Shown in pieces: positions 1 to 64,000 of a stretch of DNA of 64,000 nucleotides. Made by a program: the position numbers and the translations under genes. This DNA is from Williamsia sp. 1138 (GTDB lineage Bacteria; Actinomycetota; Actinomycetes; Mycobacteriales; Mycobacteriaceae): the NCBI RefSeq assembly GCF_002095435.2, contig NZ_MJEJ02000043.1:126084-190083 (forward strand). Direction: 5' to 3'. Numbering within the stretch: the first letter of the stretch is position 1; the number at the start of each line of letters is the position of its first letter. The notes under the pieces are model-generated. The model was not told where the DNA came from, searched no databases, and saw nothing but the letters and a program-made list of their open reading frames with translations.

Positions 1-1
1 G

Positions 2-391
<390 letters not shown>

Positions 392-451
392 CATCGGCGT
401 TCTCGCCGGCAATGCACGCACAACGATTCGATCGACTGCTAGGAGCAGACA

Positions 452-1276
452 TTGAGCGGGATTCTCGACGGTAAGACGGTTCTGGTCACCGGGATCATCA
501 CCGATTCGTCCATCGCTTTCCACGCCGCCGCCATGGCGCAGGAGCAGGGCGCCCGGGTGATCATCACCGGCTTCGATCGGTTGCGGCTGATCGACCGGAT
601 CGCCCAGCGGCTGCCCAAGGAGGTGCCACCCGCGCTGGAACTCGACATCACCAACGAGGACCACCTGGGCACTCTCGCCGACCGCCTCAAAGAGGTTGCG
701 CCCGAAGGCATCGACGGCGTCCTTCATTCCATCGCCTTCGCGCCCCGCACCCTGATGGGCCCCGACGCCAAGCCGTTCCTGGAAGGCCCGGGTCCGGATG
801 CGGCGCAGTCGTTCCAGGTGTCGGCGTGGAGCTACGCCGCGCTCGCGCGCGCAGTGCTCCCCGCGATGAACGAGGGCGGATCGATAGTCGGTATGGACTT
901 CGATCCCCGTACCTCCATGCCGTTCTACAACTGGATGGGTGTGGCAAAGGCCGCACTCGAATCCGTCAACCGTTACGTGGCCCGTGAGGTCGGCGCGGCG
1001 AAGGGTATTCGGTCGAACCTCGTTGCGGCAGGGCCGATCAAGACGCTGGCGGCCAAAGCGATCGCGGGGACCGCAACCGGTGACGCGCACAAGCTGAATC
1101 AGCTCAACGAATACTGGGATGGTGCCTCGCCGATCGGCTGGAACGTCGACGATCCCACCGTGGTCGCCAAGTCGATCTGCGCGTTGCTCTCAGACTGGCT
1201 GCCGGGCACCACGGGTTCGATCGTCTACGTCGACGGCGGCGCGAGCCACAACACCTGGTTCCCGGAAGAGTTCTGA
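452..1276 (+). CDS. inhA: NADH-dependent enoyl-ACP reductase InhA
   Basis: InhA reduces trans-2-enoyl-ACP with NADH, the last step of each FAS-II elongation cycle that builds meromycolate chains, and is the isoniazid target in mycobacteria. The 274-residue protein has the divergent nucleotide-binding segment [12 protein letters not shown] (13-24), the HSIAF cofactor loop (92-96), catalytic Tyr159 and Lys166 in [13 protein letters not shown], and the [10 protein letters not shown] segment. Length matches the family (about 269). The start is the TTG at 452, which follows an AGGAG ribosome-binding site at 441-445 with 6-nt spacing and gives MSGILDGK, equivalent to the mycobacterial N-terminus. 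It sits between fabG1 and ferrochelatase and is probably cotranscribed with both. Confidence 0.96.
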
Positions 1277-1281
1277 CCGCC

Positions 1282-2331
1282 GTGACGCCGGTGGTAGGCG
1301 GATTCGATGCCGTCATGGTGTTGTCCTTCGGAGGGCCGGACAAGCCCGCTGACGTCCGTCCATTCCTGGAAAACGTGACGCGTGGGCGCGGGGTGCCGGC
1401 CGAGCGTCTGGACGAGGTGGCCGAGCATTATCACCACTTCGGCGGAGTATCGCCCATCAATGCGCTCAACAAGCAGATGATCGCTTCCGTCGAGGCGGAG
1501 CTCGAACGGACCGGAATCGACTTGCCGGTCTACTTCGGCAACCGGAACTGGCACCCGATGATCGAGGAGACGTTGGAGCAGATCCACGCCGACGGTCACA
1601 GGCGAGTTCTGGTGTTCCCGACCTCGGCGTGGGGTGGTTACTCGGGGTGCAGACAGTACGACGAAGACATCCGCCGTGGGCTGCAAGCCATCGGCGACAA
1701 GGCTGATTCGATGGTGCTGCGCAAACTGCCCCAGTACTGGGAGCATCCGGCGATGACCGCGTCGTGGGCGGATTCGATCAAGGTGGCGCGGGCGGAACTT
1801 CCGCCGCAGCTACGCGACGATGCCCGACTGATCTTCACGGCACACTCGATCCCGGATTCTGCCGACAGGGCCGCCGGACCGCCGGACGAGGGTGGACGGC
1901 TCTACAGCCGTCAGGTGGCGGAAGCGTCCCGTCTGGCCGCGGAGGCGGCCGGCTTCTCGTCCTTCGATCAGGTGTGGCAGTCCCGCTCGGGGCCCGCCCG
2001 CATCCCCTGGCTCGACCCCGACATCTGCGATCACCTCGATGCGGTTGCAGCACAAGGTGTTCGGGCGGTGATCGTGTGCCCGATCGGGTTCGTCTCCGAC
2101 CATCTCGAGGTGGTCTGGGATCTCGACAACGAAGGTCTGGAGAAGGCTCAGGAGCTGGGGCTGGGTTACGCACGGGCCAAGACCGTGGGGACCGACCCGC
2201 GGTTCATCGAGATGATCCGGGAGTTGATCGCCGAGCAGCTCGAGGGAGGCGTCCCGTTCCGGCAGGGCATGACCGACAACGGCGCACCCTGCGCGCTCGG
2301 ATGCTGCGAACCGGTGCGCAGACCGGCCTGA
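1282..2331 (+). CDS. hemH: Ferrochelatase (coproporphyrin ferrochelatase), HemH
   Basis: The enzyme inserts Fe2+ into a porphyrin; in actinobacteria the substrate is coproporphyrin III, in the coproporphyrin-dependent heme pathway. The 349-residue sequence shows SFGGPD near the N-terminus, the GGVSPIN segment, FPTSAWGGYSGC (ending at Cys123) and the catalytic His188 in FTAHSIPDS. The C-terminus carries three cysteines (337, 341, 342) which with Cys123 could hold the [2Fe-2S] cluster reported for actinobacterial ferrochelatases; the cluster assignment is inference. The start is GTG 1282, five bases after the inhA stop; an internal ATG at 1315 is the alternative. The fabG1-inhA-hemH order matches M. 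tuberculosis. Confidence 0.95.
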   Translation: MTPVVGGFDAVMVLSFGGPDKPADVRPFLENVTRGRGVPAERLDEVAEHYHHFGGVSPINALNKQMIASVEAELERTGIDLPVYFGNRNWHPMIEETLEQIHADGHRRVLVFPTSAWGGYSGCRQYDEDIRRGLQAIGDKADSMVLRKLPQYWEHPAMTASWADSIKVARAELPPQLRDDARLIFTAHSIPDSADRAAGPPDEGGRLYSRQVAEASRLAAEAAGFSSFDQVWQSRSGPARIPWLDPDICDHLDAVAAQGVRAVIVCPIGFVSDHLEVVWDLDNEGLEKAQELGLGYARAKTVGTDPRFIEMIRELIAEQLEGGVPFRQGMTDNGAPCALGCCEPVRRPA

Positions 2332-2351
2332 GGGTTCACCGGCGGCCGTGT

Positions 2352-3167
2352 TCAGACCTTGTTGCCGTGCAACAGTTCTGAGATCACCGCGTTCGTTGCA
2401 CTCATCCGCGCCACCCGCACGGTTCTGCCGAGTTCGCGTAACGCCCCGTCGCCGGTGTGTTGTCCGGCCGCGTTGATCCCGAAGTCCGGTGCGGCGGCGG
2501 CCGCAACCGCAAGGATGGCCGCGACGTGGGCCGCCTGTTCGAGGATGCGTTCGGCACGTGTGTTGACATTCGGGGGCAATTGCGTGGCGGCCAGGCCGGT
2601 GAGTTCGGCAACTTTCGCCCGGGGGTCAGGAAGAGGCGTCGACCGCGGCAGTCGGAGATCGGCGAGAATCTCTGCTGCCGAGCGAATACTTTCGCGCAGT
2701 TCGTATTCGACCTCCCCGAGGGGCAGTGTGATGGGGGCTGTGGGCGCTTCCATGGTGTGGGCACTCCACCCCACCGTGTACCGATCCAGTCGGCGGGGGA
2801 CCAGTGCGTGATGGCCCGGTACGACGAGGAGCTCGCCGGCATCGAGCGCTGCGGTGGTCACGGGACTTCGCGGTGGGAGACCGAGCATGTCGCCCGGAGC
2901 CACGAGCAGGGTCGCCAGGCCACGAGGTGATCCCTCACGGATCAGCCGCAGCAGTGCGTCGCTCTCTTCGCCGTTCGCCTCGAGCGAGAGCTCCTGTGCA
3001 GCAGCTCTGTCCGCAGGAATCACGCGGTGCCTCGGACTCCACCGACTCAGTACGTCGAGGACGTCGTCCGGTGAGCAACGGCCCGACTGCCAGGCGGCAC
3101 CCCACGCACCCAGGGCGCCACTGAGGCCCTGGGCGTCGCTCGGATACTCGAAGTCCGTGTCAGTCAT
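2352..3167 (-). CDS. Conserved hypothetical protein (Rv1486c-like position)
   Basis: A 271-residue protein that I cannot assign to a functional family. It starts at the ATG at 3167 (MTDTDFEYPSDAQGL), preceded on the minus strand by an AAAGGGA ribosome-binding site; a longer open frame to 3278 lacks such a site. It is soluble-looking, Ala/Leu-rich, with several short hydrophobic stretches (VTTAALDAGELLVVPGHHALV) but no clear membrane segment or signal peptide. It lies convergent to hemH (20-bp gap) and divergent from the DUF3097 gene, which is the place of Rv1486c in M. tuberculosis. Similarity by position is clear; function is unknown. Confidence 0.75.
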   Translation of the reverse strand: MTDTDFEYPSDAQGLSGALGAWGAAWQSGRCSPDDVLDVLSRWSPRHRVIPADRAAAQELSLEANGEESDALLRLIREGSPRGLATLLVAPGDMLGLPPRSPVTTAALDAGELLVVPGHHALVPRRLDRYTVGWSAHTMEAPTAPITLPLGEVEYELRESIRSAAEILADLRLPRSTPLPDPRAKVAELTGLAATQLPPNVNTRAERILEQAAHVAAILAVAAAAAPDFGINAAGQHTGDGALRELGRTVRVARMSATNAVISELLHGNKV

Positions 3168-3254
3168 CCGTTCCCTTTGTTCCGTTTCTCGGGCCACTCT
3201 AGCGCCGAAAACCGATCCACGGCGTGGCAAGTACCGGGCCGGGCGGCAGAGCCC

Positions 3255-3260
3255 TACCGT
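3255..3260 (+). promoter_or_regulatory. -10 box of leaderless DUF3097 promoter
   Basis: TACCGT lies 7 nt before the GTG at 3268. This is the TANNNT-N7-start layout expected when transcription begins at the start codon, and no Shine-Dalgarno is present. It therefore favours 3268 over GTG 3259 as the start. Confidence 0.5.
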
Positions 3261-3267
3261 GGTTGCG

Positions 3268-4101
3268 GTGAACAGCAATGGCTCCGATCGCTATGGCCGA
3301 GACGTGCTTTCCGGTCCTCGTCGCAGCACCCGACCGGCGACGCCCGAGGTCGTCGCCGAACGAGACCTGGTCGTCGAGGACGCAGCCTCAGGTTTCTGCG
3401 GCGCGGTGGTCGGCTTCGAGCGCAGCTACGACGGTGAGTTCGTCCGTCTGGAAGACCGCCGCGGTCTGACCAGGATCTTCGCGCTACGCCCCGCGGCGTT
3501 CCTGATCGACGGTGCGCCGGTGACCCTGACCAAGCCGGTCTCGAGGCCCCCTGCAGCGCCCGCCCGAACCGCATCCGGATCGCGGGCCGTGGCAGGACAG
3601 CGCGCCCGCGTCGCGCGGGCCAGTCGGCTCTTCGTGGAGGGCGTGCACGACGCCTCGCTCATGGAGCGGATCTGGGGCGACGACCTTCGGGTCGAGGGCG
3701 TGGTGGTCGCCAGTCTCGACGGACTCGACAATCTCGATGAGGCCCTCGCCGAGTTCGAGCCGGGCCCCACCCGTCGCGCCGGGGTTCTGGTCGATCACCT
3801 GGTTGCCGGATCCAAGGAGTCCCGGCTCACCGAACGGGTCGGGGAGCACGTGCTCGTCTGCGGGCATCCGTACATCGATGTCTGGGAAGCGGTGAAGCCT
3901 GCCGCGGTGGGGATCAAGGCCTGGCCGAAGATCCCTCGTGGCACCGACTGGAAGACGGGCGTGTGTGCGGAGTTGGGCTGGGGGACACCGCGGGAGGGTT
4001 GGCGCAGGGTCAACAATTCGGTCTCCAGCTTCCGCGACATCGAGGTCCCACTGATCAGGGCAGTGGAAGAGCTCATCGACTTCGTCGCAGCTGTCGATTG
4101 A
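3268..4101 (+). CDS. DUF3097 family protein
   Basis: A 277-residue actinobacterial protein of unknown function. The core matches what I know of DUF3097: FVEGVHDASLMERIWGDDLR, GVLVDHLVAGSKESR, VCGHPYIDVWEAVKP and the IPRGTDWKTGVC stretch. The acidic EG-H-DA opening followed by LVDH resembles a Toprim-like arrangement (E...DxD), so nucleic-acid or nucleotide chemistry is possible but unproven. I chose GTG 3268 because a TACCGT -10 box lies 7 nt upstream and no ribosome-binding site is visible; the open frame extends much further upstream without support. It is divergent from the preceding hypothetical gene and precedes the NfeD/SPFH pair by 22 bp. Confidence 0.8.
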   Translation: MNSNGSDRYGRDVLSGPRRSTRPATPEVVAERDLVVEDAASGFCGAVVGFERSYDGEFVRLEDRRGLTRIFALRPAAFLIDGAPVTLTKPVSRPPAAPARTASGSRAVAGQRARVARASRLFVEGVHDASLMERIWGDDLRVEGVVVASLDGLDNLDEALAEFEPGPTRRAGVLVDHLVAGSKESRLTERVGEHVLVCGHPYIDVWEAVKPAAVGIKAWPKIPRGTDWKTGVCAELGWGTPREGWRRVNNSVSSFRDIEVPLIRAVEELIDFVAAVD

Positions 4102-4123
4102 GCAGACGTGGCAGACTCGAAGT

Positions 4124-4552
4124 ATGGGAGCACTGTTATGGCTCGTAGCCGGGTTGGTCCTGATCGGCGCTGAAGCACTCAGCGGCGATCTGATTCTTCT
4201 CATGCTGGCCGGTGGCGCCCTGTCGGCAGCCGGCGTCAGTGCCGTATTCGATCCACCACTGTGGGTCGATGGTGTCGTGTTCGCCGTCGTGTCGCTGCTG
4301 TTGTTGTTCACGGTTCGACCGGTCGCGAAACGCCACATGTTCAGTCGCCCGCGTCTTGCGACCAACACCGAGGCCCTGGTGGGTCAGCACGGAGTGGTGG
4401 TCTCGGCGATCACCGAAGACGGTGGGCAGGTGAAGTTCAGCGGTGGGATCTGGTCGGCCCGAGCCGCGCATCCCGGTGATCGATTCGACGAAGGTGAAGC
4501 AGTGACCGTATTGGAGATCGACGGCGCCACCGCCGTCGTGTGGAAAGGATGA
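4124..4552 (+). CDS. NfeD-like membrane protein
   Basis: A 142-residue membrane protein of the short NfeD class. Hydrophobic segments run at about residues 2-20 (LLWLVAGLVLIGAEALSG), 24-42 and 48-65, followed by a C-terminal soluble OB-fold-like domain (ALVGQHGVVVSAI to ATAVVWKG). Such proteins pair with SPFH-domain proteins and are thought to help organise membrane microdomains. Its stop overlaps the ATG at 4549 of the SPFH gene, indicating translational coupling. The pair corresponds to Rv1487-Rv1488 in M. tuberculosis. Confidence 0.88.
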   Translation: MGALLWLVAGLVLIGAEALSGDLILLMLAGGALSAAGVSAVFDPPLWVDGVVFAVVSLLLLFTVRPVAKRHMFSRPRLATNTEALVGQHGVVVSAITEDGGQVKFSGGIWSARAAHPGDRFDEGEAVTVLEIDGATAVVWKG

Positions 4553-5751
4553 GCAACGCAATGTTGGTCGGTCTGATTGTCATCATCGTGCTGGTTCTGC
4601 TGGTGGCGGTGATCCTGGCGAAGTCAGTGGCTCTGATCCCGCAGGCCGAGGCGGCGGTGATCGAAAGGCTCGGCCGGTACACCAAGACCGTGTCGGGTCA
4701 ACTGACGTTGCTCGTTCCGTTCGTCGATCGCATCCGGGCGCGCATCGACCTACGAGAGCGGGTTGTCTCGTTCGCTCCGCAACCGGTGATCACCGAGGAC
4801 AATCTCACCGTGCTCATCGACACCGTTGTGTACTTCCAGGTGACCACGCCACACTTCGCGGTGTATGAGATCAACGATTACATCGTCGGTGTCGAGCAGC
4901 TGGCCACGACCACACTGCGTAACGTCGTCGGCGGTATGACCCTCGAAGAGACGCTGACCTCGCGCGATTCGATCAACGCCCAGCTTCGCGGGGTGCTCGA
5001 CGAGGCGACTGGTCGCTGGGGTCTGCGCGTTGCGCGGGTCGAGTTGAAGAGCATCCTGCCACCACCGTCGATCCAGGAATCGATGGAAAAGCAGATGAAG
5101 GCCGACCGAGAGAAGCGGGCCACCATCCTGACTGCGGAAGGGCAGCGCGAGTCCGCGATCAAGACCGCGGAGGGCAACAAGCAGAGCCAGATCCTCTACG
5201 CCGAAGGCGCCAAGCAAGCTGCCATCCTCAACGCAGAGGGCGATCGGCAGTCGCGCATCCTGCAGGCGCAGGGTGACCGCGCAGCACAGTACCTGCGAGC
5301 GCAGGGTGAGGCGAAGTCGATCCAGAAGGTCTTCGCTGCGATCAAGTCGGCCAAACCGACCCCGGAACTCCTTGCCTATCAGTACCTCCAGCAGTTGCCG
5401 GAGATGGCAAAGGGCGAGGCCAGCAAAGTGTGGGTCGTTCCGAGTGACTTCGGTTCGGCGCTGCAGGGTTTCGCGAAGTCGTTCGGCGTCCAGTCCGACG
5501 ACGGTGTCTTCAGATATGAGGCCCCTGCCGACGACGGTACCACCGAGGTCGACGAATCCGACATCGCGGACTGGTTCGAGACAGCAGCGGATCCGAAGGT
5601 GGCCCAGGCGGTGGCGGATGCGGAAGCCGTTGCCCGGACGCCGGTGTCGGATCAACCTCCGTTGTCGTCACGGCGGGCCGATGCCGCATTGGAGAGCGAA
5701 CCGTACAACTCGCCGGCGACCCCCGGCTGGCAGGCCCCGACCTCGGGCTAG
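4549..5751 (+). CDS. SPFH/band 7 (stomatin-like) protein
   Basis: A 400-residue membrane-anchored SPFH protein. One N-terminal transmembrane helix (MLVGLIVIIVLVLLVAVILA) is followed by the SPFH domain (SVALIPQAEAAVIERLGRY, DLRERVVSF, QPVITEDNL, DEATGRWGLRVARVEL) and a long charged coiled coil made of EGxxQxAI-type repeats around residues 180-260, the flotillin/stomatin oligomerisation region. The tail is acidic and disordered. The start is uncertain: ATG 4549 overlaps the nfeD stop, while ATG 4561 lies 12 nt after AAGGA and begins directly at the membrane helix. It probably forms membrane scaffolds together with the upstream NfeD-like protein. Confidence 0.92.
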   Translation: MSNAMLVGLIVIIVLVLLVAVILAKSVALIPQAEAAVIERLGRYTKTVSGQLTLLVPFVDRIRARIDLRERVVSFAPQPVITEDNLTVLIDTVVYFQVTTPHFAVYEINDYIVGVEQLATTTLRNVVGGMTLEETLTSRDSINAQLRGVLDEATGRWGLRVARVELKSILPPPSIQESMEKQMKADREKRATILTAEGQRESAIKTAEGNKQSQILYAEGAKQAAILNAEGDRQSRILQAQGDRAAQYLRAQGEAKSIQKVFAAIKSAKPTPELLAYQYLQQLPEMAKGEASKVWVVPSDFGSALQGFAKSFGVQSDDGVFRYEAPADDGTTEVDESDIADWFETAADPKVAQAVADAEAVARTPVSDQPPLSSRRADAALESEPYNSPATPGWQAPTSG

Positions 5752-5772
5752 TGCACCAGCCCGGTGGTGGCC

Positions 5773-6339
5773 TCAGTGCAGTAGTAGGTGGCCCACTCCG
5801 GCGACCGCTGCGGCCCAGACCACGGACGCCAGGGTGCCGATGATGAACTGTTCGGCCGCCCCCGGCTCTCTCAGCTCCGGGTATCGCCCGAGGCCTTTGA
5901 CCGCCAACACGATTGCGATCGCCTCGGGCCAGTGCAGGCCGAGAGCTGCGACCACCACGAGTCGCTCGAGATAGCCGATGACCCGGCCGCCCCGCAGCGG
6001 GGTGGGGACCGGTTGTCCGGCTGCCGGGTCGGCAGGATCAGGTGCAGGCGCAGGGGTATCGAGCTGCCAGGGCTCGATACCTCCGATGAGGAGCGAGCCC
6101 CGGACCATGGCGGTGCCGCCGGTGATCGCCGCAGCGGCCACCAGCAGGTGGGTGAACACGACCGCGGTGCCTCTTGCCGGGGTGCTGAGCAGCGCCAATA
6201 TGGCCACGACGCCGAGCAGTGTCAACACCACTCCCGCGGCCACGTATGTTCTCCATGCCTGATGGCCGTGCACGAATCGGGCCAGTGGTACCGGCGCTGC
6301 GGCGGCCGCGCCGAGCACTATGAGCGAGGCGACGATCAT
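5773..6339 (-). CDS. Small multi-pass membrane protein, partner of the SatD-like gene
   Basis: A 188-residue membrane protein of unrecognised family. Hydrophobic segments occur at about residues 1-20 (MIVASLIVLGAAAAAPVPLA), 32-52 (YVAAGVVLTLLGVVAILALL), 60-82 and 165-186, with a Pro/Ala-rich linker near residue 100. A second half reads LERLVVVAALGLHWPEAIAI and ends with a membrane helix. The start ATG at 6339 overlaps the stop of the upstream SatD-like gene (ATGA arrangement), so the two are translationally coupled and should work together. It is convergent with the SPFH gene, 21 bp away. A much longer open frame in this reading frame, reaching 6936, overlaps the SatD-like gene and is rejected. 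Confidence 0.78.
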   Translation of the reverse strand: MIVASLIVLGAAAAAPVPLARFVHGHQAWRTYVAAGVVLTLLGVVAILALLSTPARGTAVVFTHLLVAAAAITGGTAMVRGSLLIGGIEPWQLDTPAPAPDPADPAAGQPVPTPLRGGRVIGYLERLVVVAALGLHWPEAIAIVLAVKGLGRYPELREPGAAEQFIIGTLASVVWAAAVAGVGHLLLH

Positions 6340-6914
6340 CGCGCCGCCGCCAGCAGTCGGGTGGCGAGCATCCGGGTGTCCTCCTCGAGATACCAGTTGG
6401 CTGCGCGAAGTCGTTGCGACATCGCCTGGGGTGTGACGCCGAGTGTGGCAGCCGCCTCCGACTGTGTTCGGTGTCGTCGCATCTCGCGCACCGCGGCGTG
6501 GCCTGCCTCGGAGCGTTCCCCGACCACGAGCGCGAGCAGCCGCTGTGCGGTCTGGGCCGCTGACACTGTGTCCGGGTCCGTTCCGACCACGGCGACAGGG
6601 TGGGGGATCCGTTTGGCTTCGGTGACCGCGGTACGGGCTCGCTCGAAGGCGGTGCCCCGCCCGGCCCGGGTCTGATCGGGCAGCGGTCGTTCGACATCGC
6701 CGATTCCTATCCCGATGCTCCAGTGGCCGAGTTCGGCAAGGATGATCACTGCGGCGGTGACCGCTTCTGCGGAGTCGAGGACGGCCTGGAACTCGTCGCC
6801 GGCGGTGCGGTCGAACGAGCGGATCGTCGGAACGTGGCTCAGGGCGTCGAAGGCCTCGGGCAGCCGGTCGATGTTTCGTCTGCTCTGTTGCTGATCGGTG
6901 GTCATCACGTACAT
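6336..6914 (-). CDS. SatD family protein with C-terminal helix-turn-helix
   Basis: A 192-residue protein. Residues 1-13 (MYVMTTDQQQSRR) align with the opening of SatD proteins, and RTAGDEFQAVL (about 37-47) is the SatD signature. The following helix, the strand HWSIGIGIGDV and the helix FERARTAVTEAKR follow the order of a GGDEF/nucleotidyl cyclase domain, with GDEF retained but the first Gly and flanks changed. The C-terminus has a helix-turn-helix (SEAAATLGVTPQAMSQRLRAA, about 152-172), so DNA binding is likely. The start ATG 6914 follows an AGGGGGG ribosome-binding site. SatD function is not established. The operator-like repeats directly upstream suggest autoregulation. It is coupled to the membrane protein at 5773-6339. 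Confidence 0.75.
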   Translation of the reverse strand: MYVMTTDQQQSRRNIDRLPEAFDALSHVPTIRSFDRTAGDEFQAVLDSAEAVTAAVIILAELGHWSIGIGIGDVERPLPDQTRAGRGTAFERARTAVTEAKRIPHPVAVVGTDPDTVSAAQTAQRLLALVVGERSEAGHAAVREMRRHRTQSEAAATLGVTPQAMSQRLRAANWYLEEDTRMLATRLLAAAR

Positions 6915-6932
6915 CAGAACCCCCCTGGACGC

Positions 6933-7006
6933 TCAAGTTTTAAACCTTGATAAGAAGATATCAAGTCATAGGGCTTGAATTCAAGATATCTAGCTCATGG
7001 ACTTGA
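6933..7006. promoter_or_regulatory. Array of TCAAG-N8-CTTGA inverted repeats (operator candidate)
   Basis: Two sites of identical form, TCAAG-N8-CTTGA, lie at 6933-6950 and 6961-6978, 28 bp apart. TTGAT-N8-ATCAA at 6947-6964 interlocks with both. A third TCAAG (6981) pairs with CTTGA (7002) at 16-bp spacing, and CTTGAATTCAAG is a perfect 12-bp palindrome at 6974-6985. The stretch is AT-rich in a GC-rich neighbourhood and sits immediately upstream of the SatD-like gene, where its promoter must be. I infer a multi-site operator, most simply for the HTH protein it precedes. The rest of the 228-bp gap up to the hydrolase gene shows no other clear feature. Confidence 0.65.
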
Positions 7007-7142
7007 TGGAGATGACCAATCACAGTGCTTCCATCCCTGTTCGGCCTTCCCCGACGCACCTACGCTTGCACGGGCGGCAGTCGTACCTTCTCGTCGGTCA
7101 CCGCCGGATGGCGACCTCTCCTCGGCCGCCGGGAAGGGACAC

Positions 7143-7751
7143 GTGACAGACGACATCGGGATCAGGCGGTGGGGATCGGGCAATCGCGACGCGGTGCTGA
7201 TCCACGGACTCGGCAACTCATCGGAGTCATGGTGGGAGGTCGGGCCGGCGCTGGCCGAGCGTGGTTACGCTGTGCACGCCGTCGACCTGCCAGGTCACGG
7301 CGACAGCATCGCGCTGCCGAGTTACTCGGTAGAGGAGATGGTCTCTGCCGTGGTGGCTGCCGTACCGGAGGCTCCCGCATGGACCCTGTCACTCGATCCT
7401 CGAGTGTTCGACTCCTTCCGGGCCCAGAAGCAGTGGGCGATCTCTGATCTCGAGCGCAACCATCCACGATGGAGCGACGGGAGCCGCGCTCGCAAGCTCG
7501 CAGCTCTGGCCCGGTGGGATACCGCGATCCTCGACGACCTGCCCGACTTCACACCCGCGCCGATCGGTGCCCCCGAAGTACCTTCGGCGGTGATCCTTGC
7601 CGATCCGAGCGCGCTGGTACCGGTTGAACGTGCGAAGCAGTTGCGCGAACTCGGATACACCGTGCAATCGGTGGAAGGCGCGGGTCACGTCGTACATTTC
7701 GACGACTTCTCCGGCTACCTCCGAGCCCTCGACGAGGTGATCGATCGATGA
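7143..7751 (+). CDS. Alpha/beta hydrolase lacking the nucleophile segment
   Basis: A 202-residue alpha/beta hydrolase-like protein, shorter than usual (about 240-250). The N-terminus has the oxyanion segment LIHGLGNSSESWWEVGP and VDLPGHGDS; the C-terminus has the acid strand (AVILADPSALVP) and the catalytic His in GAGHVVHFDD. Between AAVPEAP and AWTLSLDP the expected GxSxG nucleophile elbow and flanking strand/helix, roughly 40 residues, are absent while the frame stays open. It is therefore either an in-frame deletion product or a non-catalytic member. The start is GTG 7143, with GGAAGGGA about 8 nt upstream; the frame extends to 6975 without a better start. Confidence 0.7.
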   Translation: MTDDIGIRRWGSGNRDAVLIHGLGNSSESWWEVGPALAERGYAVHAVDLPGHGDSIALPSYSVEEMVSAVVAAVPEAPAWTLSLDPRVFDSFRAQKQWAISDLERNHPRWSDGSRARKLAALARWDTAILDDLPDFTPAPIGAPEVPSAVILADPSALVPVERAKQLRELGYTVQSVEGAGHVVHFDDFSGYLRALDEVIDR

Positions 7752-7769
7752 CCTCCCGATGATCGGGTA

Positions 7770-8495
7770 TCAGGTGGCGTGCGGAGAGAATTCATCAGTC
7801 GGTTCGTCGGTGTCGACCGCACCGTCATCGGCAGTTTTCGGAACACCCAGCCGGGCATCGAGGATCAGACCGATCACCCCGAGGCTGAACAGCGACGCCG
7901 ACAGCGCGAGCGCCCCCACACTGCCCTCTCCGGCGAGGGCGTTTCCGAGGATGACGATCGCCGCGGTCCCGGGCATGACACCGATGACGGTGGCCAGCGC
8001 GTAGGGAACGAACTTGATCGACGACAGGGCGGCGACATAGTTGGTCACCGAGAACGGGAACGCCGCGATCAGACGCAGGGAGCCGACCGCGAGCCAGCCC
8101 CGGTGCTCCATGCGCAACTCGACCGCCCGCGCCGCCGGGTGCTTCAGATAGGGCCGTGCGATCTTCCTCCCGTAGCGGCGGACCAGCAGGAACGCCATCA
8201 CGGCCGCGAAGGTGGTCGCCAGCATCGCGCCGATGAATCCGACAACGGGACCGAAGAGCACGCCGGAGGCGACCGTGAACGCGGACCGGGGGACCGGGAA
8301 GATCGCGATGACGGCGTAACCGATGAAGAAGACCCACACGAAGCCCGGCCCGAACGAGTCCGCCCAGTCCCTGAGCCGCGCAACTGACGGGACCGGGATC
8401 AGATAGGCGCACAACAGGACGGCCAGCACCACCACGAGTCCGACCAACGCCCGGATCACCGCCGTACGCCGGGTGAGTCGGCCGCCTCTTTTCAC
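7770..8495 (-). CDS. TVP38/TMEM64 family membrane protein
   Basis: A 241-residue polytopic membrane protein of the DedA-like TVP38/TMEM64 (VTT) superfamily. Membrane segments are at about 14-34, 52-72 (FVWVFFIGYAVIAIFPVPR), 78-100 (SGVLFGPVVGFIGAMLATTFA), 150-170 and 195-215. The diagnostic F-P-V-PR and SGVLFGP motifs and the RLIAAFPFSVTNYVAAL block are present. Relatives take part in lipid scrambling or export. The start GTG 8495 has TAAGGT 7 nt upstream on the minus strand, so the mRNA is probably leaderless. It matches Rv1491c next to mutA in M. tuberculosis. Confidence 0.9.
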   Translation of the reverse strand: MKRGGRLTRRTAVIRALVGLVVVLAVLLCAYLIPVPSVARLRDWADSFGPGFVWVFFIGYAVIAIFPVPRSAFTVASGVLFGPVVGFIGAMLATTFAAVMAFLLVRRYGRKIARPYLKHPAARAVELRMEHRGWLAVGSLRLIAAFPFSVTNYVAALSSIKFVPYALATVIGVMPGTAAIVILGNALAGEGSVGALALSASLFSLGVIGLILDARLGVPKTADDGAVDTDEPTDEFSPHAT

Positions 8496-8502
8496 GGTCC
8501 CA

Positions 8503-8508
8503 ACCTTA
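8503..8508 (-). promoter_or_regulatory. -10 box of leaderless TVP38 promoter
   Basis: On the minus strand TAAGGT is followed by 7 nt and the GTG start at 8495, with no ribosome-binding site between. Confidence 0.5.
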
Positions 8509-8580
8509 CGGGCGATCAGGTCGTCCAGCGTGTGCCCGAGGTGTGCCCGATCCCACTCCGCGAACCACCGGCCTCCCCGT

Positions 8581-8608
8581 TTGGCCCGAGCGATTGATCG
8601 GCTACTGT
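8581..8608 (+). promoter_or_regulatory. Candidate promoter of mutA-mutB-meaB
   Basis: TTGGCC (8581-8586) and TACTGT (8603-8608) are separated by 16 bp, giving an untranslated leader of about 55 nt before mutA. The decamer GTGTGCCCGA occurs twice just upstream (8530-8539 and 8541-8550), at 11-bp period, and could be an activator or repressor site. No cobalamin riboswitch is apparent in the leader. Confidence 0.45.
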
Positions 8609-8671
8609 CGATCCACGTCCAGATGCGACAGACATCACGACGTCACCAGCTGATCGAAGGGCTCACGACGA

Positions 8672-10627
8672 ATGCCGGATACCGGACCAGACTTCCAAGA
8701 CCTGGAGGCGAACTACGAACAGTGGTCCGCCGCCGCTGCGCAGGTACTCGCGAAGTCCAAGCGGGTCGACGTCGCGGATCTTCGCGACACCCCTGAGGCG
8801 TTGCTCTCGACGATCACGCCCGACGAGCTCGTCATCAAACCGCTGTACACGCGCCGAGACGAAATAGACGAGCCGGGACTGCCGGGTACGTATCCGTTCG
8901 TCCGCGGAAGCGATCCCACTCGCGATGTGAACATGGGTTGGCGGGTCACCGAGCGTTTCGGTGACCCGGGAGACGTAGCGAAGCGGAGCTCGACCAGTAG
9001 TCCAGGAGACGTGGCGAAGCGGAGCTCGACCGATGAGCCACTGAGCGAGCCGCAGGATCCGGCGGCGTTGAATGCGGCCATTCTGGACGCGTTGAACAAC
9101 GGTGCCAGTGGCCTGTGGCTGACCGTCGGACCGGACGCGATCGGCGTCGATCAGCTGGCGGCAGTTCTCGACGGTGTCCTGTTGGACCTGATCCCGGTGA
9201 CGATCGATGCGGGTGCTGCGGGCATCGAAGCCGCACGAGTCCTCGCGCCGCTGCTACCTGATACCGCGAGCGTCGGTACTGCCTCGTCCTTTGGATTGGC
9301 CCCGCTGACCGCTGCGTATTCCGGCCGTCCCGCCGTGGACCTCGACGCCGCTGTGCGCGTTGCCGCAGAAGCCGGTCCCGGGGTTCGTGCCATCCGCGTC
9401 GACGGCACCGACTTCGCACTGGGGGGCGCCACCGATGTGCAGGAACTGGCCTTGGTCACCGCAGCGGGTGTCGATTACCTGCGTGCCCTGACCGCAGCGG
9501 GTGTGGCTGTGGACAGCGCGCTGTCGCAGTTGACGTTTGCGCTGTCCGCCACCGACGACCAGTTCGGCACGATGGCGAAGTTCCGCGCCATTCGGCGGTT
9601 GTGGGGCCGCGTCGCCGAGGCCTCCGGGGCGCCCGAGGCGGGCGCGGCGGTGACCCATGGGGTCACGGCGCTGGGAATGATGAGCCAGCGCGATCCCTGG
9701 GTGAACATGCTGCGGGTCACCACGGCGACGTTCGGTGCCGGGGTGGGCGGTGCCGATCAGATCACCGTGCTGCCCTTCGATGCCGCATTGGCCCCCGCCG
9801 ATCGCACGACCAACCCGAGCTTCTCGCGGCGCATGGCGCGCAACACACAGTTGCTGCTCCTCGAGGAGTCCAACGTCGCGAAGGTCGTCGATCCGGCAGG
9901 CGGCGCGTGGTTCGTCGAATCCCTCACCGACAACCTGGCGTCGGCCGCGTGGGCATTGTTCCAGGACATCGAATCGAAGGGCGGCTACCGGCAGGCGCTG
10001 GCCGACGGCTGGATCGGCGAACAGATCGCCACCGCGCTGACCGCCAGGGAGAAGGCCGTCGCGCACCGCACCACCGCGCTCACCGGGATCAACGAGTTCC
10101 CGAACCTCGGCGAGAAGCCGTTGCGCACACCGGAGTCGGCGGATTTTGCCGATCTGCCGTCGGCGGCGCCCGTCCTCGCTCGCATTGCTCGGCCATTCGA
10201 ACGACTGCGGGATCGCTCCGATGCCCATCTGGCCGCGCACGGCCATCGGCCGACCGCGATCATGTTGCCGTTGGGTTCGGTCGCCGAGCACAACGGCCGG
10301 ACCACGTTTGTCGCGAACCTACTGGCGGCCGGCGGAATCGAAACCGTCAACCCCGGTCCACTGGACGGTGCTTCTGTGGCCGGGGCCATCGAAGCCGCCG
10401 GGACCCCGACGGTCGCAGTGCTGTGCGCTGCCAACCCGCGGTATGCATCGGACGGCCCTCCGGCGCTCGCCGCAGCGCGGGCCGCAGGTGTGTCGACTGT
10501 GTTGCTCGCCGGACCACCCAAGGCATGGACCGATGAGTCGGACAAGCCGGATGGTTATCTGCAGATCGGGATCGATGCGATCTCGGTGTTGACCGAATTA
10601 CTCGACACGATCGAGGCGAAGAGCTGA
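8672..10627 (+). CDS. mutA: Methylmalonyl-CoA mutase small subunit
   Basis: The small (beta) subunit of adenosylcobalamin-dependent methylmalonyl-CoA mutase, which interconverts (R)-methylmalonyl-CoA and succinyl-CoA in propionate, odd-chain and cholesterol catabolism. It has the MCM TIM-barrel core ([11 protein letters not shown] near 55, [36 protein letters not shown]) and a degenerate C-terminal cobalamin-like domain. At 651 residues it is longer than the mycobacterial protein (about 615). The excess lies at residues about 98-128, where GDVAKRSST occurs twice in tandem within a disordered-looking insertion. The start ATG 8672 has GAAGG about 11 nt upstream. mutB follows after one base, so the two are coupled. 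Confidence 0.95.
8944..9031 (+). repeat. Inverted repeat plus tandem 27-bp direct repeats inside mutA
   Basis: GGGTCACC at 8944-8951 pairs with GGTGACCC at 8961-8968 (perfect 8-bp stem, 9-nt loop). It is followed by two copies of a 27-bp sequence at 8969-8995 and 9005-9031 that differ at one position and are 36 bp apart, thus in frame. Each encodes [10 protein letters not shown] third copy with the same coding frame ends prcB (53091-53118). The block falls where MutA is longer than its relatives, so I infer an inserted intragenic element. Confidence 0.8.
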
Positions 10628-10628
10628 T

Positions 10629-12881
<2,253 letters not shown>

Positions 12882-12893
12882 CCGACTACGCAC

Positions 12894-13880
12894 ATGCCTA
12901 GGCCCCCACTGGATCTGGCGGCGATGGCCGATGCCGTCCGGGCCGACAAACGCGCTGATCTGGCGCGTGCGATCACCCTGGTCGAGTCGACGCGGGCCGA
13001 TCATCGCGACCAGGCCCAGGAACTGCTCCTGTCGCTCGGTACCGACACCGGCAACTCATACCGGGTAGGGATCACCGGTGTCCCCGGGGTGGGCAAGTCG
13101 ACGACCATCGAGGCCCTCGGCATGTACCTCATCGAACAGGGTCACAAGGTGGCCGTGCTGGCCGTCGACCCGTCCTCGACTCGCACCGGCGGCTCGATCC
13201 TCGGCGACAAGACCAGGATGGGGCAGCTCTCCGTACATCCTCGGGCCTACATCCGGCCCTCACCCACCTCGGGCACGCTGGGCGGGGTGGCCAAGGCCAC
13301 CCGCGAGACCATGGTGCTGCTCGAGGCAGCCGGGTTCGACGTGGTCCTGGTGGAGACCGTCGGTGTGGGTCAGTCCGAGGTGACTGTCGCGAACATGGTC
13401 GACGTCTTCTGTTTCCTCACCCTTGCCCGCACCGGAGACTCGTTGCAGGGCATCAAGAAAGGCGTCCTCGAACTGGCCGACATCGTCGTGGTCAACAAGG
13501 CCGACGGTAAGTACCAGCGCGAAGCCCAGAACGCGGCTCGGGAACTCCAGGGAGCGCTCAAGCTGCTCACGCCACACGAAGCGATCTGGCGCCCGCCGGT
13601 GCTGACCATGAGCGCCCTGGAGAACACCGGCGTCGCGGAGTTCTGGCAGACAGTCCTCAAACACAAAGAGGTCTTGCGCGAGGCGGGCGAGTTCGAGGCC
13701 CGTCGCAACCGCCAACAGGTCAACTGGACCTGGGCCATGGTCACCGACCAACTGCTACGTCGTCTCGACGCGAATCCGGAAGTGCGCGCGATCAGAGACC
13801 GTGTCGAGGACGAGGTGCGCGCTGGCACCCTCACACCCGCCTTGGCCGCCGCCGAAATAGTCGAGGCATTCGACTCGTAA
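12894..13880 (+). CDS. meaB: Methylmalonyl-CoA mutase-associated GTPase MeaB
   Basis: A 328-residue G3E-family GTPase that gates cofactor loading into, and protects, methylmalonyl-CoA mutase. Walker A is GVPGVGKS (62-69); further signatures are DPSSTRTGGSILGDKTRM (switch region), the ETVGVGQSE stretch and the guanine-specificity motif NKADG. The C-terminal dimerisation region ends with LAAAEIVEAFDS. It starts at ATG 12894 in the same operon as mutAB. The equivalent in M. tuberculosis is Rv1496. It is convergent with the nucleoside hydrolase across the tandem-repeat array. Confidence 0.95.
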   Translation: MPRPPLDLAAMADAVRADKRADLARAITLVESTRADHRDQAQELLLSLGTDTGNSYRVGITGVPGVGKSTTIEALGMYLIEQGHKVAVLAVDPSSTRTGGSILGDKTRMGQLSVHPRAYIRPSPTSGTLGGVAKATRETMVLLEAAGFDVVLVETVGVGQSEVTVANMVDVFCFLTLARTGDSLQGIKKGVLELADIVVVNKADGKYQREAQNAARELQGALKLLTPHEAIWRPPVLTMSALENTGVAEFWQTVLKHKEVLREAGEFEARRNRQQVNWTWAMVTDQLLRRLDANPEVRAIRDRVEDEVRAGTLTPALAAAEIVEAFDS

Positions 13881-13917
13881 CATTTGTTCGCTCCGTCGTG
13901 GGTGTTCTACAACTGAG

Positions 13918-14150
13918 GCCCACCCACCCGTTTTCGCCTCGCCCACCGGCAGTTGTGGGTGGGTGGCGCGATTTTGGGTGGGTGGTGGTGTGGGGGTGGC
14001 TCGCTCGCCCACCCGTTTTTGCGTCGCCCACCGGTAGTTGTGGGTGGGTGGCGCGATTTTGGGTGGGTGGTGGTGTGGGGGTGGCTCGCTCGCCCACCCG
14101 TTTTTGCGTCGCCCACCGGTAGTTGTGGGTGGGTGGCGCGAATTCAGGTG
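13918..14150. repeat. 85-bp tandem repeat array, about 2.7 copies, G-quadruplex prone
   Basis: The marker AGTTGTGGGTGGGTGGCGCG recurs at 13951, 14036 and 14121, a period of exactly 85 bp; copies are nearly identical apart from the ends. Each unit holds CGCCCACC facing GGTGGCG-type sequence that can fold as a hairpin, and a run GGGTGGGT...TTTTGGGTGGGTGG that fits a four-tract G-quadruplex on the plus strand (about 13957-14000 and 14042-14085). The array fills the gap between convergent meaB and the nucleoside hydrolase and overlaps the last codons of the latter. It may serve as a bidirectional terminator; that is inference. Confidence 0.9.
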
Positions 14151-15187
14151 GGGGAGGGCGCGGCGACAACCATCGCGAAGGCGGCGACACGTTCGATCAG
14201 GTCGTCGAAGAACAGATCGGCGTCGGTCGTGGTCGCTATCTCGGCGTTGACCGGGCGCCCCCAGAATGCCCGCTCGTCGGCGACCGTCGTTCCGCGCGTG
14301 AGCGATCCGGTCGTCTCCACATCCACGCACGCTGAGCGTGTCTGCGTGATCGACGGGTCCAGCGCGACCGCGGCGGCAAAGGGATCATGCATGTGCGCGA
14401 TGTAGCCCTCGGATTGCGCCTCGTGGAACTCGAAGTAGAAACGGACGGCGTCGACCAGATGCCGGATGAGCACATTGTCCGCGACCGAACGGGTTCCGGG
14501 TTCGTCGTCCGGACCGGGTTGCTCCACCGGACTCGATTCGGCGAGGGCCGCGAGCCGGCCCAGATGATCCGGGGTCATCCGGATGGTCTCCGTGAGATCG
14601 AGCGGACAGATGATGGGCCGCGGTGCGCCGTCGACGCCGAAGGCGGCGAACACCTCTTTGGCCGCTTCTGGATCCACCGCGATGTTCCATTCGCTCGTGG
14701 GGGTGGTGTTGCCACCGTGGTGGAACACTCCGCCCATGATGACGAGTCTGCGTAGCCGCGTCGGCAGCAATGGGTCCCTGCGGATGGCCAGCGCCAGATT
14801 GGTGAGCGGACCGGTCACCAAGCCCACCATCTCGCCCGGGTGGTCCGCGGTCAGGTCGATCCAGGCGTCCGCTGCGTCGCGGGACGATGTCGTCGAGGTG
14901 GGCACCGGCAGTTGGGCGTATCCGATACCGAGCGGGCCGTGGGTGTCCTCGGTGGTGATCAGCGGCGTCTCGAGTGGCGCCTCGGCACCCAGGCACACCT
15001 CGACGTCGTCGCGTCCGCACAGTTCCAGCCAGGCGAGGTTGTTGCCGCACACGACATCGGTCGGGACGTTGCCGCCGGTGGACAGGACCGCGCGCAGATC
15101 CGCAGCCGGATGGGCCAGCAGATAAACCAGCGCGAGAGAGTCGTCGATACCGGTGTCGCAATCGAAGATCAGGGGAACGGAAACCAC
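14144..15187 (-). CDS. Inosine-uridine preferring nucleoside hydrolase family protein
   Basis: A 347-residue nucleoside N-ribohydrolase that would cleave nucleosides to base and ribose in purine/pyrimidine salvage. The Ca2+-binding signature DxDxGxDD is intact at residues 9-16 (DCDTGIDD), followed by VTGPLTNLALAIR and the IMGGVFHHGGN segment typical of the family, and SEWNIAVDPEAA. The start is GTG 15187, with TACGGT 6 nt upstream on the minus strand and no ribosome-binding site, so the mRNA is probably leaderless. The stop lies within the last copy of the 85-bp repeat array. Exact substrate preference cannot be read from sequence. Confidence 0.92.
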   Translation of the reverse strand: MVSVPLIFDCDTGIDDSLALVYLLAHPAADLRAVLSTGGNVPTDVVCGNNLAWLELCGRDDVEVCLGAEAPLETPLITTEDTHGPLGIGYAQLPVPTSTTSSRDAADAWIDLTADHPGEMVGLVTGPLTNLALAIRRDPLLPTRLRRLVIMGGVFHHGGNTTPTSEWNIAVDPEAAKEVFAAFGVDGAPRPIICPLDLTETIRMTPDHLGRLAALAESSPVEQPGPDDEPGTRSVADNVLIRHLVDAVRFYFEFHEAQSEGYIAHMHDPFAAAVALDPSITQTRSACVDVETTGSLTRGTTVADERAFWGRPVNAEIATTTDADLFFDDLIERVAAFAMVVAAPSPT

Positions 15188-15193
15188 CTGATG

Positions 15194-15199
15194 ACCGTA
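15194..15199 (-). promoter_or_regulatory. -10 box of leaderless nucleoside hydrolase promoter
   Basis: TACGGT on the minus strand, 6 nt before the GTG start at 15187. Confidence 0.5.
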
Positions 15200-15260
15200 G
15201 TTGAATCCGGGATCGAGGAGAACTCCACCCGAAACCCTGTCGTGGTGCGACGTCGACTGC

Positions 15261-15266
15261 TAATCT
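15261..15266 (+). promoter_or_regulatory. Candidate -10 box for the MpaB-type oxygenase
   Basis: TAATCT lies 33 nt before the ATG at 15300 and is followed by a normal AGAGGA ribosome-binding site, so this gene has an ordinary leader. No convincing -35 element is visible. Confidence 0.35.
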
Positions 15267-15299
15267 GAACACAACCGTTTCCTGATGAGAGGATCCACC

Positions 15300-16286
15300 A
15301 TGACGATCACGGAACCGACACCCCGTCAGCGCACGTCCGCCCCGGGTGAGGGCGAAGATCGACTGATCAACAACAGCGACAGTGACATCGAGCTCGTACC
15401 GCCGGGTTCGATCACGGCCGAGCACACCGGTCGCTTCACATTTCTGCCCGTCAACGGGGCCGCGTTCGTCATGCAGGTGATGCACCCGGTGATCGGCGAC
15501 GTCGTCGGCAAGTACTCGGTCTTCCGGACCGACCCGGGTGGGCGTGCGATCCGGTCGATCGACTCGGTGCTGCGCTGGGTGTACGGGGGCGAAGAGGCGC
15601 TGGCAGAGGGTAAGCGACTCCGGAAGATGCATCAGCCGTTGCAGATGAAGAACGCCCAGGGCAAGCACATCAGCGCGCTCAATCCCGAGGCCTACCAGTG
15701 GGTGATCGCGACGGCGTTCCCGACCACGCTGTCGGCGGGGCCGCTGCTCATCGGACGTGAGTTCAGCGACACGGAGAAACAAGAGATCTTCCGCGACAAT
15801 CGACGCATCGCAAAGATCGTCCAGGTGCCGATGAAGGGGTACCCAGAGTCCATCGGGGAGTTCGATGAATACTTCGACGACTTCATCGAGAACAAACTGG
15901 TGGCTCACGAGGTCGCGCTGGAGCTGATCGCTCAGATGCGGCAGGCGCCGCCTCTTCCCGAGTCGGTGCCTGCGGCGCTTCGGCCCGCCGCGATCAAGGC
16001 GGCGAAGATCGCCACCTCACCGATCCAGAATCTGAACTACTTGACCACGGTGGGGGTGATGGATCCCCGGGTGCGTGAGATCCTCGGCCTGAGCTGGAGC
16101 GACCGTGAGCAGCGTGACCTCGAGCGGATGCACCGCGTCATCCGACGTTCCTACAAAGTGTTGCCGGATCGATTGACCTACTTCCCGCTGGCCTACCACG
16201 CCCGCCGCCACCATGCGGCGATCCTTGCGATGAAGAAGCGGGAGAACGCCGGCGCCGCCTACCACGTGCGCGAACGTCAGGCCTGA
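15300..16286 (+). CDS. Oxygenase MpaB family protein (DUF2236)
   Basis: A 328-residue protein of the MpaB/latex-clearing-protein superfamily, putative heme-b dependent oxygenases. Visible features are GAAFVMQVMHPVIGDVVGKYSVFRTDP, the ATAFPTTLSAGPLLIGREFS segment, the YPESIGEFDEYFDDFIENKL block characteristic of DUF2236, and a C-terminal YHARRHHAAI histidine cluster. No signal peptide is seen. The ATG at 15300 is chosen because AGAGGA precedes it by 6 nt; an in-frame ATG at 15285 overlaps that site. Its 3' end overlaps the convergent DinB-like gene by 10 bp. Substrate is unknown. Confidence 0.85.
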   Translation: MTITEPTPRQRTSAPGEGEDRLINNSDSDIELVPPGSITAEHTGRFTFLPVNGAAFVMQVMHPVIGDVVGKYSVFRTDPGGRAIRSIDSVLRWVYGGEEALAEGKRLRKMHQPLQMKNAQGKHISALNPEAYQWVIATAFPTTLSAGPLLIGREFSDTEKQEIFRDNRRIAKIVQVPMKGYPESIGEFDEYFDDFIENKLVAHEVALELIAQMRQAPPLPESVPAALRPAAIKAAKIATSPIQNLNYLTTVGVMDPRVREILGLSWSDREQRDLERMHRVIRRSYKVLPDRLTYFPLAYHARRHHAAILAMKKRENAGAAYHVRERQA

Positions 16287-16762
16287 GTCAGGACATCCCG
16301 CGTCAGCTCCAGTTGGCCCAGGTGTTGGGCCAACTCGCGCTGGATGTGGAGCAGCACCCACTCCGGCGTCGCGGTCGCGGCGTTGCCGCGGGTGGACCCC
16401 TGTGCGGATCGGTCGCGGATCCCTTCGGACACAGCGATATCCACCCAGCTGGGCAGGCGCGACCGGACCTCGCCGACCCGGTGGATGAGCTCATCCACCG
16501 GTCCGGTGGCAATGAACTCCGCATCTCGGTCGCGTGGTATCCGCTCCCCACCGATCACTGATCCAGCCCAGTGCTCCAACATCCCCACACAGTGGAACAC
16601 GATGGCGTACGGGCTGTTCGCGCCGTCGAGAGAAGGCCGGCGATTGGCCAGGTCGTCGCCGAGGTCGGCCAGGATCGACGTCATCGCCTCGAGCGATTCG
16701 CCGCCGATCTCGAGCATGGCCTCGGCCAGCGGCGACGAGACCTGATCCTTACCGTTCACCAC
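16277..16762 (-). CDS. DinB/DUF664-like putative mycothiol-dependent protein
   Basis: A 161-residue four-helix-bundle-type protein. VFHCVGMLEHWAGSVIGGE and LLHIQRELAQHLGQLELTRD carry the His residues expected to form the DinB metal site. Actinobacterial members are often thiol (mycothiol) S-transferases; that assignment is by family analogy only, although mshC elsewhere in the window shows that the cell makes mycothiol. GTG 16762 overlaps the end of the upstream SDR gene by 7 bp, so the pair is coupled. The 3' end overlaps the convergent oxygenase by 10 bp. Confidence 0.78.
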   Translation of the reverse strand: MVNGKDQVSSPLAEAMLEIGGESLEAMTSILADLGDDLANRRPSLDGANSPYAIVFHCVGMLEHWAGSVIGGERIPRDRDAEFIATGPVDELIHRVGEVRSRLPSWVDIAVSEGIRDRSAQGSTRGNAATATPEWVLLHIQRELAQHLGQLELTRDVLTQA

Positions 16763-18201
16763 GGGTAGGGCTCGAAGTCCTTGAGGAACACCCCGTACAG
16801 ATCGACACCCGACTCGCCCTGGACGACGGGGTCGTATACGCGCGCCGCGCCATCGACGAGATCGAGAGGCGCCCGGAAGCCTTCCTCGGCCAGCCGCACC
16901 TTGCTGGTGTGCGGGCGCTCGTCGGTGATCCAGCCGGTATCCACCGCGGTGACCAGGATGCCGTCGTCGAAGAGGTCACCCGCGCTGGTACGCGTCAGCA
17001 TGTTCAACGCGGCCTTGGCCATGTTCGTGTGCGGATGACCCGGCCCTTTGTACCCCCGAGAAAAGATGCCTTCCATCGCGGAGACGTTGACCACGTACTT
17101 CCGCCGTGCGGGTGATGCACGCAGCGCAGGGGTCAGCCTGGACAGCAGGATGAACGGGGCCACGCTGTTGCACAGCTGCACCTCGAGCAGTTCGAGCGGG
17201 TCGACCTGATCGACGGTCTCGACCCAGCTGTTGCTGTCGACGAGGTCCGGCAACAGTCCTCCGGCGTCGATGGCGGTGCCGTCTGCGATCCGTTCGACGG
17301 TCGCCGAACCCGCTGTCATGGCAAGGGCAGCGAGCGCCTTGGCAGCAGAATCGGAATCGCCGCCGGAAGCCAGGGCCTGTGGGTGTAACTCACTGCTGTC
17401 GCCCATCGTCAGCACCGGGACCGTCGCCGCGGCCCCGGTCAGTGGGGCGCGCTCGGCATCCGCGAGCGAACTGTACGCACCGGGGGACCGTCGCACCGTC
17501 TGCGCGGCGTTGTTGATGAGGATCTCCAACGGTCCCTTCGCCGCGATCGAATCGGCGAGATCGGTCACCTGGGCGGGATCGCGAAGATCGATACCGACGA
17601 TGTGCAGCCGATGCAACCACTGGTCCGAGTCGGGCTGCCTGGCGAACCGGCGTGCGGCATCGCGTGGGAACCGGGTCGTGATGGTCAACTCGGCGCCATC
17701 ACGCAGGAGCATCAAGGCGATGTACATCCCGATCTTCGCGCGGCCGCCGGTCAGCAGAGCGCGTCGTCCCGTGAGGTCGGCGTGCTGGGTTCGCTTCTCC
17801 CGGTTCTCGGCAGCGCACGCAGGGCAGAGTTGATGGTGGAATGCGTCGACCCGCGTGTACTCCTGCTTGCAGATGTAGCAGTTCTGCGGACGGATGAGGG
17901 TCCCGGCACTGGATCCGGGCGCGCCGGTCAGCGGCAACCCGGCTGTCTCGTCGTCGATGCGGTCGGGTGAACCGGTTGCCGTCGCGGCCAGCACTTTTCG
18001 GTCCGCGTCCAGGCGCACCTGGTGCTTTTGCTTCTTGCGGCGACGCTTGGCCTGTTTGAACATGTGCGCGACCGCGCGCTGGACCTGGATCGAATCCGGA
18101 TGTCCGGCGTCGAGTTCCGCCGCCTGATCCAGGACCCGGCGGAACACCGCCATGTCGGCGACGTCGATGGAATCAGTGGGGGCTTCGTGCACGCATCGCA
18201 T
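16756..18201 (-). CDS. SDR-fold protein with N-terminal zinc ribbon, catalytic Tyr missing
   Basis: A 481-residue protein. Residues 1-70 are helical and very basic (AKRRRKKQKH, 51-60), residues 108-129 form a C-x2-C...C-x2-C zinc ribbon (Cys108, 111, 126, 129), and from residue 143 a Rossmann fold begins (TGGRAKIG 151-158, NNAAQ 230-234). The catalytic Ser is present (Ser374, VNVSAMEG) and the Lys too (Lys396), but the YxxxK position reads TNMAK, so the Tyr is Thr392; Tyr384 might substitute. A central insertion (about 255-330) is Ala/Gly-rich. It is likely a non-classical or non-catalytic SDR, perhaps nucleic-acid associated via the ribbon and basic arm (inference). It is coupled to the DinB-like gene. 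Confidence 0.8.
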   Translation of the reverse strand: MRCVHEAPTDSIDVADMAVFRRVLDQAAELDAGHPDSIQVQRAVAHMFKQAKRRRKKQKHQVRLDADRKVLAATATGSPDRIDDETAGLPLTGAPGSSAGTLIRPQNCYICKQEYTRVDAFHHQLCPACAAENREKRTQHADLTGRRALLTGGRAKIGMYIALMLLRDGAELTITTRFPRDAARRFARQPDSDQWLHRLHIVGIDLRDPAQVTDLADSIAAKGPLEILINNAAQTVRRSPGAYSSLADAERAPLTGAAATVPVLTMGDSSELHPQALASGGDSDSAAKALAALAMTAGSATVERIADGTAIDAGGLLPDLVDSNSWVETVDQVDPLELLEVQLCNSVAPFILLSRLTPALRASPARRKYVVNVSAMEGIFSRGYKGPGHPHTNMAKAALNMLTRTSAGDLFDDGILVTAVDTGWITDERPHTSKVRLAEEGFRAPLDLVDGAARVYDPVVQGESGVDLYGVFLKDFEPYPW

Positions 18202-18243
18202 TGTAGTGACCGTTCGCGATCGTCAGATCCGCCTGCCCGGCGT

Positions 18244-18777
18244 TCACGTCGCGGGGGCCGGGGGCGGAACCGGTTGGGTTGCCTCGACAGCGCGGCGCGG
18301 CGTCATGGCCACGAACCACGCCTCCTGGACGCCGAGGATCACGATGATCGTCAGCAGCAGGCCCTCGACCTCTATGGGGGCCAGCGTGATATTCAGGGCG
18401 TCGACGAGAGCGGGCGAGAGTGCGACGACGAAAACCAGCACATACAGCGGTACTCCGAGACCGGCCAGGATCCACGGCATGACCTTGCTGTCGGTGTTGG
18501 CGCGGAACTGGATCGCCAGCATCACCACGCCGATGGCCCCGACGACACCTGCGAAGGCGAATCCGGTCCGCCAGATGGCGCCGATCTGCGGAGCGACTTG
18601 TGCGAAGAGGGAGACCGCTGCGGCGACGACGAACTGTAGGGAGACGAGGTAGGCCATCTGGCCGCCGTGGCCGTCCTTGCCGGTGAGATCGTCGCGATCC
18701 TTGATGGCCACCCACCACAGACCGAGCAAGGTGAAGTTCGTGGCTGCTACGACTCCGTAGAAAGCGGACTGGTCCAT
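18244..18777 (-). CDS. Conserved membrane protein of unknown function
   Basis: A 177-residue protein with about five hydrophobic helices: 6-24 (FYGVVAATNFTLLGLWWVAI), 42-62, 72-90, 103-122 and 137-157. It ends in a Pro/Ala tail. No family is recognised. The start ATG 18777 is preceded on the minus strand by TATGGT with a 6-nt gap and no ribosome-binding site, so the mRNA is probably leaderless. It lies just downstream of tRNA-Leu and 42 bp before the SDR gene, which probably has its own start signals. Confidence 0.75.
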   Translation of the reverse strand: MDQSAFYGVVAATNFTLLGLWWVAIKDRDDLTGKDGHGGQMAYLVSLQFVVAAAVSLFAQVAPQIGAIWRTGFAFAGVVGAIGVVMLAIQFRANTDSKVMPWILAGLGVPLYVLVFVVALSPALVDALNITLAPIEVEGLLLTIIVILGVQEAWFVAMTPRRAVEATQPVPPPAPAT

Positions 18778-18783
18778 AGCGGA

Positions 18784-18789
18784 ACCATA
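18784..18789 (-). promoter_or_regulatory. -10 box of leaderless membrane-protein promoter
   Basis: TATGGT on the minus strand, 6 nt before the ATG at 18777. Confidence 0.5.
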
Positions 18790-18828
18790 ATCGCAGGTGA
18801 GAACACGCGGGTGGTGCTTACGCCGGGT

Positions 18829-18866
18829 AAAGAAAAACCGTGATCCGCATCTCTGCGAACCACGGT
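18829..18866 (-). terminator. Intrinsic terminator of tRNA-Leu
   Basis: On the minus strand, 10 nt past the tRNA, ACCGTGGTTCGC pairs with GCGGATCACGGT around a short loop and is followed by TTTTCTTT. The stem is nearly perfect and the U-tract is clear, which is unusual for this GC-rich window. Confidence 0.8.
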
Positions 18867-18875
18867 CTCCTTGGG

Positions 18876-18961
18876 TGTCCGAGGGGGGACTTGAACCCCC
18901 ACGTCCGTTAATAGGACACTAGCACCTCAAGCTAGCGCGTCTGCCATTCCGCCACTCGGAC
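18876..18961 (-). tRNA. tRNA-Leu (anticodon GAG)
   Basis: An 86-nt class II tRNA. The acceptor stem pairs GTCCGAG (18955-18961) with CTCGGAC (18877-18883), the discriminator base is A at 18876, and CCA is not encoded. The anticodon loop TTGAGGT gives GAG, reading CUC and CUU. The T-arm contains GGTTCAAGTCC, and a long variable arm (TGTCCTATTAACGGACG) is typical of tRNA-Leu. Confidence 0.97.
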
Positions 18962-19077
18962 CCGAGTCGCTGTCAGGACGTACCTGCCAGCGCCGGATAA
19001 CATTAGCCGACTGGCCGCCTTCAACCCAAATCGCCAGCACAGCCCCGATATCGACGCCGTTTTGCTACCAATGATCC

Positions 19078-19902
19078 ATGGATCGGTCGACGATGATCTG
19101 CCGCACGTGCGCGGTGGAACACAGCAAGGATCTGCCGGCGCGGTGCCGGATCTGCGAGGACGAGCGTCAGTACATGCCGCCGGAGGGTCAGCTGTGGGTG
19201 TCGCTGGCGCAGCTGGGCGCGGAGGGGCAGCGGATCGTCGTGGAGGAACTCGAACCGGGGCTTGTCGACATCCACACAATCCCGGGCGTCGGGATCGGCC
19301 AGCACAGCAAGTTGGTGTGCACGCCCTCCGGGAACCTGCTGTGGGACCCGCCCGGGTTCATCGATGACGCCGGCGTCGAGGCGGTGCGATCGTACGGCGC
19401 GGTGGTCGCGATCGTCGCCAGTCATCCGCATATGTTCGGCGTACAGGTGGAATGGAGTCGTGCGCTGGATGATGCACCCGTGCTGGTCGCCGAGCCGGAT
19501 CTGGAGTGGGTGGCTCGCCGGGACCCGATCATCGAGACGTGGTCCGAAGATGTGGACGTGTTGCCGGGAGTGACCCTGACACAACCGGGCGGGCATTTCC
19601 CAGGGAGCGGGGTCGCCTTGTGGAGGGCGGGCGCGGGTGGGCGGGGAGTGCTCCTCACCGGCGACACCGTCCTTCCCAACCCGGATCGGTCCAGCCTCAG
19701 TTTCATGCGCAGCTATCCCAACCGGATACCGCTGTCAGCGGCAGTCGTCGAGCGGATTGCAACCCACCTCGACAGGTTCGACTACGACCGGATCTACGGA
19801 AACTTCGCCGACGTCATCGATTCGGATGCGCGGCGGATTCTCAGACGCTCGGCCGATCGCCACATGGGTTGGGTGCGGGGTGATTTCGACCACCTGACCT
19901 GA
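19078..19902 (+). CDS. MBL-fold-like protein with N-terminal zinc-ribbon cysteines
   Basis: A 274-residue protein resembling the metallo-beta-lactamase superfamily. The N-terminus has C-x2-C pairs (Cys8/11 and Cys23/26; CRTC, CRIC). The fold is suggested by HTIPGVGIGQHSKLV, NLLWDPPGF, AIVASHPHMFG in place of the canonical HxHxDH, TQPGGHFPGSGVAL and LLTGDTV. Because the HxHxDH motif is reduced to SHPHMFG, a full dinuclear zinc site is doubtful. The start ATG 19078 has no clear ribosome-binding site. A hydrolase role is possible; substrate and activity are unknown. Confidence 0.78.
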   Translation: MDRSTMICRTCAVEHSKDLPARCRICEDERQYMPPEGQLWVSLAQLGAEGQRIVVEELEPGLVDIHTIPGVGIGQHSKLVCTPSGNLLWDPPGFIDDAGVEAVRSYGAVVAIVASHPHMFGVQVEWSRALDDAPVLVAEPDLEWVARRDPIIETWSEDVDVLPGVTLTQPGGHFPGSGVALWRAGAGGRGVLLTGDTVLPNPDRSSLSFMRSYPNRIPLSAAVVERIATHLDRFDYDRIYGNFADVIDSDARRILRRSADRHMGWVRGDFDHLT

Positions 19903-19967
19903 CCGGACGCGCACGCTGCGAGCAGGATGCCCACCGCATTACCTGCCGTGGTGATAGGAATGTGCAG

Positions 19968-21305
19968 GTGAACGACAAAGCAAAGCGTGCCACCGACGAA
20001 GTCGTCGAGTTGGTCAGCAGGCTGATCCAATTCGACACCAGCAATACGGGCGAGCTCGCGACCACCAAAGGCGAGGCAGAGTGCGCCCGGTGGGTGCAAC
20101 AGCGGCTCGACGAGGTCGGGTTCGAGACCGAGTACGTGGAGTCGGGTCAGCCCGGGCGCGGCAACGTGTTCGCTACGCTGCCCGGAGCCGATCGCGGTCG
20201 CGGCAAACTGCTGCTCCACACCCACCTCGACGTGGTTCCCGCGGAGCCCGCCGACTGGAGCGTGCACCCGTTCTCCGGCTCGGTGAAAGACGGATATATC
20301 TGGGGCCGTGGGGCCATCGACATGAAGGACATGGTCGGGATGGCGCTTGCGCTCGCCCGTCAATTCAAGCAACAGGGCACCGTGCCACCTCGCGACATCG
20401 TGTTCGCGTTCCTGGCGGACGAAGAGGCCGGCGGCAAGTGGGGCTCGCACTGGCTGGTCGCCAACCGCCCCGATCTCTTCGAGGGGGTCACCGAAGCCGT
20501 CGGAGAGGTGGGCGGGTTCTCGCTGACGGTCGACCGCCCCGACGGCACCCAGAAGCGGCTCTATCTCGTCGAGACGGCCGAGAAGGGCATCGCGTGGATG
20601 AAGCTGACCGCGACGGCCACCGCGGGCCACGGTTCGTTCCTGCACGAGGACAACGCCGTCACGATCCTCTCCGAAGCGGTTGCGAAGCTCGGCAGGCACC
20701 GTTTTCCGCTCGTGATGACCGAATCGGTGTCTCAGTTCCTTGCTGCGGTGTCCGAGGAAACCGGCCTGGACCTCGACCTTGACACCCCGGACCTGGAGAC
20801 CGTGCTGTTCAAGATCGGCAGCATCGCGCGCATCATCGGGGCGACCTTGCGCGACACTGCCAACCCGACAATGCTGCAGGCCGGGTACAAGGCCAATGTC
20901 ATCCCGCAGACCGCCACGGCTGTCGTCGACTGCCGAGTGCTGCCGGGCAGGCAGGCGGCGTTCGAAGCCGAGGTCGATGAACTCATCGGACCGGCTGTCA
21001 CCCGGGAATGGGTGACAAAGCTGGACTCGTACGAGACGACGTTCGACGGCGACCTCGTCGACGCGATGAACAATGCAATTCTGGCCCACGATCCGCAAGG
21101 CCGGACCGTGCCGTACATGCTGTCGGGCGGCACCGACGCGAAAGCCTTTGCCCGACTGGGTATTCGATGCTTCGGTTTTGCGCCCCTGAAGTTGCCGACC
21201 GATCTCGACTTCGCCGCACTGTTTCACGGCGTCGACGAACGGGTACCGGTGGAATCGCTGCTGTTCGGGACCGAGGTGCTCGAACATTTCTTGTTGCACA
21301 GCTGA
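19968..21305 (+). CDS. M20 family metallopeptidase
   Basis: A 445-residue cytosolic dizinc peptidase/deacylase. The metal ligands are visible in [31 protein letters not shown] and the C-terminal [19 protein letters not shown] belongs to the dimerisation/lid domain. Length and motif order match the Rv2141c-type actinobacterial peptidases. I place the start at GTG 19968, 8 nt after TAGGAA; GTG 19962 is too close to that site. It precedes the PEBP gene in the same direction, as expected from the M. tuberculosis order Rv2141c-Rv2140c. Confidence 0.9.
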
Positions 21306-21373
21306 AACTGCGCACCTGTGTCGCCGCCTCACGCATGATGGAATGGCCACCTACGGAAAGGACGCGAACAACG

Positions 21374-21916
21374 ATGTCGAGGTACAACCCGTACGACGCA
21401 CTACCGAACTTGCCGGCTTTCACCCTGACCTCTGAGAGCATCACCGACGGATCGCCTCTGAGCACCCCTCAGGTATCGGGGATCATGGGCGCAGGCGGTG
21501 AGGACATCTCTCCTCAGCTGAGCTGGTCGGGATTTCCCTCGGACACCAAGAGCTTTGCGGTGACGGTCTACGACCCCGAGGCACCGACGGCATCAGGTTT
21601 CTGGCACTGGGCAGTCGCCGACATCCCCGCAGCCATCACCTCGTTGACCGCAGGCGCCGGTGATGGAGAGCCCGGGTCGTTGCCCGCAGGTGCGGTGGCC
21701 CTCAACAACGACGCATCCGTACCGCGTTTCATCGGGGCGGCGCCGCCTCCGGGTCATGGCGTGCACTACTACTACACGGTCGTCCACGCGGTCGACGTCG
21801 ACAGCCTCGGTCTCCCGGACGGTGCGACACCGGCGTACCTGGGGTTCAACCTGTTCTCCCACGCGATCGCCCGGGCGATCATCACCAACACCTACGAGCG
21901 GCCTGACGGCGACTAG
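21374..21916 (+). CDS. YbhB/YbcL family PEBP-like protein
   Basis: A 180-residue phosphatidylethanolamine-binding-protein fold, cytosolic, equivalent to Rv2140c. The signatures are [40 protein letters not shown] and [10 protein letters not shown]-like [16 protein letters not shown] sequence, which line the anion-binding pocket. The ligand is unknown; family members bind phosphate-bearing head groups and modulate kinases or enzymes. The start ATG 21374 follows GAAAGGA. It is convergent with pyrD. Confidence 0.92.
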
Positions 21917-21930
21917 TAAAGACTGAACCC

Positions 21931-21997
21931 AAACCCCAGTCTGTTCCGGCATATCCACGTGTTGCAACACCTGGAAAGGCTTGGACAGGCTGGGTTT
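21931..21997. terminator. Candidate bidirectional terminator between PEBP gene and pyrD
   Basis: AAACCCCAGTCTGTTCC (21931-21947) pairs with GGACAGGCTGGGTTT (21983-21997) with two bulges. The loop contains the 12-bp palindrome GTGTTGCAACAC. There is no strong U-tract, so confidence is modest. Confidence 0.35.
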
Positions 21998-22016
21998 GTT
22001 CAAGCTGGGTGTGTGA

Positions 22017-23123
22017 CTACCGTTTCGCTGCTGCGCTGCCCACGGCGTCGGCGATCGAACCGTAACCGGCTTCGCGTACCCGTTGGGCGAGCCCTCGATG
22101 AATCTGCTTGGTCCACAACGGACCTCCGTAGATGAAACCGGTGTAGCCCTGGATCAGCGAAGCGCCTGCGCAGATCCGCTCCCAGGCCTGCTCGGGTGTT
22201 TCGATGCCGCCGACGCTGACCAATGTCATGCGGGTACCGACGCGGGAGTACAAACGACGCAGCACCTCGAGTGAGCGATCGGCCAGTGGCGCACCGGACA
22301 ATCCGCCTGCTCCGTATCGTTCGACGTCCGAGGGCGCCGTCGAGAGCCCGTCACGGCTGATGGTCGTGTTCGTGCAGACGATGCCGGCCAGACCCAACTC
22401 GACTGCGAGGTCGGCAATTTCGTCGATGTCCTCGTCAACGAGGTCCGGCGCGATCTTGACCAGTACAGGGATGTCGACGGCTTCCTGTACTGCTGCGAGC
22501 AACGGTCTCAACGATTCGACCGCCTGCAGGTCGCGAAGACCCGGGGTGTTGGGTGAGCTGACGTTCACCACGAGAAACTCGGCGAGGGGCGCCAGTAGAC
22601 GTGCACTCACAAGGTAGTCGGCGACCGCGTCGCCCGCCGGGACGGCTTTTGTCTTTCCGATGTTGGCGCCGATCGGCACCATCGTGGTGGTCGCCTTGCG
22701 CTGCTTGAGCAGATTCGCCGCGGCGCCGGCGCCGTGGTTGTTGAACCCCATCCGGTTGATGAGAGCCCTGTCGTGCGGCAGTCGGAACAGACGCGGCGCC
22801 GGGTTCCCTGGCTGCGCCTCGCCCGTGACAGTGCCCACCTCGGCAAAACCGAAGCCAAGTGCGCCCCATGCGTCGACGGCCTCTGCGTTCTTGTCGAACC
22901 CGGCCGCGAGCCCGAGCGGGGCGGGGAAGTCGACACCGAAGACGCGGGTGCGCAGCACCGGATCGTCGACGACGAGCACGCGAGCCACGAGTGCTCGCAG
23001 CGGGTTGATGCGGCCCACCCAGGTGATCAGCCGCGCCATCGCCCGATGAATTCGTTCGGGTGGAATACGGAACATCAGCGCGAGTAGCGCGCCGTAGAGC
23101 CGCCGGTACAGCGGATCCATCAT
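22017..23123 (-). CDS. pyrD: Dihydroorotate dehydrogenase (quinone), class 2
   Basis: A 368-residue FMN enzyme oxidising dihydroorotate to orotate with quinone as acceptor at the membrane, in pyrimidine synthesis. The N-terminal amphipathic helical region ([23 protein letters not shown]) marks class 2. The barrel shows [52 protein letters not shown], the catalytic Ser region in [11 protein letters not shown], and [20 protein letters not shown]. The start ATG 23123 overlaps the stop of the upstream DUF5703 gene, so the two are coupled. Confidence 0.96.
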
Positions 23124-23380
23124 GCGCTCATCTCGGTATTCGGCTGGTCGGTCGACGCCAATCGCGGACGTCGCCGTCGGAGCAGTACTTTTCGGCTGCC
23201 ATCGGCGTACAGGCGTACGCGGGACAGCTCCCAGCCGCCGAACTCCGCCTGGATCGAAAGCCGCATCGATGCCGAGACGCGGGTCACGTCCGGGGGTAGG
23301 CGCAGCGGGATGTACTCGTAGTCATCCGCTGACATATCCCATTCCCGTGGAAAACCCCGGGTTCGCTTATTCGTCACCAT
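23120..23380 (-). CDS. DUF5703 family protein
   Basis: An 86-residue protein of unknown function. Its core [19 protein letters not shown] followed by [24 protein letters not shown] is characteristic of the actinobacterial DUF5703 family that lies next to pyrD. I chose ATG 23380 because AAGGG lies about 9 nt upstream on the minus strand; ATG 23335 (MSADDYEY) is the alternative. The stop overlaps the pyrD start (ATGA). The C-terminus is basic. Confidence 0.82.
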
Positions 23381-23409
23381 GACCACCCTTCACTGCCGCG
23401 ACTGCCGCC

Positions 23410-24435
23410 TCACTGCTGATCAGGGGAGATGGCCTGCAGGCCCTCACCCCGGGCCGAGAGCAGATACACCGTCCCCTTGTCGGGATCCACCACCATGGAG
23501 TCGGCTTGACCGACCGTCGTGAACTGCCGCGTCTGGACCGGGGTCCCTGAGGCCAGCTCGTAGGCTGTCACCCTGTTGTCGCCGGTGGTCGCGACCCACG
23601 CCAGGTTGTGGGTGTCGTCATAGCCTACGGCGTAGGGGCCGAACGCCACCGGGTAGCGGAACTTGTTGACGAGCGGGTCGCCGCTGAACCCGAGGAACTC
23701 GCCGCCCTTGGTGTCCGTGCTCAGGAAACGCCCGTAGTGGTCGACTGTGAGGTTTGTCGCACCGTCGCCGGAACGCAGGGCGACACCCAGGTCGCCGTCG
23801 GCGACGTCGACCTGTGTCACCGACGACTGGGCCCGGTCGAGCGCGACGACCTGGCCGTCGTGTTCGGCGAGGGCGTCGACGCGAACGAGACCGGAGATGG
23901 TTCGCTGAACGCGCCCTTCCGCGTCGATGACGGCTATCTGGCCGAGGTCGTTGCCCACCAGGGTCTGCCCTTGGGAGGTGAGCACCGCCGACAGCGGTGT
24001 TCCCGGCAAATCGGTTCTGGCCACGTCGCCGGTGGCCGAGTCCACCGTGAGCAGCGCGTTGGGGATGAGAACCTGCAGCACGCCGTTCGCGAAGGTTCCG
24101 AACCCGGATGCCTTGTCGCTCAACCCGACAGAGCGGGTCGGCGTCGACAGTGCCGAGGTCTGGCGAAACTCCACCGACCGGCGGTCGGACGACAGGACGG
24201 CCAACTGCTCGGTACTGGGACAGTAGGCGAGCGCGGCGCCGGCCTCCGGCATGGGGACGACCTGTCCCGCGGGTACACCGGCCGCGACGGCAGGTGCTGC
24301 GATCGGTGTCTGCGGCGCGATCGTCGGGACGTCGGGAGTGTCTGCGGAATCGGAACATCCCGCCAGCAGAGTCACCACCGCAGCTGCCGCCGCCATCACC
24401 ACGCCAGCTCTTCCGCGCACATTCATGGGACCCAT
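23410..24435 (-). CDS. Beta-propeller lipoprotein (LppL-like)
   Basis: A 341-residue secreted lipoprotein. The N-terminal signal peptide ([22 protein letters not shown]) ends in the lipobox LAGC, predicting lipidation and anchoring to the outer face of the membrane. The mature part is a run of YVTN/NHL-like repeats, e.g. SADTKGGEF-type strands, [32 protein letters not shown] and [19 protein letters not shown], indicating a seven-bladed propeller. The start is ATG 24435 or 24426. The location matches lppL (Rv2138) of M. tuberculosis between pyrD and uppP. Ligand unknown. Confidence 0.85.
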
Positions 24436-24511
24436 CTTGCTGGTTCCCGTGCGCTGCGCCGAAATCCGGTGCGTCAGATGCGTCCGGCGGGGAGTGGACG
24501 GCCGACTCCAG

Positions 24512-24517
24512 TAGCAT
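24512..24517 (+). promoter_or_regulatory. -10 box of leaderless uppP promoter
   Basis: TAGCAT is followed by 7 nt and GTG 24525. The absence of a ribosome-binding site supports a leaderless transcript and this start rather than ATG 24537. Confidence 0.5.
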
Positions 24518-24524
24518 CTGCGCG

Positions 24525-25367
24525 GTGACCGACACGATGAGTTGGGCCCAGTCGATCGTCTTGGGGGCCGTTCAGGGACTGACCGAATTCTTGCCCGTAT
24601 CGTCGTCCGGACATCTGCGGATCGTTTCCGAGATCTGGTTCGGGGAAGACGCCGGTGCATCGTTCACGGCGGTCACCCAGCTCGGAACCGAAGCAGCAGT
24701 CCTGGTGTTCTTCGCGAAAGACATCATCCGGATCGTCGCGGCGTGGTTCCGCGGCCTGTTCGACGCCTCCAGACGCGACCTCGATTATCGGATGGGGTGG
24801 TACGTGATCATCGCCACCATTCCGATCGGCGTCCTCGGATTCCTGTTCAAAGATCAGATCCGCACCGGTGCCAGGAATCTGTGGCTGGTCGCGGCCATGC
24901 TCATCTTCTTCTCGATTGTCATCGCCGCGGCCGAGCACTTCGGGCGCAAGAACCGGCCGATCGAGAAGCTGACCACACGGGACGGTCTTGTGATGGGCTT
25001 CGCGCAATGCCTGGCGCTGATCCCTGGTGTTTCTCGCTCGGGCGCCACTGCCAGCGCGGGTCTGTTCCTCGGCCTCGAACGCGAAGCAGCGGTCCGGTTC
25101 TCGTTCCTCCTGGCGATCCCAGCGGTGACCGCGTCCGGCTTGTTCAGCCTGCCCGATGCGTTCGATCCCAGCGGCGACGGCATGGAAGCGCCGGGACCTC
25201 AACTGCTCGTCGCCACGGCGATCGCGTTCGTGGTCGGTTATGCGGCCATCGCCTGGCTGCTGAAGTTCGTCGCAAACCACTCCCTGTACTGGTTTGTGGG
25301 GTATCGCGTGATTCTCGGCATCGTGGTCATGGGTCTGCTCGCGGGCGGAGTCATCAGCGCGACCTGA
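24525..25367 (+). CDS. uppP: Undecaprenyl-diphosphatase UppP (BacA)
   Basis: A 280-residue integral membrane phosphatase that recycles undecaprenyl diphosphate to the monophosphate carrier for peptidoglycan and arabinogalactan synthesis; overproduction gives bacitracin tolerance. Both family motifs are intact: [15 protein letters not shown] near the N-terminus and [12 protein letters not shown] in the centre, with about eight membrane segments. The start GTG 24525 is preferred because of the -10 box 7 nt upstream. It is divergent from the lipoprotein gene and 92 bp before the phosphomutase-like gene. Confidence 0.96.
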
Positions 25368-25459
25368 CCGCACCGGCCGTCTGGCTCCCAGGGGCTGCCG
25401 GCGCCCTTCTGACCTGCGTCACCCCAGGCGGGTGCGCACTTCCGCATAAGGTGAAATAC

Positions 25460-26158
25460 GTGACGGTCATATTGCTACGCCACGGTCGGTCGACAGCGAA
25501 CACCTCGGGTGTGCTGGCCGGCCGGACTCCAGGGGTCGACCTCGACGAGCACGGTCGTGCCCAAGCAGCCGCGATCGTCGAGCGGATTGCCGCTGCGGGC
25601 ACCCTGGCAGCCGTCGTCAGGTCGCCGCTACAACGCTGCGAGCAGACGGTGCTGCCGCTGGTCCAACACCTGGGTGTCGAGGAGATCGTCGAGGAGCGGC
25701 TCCTCGAGGTCGACTACGGGCAGTGGTCCGGCCGCCCCATCAAGGAATTGCTGTCCGAACCGCTCTGGCGGGTGGTGCAGCAGCAACCGTCCGCCGCGAT
25801 CTTCCCCGGCGGTGAAGGCCTCGCGCAGGTGCAGGCACGAGCGGTTTCCGCGGTCCGTGAGCTCGACGCCCGGTTCTCGGGCGAAGACGGTGCAGGAGTC
25901 TGGGTGGCGTGCACGCATGGCGATGTCATCAAGGCGGTCCTCGCCGACGCGATGGGGATGCACCTCGACTCGTTCCAGCGGATCGTCGTGGAGCCCGCAT
26001 CCATGAGTGTGGTCCGCTACAGCGTCGCGCGGCCCTATGTGCACGCGGTGAACTGCACGTCGACATTGCAGAAGTTGGGGTCGGCGCCGAAACACGAGGC
26101 CAAGACCGACGAGAAGCACGCCGACGAAGCCGTTGTCGGCGGTTCGACCGGGACCTGA
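25460..26158 (+). CDS. Histidine phosphatase family protein (MSMEG_4193-type phosphomutase-like)
   Basis: A 232-residue member of the phosphoglycerate mutase/acid phosphatase superfamily. The phosphohistidine motif is LLRHGRST (His8), with the paired arginine in VRSPLQRCEQT, the acid in LLEVDYGQWSG and the second catalytic His in CTHGDV. The C-terminal tail is Lys/Glu-rich. The start GTG 25460 lies 6 nt after AAGGTG; GTG 25451 is in frame as well. It belongs to the conserved set with DUF3090, the SCO1664-like gene and mshC. Substrate unknown. Confidence 0.88.
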   Translation: MTVILLRHGRSTANTSGVLAGRTPGVDLDEHGRAQAAAIVERIAAAGTLAAVVRSPLQRCEQTVLPLVQHLGVEEIVEERLLEVDYGQWSGRPIKELLSEPLWRVVQQQPSAAIFPGGEGLAQVQARAVSAVRELDARFSGEDGAGVWVACTHGDVIKAVLADAMGMHLDSFQRIVVEPASMSVVRYSVARPYVHAVNCTSTLQKLGSAPKHEAKTDEKHADEAVVGGSTGT

Positions 26159-26260
26159 ACGACGATCAGGACCTGCGACGGCGCGCCGGTCGCCGAACGT
26201 CCATGGTGTGGGCGAACCCGCCCCGAATGGGGATAATCGATTTCGAAGAACGGAGGTGCC

Positions 26261-26923
26261 ATGGCCAGAGCGATACACGTCTTCCGCAGTCCGGACCGTT
26301 TCATCGCCGGAACGGTCGGCCAGCCCGGTGACCGGACCTTCTACCTGCAGGCCGTCCACGAGACCCGCGTGATCAGCGTGATGCTCGAGAAGCAGCAGGT
26401 ACAGATACTCGCCGATCGGATCGGAGCGCTGCTGGAGGAGGTGCACCGCCGGTTCGGTACGCCGCTGCCCGCGGAGCTGACGCGGGTGGAAGATCTCAAC
26501 CCGCTGGTGATGCCCGTGGACGCCGAGTTCCGGGTCGGGACGATGGGCCTCGGGTGGGATTCGGAGTCCGAGGCCGTGGTGGTCGAACTGCTCGCCATCA
26601 CCGAGGGCGAGTTCGACGAGAGCGTCGTCCTCGACGACACCGAGGACGGGCCAGATGCGGTCCGGGTGTTCTTGAGCACGGGTGCGGCTCGCGAGTTCGC
26701 GACGAGATCGTCCAGTGTCATCTCCGCCGGTCGTGAACCGTGCCCGCTGTGCGGTGACCCGCTTGATTCGGCCGGCCACATCTGCGTCCGCACGAACGGC
26801 TACCGGCGCGATGCCGAGTTCGGGCCGTCGCTCGAGTTCGTCGATCCCGACCTGTTCGATGACCCGGGCCTCGAAGGGGACGACGACACCGACGAGGGTC
26901 CGACCGCAGGGCCGGACAGGTAG
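26261..26923 (+). CDS. DUF3090 family protein
   Basis: A 220-residue protein whose function is unknown. It opens with ARAIHVFRSPDRFIAGTVGQPGDRTFYLQ and has the GLGWDSESEAVVVEL block, both typical of DUF3090. The C-terminal third holds a putative metal site in CPLCGDPLDSAGHIC, followed by an acidic tail. A strong GGAGGTG ribosome-binding site (26252-26258) precedes the ATG at 26261, and a GATAAT-like box (26232-26237) may be its own promoter. It ends 7 bp before the SCO1664-like gene, so the two are surely cotranscribed. Confidence 0.88.
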   Translation: MARAIHVFRSPDRFIAGTVGQPGDRTFYLQAVHETRVISVMLEKQQVQILADRIGALLEEVHRRFGTPLPAELTRVEDLNPLVMPVDAEFRVGTMGLGWDSESEAVVVELLAITEGEFDESVVLDDTEDGPDAVRVFLSTGAAREFATRSSSVISAGREPCPLCGDPLDSAGHICVRTNGYRRDAEFGPSLEFVDPDLFDDPGLEGDDDTDEGPTAGPDR

Positions 26924-26930
26924 CGACCAC

Positions 26931-27767
26931 GTGAGTGCAACAGCGCCGGAGCGTGAACCGCTCGACGTGGCGCAGATTCTCGCCGAAGGCGACCTCGATC
27001 TGATCGGACAGATCCGTTCGGCCAGCAATGCCACCCTGGTGTGCGACGCCGTCCTCGGAGACGATCGAGTCAGATGCGTGTACAAACCCGTGCGGGGAGA
27101 GCAACCGTTGTGGGACTTCCCCGACGGAACCCTGGCCGGTCGTGAGGTTGCCTCTTTCCTGATTTCCGACGCACTCGGATGGTCGGTGGTGCCGGTGACG
27201 CTGCTGCGTGACGGGCAGTTCGGGCCCGGCATGGTGCAGCGGTGGATCGACACGCCCGAACCCACCGACGCGTTGCCTGCGCGACTGGATCTGGTCGACC
27301 TGTGTTCGCCGGACCTGATCCCCGAAGGATGGAAGCTGATCTTGTCCGCGATAGACGGTCGGGGTGAAGACGTGGCGCTGGTTCACGCGGACGATCCGCG
27401 GCTGCAGAGGATGGCGGTCCTGGACGTTCTCATCAACAATGCGGACCGCAAAGGCGGCCACGTCCTCGAGGGTCTCGACGGTCAGGTCTACGGCGTCGAC
27501 CACGGCATCTGCCTGCATACCGAGGACAAGTTGCGAACCGTGCTGTGGGGCTGGGCGAACCAACCGATACCGGCACACCTCATCGACGATGTCGAAGGTT
27601 TGGTGCGCTCGCTGGAGCAGGCGTCGTCGCCGCTTCGCGAGCGATTGACGGACCTCATCACGCCCGCCGAGATCGACGCCCTGAGCGAGCGGGCGATGGT
27701 GATGGTGGCTGATCCGGTGATGCCCGACGCGAACCGGTCCCGGCCCATTCCCTGGCCCGCATTCTGA
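26931..27767 (+). CDS. SCO1664 family protein, kinase-like fold
   Basis: A 278-residue protein of the SCO1664 family. Residues resembling a PI3/4-kinase or HipA-like fold are visible: VRCVYKPVRGEQPLWDFP (ATP-binding Lys), REVASFLISDALGW, then the catalytic-loop-like VLINNADRKGGHVL and the metal-binding-like VYGVDHGICL. These key positions all look intact, so phosphotransfer or adenylylation is plausible; this is inference, as activity is not established. The start GTG 26931 follows the DUF3090 stop by 7 bp. The next gene is mshC, an arrangement conserved in actinobacteria. Confidence 0.82.
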   Translation: MSATAPEREPLDVAQILAEGDLDLIGQIRSASNATLVCDAVLGDDRVRCVYKPVRGEQPLWDFPDGTLAGREVASFLISDALGWSVVPVTLLRDGQFGPGMVQRWIDTPEPTDALPARLDLVDLCSPDLIPEGWKLILSAIDGRGEDVALVHADDPRLQRMAVLDVLINNADRKGGHVLEGLDGQVYGVDHGICLHTEDKLRTVLWGWANQPIPAHLIDDVEGLVRSLEQASSPLRERLTDLITPAEIDALSERAMVMVADPVMPDANRSRPIPWPAF

Positions 27768-27830
27768 TGGGTCCGAGATTCGGGCAGCCCTGACAGCGGT
27801 CGCTGCCGGCGTCGCCTTAAGGTGGTGTTC

Positions 27831-29081
27831 ATGCAGTCGTGGTCTGACACCGTCGTTCCGCCCGTGCCCGGTCGGGGCCCGGCATTGAGGCTTTTCGACA
27901 CCTCTGACAAGCAGGTCCGCCCCGTCGTTCCCGGCCCTACCGCAACCATGTATGTGTGCGGCATCACTCCCTACGACGCAACACATCTCGGCCACGCTGC
28001 GACGTATCTCGCGTTCGATCTCGTGAATCGGGTCTGGCGTGACCTGGGTCACGATGTCCATTACGTCCAGAACATCACCGACGTCGACGACCCGCTGTTC
28101 GAGCGTGCTGAACGGGACGGAATCGATTGGGTCGACCTGGGGCAGCGTGAGATACAACTGTTCCGCGAGGACATGGCCGCGTTGCGGGTGCTACCGCCAC
28201 GCGACTACATCGGCGCGGTCGAATCGGTAGACGAGGTCGTGGAGGTGGTCGGGAAACTGGTTGCGTCCGGTGCCGCCTATATCGTCGACGACGCAGAGCA
28301 CCCCGACATCTACTTCCGGACCGACGCAACCGAACAATTCGGCTACGAGTCGGGATATGACCTGCCGGAGATGCAGAAGTTCTTCGCCGAACGCGGCGGC
28401 GACCCGGACCGGCCGGGTAAGCGGGACCCGCTCGACGCCCTGGTCTGGCGAGCAGCTCGCGATGGTGAACCATCGTGGGACTCTCCGCATGGCCCCGGCC
28501 GGCCGGGCTGGCACATCGAATGCGCGGCAATAGCTTTGAATCGGATAGGTTCCGGTTTCGACGTGCAGGGCGGGGGCAGCGACCTGATCTTCCCGCACCA
28601 CGAGTTCTCTGCAGCCCACGCCGAGGCGCTGACGGGTGACCGGCGGTTCGCCAAGCACTACGTGCACACGGGAATGATCGGACTCGATGGCGAGAAGATG
28701 TCGAAGTCTCGGGGAAATCTGGTGTTCGTCTCCGCACTGCGTGCGGCACAGGTCGACCCGGCCGCGATCCGGCTCGGGCTGTTCGCCGGGCACTACCGGC
28801 AGGACAGAGCGTGGACAGATGACGTCCTCGACGACGCCGTCAGCCGCCTCGACCGGTGGCGTCGTGCCGCGGCCCGGGACTCCGGACCTGCGTCCGCGGC
28901 GACGATCGAGCGTCTGCGTCAGCACCTGGCAGACGATCTCGACACTCCCAAAGCGATTGCCGCCATTGATGCCTGGGCCGGTGACGCGCTCGACGGATTG
29001 GGTTCGGACACCGATGCCCCCGGCGAGATCGCCGCGGCGGTCGACGCGTTGCTGGGCGTCCCGTTGACCGGGTCCCGGTAA
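27831..29081 (+). CDS. mshC: L-cysteine:1D-myo-inositol 2-amino-2-deoxy-alpha-D-glucopyranoside ligase MshC
   Basis: MshC joins cysteine to GlcN-Ins with ATP in mycothiol synthesis. The 416-residue protein is a cysteinyl-tRNA synthetase paralogue: the zinc/cysteine site [11 protein letters not shown] (Cys43, Thr46), the HIGH motif as HLGH (52-55), [27 protein letters not shown] and the KMSKS loop in KMSKSRGN are present. It lacks the tRNA-binding extension of CysS. The start ATG 27831 (MQSW) has AAGGTGG 7 nt upstream and matches mycobacterial MshC. Mycothiol is the main low-molecular-weight thiol of actinobacteria. Confidence 0.96.
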
Positions 29082-29092
29082 GGTTTCCCAAC

Positions 29093-29401
29093 GTGGCGAA
29101 CGTTGAGGAGATCGACCCCGGTACGGCACAGGGCGTATGGACCGTGTTGACCCGCACGTCGACCTACCTGCTCGACTTCGGTGAGATGACGCTGCTGCGA
29201 GCCCCCGGAGTCGGTGGTACAGACGACGAGTCCTGGTCGGTGAGTCGACTCCGCCGAGACTCCGAGGACATCCCGCTGCTCGGCGTGAAGTCGTGCCGCG
29301 TAGGAGAGTCCGCCCAGTTCTGGGTGCGTGCCGCCGACGACCCTGATGTCCGGACGTGGCGAATCACCACCCCGGTGGTTTCGATCGAACGGATCTCCTG
29401 A
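29093..29401 (+). CDS. Hypothetical protein, 102 residues
   Basis: A small acidic protein with no family that I recognise. It has a beta-rich appearance (GVWTVLTRTSTYLLDFGEMTLLR, SCRVGESAQFWVRAAD, WRITTPVVSIERI). It starts at GTG 29093, 11 bp after mshC, and shares its direction, so it is probably cotranscribed. It is convergent with nirD, 17 bp away. Codon usage looks like the neighbours and the frame is conserved in composition, so I regard it as real. Confidence 0.65.
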   Translation: MANVEEIDPGTAQGVWTVLTRTSTYLLDFGEMTLLRAPGVGGTDDESWSVSRLRRDSEDIPLLGVKSCRVGESAQFWVRAADDPDVRTWRITTPVVSIERIS

Positions 29402-29418
29402 CCGTCGATCGGTTCGCA

Positions 29419-29733
29419 TCAGGCCCAGACGTGGATCTCGCCATCGTGTACCTCGGCCTTGAAGACCGGTAACGGCTCGATGTCGCCGTTGGTACAGGCA
29501 CCATCGGTGAACGAGAAGGTGTACTGGTGCAGCGGACACATCACCTTCGTCGCGTCGGTCTGTCCATCTGCGATGGGACCGCCCCGATGCGGGCACCGGG
29601 CACCGAGGGCTCGCAACGTCCCATCACCCAACAAGAAGACCGCGACCTGCTGACCGTCCACCACGTAGGTACGGCCCTCGCCCACCGTGAGGTCGGTGAT
29701 CGACCCCACGACACTCGACGCCGGCGCGCTCAT
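29419..29733 (-). CDS. nirD: Nitrite reductase (NADH) small subunit NirD
   Basis: A 104-residue Rieske-type [2Fe-2S] protein. The cluster ligands are in ARCPHRGGPI (C-x-H) and VMCPLHQYTF (C-x2-H). It partners NirB in assimilatory reduction of nitrite to ammonium. The start ATG 29733 overlaps the nirB stop (ATGA), so the subunits are translationally coupled. Length is normal for NirD. Confidence 0.94.
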   Translation of the reverse strand: MSAPASSVVGSITDLTVGEGRTYVVDGQQVAVFLLGDGTLRALGARCPHRGGPIADGQTDATKVMCPLHQYTFSFTDGACTNGDIEPLPVFKAEVHDGEIHVWA

Positions 29734-32222
29734 CGGACCGGCACCAATGGCAGCTTGATGAGGGGCAGAGACGGGCTGAACTGTGCCGGAGATTTCGGTT
29801 CGAGCCGTTCTTTCCAGGGGTCGGTGTAGGCGGCAGCCGAAGCGTTGATGCGCTCGGTCAAGCCGTCCACCAACCCGTCACGGTCGTCGATCAGAATCGC
29901 CTTCAGCTCGTCGATACCCACACGCGGAACCCACGCATAGGTGCGTTCGAGCCACTTCGCCTGCTCGCGGTAGTACTGGATGAACACGCCGCAGATCCGG
30001 ATCACCTCCTCGGCGCCCTGGGCGGTTGCAAGCAGGTCGCCTTTGCGGATGTGGGCCCCGGCCGCGCCGCCGACGTAGATCTCCCACTTGCCATCGCCCA
30101 CCGCGACCACCCCGAAGTCCTTGCACAGCGCTTCGGCGCAATTACGTGGACACCCGGTCACCGCGAGCTTCAGCTTCGCAGGCGACTCCAGGCCCTGGTA
30201 TTTCTCCTCGATGGCGATACCGAGAGCAGTCGAGTCATCGAGGCCGAAACGGCAGAAGTCGAGTCCGACACAGGTCTTGACCGTGCGGAAGCTCTTCCCG
30301 TACGCATATCCCGACGGCATGTCGAGGTCGGCCCACACCTTCGGCAGATCTTCCTTCTTGATCCCGAGCAGGTCGATCCGCTGGCCGCCGGTGACCTTCA
30401 CCATCGGAATGTCGTACTTCTCCGCGACATCGGCGATTCGTCGCAATTGGGCCGGGTTCGTCACGCCGCCCTTCATCTGCGGGACGACCGAGAACGTGCC
30501 GTCCCGCTGGATGTTCGCGTGTACCCGGTCGTTGATGAACAGAGCGCCGCGTTCGTCCTCCCAATCGGCGCCCCAGATGATGCGGAGCAGCGAGGCGATC
30601 GGCATCTTGGCCGTCACGTCGTCGCCCTCGGGCGCGAGTTCACCCAAGACCGCCGACACCGACCGCAGATTGCGGTCTCTGATCTGGGCCATCAGTTCCG
30701 GCTTGTCCATCGGGATCGCCGGGACATACCAGTCGGCCGAAGGATCGGCGGCGAGGTCGCCCCCGGCCGCGCACGCCACGATGTCACCGACGAGCCCTTT
30801 GCACGAGCCGCATCCCTTGCCGGCCCTGGTCGTGGCGACCACATCGCCGACCGTCTTCGCACCCGCGTGCACGCAGGCCACGATGTCGCCTTTCGTGACG
30901 CCGTTGCAGTTGCAAACCTGCACGTCGTCGGCCAGCTCTGCGGCGCCGGTTTCCGCGCTGGGCGTACCCATGTCGAACAACATGCTGATGCGTTCATCAG
31001 GGAGCGGCACCTTGTCATCGAATGCCTGGGTCAGGAAGTTGACCTTGCTGATGTCGCCGAGCAACATCGCACCGATCAGCTTGTTGTCGCGCACCACGAC
31101 TGACTTGTATGTACCGCTGCGGGGCTCGTAGAACTGGACGAACTCATCGGTGTCGCGTTCTGGTCCCTTGACGCCCATCGCCGCGACGTCGACCCCGGCG
31201 ACCTTCAGTTTCGTCGTCAAACGCGAACCGTGATACGCGGCGGTGGGATCGGCGCCGGTGAGCACGTCGGCGAGTACGACAGCCTGCTCCCACAACGGGG
31301 CGACGAGTCCGTAGACCTCGCCGCGATGCTGGCAGCATTCGCCGACCGCGTAGATGGAACCCTCGTCTTCGCAACGCATCTGGTCGTCGACGACGATGCC
31401 GCGTTCGATCACGAGTCCGCCGGCCCTGGCCAGTTCGACGTTGGGTCGGATTCCGGCGGTGACCACGATCATGTCCGCGGGCAGCGAGGTGTCGTCGTTG
31501 AAGCCGACACCGGCGACCTTGCCGTCGCTGTTCCGTAGCACCGTGGTGGTGCGTTTGGACGTGTACACCCCGACACCGAGTTCTTCGATCTTGTTACGCA
31601 ACACCCGTCCGCCGCGTTCGTCGAGTTGCTGGTTCATCAGGTGTCCAGGGGAGTGGACCACGTCGACGTCGATGCCCTGGGTGCGCAGTCCGTAGGCCGC
31701 CTCCAGACCCAGCAGACCGCCGCCGATGACGACCGCGCGCATGTCGTCCCGCGACAACGCCATCTGGAGCATGCCGTTGGTGTCTTCGATGGTCCGGAAA
31801 CCGAACACCCCGCGGGCCAATCGCCCGTCGGGCTCTCGGAGCCCGTCCATGTTGGGGAAGAACGTGTTGCTGCCGGTGGCGATGATCAAGGTGTCGTAGT
31901 CGATGACGCGGCCGCTCTCGCAGGTGACCGATTTTGCGAATCGGTCGATCTGCATCGCCCGATCACCCGAGAACAGCTTCACGTTGTTCTCGCGGTACCA
32001 GGCCATCGGATTGAGCATGAGGTCGTCGTCGTCGATCGAGTTCTCGCCCGCCAGGACGTGCGAGAGCATGATGCGGTTGTAGTTGCCGTATGGTTCGTCG
32101 CCGATCATCGTGATCTCGAACCGGGAGCCGCCGCCGCGCGACAGGATCTCTTCGACCGTGCGGGCACCGGCCATGCCGTTGCCGATCACGACGAGGCGGT
32201 CGAGTGGGGCCTGGTCCGCCAT
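29730..32222 (-). CDS. nirB: Nitrite reductase (NADH) large subunit NirB
   Basis: An 830-residue cytosolic enzyme reducing nitrite to ammonium with NADH. In order: an FAD/NAD-binding pyridine nucleotide-disulfide oxidoreductase part (LVVIGNGMAG, VVIGGGLLGLEAAYGLR), a BFD-like [2Fe-2S] domain (CNCNGVTKGDI, GCGSCKGLVGD), a ferredoxin-like half domain, and the siroheme/[4Fe-4S] domain with TCVGLDFCRFG and VTGCPRNCAEA. All four cluster cysteines are present. The start ATG 32222 (MADQAPLDRL) overlaps the stop of the small upstream gene by one base. No nitrate reductase gene is in the window. Confidence 0.96.
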   Translation of the reverse strand: MADQAPLDRLVVIGNGMAGARTVEEILSRGGGSRFEITMIGDEPYGNYNRIMLSHVLAGENSIDDDDLMLNPMAWYRENNVKLFSGDRAMQIDRFAKSVTCESGRVIDYDTLIIATGSNTFFPNMDGLREPDGRLARGVFGFRTIEDTNGMLQMALSRDDMRAVVIGGGLLGLEAAYGLRTQGIDVDVVHSPGHLMNQQLDERGGRVLRNKIEELGVGVYTSKRTTTVLRNSDGKVAGVGFNDDTSLPADMIVVTAGIRPNVELARAGGLVIERGIVVDDQMRCEDEGSIYAVGECCQHRGEVYGLVAPLWEQAVVLADVLTGADPTAAYHGSRLTTKLKVAGVDVAAMGVKGPERDTDEFVQFYEPRSGTYKSVVVRDNKLIGAMLLGDISKVNFLTQAFDDKVPLPDERISMLFDMGTPSAETGAAELADDVQVCNCNGVTKGDIVACVHAGAKTVGDVVATTRAGKGCGSCKGLVGDIVACAAGGDLAADPSADWYVPAIPMDKPELMAQIRDRNLRSVSAVLGELAPEGDDVTAKMPIASLLRIIWGADWEDERGALFINDRVHANIQRDGTFSVVPQMKGGVTNPAQLRRIADVAEKYDIPMVKVTGGQRIDLLGIKKEDLPKVWADLDMPSGYAYGKSFRTVKTCVGLDFCRFGLDDSTALGIAIEEKYQGLESPAKLKLAVTGCPRNCAEALCKDFGVVAVGDGKWEIYVGGAAGAHIRKGDLLATAQGAEEVIRICGVFIQYYREQAKWLERTYAWVPRVGIDELKAILIDDRDGLVDGLTERINASAAAYTDPWKERLEPKSPAQFSPSLPLIKLPLVPVR

Positions 32223-32569
32223 CAGAACTCCGTGAATCCGAAGTCGACGACTATTTCGCCGGTGCATCCCTCGGGCGCGGCGAAAACCAATTCGAGCAGG
32301 GTGTCGGGGTCGACGTCCTCGACGACGCGCAGCGGGACGTTCACCGAGGACTTCGCTCCCATGGGGAACCAGCGCATCGGCTGTTGATCGCGGAGCAGCG
32401 TCACGTACACCAACTCGTCGCTGCTGTTGCCGCCACGGAAGTACAGAGGCTGAACGGTCATGCCGGCCGGGACCTGGTAGGCCAGCGAGGGATCCAAGGG
32501 GGCCGCCTTGGTCAATCCGGTGCCGGTGAAGGAGAAGACACCCTGCAAGAACTTCGGGGTACTGGACAT
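32222..32569 (-). CDS. Conserved small protein coupled to nirB, function unknown
   Basis: A 115-residue protein. It reads as a beta-sandwich-like sequence (LAYQVPAGMTVQPLYFRGGNSS, LVYVTLLRDQQPMRWFPMG, SVNVPLRVVEDVDPDTLLELVFAAP, TGEIVVDFGFTEF) with no cofactor motif, signal peptide or membrane segment. The ATG at 32569 starts the operon and its stop overlaps the nirB ATG, so expression is tied to nitrite reductase. A chaperone, assembly or substrate-transfer role for NirB is a reasonable guess without direct evidence. Confidence 0.7.
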   Translation of the reverse strand: MSSTPKFLQGVFSFTGTGLTKAAPLDPSLAYQVPAGMTVQPLYFRGGNSSDELVYVTLLRDQQPMRWFPMGAKSSVNVPLRVVEDVDPDTLLELVFAAPEGCTGEIVVDFGFTEF

Positions 32570-32663
32570 GGAAGTCAGTGAACGGCAGCCGGATGAACCG
32601 CTACTTGCAGCCGCGTTACGAACCGATTGTCAGGTACTCACTGCCGACTCGAACCCGGGGTGA

Positions 32664-33545
32664 TCACGCCCCGAAGCTGCCTCCGGGGCCGCGTCGGCGC
32701 AGATAGCGTTCGAACTCTGCCGCCAAGGCGTCGCCGTCGATCTTCGACAGGGTCTCGTCCACGCTCACCTCGGCGTCGCCGCGTTCTTCGAGGCCACGAA
32801 CGTAATCCGCGATTTCTTCGTCGTCTTCCGTCATCTCGGTCACGGCCCGTTCCCATTCCTCGGCCTGCTCCGGCAGTTCTCCGAGCGGCACCTCGACGTC
32901 AAGGACCTCTTCGAGATGACTGAGCAGCGCGGCAGACGCCTTGGGGTTCGGTGGGGTGGACACGTAGTGGGGGACCGCGGCCCAGAACGAGATCGCCGGG
33001 ATCCCGGCTCTGACGCACTCGTCCTGCAGGACCCCGGTTATTCCGGTGGGGCCCTCGTACCGGCTCTCCTCTAATTTGAACTGTCTGGCCGAGTCGCCGC
33101 TGTAGGCGGCGCCGGTGACCGGGACCGGTCGGGTGTGCGGGGTGTCGGCCAGCAGCGCGGCGAGGATGACAACGGTCTCAACCTGCAGCTCACGGGCGAT
33201 CTCGAGAATTTCGTTGCAAAATCCTCGCCACCGCATGTTGGGTTCGATTCCCCGGAGGAGGACGATGTCTCGGTCCGCACCGGGCGGCGTACAGTACGAG
33301 ATCGAGGTGGTCGGCCAATCGATCCTTCGGGTGACGCCATCGATCTGCTTGATCATGGGCCTGTTCACCTGGAAGTCGTAGTAGTCGTCGGAATCGATTT
33401 CGGCAAGAGGTACTGCGTCCCAGACGAGCTCGAGATGTTCCACAGCTCCGCTGGCCGCATCGCCGGCATCGTTCCACCCCTCGAAGGCAGCAACAAGCGT
33501 GGGGCGGCGCAAGCGTGGAAGGTTTGCGCTCTGCTCAGCGTTCAC
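32664..33545 (-). CDS. PAC2 family protein
   Basis: A 293-residue PAC2-fold protein, related to proteasome assembly chaperone 2 and equivalent to Rv2125. The family core LVAAFEGWNDAGDAASGAVEHL opens the protein; RGIEPNMRWRGFCNEILEIA, VVILAALLADTPHTRPVPVTG and GVLQDECVRAGIPAISFWAAVPHYV follow. The C-terminus is acidic and helical. The start GTG 33545 has TAGGCT 6 nt upstream on the minus strand and no ribosome-binding site. It is divergent from metH. Its role in actinobacteria is unsettled; it is not adjacent to the proteasome genes here. Confidence 0.9.
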   Translation of the reverse strand: MNAEQSANLPRLRRPTLVAAFEGWNDAGDAASGAVEHLELVWDAVPLAEIDSDDYYDFQVNRPMIKQIDGVTRRIDWPTTSISYCTPPGADRDIVLLRGIEPNMRWRGFCNEILEIARELQVETVVILAALLADTPHTRPVPVTGAAYSGDSARQFKLEESRYEGPTGITGVLQDECVRAGIPAISFWAAVPHYVSTPPNPKASAALLSHLEEVLDVEVPLGELPEQAEEWERAVTEMTEDDEEIADYVRGLEERGDAEVSVDETLSKIDGDALAAEFERYLRRRGPGGSFGA

Positions 33546-33551
33546 TGATCC

Positions 33552-33557
33552 AGCCTA
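33552..33557 (-). promoter_or_regulatory. -10 box of leaderless PAC2 promoter
   Basis: TAGGCT on the minus strand, 6 nt before GTG 33545. It shares the 51-bp divergent gap with the metH promoter, so the two promoters lie nearly back to back. Confidence 0.55.
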
Positions 33558-33583
33558 CGACCGAACACCGAGTGAGAGCGAAC

Positions 33584-33589
33584 TACCCT
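33584..33589 (+). promoter_or_regulatory. -10 box of leaderless metH promoter
   Basis: TACCCT lies 7 nt before the ATG at 33597. The gap of 51 bp leaves no space for a cobalamin riboswitch upstream of metH. Confidence 0.55.
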
Positions 33590-33596
33590 GATAACC

Positions 33597-37175
<3,579 letters not shown>

Positions 37176-37178
37176 AAT

Positions 37179-37217
37179 CATCCATCCCTACCGGCTTTCC
37201 GCCGGTAGGGATGGATG
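37179..37217. terminator. Perfect 17-bp hairpin after metH
   Basis: CATCCATCCCTACCGGC (37179-37195) and GCCGGTAGGGATGGATG (37201-37217) are perfect complements around a 5-nt loop, starting 4 nt after the metH stop. No U-tract follows on either strand, so it would be a tailless terminator of the kind described in actinobacteria, or a regulatory site for the following gene. Confidence 0.6.
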
Positions 37218-37285
37218 TCAGCGCGGTTCGATTCACCGTGAACGGAACTGGTGCCTTCGACGTCAGCGTGGCCAACACTCATGCC

Positions 37286-38497
37286 ATGACAATCTCAACT
37301 GCCTCCATCGGTTCGATCACTGACGCCGAACTCGATGCACGCTTCCGTCCGGTCTTCGACGCCATCGCCGGCGGTGCCACCGAACGGGAAGTCGACCGTC
37401 GGCTCGCTCACGACGAGGTACACAAACTCCGGGAAGCCGGCCTGGGAGCACTGCGGGTACCCGTGGAGTTCGGTGGGCTGGGAGCCTCGGTGCGTCAACA
37501 GTTCCGGTTGCTGATCGACCTCGCCGCCGCCGAATCGAACCTGCCGCAGGCCCTGCGCGTGCATTTCAGCTTCGCCGAGGACCAGCGGCTCGCCGAGCCG
37601 AGCGACGAGCGCGACACCTGGCTGCGAGCGGTGGCCGGGGGCGTTCTCGTCGGCAACGCCATCACCGAGCCCGGGGTCGGAGCCGTCGATCGCTACCGGA
37701 CGCGTCTGACCCCGAAGGGCGACGGTTGGGTGCTGAGCGGGACCAAGTACTACAGCACCGGATCGCTGTACTCGAACTACATACTGGTCGCCGCAGACAA
37801 GGACGGGGAGCGGGTGTCCGTCCTCGTCGACGCAGACGCCGACGGCATCACGCAGCACGATGACTGGGATGGGTTCGGGCAACGGCTCACGGCCAGTGGC
37901 ACAACAGAATTCAACGACGTCGCCGTCACCGCCGATCGGATCCTCGGCCCGGGGTACGGGGGAGCAGGCAAAACCTATGCCACCTCGTATCTCCAACTCG
38001 TCCAACTGGCCGTGCTCGCGGGTATCGCCCAGCGGGCGACCGACGACACGGCACAGTGGGTGCGCGACCGCACCCGCTCCTACACCCATGCGGCGGCCGA
38101 CCTGCCCCGCGAGGACCCGCTGGTCCAGCAGGTGATTGGCAAACTGTCGGCCGCAGCGTTCACCGCGCGAACCGCTGTTCTGGCCGTCGCCGACGTCCTC
38201 GATGAGGTGCTGGTCGATGCGACCACCGCCGCCGACCCCGTGTTGCTCGACCGCGCGGAACTGGCCGCTGCCCAGGCCCAGCTCACCGTGATCGACCTGG
38301 TACTCCGTGCCACGAACGATCTCTTCGAGGTCGGTGGTGCATCGATCACCTCGGAGAGCCTGCGGCTCGACCGTCACTGGCGCAACGCGCGGACGATCTC
38401 TGTGCACAATCCGACGATATTCAAGAGTCAGGCCATCGGAGCCAATGTGCTCAACGGCACCGAGCTCCCGTTCGCCTGGAGCGCCGGCAACCGGTAG
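37286..38497 (+). CDS. Acyl-CoA dehydrogenase-fold flavoprotein (DszC/SfnC-like monooxygenase)
   Basis: A 403-residue protein of the acyl-CoA dehydrogenase superfamily, closest in pattern to the FMNH2-dependent sulfur-compound monooxygenases (DszC, SfnC) rather than to true dehydrogenases. Features are LREAGLGALRVPVEFGGLGAS, GNAITEPGVGAVDRYRTRL, LSGTKYYSTGSLYSNYILVAA and DRHWRNARTISVHNPTIFKSQAIG; the usual catalytic Glu of dehydrogenases is not evident. The start ATG 37286 gives MTISTASIG. It follows the long hairpin after metH, suggesting a separate transcript. A sulfur-scavenging role is plausible by family and by proximity to metH. Confidence 0.8.
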   Translation: MTISTASIGSITDAELDARFRPVFDAIAGGATEREVDRRLAHDEVHKLREAGLGALRVPVEFGGLGASVRQQFRLLIDLAAAESNLPQALRVHFSFAEDQRLAEPSDERDTWLRAVAGGVLVGNAITEPGVGAVDRYRTRLTPKGDGWVLSGTKYYSTGSLYSNYILVAADKDGERVSVLVDADADGITQHDDWDGFGQRLTASGTTEFNDVAVTADRILGPGYGGAGKTYATSYLQLVQLAVLAGIAQRATDDTAQWVRDRTRSYTHAAADLPREDPLVQQVIGKLSAAAFTARTAVLAVADVLDEVLVDATTAADPVLLDRAELAAAQAQLTVIDLVLRATNDLFEVGGASITSESLRLDRHWRNARTISVHNPTIFKSQAIGANVLNGTELPFAWSAGNR

Positions 38498-38550
38498 CGC
38501 GACGTCGGTGGACGACCGATTTCGGTTGGCGGTCCCCGGTCGGCAAGTAT

Positions 38551-39249
38551 GTGGGGGTGACTGATTTACCGAAAGCCGCGCTGTTCGACATGGACGGAAC
38601 CCTGCTGGACTCCGAAAAGCTCTGGGACATCGCAATGGGCGATCTCGCCGCCGACCTGGGCATCGAGATGACCCACGAACTCCGGGAATCCACACTCGGC
38701 AACTCGATGAACGACGCGCTGACGAAGGTGTTCATCGCGGCAGCGGTGCCTGCCGGCGACAGGGACTACCCGGGACGCGGGGCGTGGCTGCGCGAGCGGG
38801 TCTCGGTGTTGTTCGCAGCCGGGATCCCGTGGATGCCGGGTGCTCGAGATGCACTGGACATGATTGCCGCAAAGGGCATCCCACTCGCACTCGTGACCAA
38901 TACCGAACGTGTGTTGACGGAGCAGGCGCTCGACACCATCGGACGAGACCGGTTCACCGCGACGGTCTGCGGCGACGAGGTGCCGGTGGGCAAACCCGCG
39001 CCGGATCCGTATCTGCGGGCAGCGGGTCTGCTGGGCGTCGATGCGGCCGACTGCTTGGCGTTCGAGGATTCACCGACGGGCACCCAGTCCGCGACCACAG
39101 CCGGCTGTGCCGCGATCGTCGTGCCCTCTGCGGCTCCGGTGCCGGCCGGCCCGCGACGCACGATTCGTCGGAGTCTCGTCGGGTTGACCCTCGCTGAGGT
39201 CGCGGCTGCCTTCAATGGGAGAATTGGGCACCGTGAAGACCTTCGATGA
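38551..39249 (+). CDS. HAD superfamily hydrolase
   Basis: A 232-residue phosphoglycolate phosphatase-like HAD protein. The nucleophile and acid are Asp13 and Asp15 in LFDMDGTLL; motif II is LVTNTE, motif III the Lys in GKPAPDPYL and motif [12 protein letters not shown] helical cap lies between. The start is GTG 38551 or 38557; no clear ribosome-binding site is seen. Its 3' end overlaps the start of hisE, so it is part of the his transcript. Substrate unknown; a phosphosugar or histidinol-phosphate-like role is only suggested by location. Confidence 0.87.
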
Positions 39250-39496
39250 GCTGTTCGCCGAACTGACCGACAAGGCCGCTACCCGACCCGAGGGCAGTGG
39301 CACGGTCGCAGCCCTGGACAAGGGCGTGCACACCCTCGGCAAGAAGATCATCGAGGAAGCCGGCGAAGTGTGGCTGGCGGCCGAGCACGAGTCGTCCGAG
39401 GCGCTGGGTGAAGAGATATCTCAGTTGCTCTATTGGCTCCAGGTGATGATGATCAAACGCGGTCTGACGACCGACGATGTCTACAAGCATCTGTGA
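39233..39496 (+). CDS. hisE: Phosphoribosyl-ATP diphosphatase HisE
   Basis: HisE hydrolyses PR-ATP to PR-AMP, the second step of histidine synthesis. The 87-residue all-helical MazG-like protein shows [10 protein letters not shown], the metal-binding [17 protein letters not shown] and [17 protein letters not shown] 39233 is chosen because it gives the MKTFDELF N-terminus and follows GGGAG by 11 nt; ATG 39215 in the same frame is possible. The gene begins inside the end of the HAD gene and precedes hisG by 49 bp. Confidence 0.93.
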
Positions 39497-39545
39497 CCAC
39501 GATCCACCCCAGCATCTGACTCACCTCTGCCGATAGGACCCACAC

Positions 39546-40391
39546 ATGCTTCGCGTTGCCGTTCCCAACAAGGGGGCGCTCTCCGAGTCGGCCGCCGAAA
39601 TCCTCAGCGAGGCCGGCTATCGTCGCCGCTCGGACTCCAAGGATCTGACCGTTCTGGATCCGGCCAACGAGGTCGAGTTCTTTTTCCTCCGCCCGAAAGA
39701 CATTGCGATCTATGTCGGTTCCGGTGAGCTCGACCTCGGTTTGACCGGTCGCGACCTCGCCCTCGATTCCGGCGCCGACGTCGAGGAGTGCCTCGCCCTC
39801 GGAATCGGGACCTCGACGTTCCGGTACGCCGGACCGAACGAGCAGGAATGGACGGTCGCAGACCTCGCGGGCAAGCGCATCGCCACCTCCTACCCGAATT
39901 TGGTCCGTGCCGATCTCGCCGGACGCGGCATCGAGGCGACGATCATCCGGTTGGACGGCGCCGTGGAGATCTCCATCCAGCTCGGCGTCGCAGATGCCAT
40001 CGCCGACGTCGTGGGTTCGGGCCGGACCCTGAAACAGCACCAGCTGACGGCCTTCGGTGAATCGCTCTGCGATTCGGAAGGCGTTCTGGTGCAGCGCGCC
40101 GGCGCTGATCGCACCAAGGCCGCCCAGCGCTTCATCGCGCGCGTCCAGGGTGTCGTCTACGGCCAGCGCTACGTCATGCTCGACTACGACTGCCCCAAGA
40201 CTCTGCTCGAATCGGCGATGAAGATCACTCCCGGTCTCGAATCGCCCACCGTCGCGCCGATGGCGGACGACAACTGGGTCGCTGTGCGGTCGCTGGTACC
40301 GCGCAAGCAACACCAGAACCTGATGGACGAGCTGTCCGAGCTCGGCGCCAAGGCGATCCTGGCCTCCGACATCCGCTCCTGCCGCTTCTGA
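39546..40391 (+). CDS. hisG: ATP phosphoribosyltransferase HisG (long form)
   Basis: HisG condenses ATP and PRPP, the first and feedback-controlled step of histidine synthesis. At 281 residues it is the long hexameric form with a C-terminal ACT-like regulatory domain that binds histidine ([22 protein letters not shown]). The catalytic domain shows [39 protein letters not shown] and the PRPP loop in [16 protein letters not shown]. It follows hisE, as in M. tuberculosis. Confidence 0.96.
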
Positions 40392-40399
40392 CCCGGAGT

Positions 40400-40450
40400 T
40401 GGTGGGTTCCGGCGGACCTCTCCAGGGGAAACGGACACCACAACCCACCA
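40400..40450. terminator. Weak inverted repeat between hisG and the thioesterase gene
   Basis: TGGTGGGTT (40400-40408) and AACCCACCA (40442-40450) are complementary with a 33-nt spacer in the convergent gap. It may act as a bidirectional terminator, but there is no U-tract. Confidence 0.3.
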
Positions 40451-40457
40451 CAACCGG

Positions 40458-41288
40458 TCAGATCGGACGGATGAGCAAGGTCTGCGCCGAGCGCGCGACA
40501 GCACCCGACTCGTCGAACAGCTCGGCGCCGGTCATCCCGTAGCCGCCGGGTCCCACGGTCATGCGGGCATCGATGCCGGTCCACTCGCCCACGGGCTGCC
40601 GGTACAGGTGAACAGTGGTGTCGGTGTTCATGAACGACCACTTGCCGAACTCGAGCCGCGACCCCACCCCGTTGGCGACGTCGAGCACGGTGAAGAACTT
40701 CTCGGCGTCAGTGATCGGCTCACCTGCGACCAGCGGTAACAGTGGACGGACCCACACCTGGCGCCCGTCACCGCCATCGTCGGGCAGCATTCGGCTCTCG
40801 AGCGTCCCGACAAACCCCTTCGTGCCCCAGTCGCCGGTCAGCGGCCCGAGACCGGAAAAGCCGACGGTGCCCTCGAGATCCTGCGGACCCGGGGCCAGAG
40901 AACCACTCGGGTTGTGCGCGACCACCGAGGTGTCGTCCGTGGCCAGCCGCCAGCCCTGCGCCCGCGCCACCGGCCGGAACGATCCGTCGGACTGACGTAC
41001 GGACAGCTCACTCTGCACCAAGCTGATCTGGCGGCCGGGCCGGAGCACAGTCGTCTCGACCCGGTTCTCTCCGAGACCGATCGCGCCCAGGATGTCGACG
41101 GTGATCCTCGAGAACTCATGGGCGCGGTCCGGGTTGTGCCGAAACAGGGCTCGGGCCAGCAACCCGATCGGGGGGCCACCGTGCTGTAGTTCGTCACCCC
41201 ACACACTGACGGTGTTCTCGGTCGGTGTGAAGTGTTCGTGAACCCCCTCGCGGCCCAGCGGAAGGTAATAGGCGCGTTCGTCAGACAT
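40458..41288 (-). CDS. Acyl-CoA thioesterase family protein (TesB-like, double hot-dog)
   Basis: A 276-residue cytosolic protein of the actinobacterial thioesterase family. It reads as two hot-dog halves: residues about 20-120 (TVSVWGDELQHGGPPIGLLARAL, ITVDILGAIGLGENRVETTVLRPGR) and about 170-276 (WVRPLLPLVAGEP, TVHLYRQPVGEWTGIDAR, GMTGAELFDESGAVARSAQTLLIR). These ends are typical of TesB-like enzymes hydrolysing acyl-CoA. The start ATG 41288 has TAGAGT 7 nt upstream on the minus strand. It lies 18 bp after the RecB-like gene in the same direction. Chain-length preference is unknown. Confidence 0.86.
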   Translation of the reverse strand: MSDERAYYLPLGREGVHEHFTPTENTVSVWGDELQHGGPPIGLLARALFRHNPDRAHEFSRITVDILGAIGLGENRVETTVLRPGRQISLVQSELSVRQSDGSFRPVARAQGWRLATDDTSVVAHNPSGSLAPGPQDLEGTVGFSGLGPLTGDWGTKGFVGTLESRMLPDDGGDGRQVWVRPLLPLVAGEPITDAEKFFTVLDVANGVGSRLEFGKWSFMNTDTTVHLYRQPVGEWTGIDARMTVGPGGYGMTGAELFDESGAVARSAQTLLIRPI

Positions 41289-41295
41289 TCGCCCG

Positions 41296-41301
41296 ACTCT
41301 A
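41296..41301 (-). promoter_or_regulatory. -10 box of leaderless thioesterase promoter
   Basis: TAGAGT on the minus strand, 7 nt before ATG 41288. Any -35 element would lie inside the end of the upstream RecB-like gene. Confidence 0.45.
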
Positions 41302-41306
41302 ACGAC

Positions 41307-42254
41307 CTACTCTGCGACCGCTTCCGCGTGGCTCGTCTCGCCGGGTGTGGTGGGCCAACCCGGATAGGGGAGCAGGGTGCCTCCGAACTCGGGGCAGTGG
41401 GCCTTGTGATCACACCACTGGCACATCCGGCTCTTCTTGGGCGGGAACTCGCCTGTGGCCCCGGCCTTCTGGATTGCCTTCCAGATCGCTTTCAGTGTTT
41501 TCGCGAAACGATTCAGTTCGGCCTCGTCCGGGGTGTAGACGAGTGACTGACCGTCGGCGAGGTACAGCAGTTGCAGCCGCGCCGGGACGACACCGCGTAG
41601 GCGGTAGATCGCCAGGGCGTAGAACTTCATCTGGAACAGGGCTCGGGACTCGAAGCTCTCGCCGGGTGAGCGACCGGTCTTGTAGTCGACCACGCGAACC
41701 CTGCCGTCGGGAGCCACATCGATGCGGTCGACGAACCCGCGGAGCAGGACCCCGTTGTCCGATTCGTCGTCCGCGAGGAGATCCACCTCGACCCGCAGTT
41801 CGCACGATTCCGGGGTGAACGCGGTGGGGTTCTCCAGCGTGTAATACGTCGAGATCAGCTTGTTGGCGTCGGACAAGAACTTGTCGACCTGATCATCGGG
41901 CACGAGATCACGTAGTTCCGGCGACTCCTCACACAAGGCACCCCAGGCTCCGTCGACCAGGAACTCCGCGGACTCGGGCACCCGCAGGCCCGCAGGCATG
42001 TCGAAGAGGTTCTCGAGGGCGGCGTGCACCACGGTGCCCTTCACCTGAGCCTGTGTGGGTACCTCGGGCAACCGGTCGATCGCCCGGTACCGGTAGAGCA
42101 GCGGACACTGCTTGTAGTCGCCTGCGCGGCTGGGTGACAGGGCGGGCACCCGCCGCGGGGAGTGCGCGGACGGGCGCGCAGGCGGGTCTGCGTCGGGGCG
42201 GGGTTCGGTACTCACACTCACACCTGGCAGGGTATGCCTGACCAAGGACATCAC
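41307..42254 (-). CDS. RecB family exonuclease (PD-(D/E)XK, Fe-S)
   Basis: A 315-residue PDDEXK nuclease (Cas4/AddB-like C-terminal domain), equivalent to Rv2119. An N-terminal Cys in DYKQCPLLYRYR and the C-terminal CQWCDHKAHC supply four cysteines for a [4Fe-4S] cluster. The nuclease core is LLRGFVDRIDVAPDGRVRVVDYKTG (Asp...Asp-x-Lys), with VKGTVVHAALENLF carrying the upstream His/Glu. A DNA-end processing role is likely. The start is GTG 42254 or ATG 42251. It is divergent from trmI. Confidence 0.92.
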   Translation of the reverse strand: MMSLVRHTLPGVSVSTEPRPDADPPARPSAHSPRRVPALSPSRAGDYKQCPLLYRYRAIDRLPEVPTQAQVKGTVVHAALENLFDMPAGLRVPESAEFLVDGAWGALCEESPELRDLVPDDQVDKFLSDANKLISTYYTLENPTAFTPESCELRVEVDLLADDESDNGVLLRGFVDRIDVAPDGRVRVVDYKTGRSPGESFESRALFQMKFYALAIYRLRGVVPARLQLLYLADGQSLVYTPDEAELNRFAKTLKAIWKAIQKAGATGEFPPKKSRMCQWCDHKAHCPEFGGTLLPYPGWPTTPGETSHAEAVAE

Positions 42255-42281
42255 AGCTCATTTGCCGGCAATGTCAGATGA

Positions 42282-43169
<888 letters not shown>

Positions 43170-43334
43170 CGTCGGAAAACCTTGTGGCGACGCACAATTA
43201 ACATGGCTACAACAACGTGGTCCGCGAGGTGCAGGGCGAGGCTGCCGATTCGCCGGTAACCTCGGGAGACGGGTTCGATCGTACGAACACCACAAGGTGG
43301 TGGCGACGAGTCGACTCGGGGAGAGGAGTCAGAA

Positions 43335-45116
43335 ATGACGGAATCCAGCAGTGACGAGCCTCGGAACAGCGGCGGTCAAAAAGACACCGCAGCGGTATCC
43401 GAATGGGGCTCGGCCTCGACCCGGTCTGCCAAGGCGGGCCCCACCTCTGACACCGGCTCGCTCGGCAAGTCAGGGGACCCCGACCTCCAGGCCCGCCTGG
43501 ACACATTGACCACGCGTAACGCGAAGTTGCTCGAGACGCTCAAAGAGGCTCGCCAGCAACTCATCGCTCTTCGCGAAGAGGTCGACCGTCTCGGTCAGCC
43601 GCCTAGTGGTTACGGAGTGTTGCTCGCGGTCTTCGAAGACCTCACGGTCGACGTGTTCACGTCCGGCCGCAAGATGCGGCTCACCGTGTCGCCGAACATC
43701 GATGTCGACACCCTCAAGAGAGGTCAGTCGGTCCGCCTCAACGAGGCCCTGACGATCGTCGAAGCCGGCGATTTCGACTCCGTAGGGGAGATCAGCACGC
43801 TCCGCGAGGTGCTCGATGACGGACATCGTGCGCTGGTGGTGGGGCATGCCGACGAAGAACGCGTCGTCTGGCTGGCCGAACCGCTGAGTGAGGCGTTTCT
43901 CGCCGAGATCGAGGGCAACCGCAAGCTTCGTCCCGGTGATTCGCTCCTCATCGACACCAAGGCAGGATTCGCCTTCGAGCGCGTGCCCAAGGCCGAGGTC
44001 GAGGATCTCGTGCTCGAAGAGGTCCCCGATGTCAACTACGAGGACATCGGTGGTCTCGGTCGCCAGATCGAGCAGATTCGCGACGCCGTGGAGTTGCCGT
44101 TCTTGCACAAGGATCTGTTCCGGGAGTACGACCTGCGGCCCCCCAAGGGTGTGCTGCTGTACGGCCCTCCCGGTTGCGGTAAGACACTGATCGCCAAGGC
44201 GGTGGCCAACTCGCTGGCCAAGAAGATCGCCGAGGTTCGCGGCGACGATGCCCGCGAGGCCAAGTCTTTCTTCTTGAACATCAAGGGGCCGGAGCTGCTC
44301 AACAAGTTCGTCGGTGAGACCGAGCGGCATATCCGATTGATCTTTCAGCGTGCCCGTGAAAAGGCCTCTGAAGGTACGCCGGTGATCGTCTTCTTCGACG
44401 AGATGGACTCGATCTTCCGTACGCGTGGGTCAGGTGTGTCCTCCGACGTGGAAACCACGGTGGTGCCACAGCTGCTCAGCGAGATCGATGGTGTCGAGGG
44501 TCTCGAGAACGTGATCGTGATCGGTGCCTCCAACCGCGAGGACATGATCGATCCGGCCATCCTCAGGCCGGGCCGTCTCGACGTCAAGATCAAGATCGAG
44601 CGACCGGATGCCGAGTCGGCGATGGACATCTTCTCCAAGTACCTCGTCCCGACGCTTCCGATCCATCCCGACGACATCGATGAGTTCGGCGGTGACCGTG
44701 GTGCGTGTGTCAAGGCGATGATCGAGCGCGTGGTGGAACGGATGTACGACGAGACCGACGACAACCGCTTCCTGGAGGTGACCTACGCCAACGGCGACAA
44801 AGAAATCATGTACTTCAAGGATTTCAACTCCGGTGCGATGATCCAGAACGTCGTCGACCGGTCCAAGAAGTACGCGATCAAGTCGCAGTTGGAAACCGGC
44901 CAGTCCGGCCTGCGGATTCAGCATCTCTTCGATTCGATCCTCGACGAGTTCGCGGAGAACGAGGATCTGCCGAACACCACCAACCCCGACGACTGGGCTC
45001 GCATCTCGGGCAAGAAGGGCGAGCGGATCGTGTACATCCGCACGCTCGTCACGGGCAAGAGCGCGGGCGCAAGCCGCGCAATCGACACCGAGACGAACAC
45101 CGGCCAGTACCTGTAA
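43335..45116 (+). CDS. arc: Proteasomal ATPase ARC/Mpa
   Basis: The hexameric AAA ATPase that binds Pup, unfolds pupylated proteins and feeds them to the 20S core. The 593-residue protein has an N-terminal coiled coil (about 50-90) that captures Pup, tandem OB domains, Walker A GPPGCGKT (277-284, Lys283), Walker [10 protein letters not shown] and the C-terminal Thr-Gly-Gln-Tyr-Leu motif (GQYL) that docks into PrcA pockets. ATG 43335 has GAGAGGAG 6 nt upstream. In this genome dop does not follow directly; an ABC transporter and glgP intervene. Confidence 0.97.
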
Positions 45117-45127
45117 GACGCATCGTC

Positions 45128-45167
45128 GGCGGCGGCGCCGGAGCACATCGCTCCGCCGCCGCCGCCG
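45128..45167 (+). terminator. GC-rich hairpin terminator after arc
   Basis: GGCGGCGGCGCCGGAGC pairs with GCTCCGCCGCCGCC around the loop ACATC, 10 nt after the arc stop, followed by a modest T-containing run (GTCTGTGTCTT). Strong stem, weak U-tract. Confidence 0.65.
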
Positions 45168-45274
45168 TCTGTGTCTTCCCGCCTGTGTCCTCCCCGTCCG
45201 ATGCCCGGTTCCCGATGTCGTCCGACCGGTGGATCATGGCGCCTGCAATGGGGGTCGTCCGATCATGGGCAGAC

Positions 45275-45280
45275 TAAAGT
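45275..45280 (+). promoter_or_regulatory. Candidate -10 box of FHA-ABC gene
   Basis: TAAAGT lies 9 nt before the ATG at 45290, and no ribosome-binding site is seen; a leaderless or near-leaderless transcript is likely. Confidence 0.4.
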
Positions 45281-45289
45281 GATGCGTTA

Positions 45290-47755
45290 ATGAATGCATC
45301 CCCAACGCCGCTGCGGATCTGGGTGGACGGCACCGAGCAGAGGTTGCGTCCGGCCGGACGGTTCACCATCGGCCGCACGCCGGACAACAACATCGTCATC
45401 GTCCATCCACTGGTGTCCCGACAGCATCTGGCGATCGAATGGCACGGATCGTTCTGGAGCGCTGTCGATCTGGGCAGCACAAACGGCTTCTATCTGGACG
45501 GCGCGCGTATGCGGGCTCTGGAGCTCCGCAGTAACCAGCGCATCCGGCTGGGAGACGCCGCCACCGGCCCGCTGATCGATATCGCGGTCACCGCACCGGT
45601 CGTGCACGGTGGTCGGCCGATGACCCCTGTCCCGTCGGCCCCGATGAACTTCTCGGGTCCGATGAGCGGACCCGCGCCGTCACCTCCGCCTTCCGCGCGG
45701 CAGCCGTATGCGGCGTTCAGTGGCGCAGCGGGGGCACCTCATCTCCAGGCGCTGCACCAGAACATGTCGGCGGTGTACCAGGTCAGCCCCGACGGGCAGA
45801 TCCACCCGCAGGCCGTACCGCATCGGCAGGCGATCGAGATGGGTGGCGCGGCTCGTCTGAGTATCGGACGCACACCCGACAACGACATCGTCGTCAACGA
45901 CGTGCTGGCGTCCCGGCGCCACGCCCGGTTGCTCTCCACCCCACAGGGTCTCGCGATCGAAGATCTGCAATCGGTGAACGGCACCTACGTCAACGGGCAG
46001 CGGATCAGCAGGCAAATGCTGGCCGAGGGCGCCGTGGTCACCATCGGCAACAGCGACTTCGTGGTCTCGGGAGGCACCCTCGTCCGCGGTCAGCCGAAGG
46101 CAGCGGTCGCCGACGGACTCCACGTCCACACGATCGGGCTGAACATCGACGGTAAGCAGCTGCTCCATGAGGTGGAGTTCGCGGCAGGCCCCGGAACACT
46201 GACGGCTGTGATCGGGCCGTCCGGAGCGGGGAAGTCGACCGTCTCGAAAATCGTGGCGGGCGCGGCCAATCCGTCGACCGGCAGCGTCACCTTCGAGGGT
46301 CGCAGCGTGCACGCCGAGTACGAGGCCTTGCGCACCCGCATCGGCATGGTGCCTCAGGACGACGTCTTGCACCGCCGGCTGACCCTGAGACAGGCACTGC
46401 GGTACGCGGCGGAACTGCGTCTGCCGCCGGATATGAGCAAGTCCGACCGCGACGATGTCATCACCGGGGTGCTGGCCGAACTCCAGCTCACCGAACACCT
46501 CGACACTCGCGTCGACAAACTCTCGGGCGGTCAACGCAAGCGTGCGTCGGTTGCCATGGAACTTCTGACCGGGCCGTCGTTGCTCATCCTCGACGAGCCC
46601 ACCTCCGGTCTCGACCCCGCGTTGGACCGTCAGGTCATGTCGACGCTACGTCGCCTCGCCGATGCCGGTCGGGTGGTCATAGTGGTGACCCATTCGCTGA
46701 CCTACCTCTCGATGTGCGACCAGGTGCTGTTGCTCGCGCCGGGCGGCAAGACAGCGTTCTGCGGACCACCGGCAGCGGTCGGTGCCGCGATGGGGACTGA
46801 GGACTGGGCGGAGATCTTTGCCTTCGTCGCCGACCAGCCCGATGCTGCGCACCACCGTTACCGCACGCTCAACCATCGTCCGCCGACCCGGCCGCCCAGC
46901 TTGCGCACCGGTTCACCCGTGCGGACGCCCCAGACGAGCTTCGGACGGCAGACCTCCACGGTGTCCCGGCGGCAGGTTCGGCTGATCCTCGCCGATACCG
47001 GCTATCTCGCGTTCCTGGTGCTGCTGCCGATCGTCCTGGGCGCCCTGTCGCTGGTGATCCCGGGCAAGGCCGGGTTCGGTCTCAACAATGCCGACAGCCT
47101 CGGCGAGACCGTCCAGATCCTTGTCGTGCTGGTGGTCGGGGCAAGTTTCATGGGCGCCGCGCTCACCGTGCGAGACCTGGTGGGCGAGCGGGCGATCTTT
47201 GTGCGTGAACGTGCCGTCGGCCTGCGCCCCGGGGCGTACCTGTGGGCGAAAATGGTCGTGTTCTTCGTCGTATCGATCCTGCAATGTGCGGTGATGATCG
47301 CCATCACCTACGCCGGTAAGGGGACACCGGGTCCCGGACTGGTGACCTCGGGCGCGATCGAACTGTTCGTTGCTGTGGCCTTCCTGGCCTGCGTCAGCAC
47401 GTTGATCGGTCTGGCGATCTCAGCGGCGGTCAATTCGAGCGAACAGACGATGCCGCCCCTCGTGGTGGTGGTGATGGTGCAGCTCGTCTTCTGCGGAGGC
47501 CTGTTCCCGTTGGCGGGACGGCCCGGACTCGAACAGTTGTCCTGGATCTTCCCGGCTCGCTGGGGATACTCAGCGGCCGCGGCGGCAGTCGATCTACGCC
47601 AGGTGTCCCCGGGCTCACCGTCGACGCAGAAGGAAACCATCTGGGACCAGACCGCGGCAAACGTGGCCCTGGCCTATGGCGCGATGACCGTCATCGGTCT
47701 ACTGCTGGTCTGGTTCACCTATCGCCGGTTGGTTCTCAAGAAGAAGACACTCTGA
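45290..47755 (+). CDS. FHA-domain ABC transporter (Rv1747-like), fused ATPase-permease
   Basis: An 821-residue half-transporter. Two FHA domains recognise phosphothreonine: residues about 20-90 (FTIGRTPDNNIVI, LVSRQHLAIEW, DLGSTNGFYLDG) and about 185-260 (LSIGRTPDNDIVV, ASRRHARLL, VNGTYVNG). The ATPase follows with Walker [10 protein letters not shown] (Lys315), signature LSGGQRKR and Walker B LLILDEPTSG, then an ABC-2 permease with about six membrane helices (600-815). The linker between FHA domains is Pro/Thr/Ser-rich and may hold the phosphosites bound by FHA, as in Rv1747 with PknF. Export of a cell-wall lipid or glycoconjugate is likely; substrate unknown. Confidence 0.92.
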   Translation: MNASPTPLRIWVDGTEQRLRPAGRFTIGRTPDNNIVIVHPLVSRQHLAIEWHGSFWSAVDLGSTNGFYLDGARMRALELRSNQRIRLGDAATGPLIDIAVTAPVVHGGRPMTPVPSAPMNFSGPMSGPAPSPPPSARQPYAAFSGAAGAPHLQALHQNMSAVYQVSPDGQIHPQAVPHRQAIEMGGAARLSIGRTPDNDIVVNDVLASRRHARLLSTPQGLAIEDLQSVNGTYVNGQRISRQMLAEGAVVTIGNSDFVVSGGTLVRGQPKAAVADGLHVHTIGLNIDGKQLLHEVEFAAGPGTLTAVIGPSGAGKSTVSKIVAGAANPSTGSVTFEGRSVHAEYEALRTRIGMVPQDDVLHRRLTLRQALRYAAELRLPPDMSKSDRDDVITGVLAELQLTEHLDTRVDKLSGGQRKRASVAMELLTGPSLLILDEPTSGLDPALDRQVMSTLRRLADAGRVVIVVTHSLTYLSMCDQVLLLAPGGKTAFCGPPAAVGAAMGTEDWAEIFAFVADQPDAAHHRYRTLNHRPPTRPPSLRTGSPVRTPQTSFGRQTSTVSRRQVRLILADTGYLAFLVLLPIVLGALSLVIPGKAGFGLNNADSLGETVQILVVLVVGASFMGAALTVRDLVGERAIFVRERAVGLRPGAYLWAKMVVFFVVSILQCAVMIAITYAGKGTPGPGLVTSGAIELFVAVAFLACVSTLIGLAISAAVNSSEQTMPPLVVVVMVQLVFCGGLFPLAGRPGLEQLSWIFPARWGYSAAAAAVDLRQVSPGSPSTQKETIWDQTAANVALAYGAMTVIGLLLVWFTYRRLVLKKKTL

Positions 47756-47776
47756 GCCCTGGCGCCGTTCGACGGG

Positions 47777-50365
47777 TCACTGATGGGCGAAGGCGACGAC
47801 ACCCAGTTCGGCGTTGCTGGTGAGGAATCGGTGTTGCGGCATGACCCGCACGGTGTATCCGATCGGTCCGGTCATCGGTAGCGGTATCGCGACCTCGAAG
47901 ATGGGCTCGCCTGCCGGGCCGACCCGGCCGTCGACCAGAGGCATCGTCGTCGTTGCTATCTGCGTCAGATTTTCCTCGTCGTCGACCCGCCCGATCACGG
48001 CCTGTACCAGCACTTGGTCCGGCTGGAGCCCGGCCAGATCGACGTGTGCGGTGAGCGTCATCGTGGACCCGAGCAACGGGGTGTCCTCGAGGCCCGCACT
48101 GTCGACGTCGAGCACATTCACCCCGGGCCAGGATGTCTCTACTTGCCGGCGGAACTGCGCGAGTTCCCTTGCGCCGCCGTAGTTGTCGGCGGTGACCTGT
48201 CGTCCGGAGAACGCGGCAGGCGCGTAGTAATCCTCGGTGTAGTCACGCACCATCCGCGAGGCCAGCACTTGCGGCCCCAGGGTGTGCAAGGTGTGCCGCA
48301 CCATCTCGACCCATCGGGTCGGGATGCCATCCGAATCGGCGTCATAGAACTTCGGCACCACGACGTTCTCGAGCAACTCGTACAGCGCAGCTGCCTCGAG
48401 GTCGTCGCGCCGGACATCGTCGGTCACACCGTCTGCGGTGGGAATCGCCCAGCCGTTCTCGCTGTCCGACATCTCATCCCACCAACCGTCGAGAATCGAG
48501 AGGTTCAGGCCGCCGTTGAGGGCCGATTTCATGCCGGACGTTCCGCAGGCTTCCATCGGCCGCAGGGGATTGTTCAGCCACACATCACAGCCGCCGTACA
48601 GGAAGCGCGCCATCGACATGTCGTAATCCGGCAGGAACACGATCCGGTGCCGGACGTCGTTGGCGTCGGCGAACCGGACGATCTTCTGGATGAGCGCCTT
48701 GCCGCCGTCGTCTGCCGGGTGCGCCTTGCCCGCGACGACGAGCTGCACAGGACGTTCTTTGTCGAGCAGTAGCGCCTTGAGTCGCTCCGTGTCGCGCAGC
48801 ATCAAGGTCAGCCGTTTGTAGGTGGCCGCGCGGCGGGCGAACCCGATCGTCAGCACCCGTGAACTGAACACGCCGGCGGTCCACCCCAACTCGGCAGCCG
48901 AGAAACCGCGTTCGAGGCCGGACCGGCGCAGTCGGCGCCGGACCTCGGCGATCAACTCGGTACGAAGCAGATTGCGGGTGGCCCAGAGCTGCTGCGCTGG
49001 AACATTTTTCATCGCAGCCAGTGTGTCCGCCTCGTCGGGTGTCCCGGCGTGGCCCACGGCGGCCAGTTCGGTCCAGCGTCGTGACGACCACGTCGGCGCG
49101 TGCACCCCATTGGTCACGGAACCGATGGGTACCTGCGCGGCATCGAAACCCGGCCACAGCGGGCCGAACATCTCGCGGCTGACCGCGCCGTGCAGCTTGG
49201 AGACCCCATTGGTTCGCTGGCCGAGTCGAAGTCCCATGTGCGCCATGTTGAACACACCGGGATCGCTCTCGCTCCCCAGTTCCAGGATCCGGGACAACTC
49301 GAGCCCGGGCAGCAGCGTCGACTGACCCTGCTCGTCTCCGAAGTAGTGGCGCACCATGTCGAGCGGGAAGCGGTCGATACCCGCGGGTACGGGCGTGTGC
49401 GTCGTGAACACGGTCGAGGCGCGCACAGCGGCGAGCGCGGTGTCGAAGTCGAGCCCGGCGCCGGCAGTTGACACGAACTCACGGATACGTTCGGCACCCA
49501 GGAAGCCTGCGTGACCCTCGTTCATGTGGAAGACGTCGGGATCGGGTCGGCCGTGGATACGGGTGTATTCGCGCACCGCGCGCACGCCGCCGACCCCGGC
49601 CAGGATCTCCTGTTTGATGCGATGGTCCTGGTCGCCGCCGTAGAGGCGGTCGGTGACGCCGCGCAGATCGGTGTCGTTGTCCGGAATGTCGGAGTCGAGG
49701 AGCAGCAGGGGGATTCGGCCGACATCGGCCACCCACAGGCGGGCCCGCAAAACCCGGTTGTCGGGCATCGAGACCCGAACGGTGACCGGGTTGCCGTCCG
49801 CGTCGTTGACCGTACGGACCGACAAACCCTGCGGATCCAGGTTCGGGTACCGCTCGGTCTGCCAACCGTCGGCGGTGAGCGATTGGCGGAAATAACCACT
49901 GCGATAGAGCAGACCGACGCCGATCAGCGGCAAACCGAGGTCGGACGCGGCCTTGAGGTGGTCACCGGCGAGGATGCCGAGGCCACCGGAATAGATGGGC
50001 AACACCTCCGAGACGCCGAACTCCATCGAGAAGTACGCGATCCCGGTGGGGAAGCGGTGTCCCGAGGCCACCTGCTGCTGGAACCATCGGGGCTCCTCCA
50101 GATATGCGTCGAGGTCCGCGGCGAGCTCGTCGAGCCTGCCCAGGAAGCCTTCGTCCTCCGCGAGTTCTCTCAGGCGAGCCGGCCCGATGTCACCCAGCAG
50201 TCGCAGCGGATCCCGCGACCCGGCCCAGAGGTCCGGGTCGATGGACGCGAAGAGATCCTGGGTCGGCGGGTGCCAGGACCAACGCAGATTGGTCGACAGA
50301 TCTGCCAATGCGTGGAGGGGCTCGGGGAGGTGGGCGCGGACGGTGAAGCGGCGCAGTGCTTTCAC
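47777..50365 (-). CDS. glgP: Alpha-glucan (glycogen) phosphorylase GlgP
   Basis: An 862-residue PLP enzyme releasing glucose 1-phosphate from glycogen or alpha-1,4-glucan. It is the alpha-glucan phosphorylase type: MKALRRFTVRAHLPEPL at the N-terminus, IAYFSMEFGVSEVLPIYSGGLGILAGDH, VFHMNEGHAGFLGAERI, FTTHTPVPAGIDRF, and the PLP/phosphate region EACGTSGMKSALNGG. GTG 50365 gives the family N-terminus and has TATGGT 7 nt upstream on the minus strand; ATG 50377 is in frame but lies inside that box. It is divergent from dop and convergent with the FHA-ABC gene, within the proteasome locus. Confidence 0.94.
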   Translation of the reverse strand: MKALRRFTVRAHLPEPLHALADLSTNLRWSWHPPTQDLFASIDPDLWAGSRDPLRLLGDIGPARLRELAEDEGFLGRLDELAADLDAYLEEPRWFQQQVASGHRFPTGIAYFSMEFGVSEVLPIYSGGLGILAGDHLKAASDLGLPLIGVGLLYRSGYFRQSLTADGWQTERYPNLDPQGLSVRTVNDADGNPVTVRVSMPDNRVLRARLWVADVGRIPLLLLDSDIPDNDTDLRGVTDRLYGGDQDHRIKQEILAGVGGVRAVREYTRIHGRPDPDVFHMNEGHAGFLGAERIREFVSTAGAGLDFDTALAAVRASTVFTTHTPVPAGIDRFPLDMVRHYFGDEQGQSTLLPGLELSRILELGSESDPGVFNMAHMGLRLGQRTNGVSKLHGAVSREMFGPLWPGFDAAQVPIGSVTNGVHAPTWSSRRWTELAAVGHAGTPDEADTLAAMKNVPAQQLWATRNLLRTELIAEVRRRLRRSGLERGFSAAELGWTAGVFSSRVLTIGFARRAATYKRLTLMLRDTERLKALLLDKERPVQLVVAGKAHPADDGGKALIQKIVRFADANDVRHRIVFLPDYDMSMARFLYGGCDVWLNNPLRPMEACGTSGMKSALNGGLNLSILDGWWDEMSDSENGWAIPTADGVTDDVRRDDLEAAALYELLENVVVPKFYDADSDGIPTRWVEMVRHTLHTLGPQVLASRMVRDYTEDYYAPAAFSGRQVTADNYGGARELAQFRRQVETSWPGVNVLDVDSAGLEDTPLLGSTMTLTAHVDLAGLQPDQVLVQAVIGRVDDEENLTQIATTTMPLVDGRVGPAGEPIFEVAIPLPMTGPIGYTVRVMPQHRFLTSNAELGVVAFAHQ

Positions 50366-50372
50366 GGCGCAA

Positions 50373-50378
50373 ACCATA
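50373..50378 (-). promoter_or_regulatory. -10 box of leaderless glgP promoter
   Basis: TATGGT on the minus strand, 7 nt before GTG 50365. The 24-bp palindrome lies about 42-65 bp upstream of the presumed start point, where an activator would bind. Confidence 0.5.
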
Positions 50379-50406
50379 CCGACGAAGGGGCTACCGCGCG
50401 AGCGCG

Positions 50407-50430
50407 ACGGCCAGATGTACATCTGGCCGT
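50407..50430. promoter_or_regulatory. Perfect 24-bp palindrome between glgP and dop
   Basis: ACGGCCAGATGT and its exact complement ACATCTGGCCGT abut without a spacer. The site lies between the divergent glgP and dop promoters, nearer glgP. A perfect 24-bp dyad in intergenic DNA is most simply a binding site for a dimeric transcription factor; no known actinobacterial consensus that I can recall matches it. Confidence 0.75.
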
Positions 50431-50431
50431 A

Positions 50432-50499
50432 ATGCCCCGAGCCCGGCGGCGAGGAGCGCGCGGCATGGCCGTGCGGGCGCACAGCTAGGCTCGGGGCAT
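50432..50499 (+). promoter_or_regulatory. dop promoter with 12-bp inverted repeat reaching the start codon
   Basis: TAGGCT (50486-50491) lies 6 nt before the dop ATG, giving a leaderless promoter. ATGCCCCGAGCC (50432-50443) is the exact complement of GGCTCGGGGCAT (50488-50499), which overlaps the -10 box and includes the first two bases of the start codon. In DNA the two halves could be operator sites 56 bp apart; in RNA only the second half would be transcribed. Confidence 0.55.
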
Positions 50500-52000
50500 G
50501 CAGCGCATAATCGGAACCGAAGTCGAGTACGGGATCTCGGCACCTAACGATCCAGGTGCCAACCCGATCATGACCTCGACCCAGGCTGTTCTCGCCTACG
50601 CGGCGGCCGCCGGGGTTCCCCGCGCGAAGCGGACACGCTGGGACTACGAGGTCGAGTCACCGTTGCGGGATGCCCGCGGGTTCGATCTGGGCCGCAGCTC
50701 CGGCCCTGCTCCCATCATCGATGCCGACGAGGTCGGCGCCGCCAACATGATCCTCACCAACGGTGCCCGGCTCTATGTCGACCACGCCCACCCGGAGTAC
50801 TCCGCGCCGGAAGTGACCGATCCCCTCGACGCTGTCATCTGGGACAAGGCGGGCGAACGGGTCATGGAGGCGGCGGCACGGCACGTCGCAAGCGTGCCGG
50901 GCGCGCCGAAACTGCAGCTGTACAAGAACAACATCGACAACAAGGGCGCCTCGTACGGCACGCACGAGAACTATCTGATGGCGCGCTCGACCCCTTTCAC
51001 GTCGGTGATCACCGGCCTCACCCCGTTTTTCGCCTCGCGTCAGGTGTTCACCGGATCGGGTCGCGTCGGCATCGGTCAGTCCGGCGACGAAACCGGTTTC
51101 CAACTGAGCCAGCGCGCGGATTACATCGAGGTCGAGGTCGGGCTGGAGACCACGCTCAAGCGCGGCATCATCAACACCCGCGATGAGCCGCATGCCGACC
51201 CCGAACGCTATCGCCGCCTCCATGTGATCATCGGCGACGCGAATCTGGCGGAGACCGCAACATATCTGAAGGTGGGCACGGCCTCCCTGGTGCTCGACCT
51301 CATCGAGGCGGGGGTGGAGCTCAGCGACCTCGAACTCGCCAGACCGGTGCACGCCGTCCATGTGATCAGCCATGATCCGACGCTGCAGGCGACGGTCGCG
51401 CTCGCCGATGGCCGGGAGATGACGGCGCTTGCGCTGCAACGGATCTACCACGAGCGCGTGTCCGCGTTCCACGATGCCAACCACAGTGACGATCTGCGGG
51501 CGAAGGACGTGATCGACACCTGGGCGGACGTACTCGACAAACTCGAACGCGACCCGATGGAGTGCGCCGACCTGCTCGACTGGCCTGCGAAGCTCCGATT
51601 GCTCGAGGGCTTTCGGCAGCGCGAGAATCTGGCCTGGTCGGCGCCTCGTCTGCACCTGGTGGATCTGCAGTACTCCGATGTCCGGCTCGACAAGGGGTTG
51701 TACAACCGTTTGGTGGCCCGCGGCTCGATGAAGCGTCTGACCACCGAGCAGCAGGTCATGGACGCGATCGGATCGCCTCCGGAGAACACCCGGGCCTACT
51801 TTCGCGGCGAATGTCTGCGCAGATTCGGCGCCGACATCGCGGCAGCGAGTTGGGATTCGGTGATCTTCGATCTCGGCGGTGAGTCGTTGGTCCGTATACC
51901 GACGCTCGAACCCCTCCGGGGGAGTCGGGCCCATGTCGGCGAACTGCTCGATTCGGTGAATTCGGCGGCGGAACTGGTCAATCAGCTGACCAATCCGTAG
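50498..52000 (+). CDS. dop: Pup deamidase/depupylase Dop
   Basis: Dop converts the C-terminal Gln of Pup to Glu and removes Pup from substrates. The 500-residue glutamine-synthetase-like protein has the metal/ATP motif GTEVEYG (Glu8, Glu10), the Dop loop (about 40-78) that distinguishes it from PafA, the catalytic Asp95 in [22 protein letters not shown] and the C-terminal domain with [12 protein letters not shown]. Length is as expected. It starts with ATG 50498 directly after a -10 box. pup follows after 99 bp. Confidence 0.97.
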
Positions 52001-52045
52001 TGCGGCCCGCGTCCGCATATACCGGGCGAGATCCCCTTGGCCCGG

Positions 52046-52094
52046 TAGGGTGAACGGTACGAGCGGTCCCTGCGGGACCGTGGTCTGAAGGAGG
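52046..52094 (+). promoter_or_regulatory. pup-prcBA promoter box, leader hairpin and ribosome-binding site
   Basis: TAGGGT (52046-52051) is a candidate -10 box. In the leader, CGGTCCC (52064-52070) and GGGACCG (52074-52080) form a perfect 7-bp hairpin with a 3-nt loop, and AAGGAGG (52088-52094) is a near-ideal ribosome-binding site 5 nt before the pup ATG, in contrast to the leaderless dop, pafA and pafB. Confidence 0.55.
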
Positions 52095-52099
52095 CAGCG

Positions 52100-52294
52100 A
52101 TGGCGCAGGAACAAACCAAGCGCACGGGCGGTAATGACGACGACAGCGATTCCGGTCCCGATTCGGGTGCCGGTCAGGAACGCCGTGAGAAGCTGGCCGA
52201 CGACACCGACGACCTGCTCGACGAGATCGACGACGTGCTCGAAGAAAATGCCGAGGACTTCGTCCGCGCCTATGTCCAGAAGGGCGGCCAGTGA
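52100..52294 (+). CDS. pup: Prokaryotic ubiquitin-like protein Pup
   Basis: A 64-residue, intrinsically disordered, acidic tag. The C-terminus is Lys-Gly-Gly-Gln, so it is made in the Gln form and must be deamidated by Dop before PafA links it to substrate lysines. The region [22 protein letters not shown] is the helix that folds on the ARC coiled coil. An excellent ribosome-binding site precedes ATG 52100, and its stop overlaps the prcB GTG (GTGA), coupling tag and protease synthesis. Confidence 0.97.
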
Positions 52295-53160
52295 CCGATC
52301 GAATCCGGTCTCTCGGCCAGGACATCTCATCGTTTTCCGACTACCTGCGTGATCACGCTCCAGACTTGTTGCCCAAGAACAGGTTTCCAGAGGGGGCTAC
52401 CGCGAACATTCCGCACGGCACCACCATCGTCGCGATCACCTACCCCGGTGGGGTGGTGATCGCGGGTGATCGTCGTGCCACTGCAGGTCACCTGATCGCC
52501 AGCCGCGACATGCGGAAGGTGTTCATCACCGACGAGTACTCCGCTGCGGGCATCGCCGGCACAGCTGGCGTGGCCATCGAGATGATCCGGTTGTTCGCCG
52601 TGGAGCTCGAGCATTACGAGAAGATCGAAGGCGTATCGCTCACGCTCGATGGCAAGGTCAACCGCCTCGCGTCGATGGTCCGCTCGAACTTGGAGGCCGC
52701 AATGGCCGGATTGGCGGCGATTCCGCTGCTCGTCGGCTATGACTCAGATGCGATAGATCCGCAGCGTCCAGGCCGCATATTCTCCTTCGACGTCGCCGGT
52801 GATCGACACGAGGAACACGGCGGCTACCAGGCCATCGGATCGGGATCGGTGTTCGCGAAGTCTTCGATCAAGAAGCTGTACCGCCACGACCTGACGGCGG
52901 AGCAAGCACTCGAGATCGCTGTCGAGTCGCTGTACGACGCGGCCGACGACGACTCCGCGACAGGCGGGCCCGACATGGTGCGTGGTCTCTATCCGACCGC
53001 GGCAACAGTGGGTCCCGACGGTGCGACGGTCGTCCCGGCCGACGACATCGAACAAGCAGCGCGCTCCGTCATCTCCCGTCGTTCCGCAGCGGGAGACGAA
53101 GCAAATCGGAGCTCGACCCGGATCGCCGATGGTGGCGTCAGTGCAGGTGGTGAAGCGTGA
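52291..53160 (+). CDS. prcB: Proteasome beta subunit PrcB
   Basis: The catalytic subunit of the 20S proteasome. A 43-residue propeptide precedes Thr44, the mature N-terminal nucleophile (HGTTIVAI), followed by [12 protein letters not shown] (Asp and Lys/Arg of the active site region) and [15 protein letters not shown]. The 289-residue protein ends with an unusual tail, [17 protein letters not shown], in which GDEANRSST matches the repeat in MutA. GTG 52291 overlaps the pup stop and the prcB stop overlaps prcA GTG 53157, so pup-prcB-prcA are coupled. Confidence 0.97.
53091..53118 (+). repeat. Third copy of the mutA-type coding repeat, at the 3' end of prcB
   Basis: The 28 bp here match mutA positions 8968-8995 at 25 of 28 bases, and the reading frame is the same (GDEANRSST versus GDVAKRSST). 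The copy lies in the C-terminal tail of PrcB, outside the conserved fold. Independent occurrence in two unrelated genes with conserved frame points to a dispersed intragenic element. Confidence 0.75.
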
Positions 53161-53924
53161 CTTTTCCGTATTACGCCAGCGCCGAACAGATCATGCGCGA
53201 CCGTTCGGAACTGGCCCGCAAGGGCATCGCACGTGGACGCAGCGTCATAGCGCTCACGTACGCCGACGGAGTGCTGTTCGTTGCGGAGAACCCGTCGAAC
53301 ACGCTGCGCAAGGTCAGCGAGATCTACGACCGCATCGGGTTCGCGGCGGTCGGCAAGTACAACGAGTTCGAGAGTTTGCGTAAGGCGGGCATCCAGCATG
53401 CCGACATGCGCGGATATCAGTACGACAGGCTCGATGTCAGCGGTTTGTCGCTGGCGAATGCGTACGCCAGCACGCTGGGATCGGTGTTCACCGAGCAGCC
53501 GAAGCCCTACGAGGTCGAGTTGTGTGTTGCCGAGGTGAGCCGTCCCGGCAAACCCGGTCCGTCGCAGCTCTATCGGATCACCTACGACGGATCGATCGTC
53601 GACGAGACCAAGTTTCTCGTCATGGGTGGTACCACCGAGGCGATCTCGGCCTCGATGAAGGAGTCGTACGACTCCGAAGCCGATCTGCGAAGCGCCTTGG
53701 CGTCCGCGATCAAAGCGTTGCAGACCCCGGCCGCTCCGAACGGCTCCGGTTCCACCTCGTCGTCATCATCGTCGACCCCGGCACCCGCTCCGGAGCCGCG
53801 CAAACTCGAGCCGAGCGACCTCGAGGTCGCGATTCTCGATCATGGTCGGCCCCGGCGCGCATTCCGGCGTCTGACGGGTTCGACCTTGGTCAACCTTCTT
53901 CCGGAAGGCTCGACCGAAAGCTGA
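53157..53924 (+). CDS. prcA: Proteasome alpha subunit PrcA
   Basis: The 255-residue alpha subunit forms the outer gated rings and receives the ARC GQYL motif. The N-terminal gating peptide ([23 protein letters not shown]) and the core [35 protein letters not shown] are typical. After residue 190 there is a Ser/Pro/Ala-rich low-complexity linker ([19 protein letters not shown]) before a conserved C-terminal piece ([23 protein letters not shown]). It begins at GTG 53157 overlapping prcB. pafA follows 39 bp later with its own promoter. Confidence 0.96.
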
Positions 53925-53951
53925 AGCACTACCCACCAGGACACTCGACGG

Positions 53952-53957
53952 TAGGTT
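53952..53957 (+). promoter_or_regulatory. -10 box of leaderless pafA promoter
   Basis: TAGGTT lies 6 nt before GTG 53964, the same spacing as at dop and pafB, with no ribosome-binding site. Confidence 0.55.
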
Positions 53958-53963
53958 GAAATC

Positions 53964-55322
53964 GTGGAACGACGAATAATGGGTATCGAAACCGAGTTCG
54001 GTGTGACGTGTACTTTTCACGGACATCGTCGGCTCAGTCCCGACGAAGTTGCGCGGTATCTCTTCCGCCGGGTGGTCTCGTGGGGGCGTTCGTCGAATGT
54101 GTTCCTGCAGAACGGGGCGCGGCTCTACCTCGACGTCGGCTCGCATCCCGAGTACGCAACTGCCGAATGCGACAACCTGCAGCAACTGATCGAGCACGAT
54201 CGGGCCGGCGAGCTGGTGCTGGAAGATCTCCTGGTGGACGCCGAGCGGCGTCTTGCCGATGAGGGGATCGGCGGCGACATCTACCTGTTCAAGAACAACA
54301 CCGACTCGGCAGGTAATTCGTACGGGTGCCACGAGAACTACCTGGTGGTCCGTGCCGGAGAGTTCTCCAGGATCTCCGATGTGCTGCTCCCGTTCCTGGT
54401 GACCCGCCAGCTGATCTGCGGCGCAGGCAAGGTTCTGCAGACGCCCAAGGCCGCGACCTTCTGTCTGTCCCAGCGTGCCGAGCACATCTGGGAGGGTGTC
54501 TCCTCGGCGACCACCCGCAGCCGGCCGATCATCAACACCCGAGATGAGCCGCACGCGGACGCCGAGAAGTACCGGCGACTGCATGTCATCGTCGGCGACT
54601 CCAACATGGCCGAGACCACGACGATGCTCAAGGTCGGATCGGCCGCACTGGTGCTCGAGATGATCGAATCGGGCGTCTCGTTCCGGGACTTCGCCCTCGA
54701 CAACCCGATCCGGGCGATTCGGGAGGTCTCGCACGATCTCACCGGACGACGTCCGGTTCGGCTGGCAGGCGGTCGTCAGGCGAGTGCGCTCGACATCCAG
54801 CGCGAGTACCACGCGCGGGCCGTCGAGCACCTGCGCACCCGTAAGCCGGATCAGAACATGACCCAGGTCGTCGATCTCTGGGGCCGGATGCTCGATGCGG
54901 TCGAGCAACAGGACTACGCGAAGGTCGACACCGAGGTCGACTGGGTGATCAAGCGCAAGCTGTTCCAGCGCTACCAGGACCGCTACTCGATGGAGCTGTC
55001 CGATCCGAAGATCTCTCAACTCGACCTTGCCTACCACGACATCAAACGAGGTCGAGGAGTCTTCGACCTGCTACAGCGCAAAGGTCTTGCCGCCCGGGTC
55101 ACCACAGATGAGGCGATCGCTGCCGCAGTCGACACACCGCCGCAGACCACGCGAGCGAAACTGCGAGGGGACTTCATCGCCGCGGCCCAGAAAGCAGGAC
55201 GAGATTTCACGGTCGACTGGGTTCACCTCAAACTCAACGACCAGGCTCAGCGCACGGTCCTGTGCAAGGACCCTTTCCGTAATGTCGATGAGCGCGTCGA
55301 ACGCCTGATCGCCTCCATGTAG
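53964..55322 (+). CDS. pafA: Pup ligase PafA
   Basis: PafA phosphorylates the C-terminal Glu of Pup with ATP and joins it to lysines of target proteins. The 452-residue glutamine-synthetase-like protein starts [14 protein letters not shown] (Glu9, Glu11 metal ligands), has the catalytic Asp57 in [37 protein letters not shown]-type NTP-binding sequence and NTRDEPHAD. It lacks the Dop loop, which separates it from its paralogue Dop 2 kb upstream. Start GTG 53964. Confidence 0.97.
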
Positions 55323-55334
55323 ACCCTGCGGCAC

Positions 55335-55340
55335 TAGTCT
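55335..55340 (+). promoter_or_regulatory. -10 box of leaderless pafB promoter
   Basis: TAGTCT lies 6 nt before GTG 55347 in the 24-bp gap after pafA; its -35 region would lie inside the end of pafA. Confidence 0.5.
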
Positions 55341-55346
55341 GGGCGG

Positions 55347-56393
55347 GTGGCACAGTCAGGTAGCAGCCTTGCGGGAAGTGGGATCGGCGGAGCCCCAAAA
55401 CCGAAGGCGAAGGTAGAGCGGCAGATGAATCTTGTCATCTGTCTCCTTTCGACGCGGCAGTTCTTGTCCGCCGAACAGATTCGCAAGATCGTGGGCGGTT
55501 ACGAGACGTCGAAGACCGACGAAGCGTTCAATCGCATGTTCGAGCGGGACAAGAACGAACTCCGGGATCTGGGGATCCCGCTGGAGACCGGACGCAGCTC
55601 CGGCCTGTCACCGGTCGACGGTTATCGCATCGATCGTGACGCCTACGAACTCAGTGACGTCGACCTGACCGAGGAAGAGGCCGCGGCAGTCGCGTTGGCT
55701 GCGGCGTTGTGGGATTCGCCCGGGCTCGCGGCCAACACACACAGTGCGCTGATGAAGTTGCGCGCCGCGGGTGTGCAGGTCGACGCGGATGTCGTCTTCG
55801 AGGAGTCAGCTCCTTCCATCCACTCGTCAGCGCCTCGCGGCATCGGTTCCCAGGAGGTCCTGACGACCCTCCTGGCGGCGGTCGATGCCCGTCGGCAGGT
55901 CCGTTTCGAGCATCGGTCTGCCAAGAACCAGCCGTATCAGACGCGGACGATGAAGCCCTGGGGAGTAGTCACGCACCAGCGCCGTTGGTACCTGGTCGGC
56001 CACGACGTCGACCGCGGCGAGCCCCGGACCTTCCGGCTGTCCCGGATCGCCTCGGTGGAGCCATTCGGCAGATCGGGTGTTGTCGTGCAACCCGACGACG
56101 TGGACCTGCGGGCGATCGTCGCCGAGGCGGTGACCGTGTCGGGGCCACCTCGTATCGCCAGGATCTGGGTGGCGGACAATCGCGCTGCGGGTCTGCGGCG
56201 GATTGCGTCGGGGTCGTCGCCCGGTGTTTTCGCCGGCCGAGACGGAACGGTCCTGGACGTCGCGATGAACTCGATCGATGGACTGTCGCGGCAGGTGCTC
56301 GGCGCCGGAGCGGATGCGGTCGTCGTCGAACCCCCCGAACTCCGGGACCACGTCGTCAACGAACTGCGGACACTGACCGGGGGAGGGTCATGA
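55347..56393 (+). CDS. pafB: WYL-domain transcriptional regulator PafB
   Basis: PafB forms a complex with PafC that activates the LexA-independent DNA damage response in mycobacteria, probably sensing single-stranded DNA through its WYL domain. The 348-residue protein has a winged helix-turn-helix (FLSAEQIRKIVGGYETSKTDEAFNRMFERDKNELRDLG, about 40-80) and a WYL domain around 185-260 (QVRFEHRSAKNQPYQTRTMKPWGVVTHQRRWYLVGHD). Start GTG 55347; the stop overlaps the pafC ATG. Confidence 0.94.
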   Translation: MAQSGSSLAGSGIGGAPKPKAKVERQMNLVICLLSTRQFLSAEQIRKIVGGYETSKTDEAFNRMFERDKNELRDLGIPLETGRSSGLSPVDGYRIDRDAYELSDVDLTEEEAAAVALAAALWDSPGLAANTHSALMKLRAAGVQVDADVVFEESAPSIHSSAPRGIGSQEVLTTLLAAVDARRQVRFEHRSAKNQPYQTRTMKPWGVVTHQRRWYLVGHDVDRGEPRTFRLSRIASVEPFGRSGVVVQPDDVDLRAIVAEAVTVSGPPRIARIWVADNRAAGLRRIASGSSPGVFAGRDGTVLDVAMNSIDGLSRQVLGAGADAVVVEPPELRDHVVNELRTLTGGGS

Positions 56394-57379
56394 GTTCCCC
56401 GTCAGCGACGACGTCTCACCTCACCCGGCTGCTGGTCATGGTTCCGTACCTGCAGGCACATCCCGGCGTCAGCGCTGCCACAGCGGCGCGCGATCTGGGT
56501 ACCACCAGCAAACAGGTGATGAGTGACCTCAACCAACTGTGGATGTGCGGGTTACCGGGGTACTCACCTGGTGACCTGATCGATCTGTCGTTCACCGAGG
56601 AGAGCATCGAGGTCACCTTCTCTGCGGGCATCGATCATCCACTCCGCCTGACCGCGGCCGAGGCCGCGCCGCTGCTCATCGCGCTACGCGCGCTGATCGA
56701 CACTGCAGGTGTGGTGGACACCGGTGCTGCGCGAACCGCCATCGCGAAGATCGAAGCGGCGATGGGTCCGTCGTCGGGTTCCGGTATTACCGCACCGACA
56801 GACGCCGGACCCGCCGAATCCGACGCGGTGGTGGCCGTCCGCAGGGCAGTTCGAGACAAGCGCGCCCTTCGTCTGCGGTACTACTCCGCGTCCCGCGACG
56901 CCGTCACGGACCGAATCGTGGATCCGGTGCGGCTACAGGCCGTGGAGGGCAACGGGTATCTCGAAGCCTGGTGCCGCGACAGCGACGGTATCCGGCTGTT
57001 CCGATTCGACCGCATCGACGACGCCGTGGTGCTCGATGAACCGGCCACCCCGCCTCCCGGTACCGACGACTCGGCCGCTCTGGGCTTGTTCGAATCCGAC
57101 CCGGCGTTACCGTCGGCATTGATCGAGATCGATTCTGACGTGATCTGGGTGATGGAGTATTACCTGATCGAGCCCGCCGACCCAGACGCGGTCCCGGATT
57201 CGACGAAGCCACTGCTGGCGACCATGACGTACGGTTCCGAAGAGTGGCTGACCCGGTTCATCTCAAGTTTCGGTGGCAAGATCCGAGTCCTGGACAACCC
57301 CGCTGTCAGCGCGGCGATCACCGAGAGGGCCACCGCTGCGCTGGCAATGTACGAGCACAACACATCGGATTCGGTGTGA
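56390..57379 (+). CDS. pafC: WYL-domain transcriptional regulator PafC
   Basis: The 329-residue partner of PafB. It has an N-terminal helix-turn-helix (HLTRLLVMVPYLQAHPGVSAATAARDLGTTSKQVMSDLNQLWMCG), a WYL domain around 155-225 (KRALRLRYYSASRDAVTDRIVDPVRLQAVEGNGYLEAWC) and the WYL C-terminal extension (YGSEEWLTRFISSFGGKIRVLDN). ATG 56390 overlaps the pafB stop by ATGA, so the two subunits are translationally coupled. The tat genes follow. Confidence 0.94.
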   Translation: MSSPSATTSHLTRLLVMVPYLQAHPGVSAATAARDLGTTSKQVMSDLNQLWMCGLPGYSPGDLIDLSFTEESIEVTFSAGIDHPLRLTAAEAAPLLIALRALIDTAGVVDTGAARTAIAKIEAAMGPSSGSGITAPTDAGPAESDAVVAVRRAVRDKRALRLRYYSASRDAVTDRIVDPVRLQAVEGNGYLEAWCRDSDGIRLFRFDRIDDAVVLDEPATPPPGTDDSAALGLFESDPALPSALIEIDSDVIWVMEYYLIEPADPDAVPDSTKPLLATMTYGSEEWLTRFISSFGGKIRVLDNPAVSAAITERATAALAMYEHNTSDSV

Positions 57380-57391
57380 ACGTTCGGCAAA

Positions 57392-57415
57392 CCCGGTCCG
57401 GCACGCCAGACCGGG
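57392..57415 (+). terminator. Hairpin between pafC and tatA
   Basis: CCCGGTC (57392-57398) and GACCGGG (57409-57415) form a perfect 7-bp stem with a 10-nt loop shortly after the pafC stop. No U-tract; a tailless terminator or processing site is possible. Confidence 0.4.
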
Positions 57416-57428
57416 CCACCAACTCCGG

Positions 57429-57434
57429 TAGCAT
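57429..57434 (+). promoter_or_regulatory. Candidate -10 box of tatA
   Basis: TAGCAT, identical to the uppP box, lies 51 nt before the tatA ATG. The leader contains two similar direct repeats, CCCATAGTCGATTT and CCCATATCGATTT (57438-57466), then AGAAAGG near the start codon as ribosome-binding site. Confidence 0.45.
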
Positions 57435-57484
57435 CGACCCATAGTCGATTTCGCCCATATCGATTTTGTCAGAAAGGTAGATCA

Positions 57485-57748
57485 ATGACTGGAGCACTCA
57501 GCTGGTGGCACATCGTCATTGTCGTCGCCGTCTTCATACTTTTGTTCGGTTCGAAAAAGCTGCCTGACGCGGCGCGCGGCCTCGGCCGGTCCATGCGCAT
57601 CTTCAAGAGCGAGATCAAAGAGATGCAGAACGATGGCAAATCCGACGGTGAGACGCCGTCCGCCGATGGCGCGCCTCAGATCACTTCCGGCCTGGATGGC
57701 TCGACGCCGTCGCAGACGAACCCCGACACCGAGCGTCGATCCGCGTAA
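57485..57748 (+). CDS. tatA: Sec-independent translocase subunit TatA
   Basis: The 87-residue pore-forming component of the twin-arginine translocase. One N-terminal membrane helix (about 5-21; [22 protein letters not shown], with the FG-x-KKLPD hinge) is followed by an amphipathic helix ([19 protein letters not shown]) and a disordered tail. It precedes tatC by 112 bp, in the usual actinobacterial pafC-tatA-tatC order. Confidence 0.96.
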
Positions 57749-57860
57749 GACATCACGGTCCCGTTGGCAGCCAAGGGCGGCAGTTCACCGTGCAGGAAGT
57801 TCAGTGACTGATCCGGCTGGGTGCCAATCCGCCAGCAACTGATCTGAAGACAGCCCACCA

Positions 57861-58832
57861 GTGCGCATTCCTCTCGACCCTCGGCGCCGCAAGCGCAAGG
57901 TCAATCCCGATGGCACCATGTCGTTGGTCGACCACCTTCGCGAGCTGCGGACCCGCCTGCTGATCTCGGCGGCCGCCATTGCGTTCACCACGATCCTCGG
58001 ATTCGCGTGGTACTCCCACGGGGTGTTCGGCATGGACTCCCTGGGCGACCTGCTCCGCCAGCCTTACTGCGACCTGCCGGCGTCGTCACGGGCAAATCTC
58101 ACCACCGATGACGCGTGTCGACTTCTCGCGACCGGTCCTTTCGACCAGTTCATGCTCCGCCTCAAAGTGGCCTTGACCGCAGGGTTCGTGATGGCCTGCC
58201 CGGTGTGGTTCTACCAACTCTGGTCGTTCATCACGCCCGGCATGCATTCGAAAGAGCGCAAGTACGCGGTCTCGTTCGTCACTGCCGCGGCCGTCTTGTT
58301 CATCGGTGGCGCCGTGCTCGCGTACATGGTGGTCAGCAAGGCTTTCGAGTTCCTGCTCACCGTCGGTGACAACGTCCAGATCACAGCGCTCGCCGGCGAC
58401 CAGTACTTCAACTTCCTGCTGCACCTGTTGCTCATCTTCGGTGTGAGCTTCGAGATCCCGCTGCTGATCGTCTCGCTGAATCTGATCGGGGTGCTGCCCT
58501 ACGCGAAACTGAAGGCCTGGCGGCGTGGCTTGAACTTCGGAATGTTCGTGTTCGCGGCTGTGGCGACCCCCGGCAACGACCCGTTCACGATGCTGGCGCT
58601 GGCGGTCGCCCTGTGCATACTGCTCGAGTTCGCAATCCAGATCGCGCGCATCCACGACAAGCGCAAGACCAAGCGGGAAGCGCAGGAGTGGGGCGCGGTC
58701 AGCGACGACGAGGCTTCTCCGATCGCCCCTGCGTCGCCTGCCGAACCGGCAACGGGGCCCGTCCGATCTGCGTCGCCGGTGTCGGCCACCTCCTCGGCGA
58801 GCGGAGTCGATCACTACGATGACACTCTCTGA
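57861..58832 (+). CDS. tatC: Sec-independent translocase subunit TatC
   Basis: A 323-residue six-helix membrane protein that binds the twin-arginine signal peptide. Signatures are the cytosolic N-terminal [17 protein letters not shown], the helix [20 protein letters not shown] with the conserved F-E-x-P, and [31 protein letters not shown]. The Ala/Pro/Ser-rich C-terminal tail (about 275-323) is disordered. GTG 57861 is the start; the gene overlaps helY by 14 bp. Confidence 0.95.
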
Positions 58833-61620
58833 CACGCGCGTAGAACTGGAAAAGTTCTCCGCGCGCCAGGCGTTCGCGCTCGATCCGTTCCAGCTCGACG
58901 CGTGCACTGCTCTCGCCGACGGTCACGGTGTGCTGGTCTGCGCTCCGACAGGCGCAGGCAAGACGATTGTCGGCGAGTTCGCGGTGCATCTCGCCCTCGC
59001 TGCCGGCAGCAAGTGTTTTTACACCACGCCCATCAAGGCCTTGAGCAATCAGAAGTACGCCGACCTCGTCCGGGCGCACGGCGCGGACTCGATCGGACTG
59101 CTGACGGGCGATTCGTCGGTCAACTCGAACGCACCGGTCGTGGTCATGACGACCGAAGTCCTGCGGAACATGATCTACGCCAATTCTCCCGCCCTGGAGC
59201 ATTTGTCGCACGTAGTGATGGACGAAGTGCACTTTCTCGCCGACCGCTTCCGCGGTGCGGTCTGGGAAGAAGTGATCCTGCACCTGGCCCCGTCTGTGCG
59301 AGTCGTCAGCTTGTCGGCGACCGTCAGCAACGCCGAGGAGTTCGGTTCCTGGATCCAAACGGTCCGCGGCGACACGACCGTGATCGTCGACGACCACCGG
59401 CCGATTCCTCTCAGCCAGCACATGATCGTCGGCAACCGACTCTTCGATCTGTTCGACCGCAAAGACCCGAGCGCGCCGAACAAGAAGCCGGCGGTCAACC
59501 CCGAACTGACCCGTTACATCCGGCACCGTGAGCTGGCCGCGCGTCGGGACGATGACTACTCGCCGCGTGGATCACGGGGACGCCGCGGCGGATCGCAGCG
59601 TGGCGATCCGCGGCGGGGCGGCACCCGTCCGATTTCTCGACCCGATCTGATCGCCAGGCTCGATCGCGACGGGTTGTTGCCTGCCATCGGATTCATCTTC
59701 TCGCGCGCCGGGTGTGAAGGCGCGCTGAGTCAATGTCTTCGGTCGGGGCTACGTCTGCTCGAGCCGCACCAGGCCGACGAGGTCAATCGCATCGTCGACA
59801 AGTACGTATCCGAACTCTCGGCGTCCGATCAAGACATCCTCGGGGTGCCCAGTTGGCGGGAAGGACTGACCCGAGGGTTCGCAGCGCATCACGCCGGATT
59901 GCTCCCTGCGTTCCGACATGCTGTCGAAGAGCTGTTCGTAAAAGGGCTGGTGAAGGCCGTATTCGCAACGGAAACACTGGCTCTGGGCATCAACATGCCG
60001 GCGCGGTCAGTGGTACTCGAGCGCCTGATCAAGTTCAACGGCGAGGCTCACGTCGACCTGACGCCGGGTGAGTACACGCAGCTGACCGGCCGCGCGGGCC
60101 GCCGCGGTATCGACGTCGAAGGACATGCGGTTGTCGTCTGGACCGATGACCTCGAGCCCACCAGGGTTGCGGGACTCGCCGGGGCCAGAACGTTCCCACT
60201 GCGGAGCTCGTTTGCCCCCGAATACAACATGGCGGTGAACCTCATCGGCAGGCTCGGACTCGCCGGCTCCCGCAATCTCCTCGACCGATCGTTCGCGCAG
60301 TTCCAGGCCGACAAGTCGGTGGTGGGTCAGGCGCGCCAGATCGACACTGCGCGGCGGCAGCTCCGCAAGATCGAGATCGAACTCGAGAACCGGGCCGAAG
60401 GCCGGGGACTCGATGGGGGAATCGACGGGTTCCTGGGCTACACCCGACTCCGCGAAGAGATCCGCTCACGCGAGCGTTCGTTGAAGTTCGAAAACCGCAT
60501 GGCCACCCAGCAGAGCACGGTCGAGGATCTGTCCGCTCTCAAACGCGGGCAGGTGATCGGGTTGCACGGGGGCAGGCATCGAGGCTTGGCCGTGGTCCTC
60601 GAGGCCGCAACCGATCTTCGCGACCCGAAGCCGCTGGTGATCTGTGAGGACGCCTGGTGTGGCCGGGTCGGACCCCGAGATTTCCTCAATCCGCCGCAGG
60701 TCCTCGGAAACATGCGGCTGGCCAAGCAGATCGACCGGCGAACCGGCCGCGGCCGTCGAGATCTCGCGTCCGCATTGAGGTCTGCAGGGATAGACATGCC
60801 GAAGGGCAAGCAGAGCAAACGTACGCAGGCAGCCGACGACACCGGACTGGCGCGGCTACGTTCGGAGTTGCGCGAGCATCCGGCACACCAGATACCGCAA
60901 CACGACGAGCTCTTTCGACTCGCGGAACGCCGCAATCGCGTCGCGCGGGAGATCGCGTCGCTGGAAGAGTCGGTCGCACAGCGCACGTCCACTCTGTCGA
61001 TCAACTTCGACCGCATCGTCGGGGTGCTGAAAGAACTGGGCTACCTGGAACAGCACGCAGGTAAGTCCAACGGCGATCTGATGGTCACCAGAGCAGGGGA
61101 CACCCTGAGCCGGGTGTACAGCGAAAGCGACCTGCTCATCTGCGAATGCATCCGGTCCGGGCTGTGGGACCAGCTCGGCGCCGCCGAACTCGCGGCCGTT
61201 GCGTCGTCGGTCGTGTACGAGTCACGCCGCGATTCCTATGGTGGCGCGGAGTTGGTCACCGGTGTCGCCAGCGTCCGTGAGGCACTGAGCCGCACCCACG
61301 CTGCATGGCAGGCGTTGACGCGGATCGAGATGAGCCATCTGATCGAACCCACCCGGGAGCCCGACGCCGGATTCGCCACCGCTATCTACCTCTGGGCCTC
61401 CGGCCGGAGCCTGACCGAAGTACTCGCCGCCGCAGGTGAACGCGGGACCTCACTGCCTGCCGGTGATTTCGTGCGGTGGAGCCGGCAGGTCATCGATTTG
61501 CTGGAACAGATACGCACTGCGGCGAGCCTGGAAACGTCCGGAGAATCCCGGTTGACGAAATCGGCAACGGCCGCGATCGCCGGTATCCGTCGTGGCGTGG
61601 TGGCCGTCGAGCTCGGATGA
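58819..61620 (+). CDS. helY: Superfamily II Ski2-like RNA helicase HelY
   Basis: A 933-residue DEVH-box ATPase of the Ski2/Mtr4-like group, probably in RNA turnover. Walker A is APTGAGKT (Lys48), DEVH box at 135-138, SATVSN (motif III), [30 protein letters not shown] and [12 protein letters not shown] (motif VI). The C-terminus has the DSHCT/rRNA-processing arch region. Between motifs III and IV lies a basic Arg/Gly-rich insertion (about 248-275; [19 protein letters not shown]) likely to contact RNA. ATG 58819 overlaps the tatC end. Confidence 0.93.
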
Positions 61621-61677
61621 GCCTGATTGTTGTGCCGCAACATCGGCCCTGGCGCGAATTGTGCCTTCCGGAACACG

Positions 61678-61701
61678 CCCGACATGTGCGGTATGTTCGG
61701 G
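61678..61701 (+). promoter_or_regulatory. Candidate promoter with inverted repeat before DUF4333 gene
   Basis: TATGTT (61692-61697) is a candidate -10 box. It is embedded in an inverted repeat CCCGACAT...ATGTTCGGG (one bulge), which could be an operator. The transcript would have a leader of about 48 nt ending with the GGAGGG ribosome-binding site. Confidence 0.35.
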
Positions 61702-61751
61702 GTCGGTGATCCCCGTAACTTCGGTGCGGTGAGGACAAGCGGAGGGACAAC

Positions 61752-62567
61752 ATGAGCGGGCCACACGACCCCAATAATCCGGGCAGCACGGGGGCGCCTG
61801 ATGCGTGGCGGCAGGGCGGTCAGCCTGATCAGTGGAGCCAGACGCAGTACCAGCCTCCCGGACCAGGCGAACAACAGCCTCAGGGACAGGCGCCACAAGG
61901 TCAACCGCCGCAACAGGGTTGGGGCGCACAGGGACCGCAACAGCATTCGGCGCCGCCTGCCGGGTACCAGCAGCAGCCTGCCGGCGCCGACTACGGCCAA
62001 CCGGGTAACTACGGCCAGGCGGGTCAGCCCGGGCAATACGGTCAGCCGCCGGGACAGTACGGCCAGCCTGCGGGGCAACAATTCGGTGCACCGCAGAACG
62101 CACCGGGACAGTACGGGCAGCCCGGTCAGTACGGCCAGCCGGGTCAAGCCGGCCAGTATGGACAACCGGGCCAGTTCGGTCAGCCCGGCCAGTTCGGTCA
62201 GGGCGGTCCGGACCAGTTCGCCAACATGGCGCCGCCGAAGTCGAAGAAGAACCTGCCGCTGTTCGTCGGAGCGGGCGTGGTGGCTTTGATCGCGGTCGTA
62301 CTCCTCGTCACTGCGTTCCTGGCGCCTGGGTTCGCGGTCACCAAGGTCTTGAGTCAGGATGCGGCACAAGAAGGTGTGAAGACGGTCCTCGAGACCGACT
62401 ACCAGGCAAAAGACGTGCAGAACGTGCAGTGCCCGAAAGACAAGGAAATCAAGAAAGGCGACACCTTCACCTGCACCGCCACCGTTGCAGGGGCCAATCA
62501 GCAGGTGAAGATCACGTTCCTCGACGACGACGGCAAGTATGAGGTAGGGCAACCCACCGCAGCATGA
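61752..62567 (+). CDS. Membrane-anchored DUF4333 protein with Gln/Gly/Pro-rich repeats
   Basis: A 271-residue protein in the position of Rv2091c. Residues 1-155 are low complexity, cytosolic and repetitive (QYGQPGQ-like units at about 75-155). One membrane helix follows (LPLFVGAGVVALIAVVLLVTAFLAPGFAV, about 168-195). The extracytoplasmic DUF4333 domain includes two cysteines likely to form a disulfide (VQCPKDKEI, FTCTATVAG). A clear GGAGGG ribosome-binding site precedes ATG 61752. Function unknown; the repeat region may mediate cytosolic protein contacts. Confidence 0.88.
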   Translation: MSGPHDPNNPGSTGAPDAWRQGGQPDQWSQTQYQPPGPGEQQPQGQAPQGQPPQQGWGAQGPQQHSAPPAGYQQQPAGADYGQPGNYGQAGQPGQYGQPPGQYGQPAGQQFGAPQNAPGQYGQPGQYGQPGQAGQYGQPGQFGQPGQFGQGGPDQFANMAPPKSKKNLPLFVGAGVVALIAVVLLVTAFLAPGFAVTKVLSQDAAQEGVKTVLETDYQAKDVQNVQCPKDKEIKKGDTFTCTATVAGANQQVKITFLDDDGKYEVGQPTAA

Positions 62568-62597
62568 TCGAGCGGTGGGTCAGGTCGATCGCAGTAC

Positions 62598-63542
62598 TCA
62601 GCCGACCTGCCAACCCAACGCCTTGCTGAGCCGGCCCACCGATGAGCCTATTCCCAGCTCTTCGATGAGGTCGGCAAGTGTGGCGGGATCGGCTGGTTCG
62701 GAAGGCAGGCGGTCATCGCCCAGTCCGACGATGTCGGCGTCGGTCCGCACGAAGACCACCGTGCGCGCCGCACGGAGATAGTCGGCCCCCTCGGCAAGAG
62801 ACTTGCGTTGCCGGGTCGATACTCGTTTGTCGGCCGCTGCAGCAGCACTCTCGAGCTCATCGAGGTCGCCGAACTCGTGCAACAGTTTTGATGCGGTCTT
62901 CTCTCCGATACCGGTCACTCCGGGCAGTCCATCGGAGGGGTCGCCGCGCAGAATCGCCATCTCTGCGTACGCGGACCCAGGGTTGTCGGTGGGGAGGTCA
63001 TATCGTTCGGCAACCTCTGCCGGGCCAAACATCTCGGCCTTCGCGAGTCCGCGTCCCACGTACAGCACTCGCACCGGTACAGGATCATCGGCGACCACCT
63101 GCAGCAGATCCCGATCTCCACTGACCACGATGACCGGGTCGGTGCCTTCGCTGTCGGCGAGCGTGCCAAGGACGTCGTCCGCCTCGCAACCCTCCGCTCC
63201 GGCGGTCGCAATGCCTGCGGCGGCAAGGACTCTCATGATCATGTCGACTTGAGGGGTCAGGGTGTCAGGAACTTCCTCTGACCCGTCCGTAGCCTCTTCG
63301 GCCACTCGATGCGCCTTGTAGGACGGAATGAGGTCGGTCCGGAACGCCGGCCGCCAATCGAGATCGAGGCACACGACGAGCCGGTGCGGATGTTCGCGGG
63401 TCACCAACGATGCGATCATGTCGATGAAGCCCCGCACCGCATTGACCGGCCGCCCGTCCGGCGCCGTCATCTTCTCGGGCAGGGCGTGAAAGGCGCGAAA
63501 CCACAGACTTGCACCGTCGAGCAACATCACCGGAGAGCTCAT
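62598..63542 (-). CDS. 5'-3' exonuclease (FEN-like, Pol I N-terminal domain type)
   Basis: A 314-residue stand-alone flap nuclease-like protein equivalent to Rv2090. Acidic metal ligands appear in [53 protein letters not shown] and [14 protein letters not shown]; the helix-hairpin-helix is [29 protein letters not shown]. It removes 5' flaps or RNA primers in replication and repair. The start ATG 63542 has no clear ribosome-binding site. It is convergent with the DUF4333 gene. Confidence 0.93.
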
Positions 63543-63585
63543 GGGTCAACCATGCCAGATCGACCGATGCCCGACGGGACCCGAG

Positions 63586-63999
63586 TTACGTGGCGCTTCG
63601 CTCGTCGTTACCCAGCGCACCGAGTACCGCCAGCCGTGTTTCGCTGTCCCCGGTCAGCGGCTTCTCCGAAGGTCCTTGCCGGAGTGCGGCTTTCACGTCA
63701 TTTCGGGAGATGACCGCGGGGTTGGTGGCGGCCACGAACGTAAAGAACAGTTCGAGGAATCTGTCCGGATCGTCGCGGAATGGGAAGTGTCCCGCGCCGT
63801 CGAAGACTTCGAGTTGAGATCCGGGCATCGCGCTGTGCAGCATGTGGGCGTGCGCCACCGGTATCACTTGATCGTCCGAACCCCACACGATCAAGGTCGG
63901 GATGCCCGCGCTGAGGTAGCAGCGGTCCAGCATGGTCACGACTTGCCCGCGCCAGTCCACCGCTGAGCGGAGTGTGCGTGCAAACACCTCGGCCGAGCC
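63586..63999 (-). CDS. Alpha/beta hydrolase, C-terminal part (5' end outside window)
   Basis: The open frame continues past the window edge, so the N-terminus with the nucleophile is missing here. The visible 138 codons contain the acid-bearing strand PTLIVWGSDDQVIPVAHA and the catalytic His in FDGAGHFPFRDDPDRFLELF, typical of alpha/beta hydrolases. The tail (DVKAALRQGPSEKPLTGDSETR) is polar. It lies 43 bp upstream in transcription from the exonuclease gene. Substrate cannot be inferred. Confidence 0.85.
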   Translation of the reverse strand, partial: GSAEVFARTLRSAVDWRGQVVTMLDRCYLSAGIPTLIVWGSDDQVIPVAHAHMLHSAMPGSQLEVFDGAGHFPFRDDPDRFLELFFTFVAATNPAVISRNDVKAALRQGPSEKPLTGDSETRLAVLGALGNDERSAT

Positions 64000-64000
64000 T

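Follow-up and report, generated by a model that had tools for sequence, protein, structure and literature searches.

A 27-bp repeat dispersed inside and outside genes of Williamsia and Actinomycetospora is probably an ultra-small mobile element

The window, the whole stretch of 64,000 nucleotides of Williamsia sp. 1138 analysed here, contains two genes that carry the same short repeat. The first, mutA, encodes the small subunit of methylmalonyl-CoA mutase (651 aa; open reading frame at 8672..10627, + strand) and matches TIGR00642 with 547.5 bits, below the model's curated cut-off of 617. The second, prcB, encodes the proteasome beta subunit (289 aa; 52291..53160, + strand) and matches TIGR03690 with 353.3 bits, above the cut-off. 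A 27-bp core, GGAGACGNAGCGNAGCGGAGCTCGACC, occurs three times in the window, twice in mutA and once in the tail of prcB. The first mutA copy (8969..8995, + strand) has no mismatch to the query and the second (9005..9031, + strand) has one; both are translated as GDVAKRSST. Between them lies a 9-bp spacer, AGTAGTCCA (8996..9004, + strand), and core and spacer together give a 36-bp unit. The single copy in prcB (53092..53118, + strand) is partly decayed, with three mismatches, and reads GDEANRSST. By arithmetic it makes up residues 268-276, past the conserved domain, since the profile match stops at residue 265.

An earlier note, made from the letters of the window, had described three in-frame copies in these two genes and had put the prcB copy in the C-terminal tail. 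The mismatch scan, the translations and the profile match bear out both points; the copies are real, but the span given for them began one base too early, the shared core being 27 bp. A chance origin can be rejected, because 100 dinucleotide shuffles of the window contained no core copy and reversed-pattern controls gave none in the genome scans (a shorter 15-mer control gave one).

Searching the source genome (G000, 6.08 Mb), we found 38 places that match GGAGACGNAGCNNAGCGGAGCTCGACC with at most three mismatches; the reversed pattern had no match. Of these places, 36 are covered by 25 arrays or single copies at different loci. All nine Williamsia genomes carry the element, with 19-53 copies each at up to one mismatch (reversed control, 0); among them, G001 is taken as W. 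faeni, G002 as W. limnetica, G004 as W. muralis and G005 as W. soli. The earlier note had held that a total of three copies genome-wide would speak against mobility; the search returned dozens, well above three.

Outside the genus, the distribution is patchy. A scan of named genomes gave at least 116 stretches, and among the 80 matches listed 66 belonged to Actinomycetospora, 13 to Williamsia and one to Mycobacterium. Within the family of the source genome the core was present in 12 of 401 genomes, namely the nine Williamsia and three with one copy each. In a class-wide sample it was present in 3 of 394, the source genome and two of these single-copy family members, and the other sampled Actinomycetes were nearly without it. 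In the family of A. lemnae, by comparison, 17 of 249 genomes had the core, including all 13 Actinomycetospora tied to named loci. Williamsia and Actinomycetospora, the two carrier genera, sit in different orders. Copy numbers in Actinomycetospora range from low (callitridis 6, cinnamomea 9, chibensis 12) through intermediate (endophytica 27, TBRC 11914 35, soli 39, NBRC 106375 56, termitidis 70, succinea 72, NBRC 106378 76) to high (lutea 93, chiangmaiensis 112, lemnae 120), and four further carrier genomes in that family have 87, 67, 3 and 1. Such a spread, from 6 to 120 copies across 13 genomes of one genus, is what bursts of amplification would give.

To describe the anatomy of the element we compared 59 arrays assigned to Williamsia with 103 assigned to Actinomycetospora; some of the named loci (L171-L206) were allotted to a genus by their G+C content, and the 103 include one Mycobacterium locus, L107. 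In both genera 25 of the 27 core positions are 92-100% one base, a figure that is partly an artefact of selection, because all arrays were picked within two mismatches; positions 8 and 13 are free. Hypermutation of these two positions was considered and rejected: within arrays they gave 8/242, against 70/3025 elsewhere, and are about as variable as the rest. The common 27-bp form consists of two near-fixed ends of 11 bp each, GGAGACGNAGC and GGAGCTCGACC, around a 5-bp middle. Actinomycetospora also has a long form of 45 bp, which keeps both 11-bp ends around a different middle of about 23 bp. There were eight long-form matches at up to 13/44 mismatches, seven of them at up to 8, in 727 kb of Actinomycetospora-assigned loci that had been fetched for the short form (reversed control, 0); 1.05 Mb of Williamsia DNA, overlaps included, gave none. 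The shared ends also showed in a scan of the fetched loci for paired ends up to about 100 bp apart. Many sites are tandem arrays. Their periods in the loci read are 36 (45 times), 33 (22), 34 (8), 35 (6) and 39 (once), and the Actinomycetospora-assigned arrays read have period 36 throughout. Whatever the frame, the core holds few stop codons.

Two other repeats were seen along the way. At G000:C52:1937-2141, five GAGGCGGAGCTCGAC motifs follow one another in 38-bp steps (one doubled) within another surrounding unit, and this tandem repeat has only the GGAGCTCGAC end in common with the element. In A. lemnae, the right flank of the L100 locus (query 239-289) contains a palindromic repeat, GTGAGCACTTTCGTCGGCTATAGCCGACGAAAGTGCTCAC, found on both strands at more than ten listed places and at some places in other Actinomycetospora. 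It is a second dispersed repeat, unrelated to the 27-bp element.

The earlier note had likened the repeat to a palindromic-type or selfish one, and the palindromic type is not supported. The core has no inverted repeat and no hairpin, and it folds no better than its shuffles; nor does it have terminal inverted repeats, neither 11-bp end being an inverted copy of the other. These properties bear on whether the element belongs to the REP/REPIN class or another MITE-like class, moved by a RAYT transposase or by an insertion sequence of the same genome whose ends match those of the repeat. Small size, high copy number and likely mobilisation in trans would all agree with such a class. The lack of a palindrome or terminal inverted repeat does not, and neither does the absence of RAYT (Y1_Tnp, PF01797) from all 18 carrier genomes searched; the same search was positive in 5 of 14 control genomes. 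We consider membership of this class very improbable. With neither palindrome nor RAYT, the data support a mobile intragenic element and leave its palindromic type unsupported.

To place the arrays relative to genes we used a GC3-filtered codon model, which covered 153 of the 162; nine too close to a locus end were excluded. The model called 36 of the 153 inside genes. In Williamsia all 14 in-gene arrays are in sense orientation, ten in the GDxAxRSST frame and four in the ETxRSGAR frame, some of them being the same site in two species. The Actinomycetospora in-gene arrays (L107 excluded) comprise 13 sense and eight antisense, and this sense excess is not significant (p = 0.38). GDxAxRSST is the commonest in-gene frame, at 20 of 35 over both genera. 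The shared reading frame that the earlier note had reported holds for all three copies in the window. Genome-wide the frame varies: some copies are read as ETxRSGAR or RRxxxAELD, and others are antisense. Periods of in-gene arrays in Williamsia are 33 or 36 only (10/10), against 36/50 multiples of three elsewhere (p = 0.10), a difference that is only suggestive of the reading frame constraining array periods.

Orientation is also biased between genes. Between co-directional genes, sense arrays outnumber antisense ones by 22 to 8 in Williamsia (p = 0.016) and by 44 to 11 in Actinomycetospora (p = 9e-6), and arrays between divergent and convergent genes number 26 and 6. Among the 66 sense arrays between co-directional genes, the upstream stop falls in the 30 nt that precede the element in 32 cases (the scan began at that distance) and in the 60 nt that follow it in 25, which puts these elements in a C-terminal tail. 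The strand bias outside genes could stem from selection in transcripts or from a strand-coupled insertion step. Could the element simply be a set of ordinary minisatellites, each a tandem repeat that arose locally on its own, or else a peptide module under selection at the protein level? The many tandem sites and the prevalence of GDxAxRSST among in-gene frames are what one would expect then. However, one and the same core recurs on both strands and in several frames at loci that have nothing in common and often lie outside genes, which makes an origin of this kind hardly credible.

Copies were also noted in isoleucyl-tRNA synthetase genes. Three Mycobacterium-type genomes (M. pinniadriaticum, L107:1417-1443; G102 and G166; L298 and L299 near 1500) have one copy each, in frame and at the same position of this gene, read ETERSGAR or ETQRSGAR; the core is intact and just the two free bases vary. 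In W. muralis (L150 near 5736) an in-frame copy lies in an apparent isoleucyl-tRNA synthetase gene (PFEN..WF..DFIVEY.GQTR), at a position unlike the mycobacterial one.

We then compared filled with empty sites, tracing 11 of the 25 own-genome arrays into the eight other Williamsia genomes without a filter for intact copies. Relative to the other seven Williamsia, mutA has 72 bp (2x36), or 24 residues, more in the source genome and 108 bp (3x36) more in G002; its site is empty in seven of the eight congeners. An NRPS gene is filled in G000 and G002 and is empty, and 33 bp shorter, in G003-G008, that is, in six of the seven congeners compared (G002-G008). The prcB element is present in G000 and G007 and decayed in G005 and G002; it was not seen in G001, G003, G004, G006 and G008, whose tails differ. 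G000 has an intact copy at the L028 site, G007 a near-intact one, and G005 and G002 decayed ones. Among Actinomycetospora, A. lemnae carries exactly 36 extra bp in its L116 gene relative to all nine other loci compared; the L146 gene exceeds 10 of 11 others by exactly 36 bp, and the exception (L473, A. succinea) is filled as well. At L101 the short form adds 36 bp in A. lemnae, the long form adds 54 bp in A. lutea, and the five others compared have an empty site. Because these two inserts have similar 9-bp tails, a single insertion whose middle was exchanged may account for both, in place of two separate events. Alignments of L100, L123, L128 and L129 gave a less clear picture.

At the clear empty-site loci the addition thus equals the core plus 9 bp (36, 2x36, 3x36 or 54) and once the core plus 6 bp (33). 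That the repeat enters coding DNA without breaking the frame, as the earlier note had proposed, is supported at mutA, the NRPS gene, L116, L146 and L101, where orthologues in sister species are without it. The note had also held that the same segment at the same place in distant genera would speak against mobility; for mutA it is missing even from most congeners. Two sites complicate simple descent: G000 and G002 are filled at mutA and the NRPS gene, and G005 and G007 are empty there although they lie closer to G000 at several other sites. Explaining this takes loss, transfer or repeated insertion as well.

Across Williamsia, the 118 arrays fall at 68 sites, of which 40 were seen in a single genome and the other 28 in between two and six genomes. 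The set of sites is incomplete and favours intact copies; copy pairs with more than three mismatches, 22 of the 146, were dropped. At shared sites, such as L371 and L385, sister strains vary in unit length and free bases while their flanks match. In this intact-biased set, orthologous copies differ by 0.018 per site in the core, against 0.23 and 0.34 in the adjacent 20-bp flanks. The low divergence of the core, its near-invariance at 25 of 27 positions across two genera in preselected arrays, and an orientation that tracks transcription outside genes could all point to a functional DNA or RNA signal, kept by the host and read by a conserved protein or the translation machinery, whose spread would be ancient or secondary. 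Yet both conservation figures come from regions fetched around near-perfect copies, and the unfiltered tracing of orthologues shows decayed and missing ones. Furthermore, more than half of the sampled sites occur in a single genome, and most relatives are without the element. We regard such a signal as unlikely.

A separate observation concerns apparent clpP genes, which have an adjoining single copy in six Williamsia (L049, L340, L370, L398, L409 and L414), intact in five. One flank of this copy is hardly alignable between some genomes, and the copy may reflect either conserved use or repeated insertion.

The recurring 9 bp could derive from the target. At mutA, the left flank GGTGACCCG (8960..8968, + strand) is target-like: the empty sites of G001, G005 and G007 read GGTGATCCG, and the spacer AGTAGTCCA is similar to it. 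On the right, the extra 72 bp stop at about GATGAGCCA (9032..9040, + strand), which may be a diverged target duplication. In both genera, the likeness of array spacers to the local flanks on either side exceeds that in each of 300 shuffles. Compared with each other, the outer flanks are alike in Williamsia (0.40 against 0.27 shuffled, above all shuffles; 71 arrays, some the same site across species), and in Actinomycetospora they reach 0.43 against 0.39, not above all shuffles (12 arrays). A strong target-site duplication was seen at none of 116 single copies, and the single copies of Actinomycetospora show a weak excess at 9 bp that is equalled at 12 and 15 bp, a pattern expected from codon phase; for these reasons we call the pattern target-duplication-like only. 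Targets show a weak GG preference at most. A requirement for CTCGACC, prompted by two sites, was dropped when it showed no enrichment.

A constant core with 6-9 bp that match the target just partly would also be left if a fragment with these ends were trapped at staggered breaks by Ku/LigD and error-prone fill-in, with no dedicated transposase. End joining occurs in actinobacteria. This route, though, requires that one fragment, in versions with two different middles, be plentiful in the cell, and the period of 36 in Actinomycetospora arrays, together with three sites of exactly core plus 9 bp, suggests a fixed stagger and so argues against it. We find end-joining capture quite improbable.

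The repeat is dispersed over many loci, has empty orthologous sites, differs widely in copy number between genomes and keeps the same two ends in both of its forms. The empty sites and copy-number differences suggest that it is mobile and selfish, and we think it is probably an ultra-small non-autonomous mobile repeat that is mobilised in trans by an enzyme as yet only inferred. An enzyme supplied in trans would recognise the two ends and place a copy at a staggered cut. The stagger, of some 6-9 bp, would leave the target duplicated or imprecisely filled in, slippage or unequal recombination among repeated units would produce arrays, and copies would decay afterwards. Because insert lengths of 33, 36 and 54 are multiples of three and stops are few, in-frame peptides such as GDEAERSST would survive in tolerant regions; the encoded peptide would be a by-product, not the purpose.

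As for the mover, the mobile or selfish intragenic repeat of the earlier note stands as to dispersal and empty orthologues, but no gene for its mover was found, and its mobility is read from genome comparison. A reverse transcriptase is present in eight of nine Williamsia (G001 being without) and in three of nine Actinomycetospora (one below the cut-off), and it was set aside as the mover because its presence among carriers is inconsistent. The Williamsia gene (G000:C24:155339-155944 and orthologues; open frame of 429-494 aa) lies about 14-17 kb from the array of the L002 site in eight genomes. Phage or plasmid carriage was rejected as well: at the sensitivities used, neither a scan of viral contigs with the core pattern nor a search of phage and plasmid records with an array produced a match, and the long form gave none either.

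That the repeat represents a new transposition system, with a unit of 27 or 45 bp, two non-palindromic ends, an exchangeable middle, a recurring extra 9 bp and a mover that is neither RAYT nor a consistently present reverse transcriptase, is a tentative proposal that we take as a real possibility. If it is true, the system builds short peptides into conserved proteins and is common to two genera of different orders, and its unit would rank among the smallest mobile DNAs known. The repeat bears on an old question, how sequences of 20-30 bp that lack inverted repeats and carry no gene can spread, and offers a tractable case: it occurs in two genera, has 6-120 copies in Actinomycetospora, leaves clean empty sites, comes in two forms that share their ends and repeatedly adds 9 bp. 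Peptides are added in frame to conserved enzymes and to a proteasome subunit, and a comparison of high-copy with low-copy Actinomycetospora could reveal the mobilising enzyme.

We found no description of the 27-bp element in the open-licence literature, and several known systems resemble it in part. The palindromic elements of Rickettsia measure 105-146 bp, have terminal inverted repeats and lie in frame in conserved proteins and also between genes (PMC2229807). The likeness suggested by the earlier note holds for in-frame insertion into conserved protein genes whose relatives are without the insert; it fails for the palindrome, the terminal inverted repeats and size, our element being 27 or 45 bp (about four to five times shorter), non-palindromic and often in arrays. 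REP/REPIN sequences are very short repeats with tens to hundreds of copies per genome and inferred mobilisation in trans (PMC3116915). The 27-bp element shares all of these traits, whereas REPs form palindromes, lie mainly outside genes and are associated with RAYT, none of which is true of it. PARCEL repeats are described as coding tandem repeats with a punctate distribution suggesting horizontal transfer (PMC2996958). PARCEL, however, is a 25-residue amphipathic protein domain encoded by palindromic repeats, whereas the 27-bp unit is conserved as DNA, occurs in several frames and both orientations and is often non-coding. MITEs differ in having terminal inverted repeats, and minisatellites or VNTRs in having a unit private to one locus, where a single core occurs here at 25 own-genome arrays. 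Small dispersed repeats (SDR) of Nostoc were reportedly treated by Elhai et al. in 2008, and SDR5 is said to enter HIP1 sites. The literature cited here gives SDR as about 20 bp, dispersed and tandem and thought to be mobile (PMC2884548), and mention a precise insertion of SDR5 into a second sequence (PMC4390886). Unlike SDR, the 27-bp element belongs to another phylum, has targets with a weak GG preference at most, and shows the recurring 9-bp addition. Like them, by description, it is a short repeat that occurs both dispersed and in tandem and has empty sites.
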